A stretch of 64,000 nt of DNA from the NCBI GenBank assembly GCA_019671135.1, contig JAHRHY010000019.1, forward strand, positions 62,001-126,000, in the 5' to 3' direction. Made by a program: the position numbers and the translations under genes. Numbering within the stretch: the stretch's first letter is position 1; each line of letters begins with the position of its first letter. The notes under the pieces were generated by a model, which saw only the letters and a list, made by a program, of their open reading frames with translations, had not been told where the DNA came from and did no database searches. Origin of the DNA: Linnemannia hyalina (Eukaryota; Mortierellomycota; Mortierellomycetes; Mortierellales; Mortierellaceae). Positions 1-64,000 of this stretch are shown here, in pieces.

Positions 1-752
1 AATCTTGCAGTGAGGGTTACAGGTTAATAGTAGATGGACACATTCAAGAGTGTGGTGTGCGAAAAATAAGAAGACTTTGCGGCCCCTTCATGTGCAGAGG
101 ATATAAAAAGGCATATAAAAAATATCCAAAGTCCAAGGAACGGAGTGTTGACTTCCATAACTGGCATATCTCTTCATAGTGGGCAACAGAACACAGAATA
201 AAATAGCAATAGACAGCACAAGAATTTTTAAAATGTAATCTCTCCCCTGTATTTCACGACAAAGATACAGTTGAGAGTACAAGTGCTTTAGATGATCACA
301 TACAAGAACTACTCTGGCGAATCTTGCAGTGAGGGTTACAGGTTAATAGTAGATGGACATATTCAAGAGTTTGGTGTGCGAAAAATAAGAAGACTTTGTT
401 GTTTGGAGAATAGGTTGGTGTTTAGTAGGATAGTTAAACAAAAAATGTTACAATGGTTGTCTTATATGCTTGGTATCATACATACACTCTCCTCTAATGG
501 ACGCGGTGGATATCGTCAAGATCTGCAGAGATGTAACAAACACCATATGATAATTTGGACTTGAAAGGCCTCCTTTGTTGTTTGGAGAATAGGTTGGTGT
601 TTAGTAGGATAGTTAAACAAAAAATGTTACAATGGTTGTCTTATATGCTTGGTATCATATATACATTCTCATCCCATGGTCGCTATGGATATTGTCGAGA
701 TCTACAGAGATGTAACAAACACCATATGATAACTTGGACGTGAAAGGCCTCC
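1..752 (+). repeat. Outer copy of a ~495-bp interspersed repeat (left copy), interrupted
   Basis: Positions 1-79 and 578-752 together match the repeat at 11302-11795. Over the roughly 254 bases that can be compared I count one difference (G at about 679, A in the right copy). The copy is broken after position 79 by a second copy of the same family. Its left end lies outside the window, so its own target duplication cannot be read. It ends GGCCTCC at 752. Short ORFs across it look incidental and I see no protein motif. It and the right copy have the same orientation and bracket the transposase and Cys/His-repeat genes. Confidence 0.85.
80..573 (+). mobile_element. Nested ~494-bp non-autonomous element
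   Basis: A full copy of the repeat family sits inside the outer copy. It starts CGGCCCCTTCATGTG and ends TTGAAAGGCCTCC; the reverse complement of the end resembles the start (GGCC, then TTC-A-GT), so there are imperfect inverted ends of about 15 bp. The target, intact in the right copy as GACTTTGTTGTTTGG, is split here with TTTG repeated at 76-79 and 574-577. If the final C is counted as target, the duplication is CTTTG (75-79 and 573-577). The copy differs from the outer and right copies at many sites in its 3' third. It has no coding capacity, so it behaves like a MITE moved by a transposase supplied elsewhere. Confidence 0.8.
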
Positions 753-1213
753 TAGGTGAATGTTTTAAACAAATATGGGTAATGCAATAGTGCTGAGGGT
801 GCATGCATTGTGGAACTTCTCAGATGAAGTTATCGTGGTTTTCATGATGTTTGATATAACATACTTTGTTGGAAGTCACGATTGTTATGATATTTGTTGA
901 TATACAGATCGTTGGTAAACATGCCAATGGTGAAAAAATAAATGTCATAAAGAGTGCATGCATTGTAGAACATCTTAGATATAGTTATTGTAATTTTCGT
1001 GATGTTAAATACAAGCAGATTGTGGATAAACACCACTGTGGTCAAGAAAGAAATATTGTAAATTGTGCAAAGGATGGTCGAAGTTTTTAAAAAGATGGGT
1101 GATATATCTGGTGAATCTCATTGGAAGGGACGAGGATATTACTACATGTGTATTCCATATATAAAAGCTTTCTTTGTGCAAGTGGTATATCTACAGTTTT
1201 TAAAATTCTTGAT
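753..1213. other. Non-coding stretch with a degenerate duplication
   Basis: No convincing gene. A block near 798-862 (GTGCATGCATTGTGGAAC, then a GTT-TCGTG-TTTTC-TGATGTT pattern) recurs in diverged form at 954-1015 with a period of about 153 bp. Small plus-strand ORFs overlap it but show no recognisable domain. It lies just downstream of the Cys/His-repeat gene and may be its 3' UTR or subterminal transposon DNA. Confidence 0.5.
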
Positions 1214-2879
1214 CTACTCTTCTGCGGTCTCAAATGTTACTTCAAGAGGCTTCTTTTCTTCCATTGTACTTTTCTCTTTGGCTTGAATACTATCTAATAC
1301 ACTTTGCACTATGGTTTTTCTGTTGTTAGATCCTTCTTTTGCGAACTTACATAATATATCGCAATGTGGTTCGCGGGAACCAAACTTATCCATGTGCCAT
1401 GTTTCGTAGTTGGAATATTCTTTCTCCAACAAACCTAGGTGAAAAATTAGTTCTTTTTCTTCTGCATTACCATCTGCCGAAACGTATTCCTCGCGGAGTT
1501 CTTCTTCGATAGCTGTTATTTTGCTATATACTTCTCCCATTGCCTTCAGAAAATCATGATGGTCTTTTGTAGTGTAAACACTTGAGGCATTCACATTTTC
1601 GCTTCCCATAGGTCCACCATCTTCTAAAGTTTCCTTAACATTCGACTCTTGCACCTCATCATCTACCTTTTCTACCGGTTCATCTTTCTCTGTCGACCTA
1701 TCCTCAGACCATTGTGGCTTAAAGCCCATAGCAAAGATCTTTTCTTTTTCCTTTTGGTTAAGATTATCATAGTCGACATTCTCTGCACCAATGTGGTCAT
1801 CAGTCACCAAGCCAACTACAATGTTTTGCTTGCGGATCTTGAGAATGTGCTTTCCATTTACAAGTACATTCATGGAATACTCCAATTGCTGCTTGTGAAA
1901 CCTTTTCCATTTCATCTTGGATATATCTGTCGGTCCTTCCACTGAAAGTCCCTCTTCTACTTCAACATCGTCGTTGAAAAGCATCTTTCTCTCTTCATCA
2001 GACATTGGTTGAAGTCTCATCTTGCTAAGCATGGAGCGTTCCAAGATATCCATCTCTGGAACATCACCAACACCGCGCAGATGATCAAGCGTAAATAGGC
2101 CAACGTATGTATTCTTTCCAGATAGCCTGACAATGTACTTGCCATTCATCGTAACCCTAATTGCATACTCAAGCATATCGTTATTAGGATGAACCATCCA
2201 TCCTCTGTCCTTTGCAAATAATATGTCTTTCTCTGATCTAATGTTACGCACCATTGTGGACAGTGCAAATGTATGTTCACCTTTTTCATCCTTAGAATCA
2301 TCTACATTAGAAGATGGCTCTGCATTTTTGGGCATCTCTGAATGCCTTTTCTTTCGAGAAGTCTTCTTCTCATCATCCTTAGATGACTTTTTATGAGATA
2401 GTTTTTCATCAGGGTTATCCTTAGAGGTATCATCTCCAGATTCTACATTAGGTCTGTTATTGGACTTGCCATCATCAGAGTCTTTATCATCAGGGGAATC
2501 ATCGTCAGAGCCAGCATCATCAGACGTATCACCATCATCAGACGTATCACCATCATCTGTATCATCGTCAGAATTCTCATCAGCAGAAGACTCTTCTATT
2601 TTTTCTACATCTGCAGAAGTTGCCTCTTGGAGTCCCATCTTTTGCAATATACGTACCTCTTTGTCAGATAATTCCGGTACAGGAAGATTTTTCCCCATGA
2701 GCTCAGGTGGACACAATACAACGTAGAGATCCTTTTCCTTCAGCTTAATAATGTACTTGCCATTTACAGTATAGTTTTTTGCATAGAGAAAAGCTGGATT
2801 AGTTGCATAACGCATCCATATGCCTGTATTAGCGAGTGGTACATTTTTCTTGGACGTTATGTCAACTACCTTTGGACTC
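1214..2879 (-). pseudogene. C-terminal part of a Cys/His-cluster, triple-repeat protein gene split by the chromovirus
   Basis: This frame is open from the retrotransposon junction to the stop at 1214. Its only available start codon lies inside the left LTR, so it is not a complete gene. It joins the 8668-9223 fragment exactly in frame: both GACTC target copies are read in the same phase. The encoded part has three related units of about 70 residues, each with a core like VNGKYI-KL--K--YVGL followed by a KMGL-type helix. The units are separated by acidic Ser/Asp/Glu-rich and Lys-rich linkers, and the C-terminus is probably helical. I do not recognise the family. Position next to a DDE transposase, inside the same pair of direct repeats, suggests a transposon accessory protein, but that is inference. 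Confidence 0.7.
2875..2879. repeat. Left target-site duplication GACTC
   Basis: Five bases directly before the TG of the left LTR, matched at 8668-8672. Five-base duplications are normal for Ty3 integrases. Confidence 0.95.
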
Positions 2880-3027
2880 TGTCGCATTTTCGTGACTGTA
2901 CATTATCAAGAAGCGTACTCAGTGAGATAATTAAGGGCAGTGTCCCTTAGTATTTAAACCCTAGACTTAGTAATAAACGAACCCCCATCTTCTTTCTCAC
3001 TTACTCCAAGGTACGCTATATTTTTCA
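2880..3027 (+). repeat. 5' LTR of the chromovirus (148 bp)
   Basis: Starts TGTCGC and ends TTTTTCA. It contains a TATA-like TATTTAAA near 2950, a plausible promoter for the element. It is identical to 8520-8667. It also supplies a fortuitous antisense ATG (2885-2887) that makes the downstream host-gene fragment look like a complete ORF. Confidence 0.96.
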
Positions 3028-3432
3028 TTTTTTTTAAGTGAAGATTCAAGGGTATCGTTTATTCGAAGTATCACACATTACATCCATCCATCCAAACCAC
3101 TCAATCCATCAAAGCGCAAGGACAACGTCCATCAACAAGCGCGGTATCTATAACACGGAACCAAAGCACTCTCTTGAATAACACACGAACGATTATAGTG
3201 TAGTAGAGTCCAACGGACCAGATTTATAACAAGAGAGATCGGAAGAACAAAAGAAAGATCATTGTCATAACGTGATCTTGAATCAAAAAAGACTAATTGC
3301 TCATTATGCTACCCCATTCAAAAAACAGAAATGAATCAACTATGGGAAAAATAGCAAAGAGCAACGGCAAACGACCTCGAACCACCACCATCATGGCACC
3401 AACAACAAGCGGCCATCAAACCAACACCCGAC

Positions 3433-6400
3433 ATGCCCAGATTCTCGTTGAATCCAGCCACAGCCTATGAAACCAATGAGACCAGAGTCTTTCTCGAGCG
3501 CTTCGCAACCCATCTCAAAACACGTCTCGGCATGGATACCTTCGAAAACGAGTGTCATCGGTATCTCATCGTCCTCACTAACGACGACCATTATCAACAA
3601 GAGCTACAACGTCGATTCGCCGCCATCGAAGGAAACATCGGTTGGGACATGGCGGAGAAGGTATTCCTCAGCATCTGCCTCACCAAAGAGGAACGTTTGG
3701 AGAACATGCGGAACATGGCAGACATGGGACGCAATATGGGCGAGACGTATAACCGTTATTCCGCTCGTATCCTTCGGCATGCACGAGTGAATGGAATCCA
3801 AGACGATAACGACATCATCCTTCATCAACTCGGGAGGTCGATCCCGGGGATGGAGTACGATTTCCTGCTCTTTAAGCATCAGATAAAGAACCCAGACGCC
3901 ACAGCCTTTAAATCGATCAATACCCTATGTGCACTGATGAGCACATTAACGGGACCTGAGGATGCAATCGATCAACCTCGGGCAGTGGGACGATCTCAGG
4001 ATCAATTGCAACAGCAGCAGCAGTCTTTTGGGCCACGGCACAACACCTTCCCAAATGGAGTTCGAGGATCACGCGGAGCATCTCGCGGAGCACTCAGAGG
4101 AACTTTCCGAGGCCGAGGACAAGGGAGAATGAACCCCATGGGACGCAGCAACAGTCAGCCCCCTTTTGGGCAAGCACCCGGGCAACCTCCTCGAGCAGGC
4201 ATGAAGTTCTGCCAAGGCTGCAGCTGGAATAACTCGCACGAAACCAAGGACTGCCGATTCTGCACATTCTGCAGCAACAGGGGTCACACCTATGCAGACT
4301 GCCGCACAAGAATGCGTCAAGAACAACAGCAGAACGGTACTCAAGGTAAGCAATCTACCATCACCATAAATGCAATGAAACTAAATAATTATGCTGAATT
4401 AACATTTAATCAAAGCAATAATAACACTGACATACCCTTCTCTCTGCAAAATAACCCGCAGGCAACCAGCAATCCTAATGATCACGCAGACAAGACGGAC
4501 ATTATGAGCCACTTGGTCGAGTCCCTCGACACTAAAAACATAAACAATAGCATTAGCAACATAAACAACATAGACAATATAGAACTGAATACACAACATA
4601 CACAATGTGCCATAACAATCAAAAATAATGCTACTGGTGTTAATCGCATTCCTGTCATACAACGAGTACGTACAAACCCCACGCCTGCCACAACGGTGTC
4701 AGTGCCAAGCCCTTGTTTGGATATGCGTTTAGATGTTGAAAAGGGGGGAGAAATAAAGGAATGTCAATCAATTCAGAACGCAAAGAAAGAGGAATTTGCA
4801 TTAAGCAGTCATACAACAAACAACAAAGCCACCGAAGAAGAGCCGGAACTAATTTCTCTTTCGCGTGCCCATAAGTTTACAATAAAACAAGCACTTCACC
4901 TCCGCAACCAACAACAACTATCAAAGCAAGCAAGCACAAACAACCCAAGCATCACTGTCGCCTCATCATCCATTCTACCAGGATCAACACAATTACACAA
5001 TAACATTCGGGCGATACGACTTGAGGACGCCCTTTTACAGGAACTGCTAGGGAAAATGGATTCGCTTAGCTTCTACAATTCAACAAACAATAAAACAATC
5101 ACTTTGCGAGCACTACAAGCACCCAACATCTCCGACAGAGAAAAAAGAGTTCTCACTACCATCACATTCGAAGGAGAGAAGTACGAAGCACTAGTTGACA
5201 CAGGAGCCACAGACTCTTGCATTCGTCGGGACATAGCAGAAAAACACAAAGTGAACATCAACCCAGTCGATGGAGTCATCACGCTCGTTGATCAGTCAAT
5301 CACAATCCCAAGAACTGGAAGAACAGATAACATCGAACTACAGGTTGGAATTCACTATGTGTCAGCACCACTGGAGGTCATAGATCAGCAATATCCATTC
5401 ACAATTGGAATCGATCTCTTCCACCGATTTGGACTGGGCATAACCGGACTACCTGACCCAGGAGCGGATGCTACAACTCTTCCAGATCCAGATCCGGACC
5501 ACAAACCTTCACTCATACCAGGAAAAATTCCAAGTCAGGAAAAAACAAAACAATATATCAAAGAAAAAGAAACCTTCCTCAAGGCTATTGAAGGTGTACT
5601 AAAGGAGAATAAACAAGTTCCCGTCACCAGTCATTGTCCCGTTCCGGAAATGAAGGTATTTCTTCCTGTACCTGAAGGCACTGTGCTTTTTAGACGACCG
5701 CGTCCATTTGCAGAAAAACAAATTCCTATTTTCGATGAAGCAATCAGGAAATGGAAGAATGACGATGTAATCAAACTAGCCCCTGTAGGCAACGTCCATA
5801 ACAATTCATTAACGCTAGCAGCAAAGAAAGATGCAGAAGGAAACAAAACACTATGGCGTGTGTGTCTTGATCCAAGACCCTTAAACAAACACCTACCAGA
5901 CGACAATTATCCATTGCCACTTATACCAGATATTCTCAACCGCCTATCAGGCAACGTTGTGTACACCACGATCGATCTCACACAAGCATACCACAGACTA
6001 CCAATCCACGAAGAGGACCAACCTCTCACGGCATTCATGCATAAGGGTACTCAATACATGTTCAAAAAAGCACCATTTGGTTTGAAGCCTCTGTCGAGTC
6101 TATTTCAGCGTGGAATGAACCGGATCCTCGGTGATCTACCGTTTGTGTGCAACTTTATTGATGACATCGTTATATTTTCACGTTCGAGAAAAGAGCACGC
6201 TGAACACGTAAAGATTGTAATTAAACGTCTCAACGAGGCAAAATTAATTATCAACCGCGATAAATGCAACTTCTTCAGCACACAGATCTCACTCCTTGGA
6301 TTCCTTGTGGGTCTCCATGGCAAGAGTGTTGACACCAAGAAGCTTGTAAACATGCACAAGGTGGAATATGCCACTTGCGCCAAACAAATCCAATCTTACC

Positions 6401-8448
6401 TCGGAACGTGTAATTTTTTCCGTGAATATGTTCCAAACTTCAGTACGGTCGCAGCACCTCTGGATGCACTTCGCAGTCGAACCGACTCTTTCGTAATGAA
6501 TGATGAGCAGAAGCGCGCCTTTGATGCACTACGAAATATCTTGCTCATAGCCCCTGTCTTGTCCTTCCCAGACTTCAGTCAACCTTTCTATGTAGCCACC
6601 GATGCTTCTAACGTCGGGATTGGCGCTGTACTCTATCAACTTCCAAAGGGTCCAAAGTACCCAGACACTATCAACTATATATCATTCATGTCGCGATCTT
6701 TGCAAGATCGTGAACGCAGATATTCAGCAACGCATAGAGAATTGTTAGCGATTGTCTTTGCACTCAATCGTTTTCACTACTACCTCTGGGGAAGACACTT
6801 TGACTTATATACCGATCATCGTTCACTTGTATACATCCATACTCAACCTGAGCTCAACTCAATGCTCACCAACTGGCAAGAAACAATCTTAAACTATACT
6901 TTCACGGTGCACTATCGCCCAGGCATTCTTAACGTATTACCCGATGCCCTATCACGCCTATATCCAATTGAAATCACAAATAAAAATACAGCTAAAGCTG
7001 ATCAAAAGAAAATTATTTCCTACATGCATCTAATCCAAGATAAAGAAACTGAACGCAAAGAAGTAGATCCAGTTAAAAGAAACAATATATTGTTTACAAC
7101 CCATGCAATGGGACATATTGGAGCAAACGCAATGGTCAATTCTATTCATGAACAAGGACTTACTTGGCCTCATCTGTCACAAGAATGTGTCGATTTTATC
7201 AAACGATGCCGAGAATGTCAACGATTCAATATTGCACGAAAAGGATACCATCCTATGAAAGCCATCAATGCTCAACTTCCAGGAGAACACATAGCCATTG
7301 ATCTGGCAGGTCCGCTTCCGTTGACAAAGAACAAAAACGTCCGACTACTTGTAGTTGTTGATGTTTGTACGCGATTTGTTTTCTTGCGCGCCTTGCCAAA
7401 CAAAAAAGGTCTAACTGTAGCCACTGCGCTATGGGAATTATTCTGTTTGATCGGCTTTCCTAAAATACTTCAATCTGACAATGGTGGAGAATTCGTCAAT
7501 ACAATTACAAAACTTTTGACCACAAAAATGTGCATCGACCATCGTCTTATTACCCCTTACCACCCTCGCGGCAATGGTGTGGCCGAAAACCATGTCAAAA
7601 CAGCCGTACAAATGATCAGAAAACAAGTTCTCGAGGAGGGGCATATGTGGGACGAACACCTTCCTTTCATTCAATTATCGATGAACACACGCATTGTATC
7701 ACTACACAACTCATCTCCATTTTCACTCTTCTTTGCACGTCAAAACAACGGTTTCAACCACTTCTGTGATGAGAAAAACAATCCATTAACACAAGATAAA
7801 CTTCTTGAACGACTTGAGTACATGACCAAAACAGTCTTTCCAGCAATCAAAGAAAATACAGAGAACACTCAAAAGAGAATGATAGAGAGGTTCAATCGTA
7901 CAGTATTACTCAACGAGTTCCCCGATGGAGCCAAAGTGATGACACTTGATCCAATTCTCGGCGAAAAATTATCACCAAGATATGAAGGACCATACACAGT
8001 AGTCAACCGCAACGCGGGTGGCGCATATATCCTTAAAGATGGAACTGGCGCTATTTTAGAAAGATCATACGCACCATCTCAACTCAAACTGGTCCTTGAC
8101 GACGCCGATGAATCAGACACCTATGAGGTGGAAAAAGTGGTAGCACATAGGCAACATACACATGACAGTACGAAGAAAGAATATTTCGTCAAATGGAAAA
8201 ACTATTCCAACAAGCTCAACACCTGGGAACCAGAAGAGAACTTTGTTGAACGATCTTCTCTTACTTCCTACTGGAAAGATAAAGAAAACATTAATGAACA
8301 GCCAAATCCTCTGATAACAGCCGATTCCCCTGCAGATTCTGATGATGAACAAGAAGAACAACAAGACGAAGAACAACATGAAGAAGAAGAATCATTATTG
8401 CCGCCAAGGCGTAAACGCAGGCGGACCCGCAATCGAAGTAAGACATAA
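3433..8448 (+). CDS. Gag-Pol polyprotein with chromodomain, Ty3/gypsy type
   Basis: One 1671-residue frame carries all retroelement functions. Gag includes an RG-rich stretch and a zinc knuckle FCTFCSNRGHTYADC (CX2CX4HX4C, about residues 280-295). The aspartic protease has DTGA near 588. Reverse transcriptase has the FIDD form of the catalytic box near 907. RNase H shows ATDAS near 1056 and TDHRS near 1129. Integrase has an HHCC region around 1223-1265 and DDE residues in AIDLAG (~1287), QSDNGGEF (~1347) and GVAENH (~1384). A chromodomain (VEKVV...YFVKWKNYS...NTWEPEENF) occupies about 1565-1615, typical of chromoviruses that target heterochromatin. There is no frameshift between gag and pol, and no internal stop, so the element is probably still competent. 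Confidence 0.97.
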   Translation: MPRFSLNPATAYETNETRVFLERFATHLKTRLGMDTFENECHRYLIVLTNDDHYQQELQRRFAAIEGNIGWDMAEKVFLSICLTKEERLENMRNMADMGRNMGETYNRYSARILRHARVNGIQDDNDIILHQLGRSIPGMEYDFLLFKHQIKNPDATAFKSINTLCALMSTLTGPEDAIDQPRAVGRSQDQLQQQQQSFGPRHNTFPNGVRGSRGASRGALRGTFRGRGQGRMNPMGRSNSQPPFGQAPGQPPRAGMKFCQGCSWNNSHETKDCRFCTFCSNRGHTYADCRTRMRQEQQQNGTQGKQSTITINAMKLNNYAELTFNQSNNNTDIPFSLQNNPQATSNPNDHADKTDIMSHLVESLDTKNINNSISNINNIDNIELNTQHTQCAITIKNNATGVNRIPVIQRVRTNPTPATTVSVPSPCLDMRLDVEKGGEIKECQSIQNAKKEEFALSSHTTNNKATEEEPELISLSRAHKFTIKQALHLRNQQQLSKQASTNNPSITVASSSILPGSTQLHNNIRAIRLEDALLQELLGKMDSLSFYNSTNNKTITLRALQAPNISDREKRVLTTITFEGEKYEALVDTGATDSCIRRDIAEKHKVNINPVDGVITLVDQSITIPRTGRTDNIELQVGIHYVSAPLEVIDQQYPFTIGIDLFHRFGLGITGLPDPGADATTLPDPDPDHKPSLIPGKIPSQEKTKQYIKEKETFLKAIEGVLKENKQVPVTSHCPVPEMKVFLPVPEGTVLFRRPRPFAEKQIPIFDEAIRKWKNDDVIKLAPVGNVHNNSLTLAAKKDAEGNKTLWRVCLDPRPLNKHLPDDNYPLPLIPDILNRLSGNVVYTTIDLTQAYHRLPIHEEDQPLTAFMHKGTQYMFKKAPFGLKPLSSLFQRGMNRILGDLPFVCNFIDDIVIFSRSRKEHAEHVKIVIKRLNEAKLIINRDKCNFFSTQISLLGFLVGLHGKSVDTKKLVNMHKVEYATCAKQIQSYLGTCNFFREYVPNFSTVAAPLDALRSRTDSFVMNDEQKRAFDALRNILLIAPVLSFPDFSQPFYVATDASNVGIGAVLYQLPKGPKYPDTINYISFMSRSLQDRERRYSATHRELLAIVFALNRFHYYLWGRHFDLYTDHRSLVYIHTQPELNSMLTNWQETILNYTFTVHYRPGILNVLPDALSRLYPIEITNKNTAKADQKKIISYMHLIQDKETERKEVDPVKRNNILFTTHAMGHIGANAMVNSIHEQGLTWPHLSQECVDFIKRCRECQRFNIARKGYHPMKAINAQLPGEHIAIDLAGPLPLTKNKNVRLLVVVDVCTRFVFLRALPNKKGLTVATALWELFCLIGFPKILQSDNGGEFVNTITKLLTTKMCIDHRLITPYHPRGNGVAENHVKTAVQMIRKQVLEEGHMWDEHLPFIQLSMNTRIVSLHNSSPFSLFFARQNNGFNHFCDEKNNPLTQDKLLERLEYMTKTVFPAIKENTENTQKRMIERFNRTVLLNEFPDGAKVMTLDPILGEKLSPRYEGPYTVVNRNAGGAYILKDGTGAILERSYAPSQLKLVLDDADESDTYEVEKVVAHRQHTHDSTKKEYFVKWKNYSNKLNTWEPEENFVERSSLTSYWKDKENINEQPNPLITADSPADSDDEQEEQQDEEQHEEEESLLPPRRKRRRTRNRSKT

Positions 8449-8503
8449 ATTATGTCCATCCACTACATGCCTTTGAAATCCAAGAACTCATAATTCGTTC
8501 TTC

Positions 8504-8518
8504 AAAGGGAGAGGAAAG
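8504..8518 (+). promoter_or_regulatory. Polypurine tract of the chromovirus
   Basis: Fifteen purines (AAAGGGAGAGGAAAG) end two bases before the right LTR. This is the expected plus-strand priming site of an LTR retrotransposon. Confidence 0.8.
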
Positions 8519-8519
8519 C

Positions 8520-8667
8520 TGTCGCATTTTCGTGACTGTACATTATCAAGAAGCGTACTCAGTGAGATAATTAAGGGCAGTGTCCCTTAGTATTTAAACC
8601 CTAGACTTAGTAATAAACGAACCCCCATCTTCTTTCTCACTTACTCCAAGGTACGCTATATTTTTCA
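8520..8667 (+). repeat. 3' LTR of the chromovirus (148 bp)
   Basis: Identical over all 148 bases to 2880-3027 and followed at once by GACTC, the second target copy. Confidence 0.96.
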
Positions 8668-8672
8668 GACTC
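8668..8672. repeat. Right target-site duplication GACTC
   Basis: Matches 2875-2879. Removing one copy plus the element leaves the interrupted gene in frame. Confidence 0.95.
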
Positions 8673-9223
8673 AACGGAAAGGAGATGGCAATTATATCTT
8701 CTTCATCATCATCGGACGGCTCCTCATCCGATGACTCCTGCTTGTTTCTCTTTCGCTTCTTTGGTTCTTCATCCTCGGAAGTTATATCGTCATCGGAAGA
8801 TACAAACTTAGAAGTATGTGTCTTCTTTAAAGCCTTGGAAGACTTAGTACGCTTGTCGACAGGTGCCTTGTTGTTACTACGTTTTATATGACCTCTATCT
8901 TGATCTTGATGACGTCCACAGTATGTTTGACCAAGTTTGGCAACACTACCACAATTAGCACCCTTAATGGTTGTGCCTTGACACTTGCGCGCAGGATCGT
9001 GGACATAACAATGCATGCCTTCATCATCTACTTCCTTCATGCATTTGCGCTTGGACTTGGTGCACTTTGCACCACAAAAGTAGTATCTCTCTACTTCCTC
9101 ATCCTCATCAAGCGCCTTAAAGATCTTATTTGCATCTTTCTTGTTAAACTCCACTCCCTTCTTTGAGGAAAATGTCTCAAAGGCCTTGGTGATGAGCTCG
9201 ATTGTAAGCTGAACGTACTGCAT
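8668..9223 (-). pseudogene. N-terminal part of the Cys/His-cluster, triple-repeat protein gene
   Basis: I place the start at the ATG at 9223; the frame is open six codons further up, but that codon is TTG. About residues 45-105 hold two Cys/His clusters: FCGAKC, then a K-C...HCYVH run, then KCQGTT...NCG...YCGRH. These have the spacing of small zinc-binding folds. A basic region and an acidic Ser/Asp/Glu stretch with a KKRKR-type nuclear signal follow. After 185 codons the frame meets the right LTR and runs 25 codons into it before stopping. Joined with the other half, the pre-insertion protein would be about 738 residues. A nuclear DNA-binding or DNA-tethering partner of the neighbouring transposase is a reasonable but unproven guess. 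Confidence 0.7.
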
Positions 9224-9885
9224 GTTTTTGGATATCAACAATATGGATTGTATTTGTGGTATGGTGGGTGTGAATAAGTTTTCAGTTTATGTGTGGTAGA
9301 TTGCAGCTGCTTAGTACACTAATATAAAGAACTGCAATAAAAGATGGTTGTATAGGTATGGATGGTTGTATAGATATGGATAATTGTTGGTTGGTTACTT
9401 GATAAAGATTAAGCAAGAGGGAAGTGGACTCCTTTATTTATACTAGTTCATGGGACACTGCCACAATGGATATTAATAGCGCTTGCTTATTAGTACTGCT
9501 TGGCACTTAGTAACAAAAGAGTTTTAAAAAGGCATCTAATTGGTTAATAATGTAGTGTTCCTCGTATGACGTAGATCTTGCTTATTAAGACTGCTTGGCA
9601 TTAAAGACGGGGTTTAAAAATGGTTAAGAATGTAGTATTCTTTTATGACGTAGGTTTGTACATGTGTTTATCCTCTTTGTTAAATAAAAAGGAATGCTGT
9701 AGAATAGCATAGAATAGCATCCGATCTACTACAATAATACCATGGCTTTTAATAATAGATACTGGTGCATATTAGCGTCTTGGCAGTTAATACCGTATCT
9801 TAAAGCTGACTAAATATGCCATGTATGTCTATTATTTTAAAAACCTGCAATAAGTCTACAGATTACCATTAACATCCATTTGTCG
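9224..9885. other. Intergenic region between the two transposon genes
   Basis: No gene. It is AT-rich and probably contains the promoter of the Cys/His-repeat gene and the 3' end of the transposase gene. It holds a two-copy degenerate tandem repeat, listed separately. Confidence 0.6.
9481..9654. repeat. Two-copy degenerate tandem repeat, ~80-95 bp unit
   Basis: GCTTGCTTATTAGTACTGCTTGGCA at the start of copy one (9481-9576) recurs as CTTGCTTATTAAGACTGCTTGGCA at the start of copy two (9577-9654). Both copies end TATGACGTAG. It lies 260-430 bp upstream of the Cys/His-repeat gene start, where it could be a regulatory or transposase-binding array. Confidence 0.7.
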
Positions 9886-11139
9886 CTACGTACCTCTAAG
9901 CTCAATGGAAAGGCCGGGTTGCATTATTACTGCTTGATCCATTGGTGTGTCCTCATCAACATCAACATCACCATGAAGTTTAATACCAAGAAATTCGTTC
10001 TGGAGTTGTGCCATTGTATTTCCATCCTCCACTAGCGCACCAACATCAACATATCCCATTGGTTGCTCAACGTCGTTCTCTGTTGTCGGATACTCGAATC
10101 CTTCGCGAAGCCAAGCTGTATGAATTGGTTCTGCAGAAATCTTCAACAAAGCAACCATCTTTTTCATGTTTAAGAGTAACAAAGATAACTTCAACTGCAA
10201 ATTATATGTTTGTTTCTTATCCACCAACACAGGAGTACGATTGTTGTGTTTCTCAAATGTGGAACCAAGGTCTGCAAACAGAGATTCCATCTGCGAGCGG
10301 AAACTACCAAAGGTGGTATTGTATAACGCTTCTTCCTGTGTAAGTTCCTTATTTTTCTGTTTACGGTATGGATGAGCGAAATTTTGGATTCTAAGAGTGT
10401 CAGACTCATCTATAAGCCTCCTTAAGAACTGTGGATACCCTCCATCGAGAGCAATGCAATCCATCTCATGCACTCTCTTGTCCAACTTCATCGTTAGCAG
10501 CATTGTTCCATCAGCATTGTTCTTGCAAGATGCAGATTTGGAGACAAATAAAGCCATGCCATTACAATCCATTGCTACCTGTGTGCGTAACCCTGACTTT
10601 TTCAGCTTGTAAGAGTACATATCAGCACTACTCTCACCTTTGTATGTTGCTCTTGTATCATGACCATCAAGATGCAATATAACATGCTTAAATAATGGAG
10701 GATTCTTTTCCTTTGCAGACAATAGGCGTATTTTAATTGTGGAGAACATTGTTGCAATACAGTTGGTGATGTACTTGTTGTGCAAAGTATATTCTTTCTT
10801 ATAAAACACAGAGTGCATTGCATGAAAACTACTTTTTGGCATGTGTGGTTCCATTGCTTCCATAGACAGTCCTTTGACAAGATGATAGAGCATTAAAAGA
10901 CCTTTCTCCACTTCTTTGTATGGACCAGGATACTTAACCTTTGGCCAAATGTCAACAAGAAAGAAGTACACTGGAATAGGACCAAGGCGTCGATTTAGGG
11001 TTTCTTTTATTTGTGGCATAAACCCGATTTCCTTGCTTACAGTACGATGGTTATTACGTGGTGTAATTGTTGGCCATCCAGCGTTAAGGAAAGTCCAATG
11101 GTCATCAAGCAGTTGTTTGAAGTGTTTTGTTAGATCCAT
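9886..11139 (-). CDS. DDE transposase (DDE_Tnp_4/Harbinger-like superfamily endonuclease)
   Basis: The ATG at 11139 gives 417 residues; the frame continues 30 codons upstream without a better context. An N-terminal helical region is followed by an RNase-H-like catalytic core. The presumed acidic triad is D158 in HVILHLDGHD, D232 in CIALDGGYP and E285 in FRSQMESLF. The LDGGY and FR-x-ES-x-F signatures are those of DDE superfamily 4 nucleases. The frame is uninterrupted. The gene shares strand with the Cys/His-repeat gene and lies within the same pair of direct repeats, so the two probably belong to one transposon, as two-gene Harbinger-type elements do. The exact superfamily needs a profile search. 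Confidence 0.75.
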   Translation of the reverse strand: MDLTKHFKQLLDDHWTFLNAGWPTITPRNNHRTVSKEIGFMPQIKETLNRRLGPIPVYFFLVDIWPKVKYPGPYKEVEKGLLMLYHLVKGLSMEAMEPHMPKSSFHAMHSVFYKKEYTLHNKYITNCIATMFSTIKIRLLSAKEKNPPLFKHVILHLDGHDTRATYKGESSADMYSYKLKKSGLRTQVAMDCNGMALFVSKSASCKNNADGTMLLTMKLDKRVHEMDCIALDGGYPQFLRRLIDESDTLRIQNFAHPYRKQKNKELTQEEALYNTTFGSFRSQMESLFADLGSTFEKHNNRTPVLVDKKQTYNLQLKLSLLLLNMKKMVALLKISAEPIHTAWLREGFEYPTTENDVEQPMGYVDVGALVEDGNTMAQLQNEFLGIKLHGDVDVDEDTPMDQAVIMQPGLSIELRGT

Positions 11140-11301
11140 AATAATATTTATGTATTGGATTGTCATGACGTTAACCAACAATAACAATTTTTTAAAAATG
11201 CCCATACTTAACTGCATACACAATAGCATGTAGGATGGTATCTATCATATAGCAAGCACATAGTTGAGAATACAAATATATTTTTATATTTTTTTCGGTA
11301 G
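11140..11301. other. Upstream region of the transposase gene
   Basis: About 160 bp of AT-rich DNA lies between the transposase start and the right repeat copy. It ends ...TTCGGTAG directly against the repeat. Confidence 0.4.
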
Positions 11302-11795
11302 CGGCCCCTTCATGTGCAGAGGATATAAAAAGGCATATAAAAAATATCCAAAGCCCAAGGAACGGAGTGTTTACTTCCATAACTGGCATATCTCTTCATA
11401 GTGGGCAACAGAACACAGAATAAAATAGCAGTAGACAGCACAAGAATTTTTAAAATGTAATCTCTCCCCTGTATTTCGCCCCAAAGATACAGTTGAGAGT
11501 ACAAGTGCTTTAGATGATCACATACAAGAACTACTCTGGCGAATCTTGCAGTGAGGGTTACAGGTTAATAGTAGATGGACACATTCAAGAGTGTGGTGTG
11601 CGAAAAATAAGAAGACTTTGTTGTTTGGAGAATAGGTTGGTGTTTAGTAGGATAGTTAAACAAAAAATGTTACAATGGTTGTCTTATATGCTTGGTATCA
11701 TATATACATTCTCATCCCATAGTCGCTATGGATATTGTCGAGATCTACAGAGATGTAACAAACACCATATGATAACTTGGACGTGAAAGGCCTCC
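11302..11795 (+). repeat. Right copy of the ~495-bp interspersed repeat
   Basis: A full-length copy from CGGCCCCTTC to GGCCTCC, in the same orientation as the left copies and nearly identical to the outer left copy. Flanks are ...GGTAG on the left and AAAGTC on the right, so there is no target duplication of its own. That is what is expected if it is one end of a larger unit or has recombined. Confidence 0.85.
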
Positions 11796-11973
11796 AAAGT
11801 CACCTTCCTCGTCATTATCGCGCAAGTCTCCAATTGTCTCTTCCTCTTATTCCAGTTTGTTGAAACTATCAAACATGTTCGACAGTCCAGCTTTCCAATC
11901 CTTCCTGTGTGCGGTCGCGCCATCCAAGTTTACGGCTGAAGCCAACGAAGATGTCAAAAACTGTGTCGAGAAT

Positions 11974-14295
11974 CTAGACTACGCGAAACCCAGGCACAGG
12001 AACACCATGCCGCGTAACAACAAACCTGTTGTCCTCAATTTCGGCGTAGTGATCGGGACCATACAGATCGTTTAGGTGACGTTCAATCCGATTCGTTCCA
12101 TTGCCATCCCTGACGTTAAAAGCCTTGCTAAGGTCCGCCGAGCCCGTATTGTGACGTCCAAAATCCCTGATGGATGCCTAGATGAACAGTGGTCCAAGCA
12201 TGATGTCAAACCGAGGATATCCTTCGTAGGCGCGGGTCAGAACGTTTCCGTGGCCGGACCCAAGAGAAGTCTTGCCGATTTTGAGGGTGTCACAATGGAA
12301 AAAGTCCAGTGTAATGGTAGTTGGGTTGCTACCGTTGAGATCTGTTGCATTGAGCGCGATTGGTTTGGTGGCGCATATAAGCTGATGACATAGTGCCGTC
12401 TCAAAGTCGTCCTCGCCGTCACAAATTCGTCGTCTGGTATCCTCAGGTAGTGGAAGCGTCATGAACAGCTCTAGAAGTGCCCTCTGGGCGGGACGGCATA
12501 AAATGCGGTATTGTGTTCCGATCCGACCGACATCCTTGCACCGATAAATGAGTCGTAGATCCAAGAAGTCCCGTTCGAAACCGACTATGCCGGTGCTGTC
12601 GAGGAACATTTGCAGGAGGGCCTTGTAGAAATCGTTCTTCCTAAACGGAGTGCGACTTTTGTTGTACGTTTCTGCGGTAAATAGGAAATCCTTGGTTCGG
12701 CGTTCCATCCATTCGTGAAGGTCGTCTAGGGAGATCGGTCCCGGAAGATCCTTGACGGCAGCTGACAGATACACAAGCTCTCGCGGCACACAGTTTGCGA
12801 TTGCTGTGACCTCATCTCTGATGGCTGGTGCTGCCAGGTGACAATGCGTGTCCAGCAACTTGGAGAATACATGCTTTGATAGGGGGCCAACAAAAACCAC
12901 CGACAAAAACCTATAGGTTTCCTCCAGGATCCCCATCTCGTACTTGGCGTGCGCGGTGCCTGTGAAAACCACCCGAGACCCCTTTAGCCTTCTCCCCACA
13001 TGTGGTATGACATTAGAGGGACCAGCGACTTGAACTTGTCCGGCACGTAAGGCTCTTTTTCGAACAATTTTCTATGCTCGTCAACCAGCAACAGCGTCTT
13101 CCGATCCCGCGACATGAGTAGCGTCCCGAGGATTACTGACATAGCACTCCTTGATATGTTGCGTGTGCCGTCGTAGTCGTTTAAAAGCATCGCCAACTCG
13201 GCGCCGGTCAAAATATCTTTGTTGAGTGCCAGGAATCGCTTGACCACCTCCAGTGCTGACTCGTTCTCATCGTCTTTATCCAACACTCCGGCATCTGACA
13301 TGTAGAGGACAGGCCATCCTTCGGCATATGCCCTTGCTGTGAGGAAATAGGAGAGGTACGACTTGCCAACACCCATCGGACTGGAAAGGACTCGTCTGTA
13401 CGTAAACTCTTGGTCGCCACGCATGTCCTCCCAAAGTTTCAGCATTTGCTCAGTAACGAAAAGCCTGCGGCCTTGACCGTGACGTCCGAAATCCTTGGGG
13501 GTTTGGCCCATATGTGGTACATCGACTGAATCTCCAACTCGACAGTCACCTTTGAGGTGTGCTCGCGGCTCGGGTACAAATTCGGTGCTCGCAAGTATGT
13601 CGATCCAAGAAGGAGGCAAATCCACTAGGATTCCGTCAGATGCCGTAAATGGTTTCCAACCTTCCTCAATACGAATCCTCTTCTTCTGAGGTAAATAATG
13701 AGGATCTATTATTTGCTGAAAAAAAAGGAAAATAAGAAGTTTGTAATGTAGGGATGTTCATACAGAGTGATTTATCAAACTAGCGTTTACCTTGCTCATT
13801 CAGTCTCTTCATTGTCACAGCTAATGCATGCAACACAGACCATGATGAAATACATGCAATAAAGTCAGTAAAATGAACCAGCTTATGCTACATGATAGGG
13901 CTTGGTTAGAGAAAGCAAGGATACTGTACCTGGTGGAGATCGCTGGACAATGACGCGAATTGTGTCCTCAGGAAAAGCGGCGTCAAAGACCATCGAAAGC
14001 TTGTTGGTCGTCCTCAGTTTTTTTTCTTTGTCAAGTTGTTGAGCAAGACAGGGGTCTCGTCGTCGTCTGCATCTGGGATTGAGACGCGTCAGAGGGTGAG
14101 CTCGTCTGCATCAACATTATGAAAGCGATTGGTCTTCTTGGTCATAATGAGATCATGAAAGCGGTTGGTCTTCTTGGCCAAAATGACCTCCTTGAGGTCG
14201 CCGATGGTCTTGGTTGACTCGATCTCGACAGGGAACGCGTTGGTGGTAGCCTCTCCGTCAACAAGACAGAACAGGATCAGAGGGTTGTTGGACAT
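11974..14295 (-). pseudogene. Decayed Crinkler (CRN) effector-type gene
   Basis: Two exons can be followed. The first (13930-14295) begins MSNNPLILFCLVDGEA and is the ubiquitin-like CRN header ending in the LTL-x-RVSIP block. The second, after a 214-nt GT-AG intron (13716-13929), has the DLPPSW and GQTPKDFGRHGQG segments. It continues with a P-loop ATPase-like module (PMGVGKSYLSYFL; Walker-B-like LLLVDEH) and the family C-terminal domain. Breaks visible in the sequence: a direct repeat of 36 bp in the header (14119-14190), a stop at 14089-14091 where the family has Trp, loss of frame near 14033, loss of frame near 12985-12993, and in-frame stops at 12178-12180 and 11974-11976. It cannot make a full protein. 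CRNs are secreted or translocated effectors, or inter-strain toxins, with NTPase-nuclease cores; here only relics remain. Confidence 0.85.
14119..14190 (-). repeat. 36-bp tandem duplication in the CRN header
   Basis: ATGAAAGCG(A/G)TTGGTCTTCTTGG(T/C)CA is present at 14119-14154 and again at 14155-14190. It adds 12 residues (a doubled KKTNRFH motif) to the ubiquitin-like header. Confidence 0.85.
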
Positions 14296-14310
14296 GGTGT
14301 TGTGAAGCAT

Positions 14311-14660
14311 GAAAGGAAAGTAAGTGGAAGGGGAAAGGTGAGGGTTGTAAACAGAGTGAGGGTTGCGGAGAAGGTGCGGGGTGTAGTGAAGGCGAGGGGT
14401 GAAAAAAGAGACAAAAGGATAAAAGAAGGTGTGGGGTTAAAAGGAAAAGTAAGAAGGGGTGAAAAGGGCGTAAGAACGGTGGCAAAGGCGATGAAGGTGT
14501 GGAAATGGTGACAAAAAAGAAAGAGGGTAGTGAGACAAACGGAGGAGCAGAGTCGAAATAGAGCGATGAAGAGGCGCGGGTTGTGGTAAGGGTGATGAGG
14601 TGTGGAATGGTGGGAAGAAGGAGAGAAAACAAGACAAAAGAGGGAATGATGGAAATAATA
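14311..14660. other. Strand-asymmetric purine-rich tract upstream of the CRN relic
   Basis: The plus strand is strongly G/A-rich, hence C/T-rich on the coding strand. Long minus ORFs here (rich in S, P, L, F) reflect composition only. It probably contains the former CRN promoter or 5' UTR. Confidence 0.5.
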
Positions 14661-14661
14661 G

Positions 14662-14745
14662 GCTACGGAACAATGGGCGCAAAAATTGCGTCACCCAAGT
14701 GAGTAATCGTTTAGCCCGAACTTGACCCATGTATTGTTATTGTTA
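14662..14745 (-). promoter_or_regulatory. Shared upstream block, copy 1 (before the CRN relic)
   Basis: GAACAATGGGCGCAAAAATT, then GCGTCAC and GAGTAATCGT, followed by an ACCCATGTATTGT end. This matches 16413-16490 over about 80 bp at roughly 75-80 percent. It lies about 370-450 bp upstream of the CRN start on the minus strand. Confidence 0.65.
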
Positions 14746-14790
14746 CAGTCTATCAAATACGTAGTTTTTATTTCGCTTCTTCAGTCCACC

Positions 14791-16104
14791 TCAGGGCCAC
14801 ATCAACCACTCTCGATCTAGCGAAATCAAGGACGGCTCCTTATTGCGTATAGCGTACGAGAGCTCGCCGATCAATCTGCCAACGTTACTTGAATAGGTGA
14901 GGATCTGATGCTCACATTGGGCGGCAGCGTAAACATCCAGCAGGAAATCTCTCTCGAGCATATCCATAGGAACGCCTCGATCCCTTTCGTCGTACCACGC
15001 TTCGTTCGGCCTAGGGACGTCCAGGTACTGAAATCGGAAGTTCTTGTACTGCTCAGTAGACTTTATGACTTCGCCGTCGTCCGACATGATGTAGATGTTC
15101 GAAACCCCAGTCTCGCTCTTGTACTCCTCAGCCTTGCCCATGTAATCGGGAAACTCCAAAGGCGCTGCCTCCGAAGACTTGTCAGCGTGTCGCACATGAA
15201 CAGACATGCAAGGAGTCCGGATCGGAGAATGCCGTCGAAACTGCTCTCGGAACTGATAATTGGGTCGGGTGGCGTAGTAGACCACCATAGTTCTTAACCA
15301 GAATGGGTCCTTGTCCTCAAATCCAGGCGTTTTCGTCTTGGGGTATGACTGGCCGACCATATCATAGAGGTCAGTGCCAATTGTCTGGAAATTGATGGTC
15401 GACTCGTTCCAGTTGGCGAATAGATGCTCCGGAGGGGTGTTCTTGAATGCTCGCTCCATGTCTGCTTCGGTGCATGATGTCAGAGGTATAAAGTTGCTGA
15501 GAACTTCGGGGGTCATCAGGGTCATGTTGCGGTACAGACCGAAAGAGAGACCCAGAGCTACTGTGTGCCATTTGGATCCAAATCCGTGTTCGTTGGTTGC
15601 TCCGTTGAAGAAGTTGGCACATCGGTGTTGAATAAGATCTAGTTGTGACATAAAGGCGCTACGGCGGGGGTCGTCGAATGTCGTCAATAGCTCGTATCCA
15701 TCGCCTTGCATGATATCAACTATCCATCGAGACCGCCTTTGGACAAACTTGTCGACGGCATCTCCGAGTTCCGACCCTTCTCCTTGAACAATGATCCTAA
15801 AGGTGTATTCGCTGACGTCGCCGATGTGGTCCTTGGTGGTGACGATAGATCCATAAGTTTCGTCTTGGCAGCTGCCAATCGAAGCTGAGAAGTCACCGCA
15901 AATGTCGACTAAGGCAGCCTTGCTTGCTTCTGAATGGACGCAGACTGTGGCACCTCGGAGCAAGGGGCAGACAGGGGGTTTCTCGACAACTTTGAGATTC
16001 GTGTAGCCCTCGATCTTTTTGGTGATTATCAGTCGATAGAGCATGATGTTGTGTACACGGATCATCAACCCCATCCCGCAAGCAAGGGCGATTGCATAGA
16101 ACAA
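14791..16104 (-). CDS. GT23-like alpha-1,6-fucosyltransferase family protein
   Basis: The frame encodes up to 437 residues. A hydrophobic N-terminal segment (FYAIALACGMGLMI) suggests a type II Golgi membrane anchor. The catalytic region has MSVHVRHADKSSEA (the HVRR-T/S-DK-type GDP-fucose motif), then NIYIMSDDGEVIKS and TYSSNVGRLIGELSYA, the three C-terminal motifs of FUT8/NodZ-type GT23 enzymes. The start is unresolved: no ATG precedes the hydrophobic segment in frame, the first ATG is at 16074, and CTCTAG or CCTCAG just upstream could be an acceptor from an unseen first exon. It lies between the CRN relic and the Fanzor locus on the same strand. The product would transfer fucose to glycans. 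Family call moderate, boundary call weak. Confidence 0.7.
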   Translation of the reverse strand: MFYAIALACGMGLMIRVHNIMLYRLIITKKIEGYTNLKVVEKPPVCPLLRGATVCVHSEASKAALVDICGDFSASIGSCQDETYGSIVTTKDHIGDVSEYTFRIIVQGEGSELGDAVDKFVQRRSRWIVDIMQGDGYELLTTFDDPRRSAFMSQLDLIQHRCANFFNGATNEHGFGSKWHTVALGLSFGLYRNMTLMTPEVLSNFIPLTSCTEADMERAFKNTPPEHLFANWNESTINFQTIGTDLYDMVGQSYPKTKTPGFEDKDPFWLRTMVVYYATRPNYQFREQFRRHSPIRTPCMSVHVRHADKSSEAAPLEFPDYMGKAEEYKSETGVSNIYIMSDDGEVIKSTEQYKNFRFQYLDVPRPNEAWYDERDRGVPMDMLERDFLLDVYAAAQCEHQILTYSSNVGRLIGELSYAIRNKEPSLISLDREWLMWP

Positions 16105-16249
16105 CCGTCTGAGGACCTAGAGTGATGGCAAACATCCTTATAATTAGCTCATATTTGAGGGATCATCTATTTCAATTGTGATCATCCAGTCTGGTACAGC
16201 TGCTTCTACCTTTGCATTTGATGGAAATTTCATTTCCAGGCGTCCAAGT

Positions 16250-16349
16250 GATGAGACGCGTGCGAAGAGATGAGACGTGTGCGAAGAGATGGGACGTGTG
16301 CAAAGAGATGAGACGTGTGCAAAGAGATGAGACACGTGTGAAGAGATGA
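16250..16349 (+). repeat. 19-bp minisatellite, about five units
   Basis: GATGAGACGTGTGCGAAGA is repeated at 16250, 16269, 16288, 16307 and 16326 with one to three changes per unit, then decays. It lies 150-250 bp upstream of the fucosyltransferase-like frame. Confidence 0.9.
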
Positions 16350-16412
16350 GATGATGGAAGAAAGAACAAAAAAAAAAAAAGGAAGTAACTCGGTAACCTG
16401 TGAAAAATGCGA

Positions 16413-16490
16413 GCTACAGCAGAACAATAGGCGCATAAATTACGTCACCGAACTGAGTAATCGTTGCCGCAGACCAATGTACTGTACAAG
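16413..16490 (-). promoter_or_regulatory. Shared upstream block, copy 2
   Basis: GCTACAGCAGAACAATAGG, then GCGCATAAATTACGTCACCG and GAGTAATCGTTG match the block at 14662-14745 in the same orientation. It lies about 340-410 bp upstream of the fucosyltransferase-like frame, mirroring its position before the CRN relic. It is also 100-180 bp past the Fanzor stop codon, so it could instead be a transposon end. Confidence 0.6.
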
Positions 16491-16575
16491 TTTTGTACAT
16501 CGACACAAAGCGCTATCTATCCCTTCGACCGTTGCCAGTCACAAGGATAACTTGGTAAGACCTGTTCGGGGTCTT
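16483..16575 (-). ncRNA. Candidate guide-RNA (omega-RNA) region 3' of Fanzor
   Basis: Two hairpins lie just past the Fanzor stop. AAGACC/GGTCTT (16557-16562 with 16570-16575) has a 7-nt loop. TGTACAA/TTGTACA (16483-16489 with 16493-16499) has a perfect 7-bp stem and a 3-nt loop. Known Fanzor guide RNAs come from the region overlapping or following the 3' end of the gene and reach the element's end. Position fits; there is no covariation or transcript evidence. Confidence 0.3.
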
Positions 16576-16589
16576 TACAATTGTGAAGG

Positions 16590-19260
16590 TTAAACGCTGG
16601 GCCGAAGGAGAGAGATTGGTCGAGACTGATCGAAAAGCCATTGCTCAGCGATCAGTGCAATGTTGTGAGCTCCAACCGAGTCCCTGTTGATCCATCGACC
16701 ACAGGCGAGGCAGACACAAGATCTTGAAGTCGGCTTTGCCATCCTGGAGGTCTCTCCTCGGGCAGTGCAAGCTGGGCAAACGGTCGAGGACAGATATTCA
16801 TCAACCAAAACGACAATGTGGCCATGTGCTCGCGCCTACGTTAGATAGAAGATTGACGGTTATTGAATGGTCCCATAGCATAACGTTGACAATTGAGCAA
16901 GTAAATAATTGTTTGTCGCGGCATAATGACGGTACCTTCTTGGCAAAATGACTCTGTAATGTCTCATGCTTGGAAGCCAAGTTTATCCCCGTTCGAAACT
17001 TGCCGTTGCCAATAGCAATAAGACACGGCTCCGGTCCACAAAAGCGCAGGATTGCAGCCACAGCCATATCCAGTTCGGCACGAACGGCTTTCTTCTCCTC
17101 CCAGGCGGCTTTTTTCATGCGTAGTGAGCCTTCAAACTCCCGAAGCAAGGGCTCCGTAGACACTCTGACACGAACAGCATCCTCGAAATCCTCCACGGTT
17201 ACTTGGCCTTTTGGGGGCAAACAACTTTCGATCTCCTGGATGGACTGTACGTCTGTCCTGGCTCCCTTTGGATCGACACCCCTCGCCCAAATTCCTCCAT
17301 CGATACTCTCGCCCGGCACCACTTGAAGCTTCCTGTTTTTGACTCTCTCTCTTTCGGATCGCGCTGCAGTGGTGGGAGAGTATAAAGCTGCTCGACGTAT
17401 CATTAGGTTGGTCACAGGTGGATCCCCAGGGTCTGGTGCTCCATTCCACTCACGTTCGTGCTCGATCAGACATAAAGCCGCCGTCACCAACTCCCCAGGG
17501 TCCCACCCGCGACATTGTGGTATTTTTCCCTGGAATATCCTGGCGATAGCGTCCTCATCAGGCAAGACTTTTTCGATACGCATGACTGGATCCAGGGCTC
17601 CATGTGGCTCGTGTTTGGTGTCGTAGGCGAGGACCTGCAGCTCCAAGCCGTTACTTCGAATCATATTGTTCAAAGCATAGCGTGATTTTGTACTGGGGTT
17701 GGCGGGAAACTCTGGCGGTGATTGCGTACATGGTACTCCTTCATCCCGACAGTTCGCAGCAGCTCGAAGGTAGGCCAGCTTCCTGTTACAGTAGTCCTGC
17801 AATGACCGATAACCAAACCTAGAAGGATCACCTTCCGCAAGTTCTGCCATTCTTGTCGTCCGTTTTGCGTAGGGTGTCCGTCTCAGGTCTGGTCCTCCGT
17901 CGTTGTCGTGGCCAACGGGTCTTCTTCGCCCATAGAAAAGCGTCTCAAGCACTTTTCCATAGTCCGAATCAACACAATCCGACGCCTCCGCGCGACTCAA
18001 AATCGTCTCCACGATCGTCTTGGCTGGATTGTTCCTCGCAGTTCCTCCCCATAGAATTCTCCACACTGCTCGCTCCGGTATCATCACAAACGCACCCCGA
18101 AGCTTCGGCTGAGGACAGAACACAGGTCGCTTCTCTGCAGGTAGCGAGAGTAAGTGGTCCCACCAATCCCCGAGAAAGCCCGCCTTGAACTTGTAGCATC
18201 CGTCGTCGTCGGCCGCATATTCGTCTGATCCCAGGGGCTCAGTCGTTGGAGATTCGTCTAGAGCGTCGTCGTCCTGCTGTCGTTGGGCTTCAGGAGGCAC
18301 GTCTCCGTCAACGAGAGGTATGATGTCTTTGCTCCATCCCAGTTTTACCATCTACACAAAAGCGCGGGTAAGACATTGTTAGAGTACGAAAAATATTTTG
18401 ACATTGCATCAAACATAACTCAAACAAGAAAGAAATAAATACCTTTCCAGTGACAGTAGACGGTAGCTTTCTGAAGTGTGTGTGGAGACATACCATCGTG
18501 GCAAGTCCAAACTCCATCTGCATGTCGCCCAGGGGGATGTCGGTAGTGTTAATGGGCGAAAAGTGGGGAATGATCGTCTTGTATCGGGCATAGACCCTCT
18601 GTGCGAGCTCTCGAGCACGGATGGACTCGGACTTCTTGCACTTTTTCTCCATTCAAGGCCAACGACATTAATCCACGGATGAACATCTGACCGGAAGCCT
18701 TGTTCATCACCAGGTCCAGCAGATCGACATTCGTCACCCCTGAGGCTCCTTGCGGGCTAAACACTGTTGTGACTTCTTCCAGTAAAAACAGCTGTATCAT
18801 CCTGAACACGTGGGGACGAGCTTCATTGATCAGGCTCGTGGCCTTCTCCAGGCGGCTCGCAATGGTGTCGACTTGGTCATCAGAGATCCCGAGGGGTCGA
18901 AGGCTACGGCGCAGGCATCCTTTCAAGGAACCAACTGTCTGAGTTATCGTCGGAAAAGCAAACTTGAAAGCGTCCATAAGTTTTGGTGCTGTTGGGGTTG
19001 CATCGATGTCGCGTGGTCTCGCGAGTTTTTTCTTGGATGACGCCTTCCGTCTTTTGTTCTTCGACGAGCGGTCTGTCGACGATGACGAGGATGCTGAAGG
19101 CGAATCTTCAACAGCCTTGGGCTGCTTGTCGACGGGTCGCTTTTTTGGTTGTGACGGGGACATTGTCGACAGTTGATTATCAGAAACAGGGGTGGCTGTC
19201 GACGGATCACTGACTCTGTGGGGAGAGTACCGAACCTGATTGTCAGTGCGAGACTTGAAC
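16590..19260 (-). pseudogene. Fanzor (eukaryotic TnpB-like) nuclease part, with one frameshift
   Basis: Exons 18443-19260, 16936-18351 and 16590-16835 are joined by GT-AG introns of 91 and 100 nt. An N-terminal Ser/Lys-rich basic region precedes helical domains. The RuvC-like core shows CRGWDPGELVTA (first Asp). The second RuvC segment reads IAIGNGKF with Asn where TnpB has Glu, and LVDEYLSSTVCPAC brings a Glu just before the zinc ribbon, as in Fanzors with a rearranged glutamate. The ribbon is CPAC...CLAC, and NRDSVGAHNIA gives the last Asp. In the first exon the phase is off by one: near 18645-18652 (GGAGAAAAAGTGC) the upstream frame runs out while the frame one base away continues cleanly to the next exon, so one extra base is present. 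That is either a true lesion or a consensus error. If independent, the start could be the ATG at 19163; splice phase instead links it to the XPG part. Confidence 0.8.
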
Positions 19261-19352
19261 CTAATTAACCACAAAAAATAATAATTAGAGAGACTTAGAA
19301 ACATTTCCATAACTTGTGCAAACCCGGAGACGTCAATGTGATATTGTCTTAC
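19261..19352 (-). other. 92-nt intron joining the XPG part to the Fanzor part
   Basis: The donor is CCAG|GTAAGA and the acceptor is GGTTAATTAG|GTTCAAG. Exon phases (two bases left over, one base to complete) restore AGG and keep both sides in frame. Without splicing the XPG frame would end three bases after the donor G. This is the basis for calling one gene rather than two. Confidence 0.65.
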
Positions 19353-20975
19353 CTGGATTTCCTCCATTTTTTACGTTTCCTGTTCCTTTTCGCTGCCTCC
19401 CGGCGAGCTCGCTGCGTTTTCGCTGTCCTGGTCCGATTTACATTCGTTTTGGGAGCCGGCTTCTTGTCCTCCATCGGTGGTGTGGATCCCATTGCCGCAC
19501 GTGCCTGAGCCTCTGCAACCTTCTGGTACTCAAGATCGAGCAGTGCCCTCATGACAATCTCGTGCGCATTACAGTCTCGCTGCCCTCCCTGCTCAATCGA
19601 TGTGTGCTGTTGACTGGTAAAAGGCTGAGGGTGTGGGTTCTGATCAACGGAGGATACGGCATCTTCCTGGACGCCCACAAAGGCAGATAAAGCATGCTCG
19701 AAGTCGTCAACCGTAACCGATAGCTGCGAGTCGATTCGTTTTCGTTTCTTCCGAGGGACTCTCTCGGAAAGAAGCTGGTGTCGCACTCGAACGAGAAACT
19801 CGTGGACGTACCAATGAAACGATTCGACGTCAGAGCCGGGTAGCTCCATTTCCCGAATAATCTCGCAGATCTTCTTGATCCCGAAATATGGCACTCCCCG
19901 GGTGTAGTCGTTGCCCGTCACAACAGCCGCGAGTAGTAAATGCCGCTCCGAAGGCAAATCGAGGACCTCCAAAATCGCATCCTTTTCGAAAAGAGTGAGC
20001 TCTCTTGACTTGCCGATCGGATACAACACTCTCGGCACAGCCCCGAAACAAATCAAGTCCGAATCACCGGAGACAACAATGATGTCCTGGGGATTCAGAG
20101 ACTGGGCACAAAGCTTAGCAATGCAAGTATCCGACTGAAAGCGGCAGAGGCATACATGGCAGTCGTACTTTTTGATCAACTCCGCTATAACTTCTCCTTG
20201 AATTACGGTTGTTGGCTTGTAGAGATTCCTGCACCGTTTGTAAGCAGCCTTTCGACGAGATCCACCCACTACACGTGCTTGTTCGATTGCTTGGTGAAGT
20301 GCGTCGGTGCCCTTACGCAGCTTGTCGTCGCGAGCTCGGTGCTCCGCCTGTTTCTGAATGGATGGCTCTCCATCGAAGTGAAGGGTGACAGATTCGTCTT
20401 CGGGAGTACAGAACTGAGAAAGCTTCCTGTACAGTTCATCTGCAATGTGACCGAAGAACTATTTCAAGCAAACGACGACATAGCAAATGATAATTAACTA
20501 ATCAAGTAAATAATCACCAGTGGACCCATGCTAAATCCCGCATTCAGTCCTCAAGAAGATTCATTACCATAACTCTCTGTTGGTCCGTGCCATCCTGTAA
20601 CATCCCATCTTTGTCAACGACGACAGAGTCGGGGCTGTTGGGTCCACTCGTCACCATAGCAAGCTTATCTTTGAGACCAAAGAGCATGTTCGCACGTCTC
20701 AGAAGGTCCGCCTGGGCATCGTTCGGGTCTGGAGAGGCAGAGTCTGTCGACTCGGGTCGCTCTGGCGCATCCTCCATCTGTGGCATGTGCAGGTTGGCGG
20801 GCTCGGTGTTGCGCGTCAGCGTGGTCGTGTACTTTTGTACGACAGAGTAGGCTCGCGCCTTCATCAACCCGTAGTAGGTACCGTTCATGTCGACGTGAAA
20901 TTCCTTGCCGTTCATTTTCGTCGGCGCAATGCCCGTCGCGTTCTTTATCTCTCCTGGGAGTCCGTTGACGCCCAT
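19353..20975 (-). CDS. XPG/FEN1-type nuclease part of the XPG-Fanzor locus
   Basis: Exons 20568-20975 and 19353-20458 are joined by a 109-nt intron (GTAATG...AAATAG). The start MGVNGLPGEI is the Rad2/XPG family N-terminus. HVDMNGTYYGLM carries the first metal-binding Asp, and LHFDGEPSIQKQAEHRAR matches the F-D-G-x-P-x-x-K-x-x segment. VVSGDSDLICFG is the XPG-I acidic motif, and GNDYTRGVPYFGIKK is the helix-two-turn-helix that grips DNA. The usual EAEA pair is missing; the equivalent region has FQSDTCIAKL, so catalysis may be altered. The C-terminal 100 residues are basic and disordered. Such enzymes cut 5' flaps or bubble DNA. It is predicted to be spliced directly to the Fanzor exons downstream, giving a protein of about 1330 residues if the frameshift is discounted. 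Confidence 0.75.
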
Positions 20976-21106
20976 GACTGACTGTAAAGGAAAGAATGAA
21001 GAAAAGCTCATCAGAAGATGGAAACAAACACCACATTGGGCGGACAATGTCGGCGGATTTGAAACGTGATAATACCTTAATGAAGCAGGGGCGTGAGCCG
21101 TGCGGA

Positions 21107-21151
<45 letters not shown>

Positions 21152-21780
21152 AGGGGTGGGGTGGAGGTCGCAGTGATTGGATGTCAGAAGTTGGTCGAAT
21201 GAGTCTAATTGGTTTTTTTGTTTGTTGACAATGACGTCAGTACATTCCTTTTGGTTTAAAGGGTGGGAAGTTGGCTGCCAATCACAAAAAGTCAGCTTAC
21301 TGTGGCAAGGTTTCTGGCGCGTGAGCAGTTGATCTGTTGACAGAATGAGGTAAAGTCGGCCATGGGGTTAGCGAGGTCCTGGTATTGATTGGTCATCCAA
21401 GCTGACGCCAATAGACGGAGAGCGATGCACTTACAGAAGACTAGGTGTAGCTCTGGTTTGGATCTCTGTCCTGATCAACGATGTCCACTTAGGATTCCAT
21501 GAGCGAACTTGGCAAAGGTGTTGGAGTGGGAAAAGGCAGCCCAAGGACATTTTATTTGCTCCCCAGCGACGCGACGCGACAGGCGGTCTTTTTTTTTTTG
21601 GCGTGACCCTGTGCCCCTTGACCGTTCACACATTCAAAAAATTCGTGCTAGTCACATGCACCGCCATATGTTAACAATCCGAAAAGGCATTAGGGGCCTT
21701 TATTTTTTGTTCTTCATATCTGTTATTATCTTGCATTAGTATCAGAGGGGTGCTTCTCATTACTGGTTAAGCAACTACAA
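20976..21780. other. Upstream region of the XPG-Fanzor locus
   Basis: No gene. It contains a TG microsatellite (21114-21150) and several CCAAT/ATTGG sequences between 21270 and 21410, compatible with a promoter. I looked for inverted terminal repeats matching the DNA past 16590 and saw none that I trust. Confidence 0.5.
21114..21150. repeat. (TG)n microsatellite
   Basis: About 18 uninterrupted TG units, just upstream of the XPG-Fanzor start. Confidence 0.95.
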
Positions 21781-23732
21781 CTACGATTTATGGAATTCTC
21801 TGAAGCAATTGCGGGCCTTTGACATACACAAGGCAACATTGCAGATCTCACAGGCTATGACTGTTTGAGTTTTTCTATCGTGGTTTTTGTCGTCGAAGAC
21901 AGTGGCTCTGAAGCGACAGAACAAGCAGTTGGATTTTTGGTCGAGAATTATGGGTGAGTGGGGTCCTGGGGTGAAACGGATGGTGGGCAGATCAGAGCAA
22001 TTTTTGGTAACATATATCTTCTTGGTTGGTTCTGGTTTGGTGGCTCTGTGAACTCGTGTCCGTTTGCTGTAGTCCATGTGCTGTTTGCTTTCTGCTCCCT
22101 TCCTGATCAAATCCCATGCCAACCTGAGACAGAAAGTTTTGTGAGAAAGGGATCCTTTTTGGACGACATAGATTCGATAGGCGTTGATGATGGTGGTGTC
22201 GAGAATCCAAAAAAGAGAGGCATCCACGTCCTGAACACGGCTAATTGGGTGCTGTAATATGCCCTGAACTGGTTACTGACATCGACGCCATTCATGTTGT
22301 GGTTGTAGTCATCAATCAACTTGGGGATTTTGAGTGCCGCTCTGGGCTTGCCATTGAATATTGCCCGAGCATTGGCTGCGTTAGTGCTAGTGTTGCGAGG
22401 GCAGCGTCGAATACGCTCAATGAAGTCATCATCCGTGTTGATTTTGTGGATGGTACTCAGCATGGTGACGGGTGCATTATCCATCCAAACGACGGCAAGA
22501 ACTTGTTTGTCGATAACAACTCCTGTCAGGGTATTCCATTGTAGTTTCTCACTCTTACCCACTTTCAAAGTGTCAGGGAAGCAGGCTGAGTTGATGCGGG
22601 TGGTGCCACATGCGCCGATGTTGAGTCCACGTAGGTGCTTGAAAAGCGGGATGTTGGAAAATAGTTGTCCATGTAGATGTTGAATGGACGAGTCTTGTAG
22701 GGGAGTGATTTGGCGAGACGAACAACAGCGGAAGAGGTTGGAGTAAGCCCGTTTATCCTGTCTATGCCAATGATGGATTTGATGCGAGGGGTGTAGAGGA
22801 AGGAATAGGTGTATCCTGATTGACAAAGAGCGAGAATCTTGTAGCCTTCCGGGGGTAGGCTTACCCTTCATGCGTACGGTGTGAGCACTCCTTCCTGAAA
22901 AGCGAACAATCATCTCGTCGATGGACACATTGGTGGAGAGAACGTAGTAACGAGCGAAGTCGGTAGCGAGTTTGGTCGAAAGAGGTTCTACTTTTGAGAA
23001 CCAATGTTGCTCAGGCTCGTTGGGGTTGGAGACACGAAAAAAACGCTTCGGTTGTTCGAAGCGGACGAGGGACATGAAGTTAGTGATGTTGTGTTGAGGA
23101 CATTCAGGGAAGGTTGACCAATACTCAGAGACAGAGTTCTGCCTGAACACGCCCATGTAGACAATGATGCCGAGGAATGTGCGCAGTTCGTCAGGTGTGG
23201 TCTTTACCCATTGGCGCGATCCCTCTCCTGTGCCGGCTCCTTTTGATGCTGCATATGCGTTAGTGTTGTCTGCCAAATCCGTCAATACCGGGTCGGAGAA
23301 GAAGAGTGTGAAAATTGTCAATGGTGATAGTTCGCTGTCGAGTTGAAGTGCAAGGGGAAGGTTGGTTTGTGCTGAGCATACTGTTTTTTGGTGTTTGAAG
23401 ACGTCCTTGAAGTCAGGGACGGCTGGGAGTTCTGTGGGTTCGCGGGTGACTTTCTTGACAGCCCTCTTCGCTTTCTTGACAGCCCTCTTCGCTTTCTTGA
23501 CAGCCCTCTTCGCTTTCGCGAGAGCTAAGGGTGCAGGGGACACCTCCTCTCCCGCCGGTTGCTCTCTTTCTGGTGGTCGCTCTTCATCATCGGAATCATC
23601 CTCACCGGCAATCTCTCGAGTTCGGCAAATGACCGAAAACGACAACTCCTCTGTCTCCTCGGAAGTGAGTGTGCTAGTACCTTGACCGTTAGAAACGTCA
23701 AAGGAACGTAGGAACTCGAAGCATGGGTCCAT
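21781..23732 (-). pseudogene. piggyBac-type transposase with three frame breaks
   Basis: The start at 23732 (MDPCFEFLRSF) lies upstream of a piggyBac DDD transposase. The N-terminus is acidic, with three perfect KAKRAVK repeats. The catalytic core has STNVSIDEMIVRFSGRS (first Asp), a second Asp in the MDNYF region and MNGVDVSNQFRAYY (third Asp). A C-terminal Cys-rich zinc finger follows (CLFC...CEIC...C...CFREFH). The frame is lost by one extra base near 22850 (CCCCCGGAAGG), regained near 22670 by loss of a T, and lost again near 22205 where a T run is one short. The last part continues in another frame to the stop at 21781. TTAA targets and terminal repeats were not convincingly identified. 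Probably a dead copy, unless the indels are consensus errors. Confidence 0.85.
23451..23516 (-). repeat. 21-bp coding tandem repeat, three units
   Basis: TTTCTTGACAGCCCTCTTCGC is repeated three times and encodes the seven-residue KAKRAVK repeat in the piggyBac N-terminus. Confidence 0.92.
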
Positions 23733-23897
23733 GAGCAGGTTGGGCGAAGTTTTCTTTGTGAGGGAGACAGTAACGGAGGCTTTGGAGATGATGAGAGAGA
23801 AAAAAAAGGTTGAATTTGACAGCGAAGGTGGTAATGAGGCGAGCTGGGAAACGACAACCCTCGTTGTTTTCATTAGACGACACGAGACCCTTCCCAA

Positions 23898-24727
23898 CCC
23901 GTTTTATTGGAAACCCTGATAAATTGAAAAAGAAAAATTGGAACCAATTTCGATTCTAAAACGGTTGAAGGGATACGCACTCTCTTCTTAAAACTCCCTC
24001 AACTACCACCTACCTACCCTCCACCATGCTGCCCAATAGAGGACCCCAAATCCGCCGCTCGTACGCTGCTGCTGTCGCCGAAGGGCCACTTCGTACCGAA
24101 ACGAAGTCAAACTGGAAAGATGGTCGCTACTGATGAACCAAAAGGACGAGGACGGCGCCGAGGTCCAGCAGCTGCTGAAGCCACCACTCTCGCGACCAAA
24201 TCCTCCACAGCAACAATCAGCCTACTACCAACACCCTTTATGTCGAAGCTACAGCTCAGAATGCCCCTGTCCCTGCGATCGCCACCAGAACTCGAACAAT
24301 GTCCGACAATACCACCCCTTCCACCAAAGCGCCCACCACGACCAAGGCCCCCAAAGCTCCAAAGGCCAGTTCCACGATAAAAGGGTCAGAAGAAAGTGCT
24401 TCATAACACTGGTCAAAAGCGACGAATAAGAAAAGGTCAAAAGCGACGAGCAAGAAGTCAGTGGAATCCGCAGACACAGATGACTCGGACCCTGACACTG
24501 TCAAGTAGGTTTCTCTTTTTTGACGACCACGTTGGTCATCTGTGGCAGTAGCCAGACGTGAAGATGACATTGATGGGGGCCATCGGACTGCGAATATCTA
24601 ATCATACCCTAGACCGAGTCGGCCTGCAGACAACCTTGGCGCCCGCCGAGAACTTGAGACATAAGGGGGTCTGTAGAGTAATATGACCATCGTCAGCTCT
24701 GAATGAGGAGTGGTGGAAAACCTTCAT
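23898..24727. other. No confirmed gene; low-complexity coding-like fragments
   Basis: A plus-strand ATG at 24026 opens a short frame (MLPNRGPQIRR) that stops after about 35 codons. Thr/Lys/Ala/Pro-rich fragments follow in changing frames to about 24507, ending with an acidic DTDDSDPDTVK-like tail. This may be a decayed transposon ORF. I cannot assign it. Confidence 0.35.
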
Positions 24728-26296
24728 CTATGCGTCCTTCTCGATAGTCATAGGGTCCTTGATCGACCCCTTCGGTTTGTGCTTGTTGGAGATAGTCATG
24801 ACATCCTTGGCCAATCTGTCGACATGGATCTTCCTAGATATTTTTTTGTGTCCTGCTGCCGATAATGATCCTGCCTGCCGTATCGTTCGGTGTTTCATTA
24901 ACCTGCGCTTCCAATTCACGCCAGGCCAGCATGTGCGCGCGCATCGGTGGTGGCTTTGGGTGACTGTGCGTTCCTCTGTGGTGAATCTCCATTTTCATAC
25001 GACCATGGTAGCGGATAATCACAGCAGATGCAGAACAGCGTTCCCACTCTAGGTCGTCAAGGTGCGTCGTGCATTTCCCCACCGGCGGACGAGGTATGGA
25101 GTTCCTATTCTTTCCAGTGTTGGGGAGTCGGGGCCGCTCGGAGAACTCACACTTGGGACACTTATAGACACCGAAGCAAATCTTTTCTGCAATGTTCACT
25201 CGCTCCTCGTTGTCGTTGTTGGTGTGGCAGTCCAACTTCTTCTTCTTGAGGGAGAGGAGTGTTTGAAATGTGCCGCTCTGAGCCTTGAGGATTCCAGCAT
25301 GCAGGCACACCTTGACATCACAGTTCTTCCTGACAAGCGCCTTGAAAGATTGAAGAGGGAGTAGCGCCCATCCAGTAAACTTTGCACGAGAATCCTGGTC
25401 CGACGGGAGAAACTGGATTGTTTCGACAATATTGCCATTTGGAAACTCGGGGCTGCTGGGGTGATTATAGACGATGGTATCGGGCTTTGTTGGAGGTAAG
25501 TCGACTATGCTAGGAGTGGCATCCCTGGCTAAGGAGGCTGTGACCGTTTCTGCATTATCAGACTGATGGGGAGCTGAACCGTTTGTTGTAACCTGCAGTA
25601 TTAAAGAGTAAAAGTTAGGCAAAACTCATCTTACAGAAAGGTGCCTATCACTGCAAAGAAAGGTAGTAATTATGATAGTTACCTTGCGCATGTCTCCCTT
25701 TTCTTCATCGGAATCAGTTTCATTGCTGCTCCGCTCGTTGGTGTAGTGATCGTTGTCGTAGTGGTACTGCTGGTCGTCGCCACAGTTGGTCTCAAAATGC
25801 GGCAAATCCTCAGCTTTATTCAACGTATCCGCGCCCATGTCACACGATGAATGAGAAGCCAAAGGAGTTGGCGTTTCCTGTGGCAACAACGAAGAGGAAG
25901 TCGTATTAGTAAAACGTAGAAAATATATGAGTGTTTCAACCCTTTAAGCATTCTTTTGCAAAATATAATTACCTGGGTGCTGGTTGAATACGTCTCTTTG
26001 ACAGGCTCCGGACTACGACTAGAGCTTGGCACGGAATGAGGTGCTTTAAAAGGAATGCACTTGTGATCACAACAACGAGCCGTTAAAGAAGGAGCAAGAC
26101 TCTGTACGGTAAAGACAAACGAAGTGTTAATATAATCCTCACTGTATTTCCTCGATTTGAAAGGGCCAAACAACCTGTTCTTTGTTACCCTGATGTTGCT
26201 ATCTGCAAGGCGCGCATCGACGATCTTGTTTATCTCTTCACGCAAGGACTTGGCGAGAATCTTTCCAATAAGGCTGGCTAGCTGCTGTTCTTCCAT
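24728..26296 (-). pseudogene. Gene with GCM/WRKY-like zinc finger, frameshifted near the end
   Basis: Three exons join in frame: 25973-26296, 25683-25877 and 24728-25592, with introns 25878-25972 and 25593-25682 (GTAATT...CACAG, GTAACT...TGCAG). The start is MEEQQLASLIGKIL. After a polar, acidic region comes a zinc-finger-like segment: KCPKC, then PPVGKCTTHLDDLEWERC, then EIHHRGTHSHPKPP. Its C-C-H-H order and GTHSH ending resemble WRKY-GCM1 and FLYWCH domains that precede some transposases. Near 24840 an A run (ACACAAAAAAATATC) is one base too long, and the natural continuation (RKIHVDRLAKDVMTI) is in another frame. No transposase core follows, so it is either a transcription-factor-like gene or a truncated transposon gene. 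Confidence 0.55.
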
Positions 26297-28464
26297 TGAT
26301 GGTGCCTACAATATCTTTGTGTTTGAGAATAATGAACAACTTATCCGAGCAAAAAGGTGAATTAACACCTGAATGATGTGGCTTAGATCATTTTTTATTT
26401 ACTTTAGAGTTTAGAGTTAACACTGAAAAATGTAAACCCATATTTTTGTATTTGTAAGACCTTGTGTTAAAACAAAGCGCTTGGAGGGTCGACACAAGTT
26501 CTCGTTTCGGACTGAGTAGCGAGAAAGGTTGTGCAGCGCAGTACACGTCCAATTTTTCGACGTAGTGATTAATATTACAAGGATGTCACAATGACGCGAG
26601 TAGTCATTTATCGAGCACGTTGCAGAGAATGTTAGCCGCATCCTGGAGGGGAAACTAATCCATATCCGCAGAAGACGCATAGTCGAAGATGAACTGTTGG
26701 AGTCTAGGGAAGAAGTCCTGTACGAGATAGCAGCTTAACTTATTCTTCCAATCGCGCGATAAAATTTCATCAACGCTTGTCTTTCATGTTGTGTATGTTC
26801 CATCAGTCAGACTGCAGTATAAGACTTTTAATATGCTCGAGATCAAGGCAAAGGTAAAGGCGAATGGCATTCCCCAAGGCAGGGCCAGGGGGAGGGTGTG
26901 ATCGTGAGTTTAAGAACAGTCTTGAGCAGTGTGTCCAATGTGGTAGGCGTTTGTTGATTCTGTTAACTTGGCCAGCGTGTAAATTTGTGTAGGTAGTCGT
27001 TGAACCTAAATCTACGTTCTCGACCGGCGTCAAGATGGCCAAGTTGCCATTGACCCTGTAGTTTTCACAAGCACATCAAGTTGGCGAGGTGGACGTGGAT
27101 GGTGAAATCTTGGCCAACGGGTCGAGTTGGCTAGGTAGACACGGACGGTGAAGACTTGGCCAGAGTTTCAGGTGGTTGGATATGGAGCCTCTTAGAGCAT
27201 CTTGATCAGCGTGTCGAGTTGGCTAGTTGGATGTGAACACTGTCATGTTGATTATCACGTCAAATTGGGAAGCTAGTCGTGGATCCTGACATCCACCCTG
27301 GACAGTGCGTAGCGCCAGAAAGAAACATGCACTATCAACACCTTGCAAACGAAGAACAGGCGATACACACTAGCACAGTAAAAGGTGGCGGGAGAGTACA
27401 TGTGCACAGCACAGAAAGGCGACAGGACCACCCATGGACAGCAGTCAGAGCAAAAACGAGAAAAACGCGGCAACACACGCCGACAGGAGATACTTGGGAG
27501 GGCGGAGGCAACAAACAACACTGTGCTAGACCAAGACAACTCACACCATCGCTTTTGTTGATGTTCATTTTCGATGCTCTTTCAAGGGCGAGAAGGACAA
27601 GCTAGATACCAAGTCCCTTCCAACAACCAACCAGGTAGGGCTGTCTTTTGCCACTCTTGCTCCTCAATCCTAGGGCCAAACTGCTGCCTTATATATCTGT
27701 CAAAGAACCATCATCCGTGAAGTCAAAACGTAAAGGCACGACCAAATGCTCTTTCTCCTCTCCCACATGATAATAAGGTCCGGTTTGGTATTGTTTCGAC
27801 GCGTTTCCAACACGCGCTATCGTTGAACAACACACTTGCACAAAACAACGTTTAAGGAGGCATCTACAGGATAAGCACTTACGCGTACCTTTCCTACTCC
27901 GTGTGAAGACCGATTTTTGTTCGTCTATGACGAATCCAGGTACGAAGGCCTCTTTTTGTCGGACGTTTAATGAATGCGAGCTCGCGCAGACGACAAGGGT
28001 CATGAGCAGTGGCCCCTCCAGACAGGAAATTTAGCAAGGTTTACCTTGGGCGTAGCGTGGTTTGCGTTTCGACGATAGCTGCTTGAACAAGGAGGACCTT
28101 TATGGTGCTGTAGTTCGTGGTCCGTTGCCTAACTCCAGCAAGTAACTGCCCTTCTCCTTGCGTTGTCAACAAAAGCACAGCCAACGTCCTGACACCTGCT
28201 CGGCCAGTACCTATGCCTGAGCCACCTTTGCTCATAACTCAGCAGTCGCGGTACAAACCACTCCCGATCCACCTCCCCTCAACTCTCGCGCAAACCTTCC
28301 AAATCAACTATATCTTTATCTCACCTGCCACCAGAACATCCAAACATGCAGCTGCATAGTGAGATTAAGGGGCTTCTTACTTTTTTCCTTTTTTTTGCTG
28401 ACCATTCAATTCTCATCGAGATCACGGCCTGCATCTGCCCTTTCCCTCTTCCTTTTCGTCAGAC
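26297..28464. other. Long intergenic region without a supported gene
   Basis: About 2.2 kb marks the boundary between the transposon-rich half and the housekeeping half. Short ORFs on both strands lack homology that I recognise. Degenerate repeats lie near 27075-27270. A pyrimidine-rich tract at 28380-28460 probably precedes the small gene that starts at 28465. Confidence 0.5.
27075..27270. repeat. Degenerate repeats with core TCGAGTTGGCTAGGT
   Basis: TCAAGTTGGCGAGGTGGACG, TCGAGTTGGCTAGGTAGACA and TCGAGTTGGCTAGTTGGATG recur at about 55-90 bp spacing. The first two are each followed by GGTGAA-x-CTTGGCCA. They look like an old minisatellite. Confidence 0.55.
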
Positions 28465-28936
28465 ATGTTCTTCATGCCCAACAAGCTTAACCCTCAGGGT
28501 CAAAAGTAATCACCTCTTGCTTACTTCCATCTCAATTCATCTTTACATTTCAGCTATTCAAAGTGCATCAAGTCAATACTAGATATTAATAACCTTTGTT
28601 CACATGTCTACCTACATAACCAACAAAGGCTACTGACTATTATTATCGCCCTTCCTGTGTTCGTGTCGTCCACCTACGTCCTCTACAAGCGAGGTATGTC
28701 CGTTGATGCTTAATTTTCCATTGAAAAAGTATATAAAGTCCTCGCTTTTCTGATTTCATGATGGGATAAGAGTTGACTAGTTCCGATTTTTATCGCGAAT
28801 AGTTGTCCTGGAGGAGGATCCTCGCCGACATATCCCAAATACGAATGATACAAATGATCTCCTCGCCCAATTTGAAGCAGATATGGAAAAAGAGCGCAGA
28901 CAACAGCAACAGCAAGAAGAACAGCCACGTTCATAG
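28465..28936 (+). CDS. Small single-pass membrane protein, three short exons
   Basis: Exon 1 is 28465-28505 (MFFMPNKLNPQGQ). Exon 2 ends at 28693 and encodes LLTIIIALPVFVSSTYVLYKR. Exon 3 is 28803-28936 and encodes VVLEEDPRRHIP followed by an acidic/Gln-rich tail. All junctions have GT/AG. Exon 2 could begin at 28554 (TTTCAG acceptor, 104 residues in total) or at 28629 (CAAAG acceptor, 79 residues); both keep frame. The protein has one transmembrane helix followed by YKR, consistent with a small inner-membrane mitochondrial or ER protein. I do not recognise the family. It is too fragmented to appear as a long ORF. Confidence 0.55.
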
Positions 28937-29151
28937 CTTAGAAAATCATCGAGTGAATAAACAAAATGATCGTGAGTTTGTGTTTATTGTCATGAAAAAA
29001 GGCTACTTGTAATTAATATGTGAAGTTCGTAAACATAAGACGTAAGGATAAGAAAAAGGTATGATATGTACAAGGGGGAAGGGAAGGCAGTGAGATATAA
29101 AATACATACTAGAAAATGTGCATAAAAATCGAAGCAACACAACCATTGTTA

Positions 29152-31149
29152 CTAGTCAGTGTTGCTGTCTCCGCCGCCACCGCTCCAAAGTCCCTTGATC
29201 ATGTGGATTAGGCCGGCCCAACTGTCCTCGCTCTGGATCGTGATCTTTTCGCTGGGAGCGAGACTAAGATCCGATGGGGCTATACCCTTGTTGTCCGTGG
29301 TGGTTCTTGACTGTGCCTCATCGTTCTCAGTCGATGGCGCTGCTCCGACAGGGGTAGAGCCAGGCGTTTTGGAGGGCTTGGCCGTCCGCTGTTGTCCTAC
29401 ACCTTGGAGTGTCCTAACCAGCCCTCCACCTCCAATTGATCCGCCTGGAATGCCGGTCATGGACGATGTCGATGGGAGGCCACGGTGTCCAGCTGGCGGA
29501 ACAGCGCTGCCCCAGCCCCATGTACTCCTTGTACGTTGCTCGGTACTCCTTGGTGTGCCTGCTTGTGGATAAGGGTTGCCTTCGTCACCCGAAGGAGGAG
29601 GCGACGGCATATCCGCCTCGTCGAACAATGGCGAAGCCTCGTCCAAGAAACTGAGCCAGTCAGGATCGATCTCTTCATCAGAGAGACCAAGGGCCGTGGA
29701 CAACGGCGAAGGTGTGCCACGTTGTGACCCGTGCGTGGCAGAAGCTGCAGATTCTGGCGAAAGTGGTGTGACATAGGGTCCTTCGGTCTGGGTCGCCATT
29801 TCGCTTCTCTGAGGAGTAGAGACGGTGACCGTTGAAGTCGTGACATCCATGGCCATTGAGGTGTCCTCCACAAAGGTCGGGAAAAGCGAAGGCCAGGCTG
29901 TGGGTGCAGAGGCCGCAAATGAGTCGCTGGCCGAGAGATAACCGAATGGTGAGGCTAATGCTTGGACCAGGTTTCCGTACGCATCGACTGTTGCTGGGGA
30001 ACTAGTAGTAGTTGTGCTGACAGGCGAGACAGGGGTTTGTTGCTGCTGATGTGAGTGCGGCAGTTGTTGAGGGATGACAGACTGGGCAAGGAGGGCCTCG
30101 AGCGACTGGTTGGTGATTGCCATGGGGGAGAAGGTGTTGGAACCAGAGGTTGAAGGGGTTCTGACCACCATTCCCGAGCTATTAAAGTCCAGCAGAGTGT
30201 TCAAGGGCGTAGTGTTGTAAGATGGGTTTGTATCCGTGGGAGTAGAGAGAACCTGTGTTGTAAGGGCAATAGAGCCGTCGTCCATGACACCACAGGAAGC
30301 CAGAAGCTCGTCAATGCTGGAGACGCCAAGCAGTTCTTCGTTCGACAAGACGCGGTTGGGGTCAGAAAGTAAGGCGTCGTGAATGGTCGAGGAGCCCAGA
30401 AGCGACGCTGCGGACGAGGCACTGGTGTTGTTGTTGTTGCTGCTGCTTGTCAGGGGCGCATCCATGAGAGCCACCGTGTGAAAGGTACTGTGTTTGATTG
30501 TCTGGCTTTGGAACAAGACGTTCAGAGCGATTTGATATGCATTGTTGGGTGTCATCGAGTCTGGGCCGAGGGCCTGTTGACCAGCGTTGTGGCCTGTGAG
30601 TCCCGGGATCGAAGCCTTGAAGAAATTAAAGTCGGTGGGTCCCCCGACCAGGTCCAGCCCTGACGAGAGTGGTTTGGAAGGCGGCGGAGAGGGTAAGGAT
30701 GCCATGGCACGGTCCATGGAACTCATCAATACGTTGCCGTTGCTGTTGTTATAGTTGTTGTTGCTGCCGGTGCTGCTGGCGCTGCTTGTCGAGAAAGCGC
30801 GTTGTTTGATGGGGGAAGAGAGCGACGAGGTATCGGAGACGGCGCCAGGGGAGGAGCCGCGCGAGCTGGCCGAGTCAAAGGAGCGATGTTGGTGTTGGAG
30901 GTTGTGCGGGCGCCCGCCTTGGCTCATGGACTCGACAGTCTCGGCTTCTTCCCATTGAAGGCTAACCTTGACTGGGGCATTGTTTGACTTTGAGGAGTAG
31001 TACTGGTTAGGTCTGATCTTGTGGGCGATGGCGTTTGGGTTGGGTGTGTCGACCTTTTTGATCTTTGTGCTGTTCTTCTTGCTTGTCCCGTTAGCATAGG
31101 GTCTCCATCGCAGCTTTGCGGGTAGGGCGGTCTTAGGGTCGGTGTCCAT
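29152..31149 (-). CDS. Ser/Thr/Pro-rich protein of unknown function
   Basis: Starting at the ATG at 31149 (MDTDPKTALPAKLRWRPYANG) the frame gives 665 residues without introns. Codons upstream of this ATG are CT-rich leader. The N-terminal 100 residues are basic and fairly ordered (KLRWRPYANGTSKKN, KIRPNQYYSSK). The rest is low-complexity Ser, Thr, Pro, Asn and Gln with short acidic patches (SDEEIDPDWLSFLDEASPLFDE near residue 520) that look like transactivation-type motifs. The C-terminus (SWAGLIHMIKGLW) may form an amphipathic helix. This resembles a disordered regulatory or transcription co-factor protein, but no DNA-binding domain is visible. Confidence 0.7.
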   Translation of the reverse strand: MDTDPKTALPAKLRWRPYANGTSKKNSTKIKKVDTPNPNAIAHKIRPNQYYSSKSNNAPVKVSLQWEEAETVESMSQGGRPHNLQHQHRSFDSASSRGSSPGAVSDTSSLSSPIKQRAFSTSSASSTGSNNNYNNSNGNVLMSSMDRAMASLPSPPPSKPLSSGLDLVGGPTDFNFFKASIPGLTGHNAGQQALGPDSMTPNNAYQIALNVLFQSQTIKHSTFHTVALMDAPLTSSSNNNNTSASSAASLLGSSTIHDALLSDPNRVLSNEELLGVSSIDELLASCGVMDDGSIALTTQVLSTPTDTNPSYNTTPLNTLLDFNSSGMVVRTPSTSGSNTFSPMAITNQSLEALLAQSVIPQQLPHSHQQQQTPVSPVSTTTTSSPATVDAYGNLVQALASPFGYLSASDSFAASAPTAWPSLFPTFVEDTSMAMDVTTSTVTVSTPQRSEMATQTEGPYVTPLSPESAASATHGSQRGTPSPLSTALGLSDEEIDPDWLSFLDEASPLFDEADMPSPPPSGDEGNPYPQAGTPRSTEQRTRSTWGWGSAVPPAGHRGLPSTSSMTGIPGGSIGGGGLVRTLQGVGQQRTAKPSKTPGSTPVGAAPSTENDEAQSRTTTDNKGIAPSDLSLAPSEKITIQSEDSWAGLIHMIKGLWSGGGGDSNTD

Positions 31150-31261
31150 CTGGTGGAGTTGTTGTGGGGATGATGGGAAAGGAAGAATAAGAAGGGGGTA
31201 TGTGTGTGTATGTGTGTGTGTAGATAAATATGTGTTGAGGAAAGAGGAAAGAGGAGGACAG

Positions 31262-31285
31262 GAGGAGGAGGAGGAGGAGGAGGAA
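31262..31285. repeat. (GGA)n microsatellite in the 5' leader
   Basis: Eight GGA units lie about 115 bp upstream of the Ser-rich gene start, within a purine-rich stretch of the plus strand. Confidence 0.9.
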
Positions 31286-31679
31286 GAAGAAAATAAAGTG
31301 AGTGAGAGGAGAGGAGCGTGCATGCGAGTAGATGGGTGGGATACAATGATTATCCATTCTCCTATCCAGCAAGTTGCTCACAGAGCGAGAGAGTGAGGGG
31401 AGAAAACCCCACTAAAAATACTACAGTGTCCCGGTCTGGAAAAGGAAATTTTCAATTGCTGCAAAGCAGCATCAATTATGAGCAAGGTGGGGAGAGGGGT
31501 GTTCATGAGTTCACCTTACTCACTCATCTATGCTCTCGTCGAGCTTACTCTAATACACTTCTTGGCTTATCAAAACAGTACTCGATCGACTTCGCCCCTT
31601 TTAATTGCTAATATGAACAACTAAAAGCTTGCTTGGCACTGGAGAAACTAAATATCCTGCAAACACAAACAAACCTCCT

Positions 31680-34600
31680 CTAGATCTCCCCCGCCTGCTC
31701 CGCCAGCCGGTAGAACAGAGACTCCTCCTTCCGTAACAGGACAGACGGCCTATCAAACTCCTCCACCCGACCCTTCTCCAATACCAAAATCTTGTCACTG
31801 TCCATCACAGTTTTAATCCGGTGTGCAATCGTCAAAATCGTCCTGTCCGCAAACTCCTTCCGAATTGTCTTCTGAATCAGCTCGTCCGTCTCCACATCAA
31901 CCGCCGCCGTCGCCTCGTCCAACACCAGTATCTTGGTCTTTCTTAACAATGCACGCGCCAAGCAGATCAGAGACCTCTGGCCCACTGAAAAGTTATCGCC
32001 GTTGGATGACACCTCAAACGCTAGCCCCCCAGCCAGCCCCGATATGATTTCCTTCAAATGCGCTCGCTCCAGGGCCTCCCACAAATCAGCATCCTCTAAT
32101 TCTTGAAAAGGGTCCAGGTTGTCTCGTACCGATCCAGCAAATAACGTCGGGTCCTGAGGAATGATCGCCAAATGCCTCCTCAGATCCTCCAATCCAACTG
32201 TTGATATGTCGACTCCATCAATCTCTATATAGCCCCCACACTCCTCGTCGTCTGAATCGTCCGTGTCGAGAATATCGATGAGTGCTGCGTCTGCAACGAG
32301 GGATCGACTATTATCACTCTCCTTAGCCCAATAGCTGTTGGCTGCCTCGATCAAACGGAAGAGAGCCAAAGTCAACGATGACTTGCCCGCCCCTGTCCTA
32401 CCTACGATCCCGACCTTTTCTGATGGCAGAATGTCCACGGACACATTCTTGATCACCAAGTCTAGCCCTTCACGGTAGCGTGTCGAGTAATTCTTGAAAC
32501 TGATGCGGCCCTCTGAAGGCCAATTAGAAGGAAGGAGAACGTCCGTTGTGTCTGGTGCCTCCGTCTTCAAGTCCGTGTATTCGATGATCCGCTCCAATCC
32601 CACCAGTTGATTCTAATACATCGATATGAAAGTCTTAGCTACAGGACAAATGGCAGAGAATCGAGGCCTTGCAAAAGTTAGCAGCATATGGAATTATTTT
32701 GGAACGAGTAATGCTTACCTGGAGGTCACAAAAGTTGCGTACAAGACTTGTTACTTCCTCTGTAATCGTCAGGGCAAAGCTCAGGGTTAGGCCTACCAGA
32801 CTCGGGTCCATACTGTCCCGCTGTAGGACCGCAAAGAGAGCAGCGCACAGCAACACAACTGTGCTTAGAATCCGAAGCTGAACATCCAGCCAGCGTCGGC
32901 TGCCCATGTTGGACAAAAAGTTGTTGGACATCCTGTCAACCATGGCCGCATTCTTCTCAATGAACCGTTCTTGGATCTTCATAGCCCTGATGGTTGATAC
33001 ACCACCCAGAGACTCGTGGAAATGCTGGTAGACAGGTGACTTGGAGATGATATAAATCCGCGCCAGAGTCCGGGAGACGCTCAGGAAGCACTTTTCGACA
33101 AACCAGTATCCGACGAGCAGGAAGGGCAGAATCACGACAAAGGACGGTGTCGTAAATACAATAAGCAAGAGGGTACTGGCGACAGATATACCAAAGAGGC
33201 AGATGTCGATCAGCTTGTTTGGTATCCTTACATCGACCGCAAAGATGTCGGACGAGAAGCGGTTGATGATGCGGCCGACAGGAGTGGTGTCAAAGAATGC
33301 CATAGGTAATCGGAACACCTTTTCGAGAAGATGACTGTGGATCCGCTCCGAGGCCCTGATTCTTGCCACGGCAAGTCCTAGCCAGGTTATGACCATGTAA
33401 AGTAGCACATACACCAGTGTCAAGGAGGCATACACACCCAGGAACATAAACACGGACTGCGACTCGCCGTCTTCGGTTTCCTTGGAGACTTTGATCCAAT
33501 GCTTCAACCACAGGCTGGTCGAGACGAGACATCCTTGAGCAAGCAGAAATAAAACGACAATTGTCGCCGTTATTCGGTATGAGCTATGGCGGTTATATGA
33601 ATTTACAATATGTTAGTTGATATCTTGGATCGCGCACAACCTGTAATGACTACATGCGCGGATCAACCTCGACGGCAAATTGTTAACTTACGCTTCCTTG
33701 GCATAGTAGAGTACAACGTCAAACCCAACTTCTCCCTCCTTCATCTTTTCTGCACCGATGAGGACAGCGTTGGTGTTCCGAAGTGGCTCAGAGGGTCCCT
33801 TGGCTTCGTCGTCAGAGGTATCCTGATCTGTGACAGCCTCTCCCACAGTGCTTGGATTCTCCGAGTCATTCTCTTCTCCTGTGGCAGACACACCCTCAGC
33901 CGGAGTGTCCTTGCTCTGGCGCCTCTTGATTGTGGTATGCGACCTTCTCCTCTCCAAAACCGTGTACTCCTTGATCAAGCGGTAAAAGTCCTTTTTGGAA
34001 CCCATAAGGTGTGAGTAGTCCCCTCGCTCTTGGATAGCTCCGTCCTTGATAACCACAATCTGATCCATCTCGCGAAGGTGATGAGTGCCATGAGTAACGA
34101 GGACTCGAGCCTTTTTCCCGAGCAATCCTGAAGGTCCTATAAGATTCTCCCAGAGATGATGGTCGACGTGGGCATCGACGGCGCTCAGAGGATCGTCCAA
34201 AAGGTAAATGTCGGCATCGTCGTACGCCGCACGGGCCAAAGATACGCGTTGTTTCTGGCCGCCAGAGAGATTTATCCCGCGCTCACCGATTTCTGTCATG
34301 TCACCTCCGGGAAGCATCGCAATGTCAGGCTCCAATCCACAGGCAAATAGGACGTGTCGGTACTTGGCTTCGTCGTATTCGTTCCCGAACAAGATGTTGT
34401 CCTTCAGTGTGGCATTGCAGATCCAGGCTTGCTGAGGGACATAGGCCACTAGTCCACAGAGCTCCACCTGCCCCTTCAGCTTGTACATGTCTCCAATCAT
34501 CGCGGACAATAACGACGACTTGCCCTGACCAACCCGACCGACAATAGCCGTTAGACTGCCCTGCGGAACCGTGAGCTGGATCGATTGAAGGGTTGGGACC

Positions 34601-36547
34601 AAAATATTGTGTGGGTCGTCGTTTGTCGCTAGTAGGGCGGTCCGTTCATCTGGGTCCGGTCGAAGCTCATACTGTGATGGTGACGCCCATGAGAAAGAGG
34701 CGTTCTTGATCGAGATGACAGGGTCGAGTGGATTTCCCGGAAGGAATTCCGAACGAACAACATCGGCTTCGTTGACTTCTTCCTTGAGCAGGAACTGCTG
34801 GATTCTCCTTGTGGCGACAAGAACACCGATGGTCGAGGTGGTGGCATCTGAGAGACTGGCGATCGGTCCCTTGAGCATTGCAAACAGCGTCATTGACACG
34901 AAAACTGTCTGAGGTGTGAGAGTCCCTGGAGTGAAATTTGGTCCGCCCCAAAGAGCATAGACAGCAAAGGTAACAAGACTGATGATAAGGGAGGACGAGA
35001 TAAAGATGATCGACATGAAGGCCTCAACGACTCCGATACGGCGGAGATATGCCAGCTCTTGGTTCCGGATCTCGAGGATGCGGCGTAGAAAAGCAGTTGA
35101 CCAGCCGTAAAGTTTGACGATCTTCATGGACGAGAGGACTTCGGTCGTCAATCGCATCCGCTCGTCCATGGCCTTGAGCTTCCCGCTTTGAATACTCTGG
35201 AAAACACGCGCCTGCCAAGCCTGTAGGGGTAGGAGAGATAGCATAACGAGCACTCCCGCCAGCATGGACCAGCCCAGGAGGTTGTAGAGCATCTTCATGG
35301 AAATGAAGAGCGCCAGGGGGATCTCGATCCACATGGAAATGTACACGATTGCGTTCCACCATTGATCGGCGTCAACTGACATGTGGTTGGCGATTTTTCC
35401 ACTGCTCGCCTCGTTCCTCGATCCTGCAGAGAGACGGAGAGCCTTGCGATAGATCATTGAGATGAGAGCTGATCGACTGGCAACGCCGAGGGTCAGCATC
35501 TGGTAGCGGTTGTAGGTGTTCAAGAGCGAAGCAAATAGGGACGCGGTAAACATGCCGAGGGCTAGAGTGACTCCGTAGGAGACTGGTTTGGACTCGTGAT
35601 CCTCCAGATAACCGAGGAGCTCCTTCAACAAGACCGGTAGCGTATAGGAGAACAATACAATGGCGACGCGACTCAGTAGGACTGGTATTAACATCTCCCA
35701 ACTGTTTTTGAGGACCGTCCAGAACAGCGATGGCGATGTCTCCTTTGAGGTGGTGGATGAGGATCGCTTGTGTCGCTGGAGTGCCTCGTCCCAGGCGCGT
35801 GAGAGTCGTTTGTATCCAGTGTATGCTTCAAGTGACTTTGGGAGCTGGCCTTTGATGTCTTCCGCTGTGAGGATCCGATCGAGTCCGATAGAGATGATGG
35901 GTGTGAAGAACCAGAATGTGAGGCGTGAGAGGAGGTTTGCCTTGCCATACATGCCGACATTACTTGAGCGTTGAATACGGGTGTTCCCGCGAGGCCAAGC
36001 CTCAACAATGAATCCTGTGGTCAATGCTAGGGTGAAAACGACCAGAGGTGTGACAGAGTAGTCGGTTCCTGATCCTGGATCCAGTGCTGTTTGGAGGATG
36101 GCGAGAGCGCCACAGATGGAGGTGACATAAAATGCGAATATGGCGCTACTCGATCGAATCTCGTAATGGTGCTCATATTTATTCAAAATGGCGGCAGCGA
36201 CCTATCCAAAAATATTTGCTGTTAGGTTTGTGCATAATATGTTTTGTGGTGCAAAGTCACTACCATGAAAAGGGGGAGAGACTTACCCAGGCTGCTCCCA
36301 TGAGTGTGCAGCTCCAGGCAGAGACGACTGGAAAGTCCTTCATGGCGAAAAACTGGTATGCCAAAGTCCAGACGGCGATGGCTGCAACGATCATAGAGAT
36401 CTGGGTAGGCCAGTAAATCCAAGCTGTTCTTCCTAGGCCATGCGGTTTGGCATGATGAGTCAGATAGTGAATCCTGGCCAAGAATCCAGCGATAGCAACA
36501 GTTGCCATGCCGCAAAAGAAGACACTATGGATAATGATGGGAATCAT
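31680..36547 (-). CDS. ABCC (MRP/YCF1-type) full ABC transporter
   Basis: Four exons join in frame: 36287-36547, 33692-36201, 32719-33583 and 31680-32612 (introns of 85, 108 and 106 nt), giving about 1522 residues. Order: short N-terminal membrane region, TMD1, NBD1 with Walker [10 protein letters not shown], signature [16 protein letters not shown] and Walker [13 protein letters not shown]; an acidic Ser/Thr linker; TMD2; NBD2 with GRTGAGKSS, degenerate signature [16 protein letters not shown] and [11 protein letters not shown]. The [19 protein letters not shown] pair and the linker are typical of ABCC proteins that export glutathione or other conjugates, often at the vacuole. The first membrane block is shorter than in full TMD0 proteins, so an extra 5' exon could be missing. 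Confidence 0.92.
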
Positions 36548-37874
36548 TGACTCTTACAGTTAGATAGATAGTTCCAGTGCATATGGGTTAAATAATTGAA
36601 CGATATTTACTGTTAACTGCCGTACCTGTACTCGAAGCATGGCGTCAGGTCATATCGATCCGGACTCAGAGGACCCTATGTTGGTCGTGGACCCGATTAA
36701 TATGTGAGAAGGAAGGCACTTTTTCCTTTTGAACACTTTTTTTTGGTGCAGAGATATTCGATACGATTCGACCACAACCTTACCCATCCTTCGTGGTGTG
36801 TGCAGAGACCGGCCATTGTACGATCGGACCCTATGTAGGCCAAGGTGTGTCCGAGTGATTGGGCGGTAGTCTGAGGGCGGGTGCCTTGAGGTCAATGGTT
36901 GTCGCTGGAAGATAATCGTATAAATCGAAGAGGGTGATCAGGACCGAGGAGGAGAGAGGTAAAGGGAGCAAGTTGGCAAGGTGGATGGATTATTGTGTGG
37001 CCAGATCTCGAAGAAGTTGAAGAAGGAAGAGCGCAGAAGGAAGTGGAAAGCAAAGAAAGACCGAAGTACAATCGGTTTATCCAAAGGAAAAAAAAAGGTG
37101 AGTGACTGCTTATTAAACTAATAATGGGAGCTCCATGGGAAAAAGGGTAATTCGAGGCAAACTAAAGAGCGGATAAACATGGTTCATGGTTTGATTAGCT
37201 CAATTAAGTCAACGGACCGAACATAGTAGCGGGCCTCTTCGACTAGCTTCACTACCACTAGCGATATTCTTTGTCGGCTGTCTATTCGATAGTCGTGATG
37301 GGTACAGTACATGTACAAGAAAGGGTTTGTTTAAATGGAAGTTCATTCTTCCTCGCACGCGTAACAAGCCTAACATTCGCTGCTCAATAATACTAACCGG
37401 TCCTGAGTTTGGGATGATAATTCACTCTGACCACAATGGTGGGTGAAGGTTGAAGCGACTCGGAAGACAAGGGTGCCAGCCTTGCAGACCGGATGACTAT
37501 CGCGACCCGAATAAGTTTCGATTCTACCGTGTCCAATTGTTGTCACCGTATCATCTGAGTGCACACCCCACAGACAGGATCTGCTGGGTGACGAAGACCC
37601 TCGCCCCTCACGACGATCGCTCTTCACTCCATCTCTTTGTCTCGTTTATCACACAACACTAAAGGAATTAAGGCAGGACACAAGAATCCATCCTCACCGT
37701 CAGGAAAAAAATAAAATGTAAGCTGCCAAAGAACGAACTGAGGAAGCTATATTCCGACAACTAACATGCGCCTGACAAGTGGAAACAAATCGAGTCTCAC
37801 AGTAAAAGTGCGAACGACAAGGACTTGCAATACCTCCCATGCTCTTTTTATTTGTGTATGCACATGGGTAGTGG
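36548..37874. other. Intergenic region, no gene seen
   Basis: About 1.3 kb upstream of the transporter and downstream of the secreted Cys-rich gene. ORFs are short, on conflicting frames and without motifs. It likely holds the transporter promoter. Confidence 0.5.
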
Positions 37875-38586
37875 TCAAAAATATCCTGGTGGGTAAGGAT
37901 CGCTTTCAGGGTCAGAAAGAATGCAGTGCATTACACAATCGAGGTAATCTATCCGACAACGTCTTGCAAACTTTTCACGACAGGATCCTCGTCGACAGGC
38001 CTGCTGGCAGGCTAATATGGACCTCTGGTGGCAAGCGTCACTTTGCGCCTGGCAGTCATCTTCTGTACATCCGCTGTCGCCTCTTCGGCCAAGAGGATGG
38101 TCGCCTGTAGTGGCTGTACCATTTGATACTATTGCTACGTGATGGCTACCGTTGTCTTTGATGATATCGGGAGAAAGTGGTTGGATTTGTGGGTATTGAT
38201 ATTGTAGGGTTGAAGCTGATTCCTGACTTATTGGGTCCGGTGTGTGATGTTGCTGCTGTGGTTGGTGAATTAGTTGTTGCCGTGGAGGTGGATGTGGATG
38301 TTGTAGCGACGATGGTGATAGCGGTGGCGGTGAGAGGCGCTCTGTCGATGTGGGGGAGGTAGAGAAGGACTCGTTTGCTTGAGGGTGAACAGGAGTAGCT
38401 GAGGGGATGGCGGGGTGTACAACGGGGAGACTAGCAAAGACGAGGCAGATGAAGTTGTAGAAGAAGTGGAGGGGAAATAGGCTCGAAGAGGACTTTATCA
38501 GGGGCGACTTACCGACAAAGAGCACAGACACACATTTGACAAGAGAAAGAAACAAGTAAAAAGGCGTCTCTCGCACCTATTAACAT
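37875..38586 (-). CDS. Secreted Cys-rich small protein, two exons
   Basis: Exon 1 (38513-38586) starts MLIGARDAFLLVSFSC and supplies a hydrophobic signal-like segment. An 82-nt GT-AG intron (38431-38512) leads to exon 2 (37875-38430). The total is about 209 residues. A Pro/Ser/Gln/His-rich spacer is followed by a C-terminal region of paired cysteines: GCTEDDC, DACHQRSILACQQAC, SCREKFARRC, DYLDCVMHC. Regular CxxxC spacing in helices suggests disulfide-stapled alpha hairpins. With the putative signal it could be a secreted or cell-wall protein or effector-like. No homologue recognised. Confidence 0.6.
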
Positions 38587-38880
38587 TGCCACGACAAGAA
38601 AAGGAGAAAACAGGAATACTCTTTGACGATGAGCAGCGATTTTTTTGTTGTTGTCCGTGTGTCTCCTTTTCCGCAACAAGCGGGACCGTCCTTTTACCCC
38701 AATTAAAGCCTTTCATGCAACGGCAACAACAGTAACAACAAGATCAAACAAAAGAAAGTAGAGACAGTCCAGCGCGATCCCAATCTGTGCTGAGCCCTCC
38801 TCCTGGAAGTATGAAGAAAATGAATGGACCAACATGTTTAGGGCAGCTGTGGATACATTTATTACAAGTATCCGTGTCAC

Positions 38881-40650
38881 TTATCGGCGTCTGGAGAGAG
38901 CGGTCTCTGCAAGAGCTAAGATGGTCCCTACACCAGAGGTCGATAGACTAACGCTCTCGGGGATGTACCGGAAGACCTGGGGTAACAGAGCGCAGTTCTT
39001 CATGAGGACGGGTTGGCGACTAACGTGGTTCACCGCAGTCTCAACAGCTTCCTTGGCCAGTCCAACGAGACCAGGGTTAGCAGCATGAAGATTGGCGGCA
39101 AGGGTCTGGCTGAGGAAATAGGTTATGGCAAACTTGAAGACAAAGTAGGAAAGTCCAGAAGTAGTCTTTCGGGAAAGGAGACCGGATGGCTGGGTCTGGT
39201 CGTGCTTGTGCAAGCGTGATCGGTCAACGTTGAAGAGTTGGGAGAGGAGGGTAGGGATGACAAACAGGGTTCCATAGTATGCGAAAAATGGCTTCAAGAA
39301 GTTGGGCCAATTGGTCAAAAGGTTTAAGCAAGAGAACCATCCCTCTCCGTGCTATATGTTACGTGAGCGAGCAAAAGGAGAAGTGGGTTAGTAATAACTT
39401 CAAGTGCTTTTAGTTCCGGAGAGGTATAAGGTATGCAAAAGAGATGCAGGGTGCATGAAATAGAGGGAAGGGGAGAGAGAGAGAGAGAGAGAGCAAGGTA
39501 CCTGGCTGCTCTGAGCGAATGCCGATGAGAGAAAAACTGTCAGCTCGAGAAGGAGGGTGATCCAGACAAAACCCAGACTGTTTGAGCCCAGATCATGCAA
39601 CGTTTGCCACTTGTTGGATGTGCAGGAAGCACAGTTCGCGAAACGGTGCTTGATCATGCTACAGACTTTGTCGCAAAGACTCACATGCTCCTTCTCGCCA
39701 TCCTGGCCGTGACGGCAATAGCGGCTGTGACGATGGTGATCGCTATCCTCGTCTGCTTGGGAATGATAGGACCCGCCATGGACGCTCTTGCCCTTGTTGC
39801 CCGACACGGCTCCAACAACGTCTTCTATAACGTTAACAACGCTAGAGGTCAAATCCTTGGAGGCCCGCCTTATGGTCGCCTGTCCAGACTGCAACTTTTC
39901 GTGGAGGGTATGTTCCAGCGAGATTGCAAGCTCCTTTGCGTCATGGATATCGGTTTGTAGGTCTCCCATGAAGTTGCGGACCAGGTGCTCCGACAATGGA
40001 TCCTCAGCACTCTCAGAGTCGGAACCACGTCCAAATCTATTCCATCAAAGGAATGCCATTGTCAGCCGACTAATAGCAACCGCTGGTGTACGGTCCAAAA
40101 ATGATCAACGTTAGAAAAAAGAACAAGAGCTTGTTGACTCACTTGGAATTGCTAGTTGCAGTAACATGCATGGTCGATTTTTTGGGTGATGAGCGCCTTG
40201 AGCGAGTTCGAACACCCCCATCAGAGCTATCGTCGTCATCACCCTCGGCGGCGGAGGAAAGGCTAGGTAGACGGCTACTATCGTTTGAGCGGCGACTGCT
40301 CGCTCTTGGACTCTCCTCGCGGAGAAGATCACGAAGAGATGGATCACTGGTGCCATGTTTGATAACATGTTGTCTGGAGACAGTGACAAAAAGCAGACAA
40401 CATGTCAGTTAGTTGATAGTTTCTCAACGCAATAATGGTACCGTATGAGGAGAGAGTCATTACCTAATTCTTTCGACGAGTTCTTCTCGAACGCCTCCAG
40501 AGGAAATGCCCAGACTGGAGGCCAGCTCTATTGTGGAGGTAACATCAAACGTGTTAGTAGGTAATACTGCATAGAGCTGTGGCAGTTATAATTCACCACA
40601 GACGTACCCTTGAGCTCATGCTTGCGACGTTTTGAAAGTGCACTTGACAT
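38881..40650 (-). CDS. SAP-domain protein with C-terminal membrane segments
   Basis: Five exons, all phases consistent: 40608-40650, 40464-40527, 40143-40373, 39502-40036 and 38881-39351; 447 residues. The N-terminus (SKRRKHELKELASSLGISSG, then VREELVERIRQHV) is a SAP motif, a helix-extended-helix DNA-binding fold. A Ser/Arg-rich linker with SRRSSPKKS follows, then a helical region, and at least two or three hydrophobic segments (SLGFVWITLLLELTVFLSSA; FFAYYGTLFVIPTLLSQL; YFVFKFAITYFLSQTL). A DNA-binding N-terminus plus membrane helices suggests an inner nuclear membrane protein tethering chromatin, comparable in layout to LEM/Heh proteins. Function is inferred from architecture only. Confidence 0.75.
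39470..39495. repeat. (GA)n microsatellite in intron 4 of the SAP gene
   Basis: About 12 GA units lie 7 bp from the GTACCT donor, forming a polypyrimidine run on the coding strand right after the splice site. Confidence 0.85.
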
Positions 40651-41309
40651 TTGGTTGTTTTTTAATTTAGAGGAGGAGGGGTGGACGAGAGACGGCGAGA
40701 AGGAGTTATGAGAATTAAGAGATGTTGTAAACGGCAGAAAGAGAGGGGTGAGGGGTGGGGGAAGAGGATGAAAAAAACGGTTAAGACAACAAGGCGGCAT
40801 GAGTTCGTGTCAGTTTGTTGTTAGTGGTTGGTGGAAGGGTTTTTTTTCTTGTGTGGATGAGACCCGGGCGAGAAGAGAGCGAGACAGATCAAGAGAGAAT
40901 GCGACCCAGAAACACGCTAAAATTGGCCAGGTCAGCGCGAAACAGGATAAGGTCAGCGATGTCATATCTGTCTCTCTCTCTCTCTCCTCTCTCCTCTCTA
41001 CTACACACAACGTCTTCGTCTTTGTTGTGTTCATGGATGGGTTACGAGTGAGTACAGTATGTACGTGGCCATGCACTCATAATGAATGAAAGGCGACGAC
41101 TATGGGGTTTATTTGGCACACAGGGCGACGACTACGCCTAATCATGCATTTGCCACCAAAAAGTCAACTCGAAGGTGTCAGTCACGTGTATTCGGTCAAA
41201 AGTAGGGTCTCTCAAAAACAAGTCTACAGCTCCTTGTTCTGCTCTTCATTTCAAGTTCAAACAGGAACAACAGCAAACAGCAATCCGTTCGCGCGATTCT
41301 TGGCAGACC
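40651..41309. promoter_or_regulatory. Divergent promoter region between SAP gene and ORC3
   Basis: These 659 bp separate two genes transcribed away from each other. It contains a TC-rich tract (40970-40998) and no credible ORF. Core elements cannot be assigned. Confidence 0.55.
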
Positions 41310-44300
41310 ATGGACGAATTCGACTCGCTCACTGACGTATGTTGCCACTCCTATTGCGCACACAAAGGTCATATCTGAACCCAGCTATGTGAACGTTGAG
41401 TGGATTGCCACACCAGGAACACAGTTCACAATCGAATCTAACACCAAGAAACCAACAACAATGCACGCATCCGTCGTCTTGTTTTCCGCCACCATTAGGG
41501 CGTCTTCTTTGTCCCTCCATCGACTACCGGGAAGACAACAGGAAATAGTAAAACAAAGTCAGGGAAAGTAGTACAATGGGGTAAGATCCTAGTCACCAGT
41601 GTCCGTGCTGGCACCCATTCTCAGAGGACCAAGGTTGGCACCTAACTGTCCTTACATTACACCAATCAATGTGATATAGACCACTTCAAGCGGGATGGCT
41701 TCCAACAACTCAAGGATGTCAGTGAGTCAATAGAAGCTATGGAGATCAGGCATGATCTTTTCAACCGGGAGTGGGAGCTGATGACTGGGAGGATCGAGAA
41801 TGTCATGCGGAATATGAACACTGTGGTTTTATCGGCCATCTACAACTTTGTCCACAACGCCTACTCTCGTCAGTCCAGCAAGTATGTGTGTATGCCATGC
41901 AAGGTCTTGTTGTTTTGTTGACAAGCAAAATTTCAGGACTATTTTCTAGTGCACATGTGGAGGAAGCGCCTATTAATTATGCGCATCTTGCTTTTTACAG
42001 CGCCGCAATGCCATTCTTAGAGCTGCCCACAGGATTGATCTTTGCAGGAATCAATGTCCCGGATCATGACCTTCTCTTTCAGCAGATCGCCCAGACAATA
42101 TCATCTTCAGTACCACCCTCATCAGGACCTCTGGAAGCAGAGGATATGGAGCCGGACCACAATAAAACAGCTTCTGCCAGCTCCGCGAGTCATGTTGTTA
42201 TCCTGCAGTCAAAGGATTGCACCAATCTGAAAAGTGCCCAAAAGTCCATGATCGAGCAGTTCCTTGGGCTAGGAATTGCAGGAGCCACCAACCCATTGGA
42301 GGTATTTCGACTCTTGTTTGGACCTCGTCTTGCTAATACAGTGCTCCATGGAAAGGACGCGTCGTTATTGTAATTCGGTTGTTTACACCTTCTCCCTTGA
42401 CAACTCTTTTGACTAGGGTGGAACGAGGCTGCAGAACTACGATATGCTTGTCCTGGAACGATGGTACCAGTCATTATGCGAATCCGACGACGGTGCGGGC
42501 GAGGAAAGGAAACAGCCGACGTTGGTCGTTATCCTGCAGGACTTTGAAAGTTTCGATTACGACACCCTCCAGGACTTTATCACGATCTGCAGCAACTACC
42601 AGGACAGAATACCGTTTGTCTTGCTGATGGGATTGGCGACTTCAATTGATGCGCTTCACCAGGGGTTGCCCAAGGCAGTGCTGAGTAGACTGCAAACCAG
42701 GAAGTTCCAAATGCAGCAGTCGTCCGAGTGTCTGACAGCGATTATCGAGGACTTGTTTATCCATGCTAACGTGGGATTAATGGTCGGGTCGCTACCTCTC
42801 AAACAATTGATCGATCAGTTCATCCACTACAATTTTTCTGTGGGGGGGTTTATCTCCAATCTGAAGGTAGGTGCATTTCTGGAATGACTGTTGGACGGAC
42901 CTGTAGACTGGATAGATGGACCTATATACTGACGTGGTTTGCTTTCTGTTTGCATGTATAGTACATTGTAATGCATCACTTTTACGCCAACCCATTGAGT
43001 ATCCTATGTGACCGGTCACTCACAGCACAGAGCAAGGCACTGGATCTTTTAACGTCAGGGCACTTTGATCACCTTCGAATGCTTCCTTCCTTTCAACAGT
43101 AAGATAGCAACTTCATCCGCCGACAAAGTGCTAATTTATACCGCCCATGATATCTCATTACTTGAACGTTCTCTTTTTAACAGTGGCTTCTTACTTTGGG
43201 TACGCTAGATACGTGGAAGGCAAGTTGGAGGGTGACCCACAGGAAGCGGAGATGTTGATCTTGGACGACGAGTTCTTGGTGCAGCAGATTCCGGATTTGG
43301 TTCAGGGCCTGTGCGAATATCATCAAAACTTTGGGATGATCTTTGACTTTTTGTGGTTCCTTCAGACCCGGTTCTCGATTTCATTGCTCAAGAAACCCAA
43401 GCGAGCACTCTACTTTATGGCGCTCGAGGGCAGTCTTATCAACTCGAGTCACATCCCGTTCTTGCAAAGTCTTGTCCGGTAAACGTTATGTTCTTTACAA
43501 CTCTCACATGGCATGTATCTTGCTGATGACAATGGCCTAACGTCATAATTGGACTTGTTTCTTTTTGTATAATAGAAAACTGGACTCGAACAATATGATG
43601 ATATTTGTTGAAGATTGGCTGCAGCTCTTCAAAGAGTCGCCACGATGTGTACCAAAGGAATCGACGGCGCTGGAGAATGCCATGGACAGAGAACTGATTG
43701 TGGTGCAGAGTATTCGGGACCGGATGGGAGCTCTCTTGGACATCGTCAGCGAGGATTCTGTCACCAGCAGCAGTGAGGTTGAGGACAATGGTGAGGAGGC
43801 AGAAGAATCCTCCAAGACGTTGAGTGGAGGATTTGTGAAGAAGCGGAAACTGGTCAGTTTGAATGTGTACGCACACGAGACTGATGGTCGACAGACCAGG
43901 ATTGCAAAGAAGACGCGTGAGACTACCAGGATACCCAAGGGCGCTTTAGGAGCATACACGTTACTAGTTAAGGAGATTGACGAGACCATTTCACGACTCT
44001 TCAGGTATCTTTCTTCACGCGGTCCGGATGTTTACGTGTCCACCTTAAGTACTGACGTTGTATAACCAGGTTGTGCTAAGATTGACATGATTCGTGTTTC
44101 TTTTTTTGTAGAACATACTTGGTGTGCCACACAACCATGCCATTGAACGAGATTTATTACTACTCACAAATCGCCATTCAGCAAAAGGTACAACAACAAA
44201 TTCTTGTGCCATTTTTTTAAACTTTTGAGTAAACCATTTAGATACCGTACTAAACTTCACCCATTTTTATCTCAACCATCTATAGGCGTTCTTGCCACAG

Positions 44301-44741
44301 CCACGCGCTTCGATTCAGACGGCATTGGGTCAACCAGAGGTGTATCTGAACTGCGACTGTTGCCGCCCACCTTCTGGGAGCGCAGGCCAGAGCCTGGCGG
44401 ACATGGTCCTCCCAACGCAGCACGACACCTGCATTCTCTACAAACTATATGTGGAATGTGGGCGGATGATTAATATGTACGACTGGTTCACGGCCTTTGG
44501 GATGATCCTTGAGCGTGGAGAGCAGCCTGGTGGTGTGGAGGAACCGCTGGCCAAGAAACGAGCAGGAGCCAAGGGCAGCCGTACTGGATCGAAAGCCAAG
44601 ACCAAGGCGAGCAAGCTGGACCAGAAGGAGGTGCAGGCAAGGTTCATTAGTGGGGTGGCCGAGCTGCAGTTTATGGGGTTCATCAAGTCGACCACTCGGA
44701 AGACGGATCATGTCATGCGACTCACTTGGGGAAATATCTAA
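41310..44741 (+). CDS. ORC3: Origin recognition complex subunit 3
   Basis: Ten exons fit with continuous phase: 41310-41336, 41499-41580, 41680-41881, 42001-42301, 42417-42866, 42962-43098, 43209-43478, 43576-44004, 44112-44187 and 44286-44741; 809 residues. The protein begins MDEFDSLTD, has an AAA+-like N-terminal half (LELPTGLIFAGINVPDHD; NYDMLVLERWYQ; PTLVVILQDFESFDYDTLQDFI; LSRLQTRKFQ), and the C-terminal insert and winged-helix region of Orc3 (FISGVAELQFMGFIKSTTRKTDHVMRLTWGN). The ATPase motifs are degenerate, as usual for Orc3. It acts in the nucleus as part of ORC, marking replication origins. Exon 7 uses the acceptor CGCTAG at 43208; the earlier TTTAACAG would break the frame. Confidence 0.92.
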
Positions 44742-44851
44742 AGTCCGTTAATACATTCGCTTTTTCCATATTGCATTTAGTTTTATTTGTTCATTAGTTT
44801 GCTAAGCAGTGCAAAAAGGAGGGTGGCAGAGTACGGTTCATTGACGCTTTT

Positions 44852-47617
44852 TTACATGGCAAGAGTACCACGAGTACGACGCATGCCGGGGAGTTGCTGT
44901 TGACCCTCGATGTGCATGTCAGTCATATCAAACGCCGTGCTGGCCCAAGGAGCAGCGACAGGCATGGCGGCCATGGCATTAGGGTCCTCATGCAGGGGTT
45001 GTCCGACTTTGAGTTCCATATGCTTGATTGGATCGAGGACACAGAGACCGTCCTGGTCAAATATGACACGGGATGTGCGGTTATAATGACCCTGGTTCTT
45101 CTTGCGCTCGTTATCGGCTTTAGTTTTCGCATCGGGTTTGACCTTGCTGGTGACAAAGGAGGTTGCAGAATCGATGAGAGCCCCAAAGGTGTTCTTGCCG
45201 GTTCTGATGCGTGTGTCCCTTATGGAAGTGGCGAGGGTCTTATCGCCCGAGGTGAGGGCTTCTTTGATCTGAGTCTCGAGTGCGCTGGCAATGGACTTTT
45301 TGACAATTGTCCTGATGAAGGGCTGGGCAAAGGCGTACAACGCACTAGTATGAAAGTAAATGCAAAGGTTAGTGAAAAAACAAAAATAGTGACAAGCGGG
45401 CTAAATAATGAAGTGAGGGTGAGAAGGACTTACGGGTGCTCGGAGTGGCGCATCTTGATAGAAAGTGAGTGGATCTTGACTTTGACGTTGTCAATGGTAA
45501 CAAGAGAAGGAATCTCAGTTTCGGGGGTCTTACGACCCACGACCTTGACGTCCATACCCTTTCTATGGATCAAGATGTCCGCAATACCATGGTCCTTAAA
45601 CTTGAACCCTTCCTTGGTGCGGACAAAGTAGTCGACATCGCGGATATTGGCCTCCAGACCCTTGATGATCATGTTGAAGTCATGCTTGTCGGCATCCTTG
45701 GACCGGTCGTTCTTGTTGGCACCGCGGGGGACCATCCGGAACTGGTTGTTCATATTGACCTCAAACAGGCGAGGAAGGAGGTCGGTGCTGGTGAGGATTA
45801 TGTTGTCAAACATGAGGTCGACCTTCATATCAGAGTACTCGATGCGCGGGATGGGGATGAAGTGGAAGGACTCGAGCATTGCCGGCATGAAGACATAGCG
45901 GAAGTCGTCAAACAGGTGAGGCTTGAACTTGAGCTTCCCGCGACTAACAGATGGTTAGAAACGAGAGAAGGAAGTACTGTTTTAGTCAACATGCACAATC
46001 GACAGTATTTCACAGGAAAATGATAGTTCGCATCCACAGCATACCTGTCGTAGAAGAGGTGTGTGGCAAACTTTTGAAAGTTAGCGGCAACCTCCTGGGC
46101 CCTGGGGTCGGTGTTAAGTTTCTCAAGGAAGATCTGGCCTTCGTTAAGGACAGCGTCTGTATCGGCCTTGTACTTGACATTGAGGAGGGCACGGCCGTTG
46201 TCGATGAGGGCCCCGGCATCAGAATTAATGTACTGCGAGGTCATATAGTTGGGCTCACGGACGGCTCTGGTCATAAACACGGACATGTCGTTGGCAAATT
46301 GGTTCAACTCGGGGTCGGCCCTGGTCATTGCCCACATGTTTTGGATATGGGAAATGATAGGATCGAGACCATACCCCTGGGCCCAACGCTGGAGAATTAC
46401 TTTGAACTCGAGAATCGCCGCCTCCATATTTGGATCTGAGCAAAAACGAAGAGTACAATGGTTAGTAAGACTTTTCAAAGCTGAAATTAACGTGATGAGG
46501 AGCAAAGGGCGATTGAAAATATACCTTGAATGACCTTGGTGGCTTCAGTAGTAATATTGCCGGCGGGTTTCTGAGCACGCTGGCGCCAAGTACCGAACAA
46601 GTTCATGATCGAGTCGATAGTACTCTGGTACTGGGGGTCAGCCTGGATCTGACCAACAATAACCTTGAGACGCTCAATCAAATAGCGGCGCCTCTCGGCG
46701 GGCAGCTTGGAGTTAGCATAGACCCTGGCGTCTTCTTGAGCTTGAGTGGCATGCGCCTGGGCGCTGGCTTTGAACTCGTTGGTCTGCTGAGCAAGGTGCT
46801 TTTTCATCTCGGTAGCTCGCATCTGGGCATAATCCTTAGAGGAGTTCGACTGGTCGGTAATGTTCTCAAAGGTCTCACTGGCGGTGTTGATGGGATCCTC
46901 TTGCGCGCTACCAATGACATTTTGAACGTTGTCATTGGCCATTTGAATCCTGTCCTGGAGCTTGGATTCACCAGTCCGGGCGGCTTCGGCGGCGTTGGCG
47001 GAGATCACGTTAGTTTTTGCGGAAAGTTTATCGCCGGCCATGGAGGCAGTCTGGGCGAGCTTTTCGGCACTGTCGCTAAAGATCTCCTTGGCGAGCACGA
47101 AGAGTTCTTGGAGGATGTTTCGGAAGTCAGCGTTGGTGGTGACCAGCTTGGCAACGGCGACCATGCTATCGAGAGTCTCCTTGCCCTCCTTCTTGGCCTT
47201 TCGGGAGCTGACGCCAACACTCATGTCGGGGGCTTGAACATTCTGAGCGCCGACAGAGTCTGAGACCTGGGTGCAATGGTAGATAAAGTTCTGGAAAAGC
47301 TCTTGCTCGTTCTTCTCGTAGACGATCCCTCGGGTGGTTCGCATGAGCTCCTGGAAATCCTTGTAGAGGGACTGGCCGTCTGCTGAGAGCATGTGGGCAC
47401 GAGACTCGAGGGAGGTGGAGGACTGGGCCATGGCGAGGAAGTTGTCGATCTGGTCGTTGGTGGGCAGACGGCCCTTGACCAGTGCTTGAAGGCACTCGAA
47501 GAGCTTGAACTTTTGGTTGCGGTCGACTTCTTTGAGCTGCTGGGGGATGTTGGCACCGCTGTCCGGGATGGGAACGTCGCGGAATGAGGACTGGCCTTCG
47601 GGGGCGTAGGTGGACAT
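44852..47617 (-). CDS. HAM1-like N-terminal/DUF5923-type protein
   Basis: Four exons: 46525-47617, 46045-46435, 45434-45943 and 44852-45344; phases agree, 828 residues. The N-terminal 360 residues are helical and Ala/Gln-rich with LEA-like stretches (ANAAEAARTGESKLQDRIQ). The middle (FKVILQRWAQGYGLDPIISH; FHFIPIPRIEYSDMKVDLMF) and the C-terminal block with KMELKVGQPL-like sequence resemble fungal HAM1-like proteins related to bactericidal/permeability-type lipid-binding folds. Such proteins have been linked to hyphal fusion and lipid droplet or membrane association; the role here is inferred. It ends 110 bp from the ORC3 stop, tail to tail. Confidence 0.75.
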
Positions 47618-47799
47618 TACTTTACGAAAGGGATAGGGTTGGCTGGCGACGGTGAGCGAGAGAGGAATGGGAGGTTGGGTTGTGGAAAGGGTGTTATGCT
47701 AATGTGTAGGGTGTAAAAGATGATCAGTCGGCGAGAATGAGTTGGAGCTCCGGGCTCGTCGCGACTTTAAATACGCGCGCAAATGACACCCGCTGTCCA

Positions 47800-47832
<33 letters not shown>

Positions 47833-48604
47833 GCTCATTTCTGGGTCATTTTCGCGACAGCAAAAATCAACTGTTGACATCATAATGAATTATTGAAGAC
47901 CTGATGATCCTGTCACTGCAGAGCTTGTCCAAGACAGCAGTTGGCTGGGTTCCAGTATTTTAATTTTGCCATTTCCCACAAAAAATGAATGACATGCAGG
48001 TTTATGCAGGTCCAATGCACCTTTATCGAATGTATTGCGGCCTACCTTGAAATGGGAGGTTGGTGCGGTAGCTGCTGTTGCGGTGGGTGGGAGCGAGGAG
48101 CGAGGGCGATGGTGATAGGTAAAGAGGAAGGGTGTGACGGGAGGGTTTGAACGGTGAGAGTTAGAGCAGGAAAATGATCCCTTCTCATGACTCTTTAGTA
48201 CCTCTTTTTTTTCGGGAGGTCAATTGAATCCCTCGTTCTGTTTTTCCAAGACACACTACAACGGTTGTTGCCAGACTCGTTTGTCTTGCTTGAACGACCA
48301 TTGATTACGATGAAAGCGGTACGTAAGGCACAGGTTGTCGCCACCTGGTATGAGCTGGAATATGCGTGCCATACCTTGTTCTTTCAGATTTCGTAAAGTA
48401 TCTTTTTTTTGCTTCTTTCTTTGCTTCTTTTTGTGATGTAACGTTTCATATTCCAATCTCACGAAAATAGCAAAAAAAATATGAAACGAATAACAAACAA
48501 ATGGTGTGAGTGAGAAAAGCAACTCGAAATTTAATGGTGGGTTATCTATGCGTTGTTGAAAGTGCTGGTGGCAAGGGTGAGAATAGAGAAGAGAAGTGAG
48601 AGAA
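47618..48604. other. Intergenic region with a TC microsatellite
   Basis: About 1 kb between two minus-strand genes. It includes (TC)n at about 47801-47824. No gene seen. The right half is the 3' flank of dihydrolipoamide dehydrogenase and the left half is the promoter of the HAM1-like gene. Confidence 0.5.
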
Positions 48605-51044
<2,440 letters not shown>

Positions 51045-53340
51045 GGTTGTGAATGTATGGGTAGATGGGAGGGGAGAGTGGTGATGTAGGGAAGAAGAAG
51101 AAAGGAAAAGAAAAAAAGTGCGCAAAGAGAGAGGGTGAAAGAAAAATAGAGGAGAGATAAGGCGGGTGATGATGTGGTGGAGTATGAAAAATTATATATG
51201 AGAAAAGAAATTCGAAAGATATCAGTGTATTGTGCTGGTGATGGGAAATAAAATAAGGAGCAGTTGTTGCTGTGATCCAGGATACAAGCTTGCCTTTTTA
51301 TGTGTTTTTTTGTACCATTCTTAGCAATGGTTGCCCGTTGGGGATCTCAGCTTCACACCCTGCCCTTCCCGCGAGCAAAAACTGTTGGAGCACCGTCATT
51401 CGTTGTGCTATTCCACCGAGTCAGTCGCCTCAAAAAAACCCCATATTGAGTTCCCTCAATTGAGCACTGCACCCCATTCGACACATACAGTACGGAATGA
51501 GAGTGGTCCGTCCTCTTCCTCTCCTCGTCCCTTTCTCCACAACCTTCATGTGTGCTGGGGATCAACAATCAAAAGAGACAACTGCGCTCTGCCGGATTCA
51601 CCCATTTGGGGAGTCCATTTTGCCCGCCGCCATTTCGCCCCGAATGTGTAACATCATCGTATTTGTAAGCATCGCATGTCCTGCGCAAGCAAGAGATCAA
51701 AAAAATGTCCGAGATTTGTCTTCTTGTTTCCTCTTTTGAGCGTTGCTGACAACAGGATACCCACATACATGTTTTCTGTTGTCAGCACCGGTTGGAGAAT
51801 TACCCTTTGCCACCAAAAATATGTATTGATCAACCATCGACGTTGGCACGCATTACCCATATGATATCACTCATCAATCGCTCATGGGACCCTCAACGCC
51901 CTGCCATCGGTAGCCAATGGCAACAAGTATTTTACCTACGATCACTTCGACGCGCCTAGATAGTTACTGCATCTGTATACTACAATTCTTAAGCGCGGAG
52001 CGCTGGTTGACTTGTCTACTACCAAAGCACAAATAGGCCGGATACCTCTTTGTCCTCCTAAATGCAGTTTGTCGTACATGCCTCTAATGTAAGAACAAAC
52101 CGGATATCGTCTTCTCTTTCTCCCGCGGATTGAAGAGTTGACTCGACTCCTGACGAGGACTGGACTCGTTGTCATAGATAAACTGAGGAGCATGGAATTG
52201 CCGCGCGCCTTTTTAATTGCAAAGCTAATAATGAAACTGCCTTCTTTCACTCAACTGGCACTGTAGTCTTTTGGAGAATTCGGATGAGAGAATCACTGAG
52301 AAACTATTTTCAAAAGCATTTATTCCTGGCTCTCCGTTTCCTTTACTCCTCATTCATGACTCTATTTTTTGAGGGCTGTGCAAGATCAAATTAGAAACAT
52401 CTCCATCTGCTTCCTGTCTGTTTATATCACCGAACAAAAACATGTATACGGCCTGCGCCATGAGAGGCCTAAAATGTAATCGATTGCGGTTGAAGGGATG
52501 GATAAGAGAGGGTTGATGTTGTTGATGTTGTTTGTGTTGTCAAGGTGATGATAGTCAAGGACGAATACGACAGAGCGAATCGAGAACGAAGGGGGAGTGT
52601 GGACGGCGACAGAAAAGGAAGGAAAAGGAAGTAAAAAAAAAAAAAAAAGGCAGTGCAAAAGAGAAGTAGGCCCATTGGACGGCGGACAAAAAGACGAAGA
52701 CAAAGAAGACAAAGGGCGCATGGCCATGCTCGCTCTGGACCGCGCCCTGTCGACCCTTCTCTGTGCCGTCTTGCATGTCAACTCAATCGTCAACACACTG
52801 ACCCCTCTGACCTTTTCCCTTTGTTGTTCGACCCTCCCTTCCTCCTTCGCCCTCGTTCAGAGAGCAAAAGAAACCTGCTGGTCTTGTCCCTTTTCTGTTT
52901 TACTCTGTTTTCCTCTGTTTCCTCTGCTTTCCTCTGTTTCCCTATTCTTTCCTCCCTTTCACCTTTTTCTCATTCATTCACTCCTTCCTTCGTCCTTATC
53001 CCCTCTTCCCATTCTCATTCATAACCGTTTTCTCCTCTTTTCCATCAACTCAACCCACCCGCCTTCTTTTCGTCTCCTTTTTCATACCCAGCCTAGCCTC
53101 CACCTCCTCTCTTAAAACAGGAAGCGCGTCTATACTGCACCGCTTCCTTCAAACATTCATACAAGAGTAAAGACCCTACGGACTCTATCTTTAATCCTCT
53201 CCTCGCCTCCCCATCCTCTCAACCACCCTCGACCACTCTCAACTCTCAGCCATCATCACCTTCTCTCCTACCCCACCTACCCTCCACAATCCGCTTCTTT
53301 CATATCATACCCTATCGTCCTCACATTGCATACGCACTCA
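51045..53340. other. Long intergenic region
   Basis: About 2.3 kb between divergently transcribed genes. ORFs at 51272-52250 lack motifs. From about 52780 to 53330 the plus strand is strongly C/T-rich, a typical fungal promoter/5' UTR composition for the downstream gene. An A run of 16 lies at 52632-52647. Confidence 0.5.
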
Positions 53341-55597
53341 ATGCGCCTCATTCTAAGAACACTTGTGGTCTTTGCCCTAGCCGGCGCTCATATCCAGAGA
53401 GCTTTCGGACAACAAACATCCTCAAATCCGGAGGCCACAACAACCAACGCGTTCATAACGGCAACACCCAAAGCTTCCCCAACAGGACAGCCTAGCGGTT
53501 CGTCCCCACTTCCCATCGGAGGGGTGGTGTATGCGTTTGATGGTACACACCTGTTCATTCTAGGACAGGCGAAAGGCGTGACTCAGTTCTTTACGTTGGA
53601 CTTGAGCTTACCTTGGTCAGAAAACAAGCCAGCCTGGACGCCGCGCACACTACCTCCAGAGGGTGTGATAGGGTTAGCCGGCGGTCTTTCCCCTGACATG
53701 CGTTTCCTTGTAACGTCGAACGGTGATAGCAATCTTTTCAGCACCTACGAGTACGTAGACGCTGCGTCGCAACCGTGGATTACGCTAATCCAGAATCAGC
53801 CCTTAGTCAGCGTCCCTGGGCCCGTATTGGCTACCGACTTCTCTCTTCAAAGAGTGTACATGTACCTTCGTGACGCGAAAAATAATACTGGTAGAATCCA
53901 CGTATATACTCCTGCGGATCCACATTCGTTAAAAGAAAATACTGCTTCGAACCCACTCAACGTTACACCTTCGGCAGTTTCCTGGTCCAACCATATCAAC
54001 AGCGTCCTCATGACCTATAGCACACAGGGCAACAAGTCTCTGGAAGTCGGTACATTTTCATTTGGCGATACAACGCTTAAGCCTTTCGTGGCCACTGGGA
54101 GTCCCCTCGACAGGACAGGTCACTGCTTTGTTCCAAGTAAGCTTTCACCAACCCTTGTCGCTTTCGCACTTCCGAATAATGCGATGATAAATAGTGCTAA
54201 CAGAGACGGTTGTATATGTTGCTTTCGAAATAGACACCAACGGATCGACTTTCTACGTCGTTGGAGGTATCACCACGCCTTCAAATATCTCCAGCGAGGT
54301 TATTTCCTTCGATGTCAACAATGGGACTTGGACTCAACTTACCCAACTCCCCAATACTGGTCGAACAAAAATGGCCTGTGCTGTACAGAAGGACACGCTT
54401 GTCATCTGGGGAGGTAAACACCAACAGTGCCCATCATTGACAGGACATGCAGTATCTGTAGTCATCTGCTTTCGTTGGCACGGAGAGTGACATGAACGCA
54501 TCAAATGGTTAACGTTTTTTTTATGAACTGTAATAGGATTTACTGATGCTTTGGAGAGTATTGTCTCAGACGGCACCCCGTTATTGCTTGATATCACAAA
54601 AAATGTATGGATCCATGATTTTGGGAACTCAACCCAGACTGGACCTGGTTCTAGTCCGACCCTTCCAACCGAAAAGAAAGGTCAGTCCAATCTAGGAGCC
54701 ATTATTGGAGGAATCGTTGGCGGTCTGGCAGTAGTCGCACTGGTGGCTGGGTTCTTTGTCTTTAGACGGAGAAGGGTACGCAATACGAAATCTGGGGCCC
54801 AGGTGCTTCCTAGAGGCGCACCACCTCCGCCGTCGTTGAGTGGGAAGAGTGCCGGCGGACAAGTCAATGTGCCCATGAATGAGTACACCACCATTAGCTC
54901 TCCATTTGTTGCTGATGACAACACGAGTTATCGGATATCGACAGGGGCCCCACCGCTGTACGGTGCTCCTGCGCTTCAGCCTGTCAGTGCGCCGTTGTCG
55001 AACCAGAACCAGAACCAGAACCAGAACGGATCGTTTCTTTCCCAGCCAGTGCAGCCTTATTCGATGCCCTTCCAGGCGCCCCCGATTCCTGTGCGGCCTT
55101 TGTCAGGATCTCCGAAGGGACCGACGATCGAGTCTCCGTTTGAGGTGGGGACAGAGTCGAGTGCGCACCATCCATTGTTGTCAGGATTGTCTGCTGGGCC
55201 AGTATCGGGTAGTATTGGTGGTGGTGGTGGAGATGGGCATTATCCTGTATCTGCTTCTGGACCAGGAGGAGCGCTTTCTCCGTCGATGGATGCGGCGTCG
55301 ATGGATGCGGTGTCGGTGGACTTGATTCCGTGTGAGGCGAGTGAGGCGGGAGACCATGATCACTCGAGGTCGAACTCGATTGTGTTGAACCGAGCGGGTC
55401 CTCTTGTTCAGATTGGGTCATTGAGTGGGCCAGTGCGGGGAAAGAGCGTCAGCCAGGGCCCAAGCCAGGGCCCAAGCCAGAGCCATATCAACGGTCATAG
55501 CAATGGCCAGGGCAATGACAAGGCAGAGCTGGTTGAGGATGGGGTGGACGGTCGACGCGACTCTACGGAGACTCTTGAATACTTGGAGATCTTGTAG
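53341..55597 (+). CDS. Kelch/propeller-type cell-surface protein with one transmembrane helix
   Basis: Three exons: 53341-54136, 54195-54413 and 54537-55597 (introns 58 and 123 nt); 691 residues. MRLILRTLVVFALAGAHIQRAFG is a signal peptide. The ectodomain has propeller-like blades (GGVVYAFDGTHLFILG; FYVVGGITTPSNISSEVISF; NNGTWTQLTQLPNTGRTKMA). A transmembrane helix near residue 405 (LGAIIGGIVGGLAVVALVAG) is followed by RRRR and a long Pro/Ser/Gln-rich cytoplasmic tail with NQ and GPSQ repeats. This layout is common among expanded fungal kelch or galactose-oxidase-like surface proteins. Ligand unknown. The 58-nt intron is short, but without it the frame loses the second propeller half. Confidence 0.8.
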
Positions 55598-56040
55598 TCA
55601 ATCAATTGTACAAAAAAATAATAATTTATTCTGGCCTGGCAGCAGGTCACCTGCTTTTGTTGACCTCTTGCACCTCTTGTCCTTGTTCTTGTTCTTGTTC
55701 TTGTTCTTTGTCCCATTCACATCACACTCGCATCACTCTCACTCTCACACAGCAACCCCATTACTCCTTAAACTCTTGTTCACCTCATACGAGTCATTAT
55801 CGCTCTTTTCGTCACCAAAACCTTCATCTTGCACCCATCGCTCATATTCATATTCATATTCATTCCTCACATTCACAAACACACCCTTACACAAACACAC
55901 ACACACCCCTTACACAAACACACACTCATCCTCTTTTAACACCTGGTCTCATCCTCCTCTCCTTCAACTGATAACCAACCCAACTGGACAAACAAAACAC
56001 ACAGAAATAACCAGGAGAACAAGAGCGACAGGGACCGGAT
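55598..56040. other. Intergenic, pyrimidine-rich promoter of the glycosyltransferase gene
   Basis: CT-rich with CACA and TTCTTG tracts, and no gene. Probably the 5' region of the gene that begins at 56041. Confidence 0.5.
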
Positions 56041-58803
56041 ATGAACAGGAACGGCAACGCCAACAGCCTGCCTTTCCACTTTGGCACAACCTCCTCCAGT
56101 CAATCACGCACCACCAGGCCACCTCTCCTCTCCAGCAACTCCTCCACCTCCATCCCCGCCGCCATATCCAGACGCATCAGCCCCCTCAAGTTCCTCCTCC
56201 TCCTCGCCCTCTGTGCCTTCTCCCTCCTCGTCCTCTCCCGCCCCTTCTCCTCTACCTCTACCGACAATGGCCACCCTATTACCTCTACCGATGATGAACC
56301 CCAAGCAGATAGAAAGGACTCTACACCACCAGACCAACAACTAGAACGAGAACTTTTCGTCCAACAGATCCTTGACTCGCGCAAATCTGCCTACAGCTTC
56401 GATGACTTTACCGAACAAGGGCTTCTCCTGCCCCAGAACGAACACCTCCTGCCAGCAACGGCCATTCTCCTGGGCTGGAAACGCATCGACACCCTCAAGA
56501 TGCTTGTCAGCTACCTTGTCCGATACCCTTACATCAAGGAGATCATTATCTGGAACAACAACAAGGACATCCAACTCTCCAAACGGGACTTTGAGCTTGA
56601 TTCCAATGGTACTGGTGGTGCTGGCTTTGGTCCCTTGCCGGAACTGCAGGTGTACAATGCGGCCGAGAACCTGCGCGACTTTGCAAAGTACATGTCGTGC
56701 TCACTCGCAAAGTACGAGTACTGCTACTTTCAGGATGACGACTGGCTCAACACTCACATGGATGCACTCTACACCAACTTTTTGACCAGTCCTAATCTGA
56801 TCCACACCAACACCCTACCGTTGATTCAAATGGAGCACCGCCGCTGGACCTTCACCAACGAAGGTATTTTTTTTTCTTTTTGTTTTGTTTTATTTGTTTG
56901 TGTTAGGCCTTGGAGTGTGAATGGGGGAAAGGAAGGGGACAACGGGAGGTTGGTGCTGGCTTTGTAGGTTTGTATATAACCTGGTAGGGGGAATGTGGGA
57001 CTTGATTGGTTCGGAGTCCTGAGCGCACAAGTCCAAAAAAATGTAAGAAAGAAGGCCAACGATAAAAAGAAGGGGTTTAAAAAAGACGTCAAGAGACAGA
57101 AGGAAGGAGACAGAAAAGACGGGGGGAGACGGAAAGAGACGAAAGACGACGAAGATGAAGAAGAAGACGAAGGGACAGCGGTCATCATGGCCACCGTTCT
57201 CTACAAGGCAGTTTAAGCGAGCGAAAGAAAGAAACACAGAAAAGACAGGAAATTAAGCTCAAAGGGAAAAAAGAAAAGGCTAGTAGATGAGTAGATGAAG
57301 GCAAAGCCTAGTAAAGAGCAATCTGCCTGACCAAAGAAAGAGGAAGAAAGAAGGGGAAGGAGGGGTGTCGGTCATCCCTTGGACACGGTCTCCCAAAAAT
57401 CACACCCTGAGGAACGGAAGGACAGTGACGACGAACCGTGCCCTCTGTCTCTCAATTCTTGTTTACTCACTCACAGTCTTCATACTTCTCAATAGATTAC
57501 AACATGCACGCAGGATTCTCGTGGATGGGAACAGGATCGTACCTGCCCAGGGAAAAGGCAAGGCGCCTGCTCGAACAGCGAGGAAACACAACTCTCGCCA
57601 AGGACCGCTTCAAGGTCATCGACATGTACTTCTCTATCTGGACCAACCAGTACCCATACCAATTAGTCAACTACCTTACCCCTCTCGACCAAAAGAACGA
57701 TTGGGGTACCGATCGTGTCAGCGACCACTGGAGCGTCGTCTTCAGGAACATGGTAACCGTCTCTTTTTCCCTTTCTTTTGTTGTCCGAACATTGCAATTC
57801 GCTCTCTTCACTTTTTTCTTGCTGCCCTCCACGGAGTACACACTCATATATTTCCCCTTTTCTTGCTGTTCAATTGAATATAGTTGGATGCAGCGGATAG
57901 ACTGTACTCGATATTGTTGACAAACTTTGAAGTGACCAACAAGGACCCTTTTGCAAGGCAAGAAGAGGAGCCATACATTAGAGATCGCCACACCAGGTAT
58001 ACCGCCTCTCTACTATTACTGATTGGAAATGAAGTACACTGACTGCGAAAGAATTGCATACGTTTGAAAAGAATGCTTACATAATACCTTGTATTGCAAT
58101 CGTTGGTCCTCAATGTTACAAAATAGATCACCGTGCTTCAATGACAAGTGCTTGTTTATGACGAGCTTGGATCCTTTCCCAGACCCGAAGGAGGTGGTTT
58201 TCAAGGGCGATTTGCGGACAATTGACGAGCAGGATGCAAAGTTCTTGGAGCTGGACTACCCCACGGCCGAGTTCTGGAAGACGTTTGCATATGTACATGC
58301 GGTTGACAATGACCCGTATACGTGCTGGAACAGTTTCAAGGCACCACAGGCTGGCGACTCGTTTGGCCTTCGGTTTGTAAAGCCTACGACGTTGAACCAG
58401 TTGACAATCACGTCGTCCAAAGCCCTGACTGGCCTTGAGGGCCAGATCACCGTCCTCGCCTCCGATCACCGTGGCATTCACTGGGTAAATATGTATATAT
58501 TTGCCCTTGTATATTTCATCACTGTGCCACCTTTCTGTCTCTACATATCTGCATATGAAACTAACATACATCCAACATGCATTGAATTATTGAATTGAAT
58601 GGGATCGACGCTACCTACTCTAGTCGACGTGCCAGCACACTACACGGTTCCCGTTTCCACACACGATGACGCTGGACATTTCGTGTCCGTCGACGTTGCA
58701 GTTACCTGAGGGGGCACTTCACCAGATCAAGGTCGAGTTGGATGTTGACCTTGAAAAGTCACTGGAGATCTGCGGGATGGATGCTGGTGGCATGGTCCTT
58801 TAG
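56041..58803 (+). CDS. Type II membrane GT-A glycosyltransferase (exostosin/GT64-like)
   Basis: Five exons: 56041-56863, 57496-57752, 57884-57996, 58127-58484 and 58624-58803; 576 residues. A cytoplasmic tail of about 48 residues precedes a membrane anchor (PLKFLLLLALCAFSLLVLSR). The catalytic domain starts with ATAILLGWKRIDTLKMLVSYL and KEIIIWNNNKD, as in GT64/exostosin C-terminal domains; YCYFQDDDWLN carries the DxD metal site, followed by MHAGFSWMGTGSYLPR. The C-terminal part (FWKTFAYVHAVDNDPYTCWNSF; GLEGQITVLASDHRGIHW) resembles a discoidin-like carbohydrate-binding fold. Golgi lumen is the expected site. Intron 1 is 632 nt, five to ten times longer than its neighbours. Exact donor/acceptor sugar unknown. 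Confidence 0.75.
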
Positions 58804-59150
58804 ATGGGTTAAAGGTTGAATGCCTCTGTTTAGTAAAATGATAGCTCCAGAACTGTTTCGAGGAGGGAAGAGTAGCTGTGGATCGCAATGGCCTTATCCC
58901 ACCCACGTCCCCAGGCTCTTGCCGTTCTTTTCGAACCAGTCACATTCACACTTTGAATAGACTTTGCCTGAAAAGAGTGGAAAAGAGCAGCATAAACGAC
59001 AAGAGAAACAACGCTTTCCTCTCCTTCATTCCCACTCCCTCCACTGACTGCATCGCCACTCCATACTCTCATAGTCTCTTGCAGCGTTGTTCATCACTTC
59101 TCTTCCCCCCGCTCATTCTTTCTCTCATCGTCTTTATTTATTCAAACGAA
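58804..59150. other. Short intergenic region, no gene
   Basis: About 350 bp between two plus-strand genes. It holds the 3' end of one and the promoter of the next. Confidence 0.5.
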
Positions 59151-61943
59151 ATGACTCTCAAGGAATATACCTTCTGCTACTACGTGTCCGGCCATGGTAC
59201 TTTTTTTTTTTTTTTTTTTTTTTTTACAACTTACTCCTCAAGAGAACTAAAGATAGACTAAGGAAGAACTCCTTCGTCTTTCAACGACTCGTCCCTTGTC
59301 TGCTCACTATCGACGCTATTATCCTATCCTCGGCGAAAAGTTCAATAGCTTCTATTCAACCAACCAACAACCCAACTGACCAAGTCTCTCTCTCTCACAC
59401 ACTCTCTTTCGCTCTCTATCTCTCTCGCTCGCTCGCTTGCATTTCATTCCATTCCATTCCATGCATTCCATCAACGCACGCATACACATGACTTTTGTCA
59501 AAAAACAGGATTCGGCCATGCAACGAGGGTTAACCAGATCATCACAGAGCTTCTCAAGTCAACAACAGTCGGCTCACCTATCAATTCAACAACATCAGTA
59601 GCAGCAGCGGCAACACCAAAAACAACTGGCACACGGATAACAACATCAACGACAACGACCGTCACCACGACCGTGACGAAAAGGTCGCGACACAAGATCT
59701 ACGTCGTGTCGGATGCACCCCAGTTCATCTTCCAGGATGTGATCGATTTAGGGGCTGAATATCGTAACGCCAGAGTTGATGCAGGAGTTGTCCAACCGTT
59801 GGTAACAATGCACATGGTTTTTTTTCCGTCCTGATATAATCCCTTGGTTGTATGATCCAGTCTCGGCCTTTTAATCTGGATGGGATGATGGTCGACGCTT
59901 ACCCCCTATTTTTATCTTTTATTTTCAATCGACAAAAGGCATACTCAGTCGATCGTCAAAAAACGATTGAGGGGGTCAAGTCGTTTCTGGCGAGAAGAGA
60001 CGACATGATCAAGTTTGAGGTCAATTGGCTAAAGCAGGTCGGCGCCCACTGTGTCCTTACCGATGCACCCTTCCTGCCCTGGTAATCATGACCTTAAAGA
60101 AGGATATGGGTTTATTATCTATTTGGGCACAGACCCGGCTGGGACTAAAAAGGACTTACCCCCAACCATCGTCATTTCTCTATATTTAAAAATAGTGCTG
60201 CAGCTAACGCGATAGGGATCCCGGCATGCCTCATCACCAATTTCACGTTCGACGAGGTCTATCGGTATCTGAGAGAGGGCGACCCAATGGACAAGGACGT
60301 GATTGCCTGTGCGGACGCAGCGCTGGAAGACTACAAGAAGGCAACGCTCTTGTTGCGGTTACCAGGGTCGATCGACATTCCATCCTTTGAGAACGAGATC
60401 AAGTTATTGGAGGCCGATCACTTCCACCATCTTCACAGGGACATTTTTCTCGTACCAAAACAGCCCAATGCCACCACTCAAAGAAATGAAATATCGAACG
60501 GCAATCTTCCTTTATCTATGGCTAAAAACAGTAACGGCGGCAACGGTAGAAGCATTACACGGCGTCTGCAATCGTTTGGCGCAGAGGGGAGAACAATGAG
60601 CAATGGGCGGGACACGCTTATGGAGGAAGACACAGACTTGAAGTCACCCAGCCCACATCGTGTCGACATTCACAACCTGCCATCCAGTTCGCTCACGCCA
60701 GTTCGGAGTCGGCAGCAGCTTTCGATCAACACTGCATTCACGAAACCAAAGGGCCTGACGCGGATAGCGATCGATGTCCCTATGGTAGTCCGTAAAGCGA
60801 TTAATACTCGAGACGATGTGTTGAAGGCGCTCGGGGTGGACGAGGAGACGATCCGGACCAAGAAAATGGTCTTGGTCTCGTTTGGTGGTCAGCGGTTGAA
60901 GCAAGGGTGGGGGAATCCGTTGCCGGACGGCTGGATTGGCGTGATCTGCGGGTTACCGGTCTCGCATGAGCTACCCGCTGGATTCTATCGGAGTCCGCAT
61001 GGAGTCTATGTCCCTGACCTGACCCACGCCGCCGACATTGTCATTGGAAAACTGGTATGTTTTTATTCTTTATCATTTTGTTTGTGGTGTAACGTTGCTT
61101 TATGCCAAATAATTATATCGACACATTCTATTGTTGTCAAATGATTAGGGGTACGGGACGTGCTCAGAGTGCATAGCGCACGATACGGCGCTAATATACG
61201 TTTCTCGACCACAATTCATTGAGGAGCATGGTTTAATCAGGATGATGATCAAGCATGGACTGCCTGTGGAGATGACTGCCGAAGAGTTTGAAACAGGGCT
61301 ATGGCAGAGATCGATCTTGGAGGCGGACCGGCTGACGCAGGAGGAAAAAGCAGGACGCATACAGTTCATGGAAGAGCGTGCAGCCGCAGCAGCTGCACTT
61401 ACGAGCGGATGCGGTAGTCGTCTTGGAGAGAGCAACGGTGGCGGCAAGGATAACGGAGTGCTAGCGTCTACATCGCCTAGAGAAGGACCTATGATCCGTC
61501 GGAAGCGGTCGTTAAGTTTTAGTACTCATCAGTTCCGGGCTTCCAAGGCTCGGTCGCTGGCCGAGTCTGTGAACATGGCAGAACAGGCACGCGGAGGACC
61601 CATCTCTCCGCATGGCGAGGATGAAGACAACCCACCGTTGTTATCGCCTGCTCGATCTCGACGGTCTATCTCGATTTCCACATTGTCGTCTGCGACCCTA
61701 CCGTCCAAGAACCATTCGAGTAACGTCAAAGAGTCGGAGATGATGGAGGAGTTGAGTCACTTGGAGGTCGGTGGTGATGACGATGACGATGACCGTGATG
61801 GCTGTGTTCAAGGAATTGGTGGCGGGGTGTCGTCGGGGAGTGGGTGGTTTGAGCGAAGGATACCGCATAACGGCGGTGAGGTCTGTGCGCGACTTGTGGA
61901 GGAGTACATGCAGCACTGGGATCAATACTCTTCCGCCGTGTAG
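59151..61943 (+). CDS. Glycosyltransferase-like protein related to the N-terminal part of plant L-arabinokinase
   Basis: Five exons: 59151-59196, 59509-59801, 59939-60081, 60196-61054 and 61149-61943; 711 residues. It starts with EYTFCYYVSGHGFGHATRVN, the nucleotide-sugar-binding start seen in MGT/MurG-like folds and in the N-terminal domain of L-arabinokinases. KIYVVSDAPQFIFQ, AGVVQPLAYSVDRQKT, VLTDAPFLPCAAANAIGIP, CLITNFTFDEVY and GKLGYGTCSECIAHDTALIYV follow in the usual order. There is no GHMP kinase domain; the C-terminal 170 residues are disordered and Ser-rich. A disordered insert of about 100 residues lies after LVPKQ. Intron 2 (59802-59938) stays open in frame, so a retained form is possible. 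Role in sugar metabolism or glycosylation inferred. Confidence 0.75.
59201..59225 (+). repeat. T homopolymer at the start of intron 1
   Basis: About 25 T residues follow the GTAC donor. Length may be unreliable in the assembly. Confidence 0.85.
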
Positions 61944-62173
61944 CACATGTTGGTGTCTAGCTGACTGATTTTGATAGCGACGTTTTTTCTGTTGTTCATT
62001 TATTTTATCTCATTAGTTTTCTGTAGGAAAATAAGGAATGACGCTTTTACTTCTTGTCAATATTCTCGCATACAGGAACATCATCTCCTTTGAAAATGTA
62101 TGTGCCCATGGTTGACAAAACGGTTCTCGAGCATTTCAGCTGAGTGCAGAGTCAGTCGAATGCCTCTTAGACC

Positions 62174-62400
62174 CCTTCTCCAGTGATGCCGCTGACGCCT
62201 TGAATCCGCCAGGCGAATCCAGCGTAATCTTTGGCAAAGTCAAGGAGTGGATAGGAAGAGAGTGAAGGGTGGTGGAGGATGTGGGTCGTTAGGTCGGATG
62301 TGTGAGTTGGCTGCCTTTTCGCGGCCGTGCACCAGGTGATGAATGATGGTTGTTTTCCCTGCGTCGTAGCAACTGAGGAAGGCTATTGAGGTTAGATCTA
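62174..62400 (-). pseudogene. Possible remnant of an ARF-like small GTPase
   Basis: Downstream of a CCTCAG acceptor-like site the minus strand encodes CYDAGKTTIIHHLVHG, close to the G1/P-loop of ARF-family GTPases. Near 62190-62260 the strand encodes DYAGFAWRIQGVSGITGEGV and a stop, like an ARF C-terminus (W-x-IQ...TGEG). Only about 100 nt lie between them, too short for the switch regions and the NKxD motif. It is therefore a deleted relic, or chance similarity. Confidence 0.25.
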
Positions 62401-62489
62401 GTGGAGGAAAAGAGAGATGAAATTGTGTTGTGGAACTAAGCGTTGATAGCGATGCGACCATGGTATCTGCGCATCTTTGTTGATGAGAG

Positions 62490-62494
<5 letters not shown>

Positions 62495-62529
<35 letters not shown>
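62495..62529. repeat. (GA)n microsatellite
   Basis: About 17 GA units, with longer purine-rich flanks to 62575. Confidence 0.95.
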
Positions 62530-62532
<3 letters not shown>

Positions 62533-62708
62533 GGAAAGGAGAAAGGAGAAAGAGAGGAAGGAAGGAAGAAAGTAGAGTTGGGGACGATGAGACGAGTTGA
62601 CTTTCCTCGCCCGGCGCAATAGTTAACACGTATCATTTCTTCATTTGCGTAATGTTATTTTCACTAGTGTTTTATTGTAAAGTGGTCAATGAGGAGAAAG
62701 AAAGGCAT

Positions 62709-64000
62709 TTAAGAGGGAAGGTGGACCCAGCGGGCTTGGCCTTCAGACAGGACACGAGAAGTTGCCTTGAGTGAGCGACCCATAGAACTAACAGGTCGAC
62801 CCCGCTTCGAGGAAGTCCATAGCGTCTGAGTACACGACGATAGAGTCGTCCGATCTTGCTGGACCGTGTCGAGGTCGGTGTACTTTGTGACACAGTCAAA
62901 GACGTTACAGAGGACATACTTAAGAGAATTGTACTTTCTAAAGGCGCTCTTCTCATTGGCATGCCACATGTCCCAGGTATCCTTGTTTGCATAGGATGGA
63001 TCCCATTTTGCGACGCGCGGCATGTCGAACGTGGGCGGGAAGGTGATGTTTTGAGAGAACTCGTTCCGAATGTATTTGATCGAGGTCTGTTCGTCCTTGG
63101 TGAGGTTAGGTGTTCCCGTGATTGCACAGTCGAGCTTTTGGAGACCCCTGCAGACCCAGGGCGTGTCGAGGATGTCTGTGTATGGGATTTGAAGTCCTGG
63201 GCCGACACAGCTCTTGAGTTTGGTGCAACCGGTGAGAAGAAGGCCTAGTTGAGAGACATTTTCGGACTCGTTCGTGAATTCCAATATCTCAATCTGGGCG
63301 CAGTGTTTAGCAATGATCGCCAAGGTCTCAGAGTAGACGGTGTAGAGGTTAGCTTCCGCCAGATTCGGGAGGATCGAGAGCAGACCGTTGAGGCGTTGAG
63401 CGGTCGGAAAGGCATCTTTGGCGAGACGGATGGATTTGAGAGTCGGGAAGGATGGCTCGATTTTGTAGTTGACTTCTGCTTCCTCAACGGGGTCATGGAC
63501 TTTTTTGAGTTGAAGCTCTTGGAGGACTGGGAAGGTGCGCAGGAGGTCGAAGAGATTTCTGTAGCCACTGATGAGTTGGAGGTTGAGTCTTGTAACAAAG
63601 TTGAGGCGGATGTTAATGTTGCTGAGCATGGTTGGGGGACAGTCCCATCGGGCGACGTGAAGCTCTCGCAGAGATGGTGCTTGTTCCTGTGCTGACGTTG
63701 GTACTGTTCTATCCAGAACGGCTTCGGTCACAGCCGTGTTCCCGCGTCTGGCGCCATTGTTGTCCGGACTGATTTTTCCAATTGACAGCATCGCCAGGCT
63801 AGGGAAGCTGGTAAAGATGGCTTTCAGGTGACGAGGTTGAGTTGGTGCCACAATGTCGAGCAGTCGAAGATTCGGCATCCTTTCAGTCCCATCACTGTCG
63901 CTTGACACACCTCCTATAATTTCCTTCCCTCCATCCACAGTTTTTGATCCGTGAGCTTTGGCAACGACCTCGACCAGTGCATCAAACCCTTCAGGAGACT
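62709..64000 (-). CDS. F-box/leucine-rich-repeat-like protein, 3' part (5' end beyond window)
   Basis: The frame is open from the window edge to the stop at 62709, about 430 codons. It contains irregular leucine-rich repeats: MPNLRLLDIVAPTQPRHL, FPSLAMLSIGKI, PSLRELHVARWDCPP, LLRTFPVLQELQLKKV, LPNLAEANLYTV, CAQIEILEFTNES, GLQKLDCAITGTPNLT. This matches the large families of F-box-like LRR proteins in Mortierella-type genomes, in which the F-box would lie upstream, outside the window. The last 45 residues are less repeat-like. Likely substrate-recognition part of an SCF ubiquitin ligase, by family only. Confidence 0.7.
   Translation of the reverse strand, partial: SPEGFDALVEVVAKAHGSKTVDGGKEIIGGVSSDSDGTERMPNLRLLDIVAPTQPRHLKAIFTSFPSLAMLSIGKISPDNNGARRGNTAVTEAVLDRTVPTSAQEQAPSLRELHVARWDCPPTMLSNINIRLNFVTRLNLQLISGYRNLFDLLRTFPVLQELQLKKVHDPVEEAEVNYKIEPSFPTLKSIRLAKDAFPTAQRLNGLLSILPNLAEANLYTVYSETLAIIAKHCAQIEILEFTNESENVSQLGLLLTGCTKLKSCVGPGLQIPYTDILDTPWVCRGLQKLDCAITGTPNLTKDEQTSIKYIRNEFSQNITFPPTFDMPRVAKWDPSYANKDTWDMWHANEKSAFRKYNSLKYVLCNVFDCVTKYTDLDTVQQDRTTLSSCTQTLWTSSKRGRPVSSMGRSLKATSRVLSEGQARWVHLPS

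What the first reader, a model, noticed from the sequence alone, without database searches (positions are those of the whole stretch)
16590..20975. XPG/FEN1-type nuclease spliced in frame to a Fanzor RNA-guided nuclease
Seen: an XPG N- and I-region gene ends at CCAG|GTAAGA, and 92 nt later TTAATTAG|GTTCAAG opens the Fanzor N-terminal frame in exactly the completing phase. All five exons then chain with consistent phases, apart from one extra base. Known: Fanzors are TnpB descendants carried by transposons and guided by omega-RNA; XPG/FEN1 enzymes trim flaps. Inference: one polypeptide of about 1330 residues combining an RNA-guided cutter and a flap nuclease, which could process the break it makes, or a two-gene cassette moving together. 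I know of no described XPG-Fanzor fusion.
Basis: partly seen in the sequence, partly recalled or inferred. Interest (0 to 1): 0.88.

Follow-up and report, generated by a model that had tools for sequence, protein, structure and literature searches.

The report
EXO1/XPG nuclease fused to Fanzor
A mobile DNA element in the soil fungus that is most likely Linnemannia hyalina carries a gene predicted to make one protein that joins an EXO1-type DNA-end nuclease to a Fanzor RNA-guided DNA cutter, which would let the same protein cut a chosen site and process the break.

Summary
On the minus strand, 20975..16590, five exons chain in phase from an EXO1/FEN1/XPG-type 5' nuclease into a Fanzor1-type nuclease. 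The "one extra base" is the net effect of an 11-bp deletion in this copy; two sister copies read through as 1334 residues. The halves occur together at 64 of 80 XPG-half loci in this genome. In six of eight clade I lineages scanned, the joining intron sits at the same codon in phase 2 (the other two are broken there); five of six clade II loci offer a phase-2 junction. Residues after the acceptor are conserved although the candidate separate start codon is not. Of 59 retrieved proteins, 33 match both halves, from eight Mortierellaceae genera. AlphaFold models of relatives match EXO1 and solved Fanzor1s. The gene lies in a 7.46-kb element with a piggyBac-type transposase; the Fanzor stop lies 72 nt from the element's 3' end, which could fold as a guide-RNA scaffold ending in site-specific flank. 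Most likely it is a cut-and-resect enzyme that favours repair from the element-bearing chromosome. The fusion is strongly supported but lacks RNA evidence; the mechanism is inferred. Searches of the held paper library found no description.

The parts
16518..23975 (-). Whole mobile element (7458 bp with the terminal TA at both ends); 5' end at 23975, 3' end at 16518
   Evidence: nine other family-A copies stop matching within 3 bases of 16518 and all ten right ends read TATCCC there; full-length copies stop at 23975/23976; ends read TATCCCTTC[G/A]ACCGTT
22107..23903 (-). piggyBac-type transposase ORF (598 aa stop to stop), DDE_Tnp_1_7
   Evidence: Pfam PF13843, E 1.1e-40
20568..20975 (-). Exon 1: start codon and N-terminal XPG region
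19353..20458 (-). Exon 2: EXO1/XPG-type nuclease core and basic C-terminal tail
   Evidence: Rad2 E 2.1e-4; EXO1 E 1e-6, probability 1.00, on relative P0002
19261..19352 (-). Junction intron, phase 2; if retained, its donor gives a stop right after the nuclease half
   Evidence: the same codon and phase in 6 of 8 clade I lineages scanned
18443..19260 (-). Exon 3: junction motif FKSRTD..RY and Fanzor N-terminal region
18648..18650 (-). Place of an 11-bp deletion in this copy; frame lost, stop after residue 741
16936..18351 (-). Exon 4: Fanzor WED/RuvC region with WDPGE (RuvC-I)
16590..16835 (-). Exon 5: alternative RuvC-II glutamate, zinc ribbon, RuvC-III aspartate, stop
   Evidence: PF07282 E 5.3e-10; fits the published pattern E-x6-CxxC-x(12,18)-CxxC-x(4,8)-D
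16518..16597 (-). Candidate omegaRNA scaffold end: hairpin plus terminal stem closed by UAUCC..GGAUA at the element edge
   Evidence: predicted in families A-E; no RNA data
16494..16517 (-). Flank that would be copied as the guide (differs between insertion sites)
   Evidence: inference from Fanzor omegaRNAs

Best explanation
The locus is a mobile element with a piggyBac-type transposase whose cargo gene is predicted to be spliced into one protein, an EXO1/XPG-type 5' nuclease followed by a Fanzor1 RNA-guided nuclease. The copy in the window is broken by an 11-bp deletion; two sister copies are open over all 1334 codons. Likely mechanism (inferred): the gene's 3' end is read into the chromosome next to the element, giving an omegaRNA whose guide is that flank; the Fanzor half then cuts the same site where the element is missing (after excision, or on a sister or homologous chromosome); the tethered EXO1-type half trims the 5' ends so that repair is steered to homologous recombination with the element-bearing copy, restoring or copying the element.
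For: Fusion: 1334-aa open five-exon frame in two sister copies; in 17 distinct loci the only GT-AG pair that rebuilds the junction motif is the same codon, phase 2, 90-106 nt, and in family D the GTAAGT donor gives the same codon and phase, 107 nt; phase-2 junctions are also available in five of six clade II loci, two of them used in NCBI models P0037 and P0015; residues F-[KR]-[SR]-R-x-D..RY after the acceptor are conserved while the Met of the candidate separate start is Leu in families B, D and E; 33 of 59 proteins match both halves. Nature of the halves: EXO1/FEN1/Rad2/XPG; SpuFz, PpFz and GtFz are the first 7 of 209 fold matches; DPG plus E-alt zinc ribbon. Element: ends and transposase. 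Guide: Fanzor stop 72 nt from the element's 3' end, terminal stem built from the terminal repeat in the five families folded, flanks different per site, as described for Fanzor1 reRNAs (passages).
Against: No RNA, protein or activity data. The window copy is broken, and other copies carry deletions or a stop. 16 of 80 XPG-half loci and 60 of 124 zinc-ribbon loci have no partner in range; six of those 60 were fetched and show Fanzor parts without an XPG match, L069 most of the Fanzor half in pieces. Two of eight clade I lineages (L030, L034) and one of six clade II loci (L059) give no good junction. Within-family substitutions are mixed: XPG 5 synonymous/0 non-synonymous (L024-L021) but 2/8 in family C and 6/13 in family B. 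In the clade of the window one metal-ligand Glu of the nuclease half is Gln. Fold z-scores of the 3' ends are weak in 2 of 5 families (-1.03, -1.13). The resection step is inference alone.
Confidence: 0.62

Rival explanations
1. Two neighbouring genes of one transposon: an XPG-type nuclease and a Fanzor with its own start codon at 19163, made from separate transcripts or by retention of the junction intron.
For: An in-frame ATG (MSPSQPKK..) follows the acceptor at 19163; if the intron is kept, the donor itself gives a stop codon right after the nuclease half here and in 5 of the 6 clade I families with the junction, so a nuclease-only form is possible.
Against: The 32 residues between acceptor and that ATG hold the conserved motif, and the Met is not conserved (Leu in families B, D and E); intron codon and phase are conserved; gene models from several species run through the junction.
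Confidence: 0.1
2. The fusion is real but the EXO1/XPG half no longer cuts; it binds or bends DNA or holds a partner for the Fanzor half.
For: In clade I (window) the first of the two I-region Glu of Rad2 aligns with Gln, in 7 of 7 rows that cover it. A predicted fold does not show activity.
Against: The other acidic positions are kept in the clade I rows that cover them, and the six clade II loci keep EAD; single models deviate (for example P0019, P0023, P0041).
Confidence: 0.2
3. Relics: a chance fusion inherited by dying elements, without function today.
For: Many unpaired or truncated pieces; the window copy and others carry deletions or stops; mixed substitution ratios.
Against: Near-identical copies at different sites, two of them shown open, and the same architecture in two clades about 25% identical and in gene models of eight genera.
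Confidence: 0.08

Closest known systems
Fanzor1 (SpuFz1, GtFz1, PpFz1)
   Same: RuvC/TNB fold (first 7 PDB matches), DPG motif and alternative Glu six residues before the first CxxC, gene end close to a transposon end, predicted guide in the flank
   Different: The majority of Fz1s are 600-700 aa (passage); here the Fanzor part is about 830 aa and is preceded by a 500-aa EXO1/XPG-type nuclease in the same predicted protein
PpFz1 with the FRI insertion (cyclophilin-binding)
   Same: A Fanzor1 with an extra domain in an early-diverging fungus (passages)
   Different: A small insertion inside RuvC that binds a protein, not an N-terminal second nuclease
EXO1 / FEN1 / XPG (Rad2) family
   Same: Predicted fold and most acidic ligands
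   Different: Below Pfam's XPG_I cut-off (13.6 against 24.9); Gln for one ligand in clade I; fused to an RNA-guided nuclease
Transposons with nuclease cargo in Bao and Jurka 2013 (Mariner elements of algal viruses; their citation of DEDDh nuclease in piggyBac)
   Same: A transposon that carries nuclease cargo, some with Fanzor1 (passages)
   Different: Separate proteins and other nuclease families; the text holds no 'exonuclease', no 'XPG' and one 'piggyBac', not tied to a Fanzor
Engineered editors with added exonucleases (for example PMC10927552, search listing only)
   Same: RNA-guided nuclease combined with an exonuclease to steer repair
   Different: Man-made; here the pairing is predicted in nature

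Membership tests
Fanzor | RuvC-I DPG motif | tested here: met
   WDPGE in exon 4 and I/VDPGE in clade I relatives; clade II has DLG, DAG or DGG instead
Fanzor | Alternative Glu and zinc ribbon, E-x6-CxxC-x(12,18)-CxxC-x(4,8)-D | tested here: met
   Exon 5, spacers 18 and 6 (pattern); PF07282 E 5.3e-10
Fanzor | Fanzor1 fold | tested here: met
   SpuFz, PpFz, GtFz first, E 2e-15 to 1.5e-12; a Fanzor2 only at rank 30. The model is of the L. elongata relative P0001, pLDDT 71.1
Fanzor | OmegaRNA from the gene's 3' end into the flank | tested here: inconclusive
   Structure potential at the 3' end in five families, z-scores -1.0 to -3.1; no RNA data
Fanzor | RNA-guided DNA cleavage | not testable with these tools
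   needs purified protein
EXO1/FEN1/XPG 5' nuclease | Fold of the nuclease core | tested here: met
   36 PDB matches at E<=0.001, led by EXO1, with FEN1, Rad2 and XPG; model of P0002 has pLDDT about 72-94 over the core only, mean 58.9
EXO1/FEN1/XPG 5' nuclease | Conserved acidic metal ligands | tested here: inconclusive
   All but one kept in the clade I rows that cover them (Glu to Gln); all kept in the six clade II loci read
EXO1/FEN1/XPG 5' nuclease | Pfam XPG models above the curated cut-off | tested here: not met
   Window XPG_I 13.6 bits; of the relatives scanned only P0017 and P0021 pass, with XPG_I_2
piggyBac superfamily transposon | DDE_Tnp_1_7 transposase | tested here: met
   E 1.1e-40
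piggyBac superfamily transposon | TTAA target duplication (recalled) | tested here: not met
   Only TA is common to both sides at 10 right and 8 left ends, so called piggyBac-type by transposase only

The most novel reading that the evidence does not exclude
A natural cut-resect-copy enzyme: an RNA-guided nuclease with its own built-in EXO1-type end-resection domain, evolved in fungal transposons to force homology-directed copying of the element into its own empty site, with intron retention as a possible switch that releases the resection domain alone.
Probability: 0.35. Interest if true: 0.93.

Novelty: new variant of a known kind. Interest (0 to 1): 0.86.

Why it matters
How Fanzors help their transposons is open; in the passages seen, the 2023 Nature paper raises cutting of the sister chromosome only as a possibility. 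A Fanzor fused to a 5' end nuclease points to end processing as part of the job and makes it directly testable: disable one half at a time and see which repair outcome changes. It would also be a natural counterpart of engineered guide-plus-exonuclease editors, in a family where the standard domain cut-off hides the second nuclease.

Tried and rejected
Assembly error or a plain frameshift: rejected, since the shift is an 11-bp deletion of this copy and two sister copies are open. My first guess that RuvC-I was 'ARGVDPK' was dropped when the alignment showed WDPGE. Guides matching the family A element itself: of 19 flanks tested, the longest exact match from the first base was 10 bases. Rfam: one hit at 16000-24500, E 0.92, not credible. 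Building an exact clade II gene model of L063 by script failed, so one search used an approximate join. Selection by within-family substitutions was inconclusive. Fanzors without XPG: 6 of 60 unpaired zinc-ribbon loci were fetched; none shows an XPG match at E 1e-4, four keep only 3' parts, L065 and L069 keep more of the Fanzor half, so XPG-less Fanzors or decayed copies remain possible.

Full report
What is there. On the minus strand the window holds, 5' to 3', an EXO1/XPG-type nuclease (exons 20975-20568 and 20458-19353), a 92-nt intron, and a Fanzor (exons 19260-18443, 18351-16936, 16835-16590). Splicing gives one frame except at one place in exon 3, where this copy lacks 11 bp present in the two sister copies read in full. 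Those copies, at C6:1474670-1479072 and C4:1861023-1865425, read 1334 residues to a stop. The window belongs to a 51.5-Mb genome that I take to be Linnemannia hyalina, from a shared contig length (taxonomy).

The element. Ten DNA copies of the cargo gene were found, the window's included, nine of them nearly full length. The nine others stop matching within 3 bases of window 16518, and all ten right ends read TATCCC there; the other end is at 23975/23976. Both ends read TATCCCTTC[G/A]ACCGTT. Beyond TATCCC only the TA can be a shared target duplication at 10 right and 8 left ends (a ninth left-end locus, L078, showed no such end). Two copies on C4 lie in opposite orientation with identical flanks over the 30-40 nt seen, so distinct sites are nine right and seven left. 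Inside lies a piggyBac-type transposase (PF13843, E 1.1e-40). A related transposase lies upstream on the same strand for 26 of 64 paired loci, and for two more on the opposite strand. Family D has none in range but shares the GGGATA end, so it may be moved in trans (inference).

One gene or two. The XPG half and the zinc ribbon were searched with clade I and clade II queries. After merging, 64 of 80 XPG-half loci have a same-strand zinc ribbon 1.4-4.0 kb downstream; 16 do not, and 60 of 124 zinc ribbons are unpaired. The pairs range from identical down to about 25% identity. A scan of 41 loci for GT-AG pairs that rebuild the junction motif found exactly one solution in each of 21 loci (17 distinct places): phase 2, 90-106 nt. 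The motif came from these families, so this tests uniqueness and phase, not discovery. Of the other 20 loci, 12 are family D (L038-L048, L057), with Thr for Ser in the motif: read on L057, the GTAAGT donor gives the same codon and phase, 107 nt, among six candidate pairs. L030 and L034 have no junction motif; L030 is broken into pieces and L034 lacks the Fanzor start. The six clade II loci were read by hand: L060-L064 offer a phase-2 junction after a basic tail, among several candidates; L059 has no good donor. NCBI's models P0037 (L064 locus) and P0015 (near-identical to L063) use the phase-2 junctions listed there. The residues after the acceptor are conserved in clade I, while the Met that could start a separate Fanzor is Leu in families B, D and E. 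Of 59 proteins retrieved in three searches, 33 match both halves and 26 the Fanzor half only (E<=1e-6, 60 columns or more). Two of the three queries were full fusions and candidate lengths are bounded, which favours fused hits; P0016 keeps only 68 residues of the XPG half. The 33 come from Linnemannia, Mortierella, Entomortierella, Haplosporangium, Dissophora, Podila, Benniella and Actinomortierella, all Mortierellaceae. They are gene models; I saw no RNA evidence.

What the halves are. P0002 (XPG half; mean pLDDT 58.9, core about 72-94) matches human EXO1 first, then FEN1, Rad2 and XPG. P0001 (Fanzor half, pLDDT 71.1) matches SpuFz, PpFz and GtFz as its first seven hits. Fanzor motifs are met. 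In the XPG half the acidic residues are kept in the clade I rows that cover them, except one Glu of Rad2 that is Gln in 7 of 7 rows; the six clade II loci read keep EAD, while single gene models deviate. The Pfam XPG_I score of the window is below its cut-off, which may be why the pairing has not been noticed (inference).

How it likely works. Fanzors cut DNA matching their guide, SpuFz1 leaving 5' overhangs (PMC10432273, passages). An EXO1-type partner in the same protein would trim those 5' ends, leaving 3' tails for recombination with the chromosome that still has the element. This step is inferred. I give the fusion about 0.93 and the mechanism about 0.45 on their own; the stated 0.62 is for the whole statement read with the mechanism as the likeliest one.

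Literature. Searches of the held library: Fanzor+XPG 0 papers, Fanzor+Mortierella 0, TnpB+Linnemannia 0, Fanzor+piggyBac 11 (listings, only PMC3627910 looked into), Fanzor+exonuclease+homologous recombination+transposon 9 (listings), and (listings). Passages were seen in PMC3627910, PMC10432273, PMC10711439 and PMC11423790; none was read whole. Most subscription papers, most preprints and all supplements were not seen.

Noticed in passing
16422-16468 (minus strand): Just outside the element lies a 47-bp stretch 86-98% identical to 14 other places in the genome, several of them at the end of clade II Fanzor genes; no clade II zinc ribbon was found beside it: possibly a gene-less guide-RNA relic.
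   Followed up: partly
L025 (window copy), L022, L027, exon 3: Three of nine family-A copies carry different 8-11-bp deletions, all within about 190 bp of exon 3, while exons 2 and 3 otherwise show a single 1-bp gap; the clustering is unexplained.
   Followed up: partly
19352 and matching donors in the other families: Because the intron is in phase 2 and most donors read GTAA or GTGA, keeping the intron ends the protein right after the nuclease half in 5 of the 6 clade I families that have the junction (not in E).
   Followed up: no
L059-L064: Clade II Fanzors have DLG, DAG or DGG in place of the Fanzor-typical DPG, while keeping the alternative glutamate.
   Followed up: no
16520-23973: The transposase is piggyBac-type by Pfam but the ends share only TA, not the TTAA expected (from memory) for piggyBac.
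   Followed up: partly
L058 family (E), protein P0011: Twelve loci of this family have transposase matches upstream; NCBI's model P0011 joins a piece of transposase (positions 1-109 of 349 of the Pfam model), the XPG half and the Fanzor half in one 1479-aa protein.
   Followed up: no
L034 (C48:1493509-1497045): A 576-aa open frame runs from the XPG half straight into a late Fanzor segment (WGIDPGE) without the junction intron, as if the Fanzor N-terminal part had been deleted.
   Followed up: no
14791-16116 (minus): Neighbouring ORF resembles alpha-1,6-fucosyltransferase (FUT8_N_cat, E 1.1e-9).
   Followed up: no
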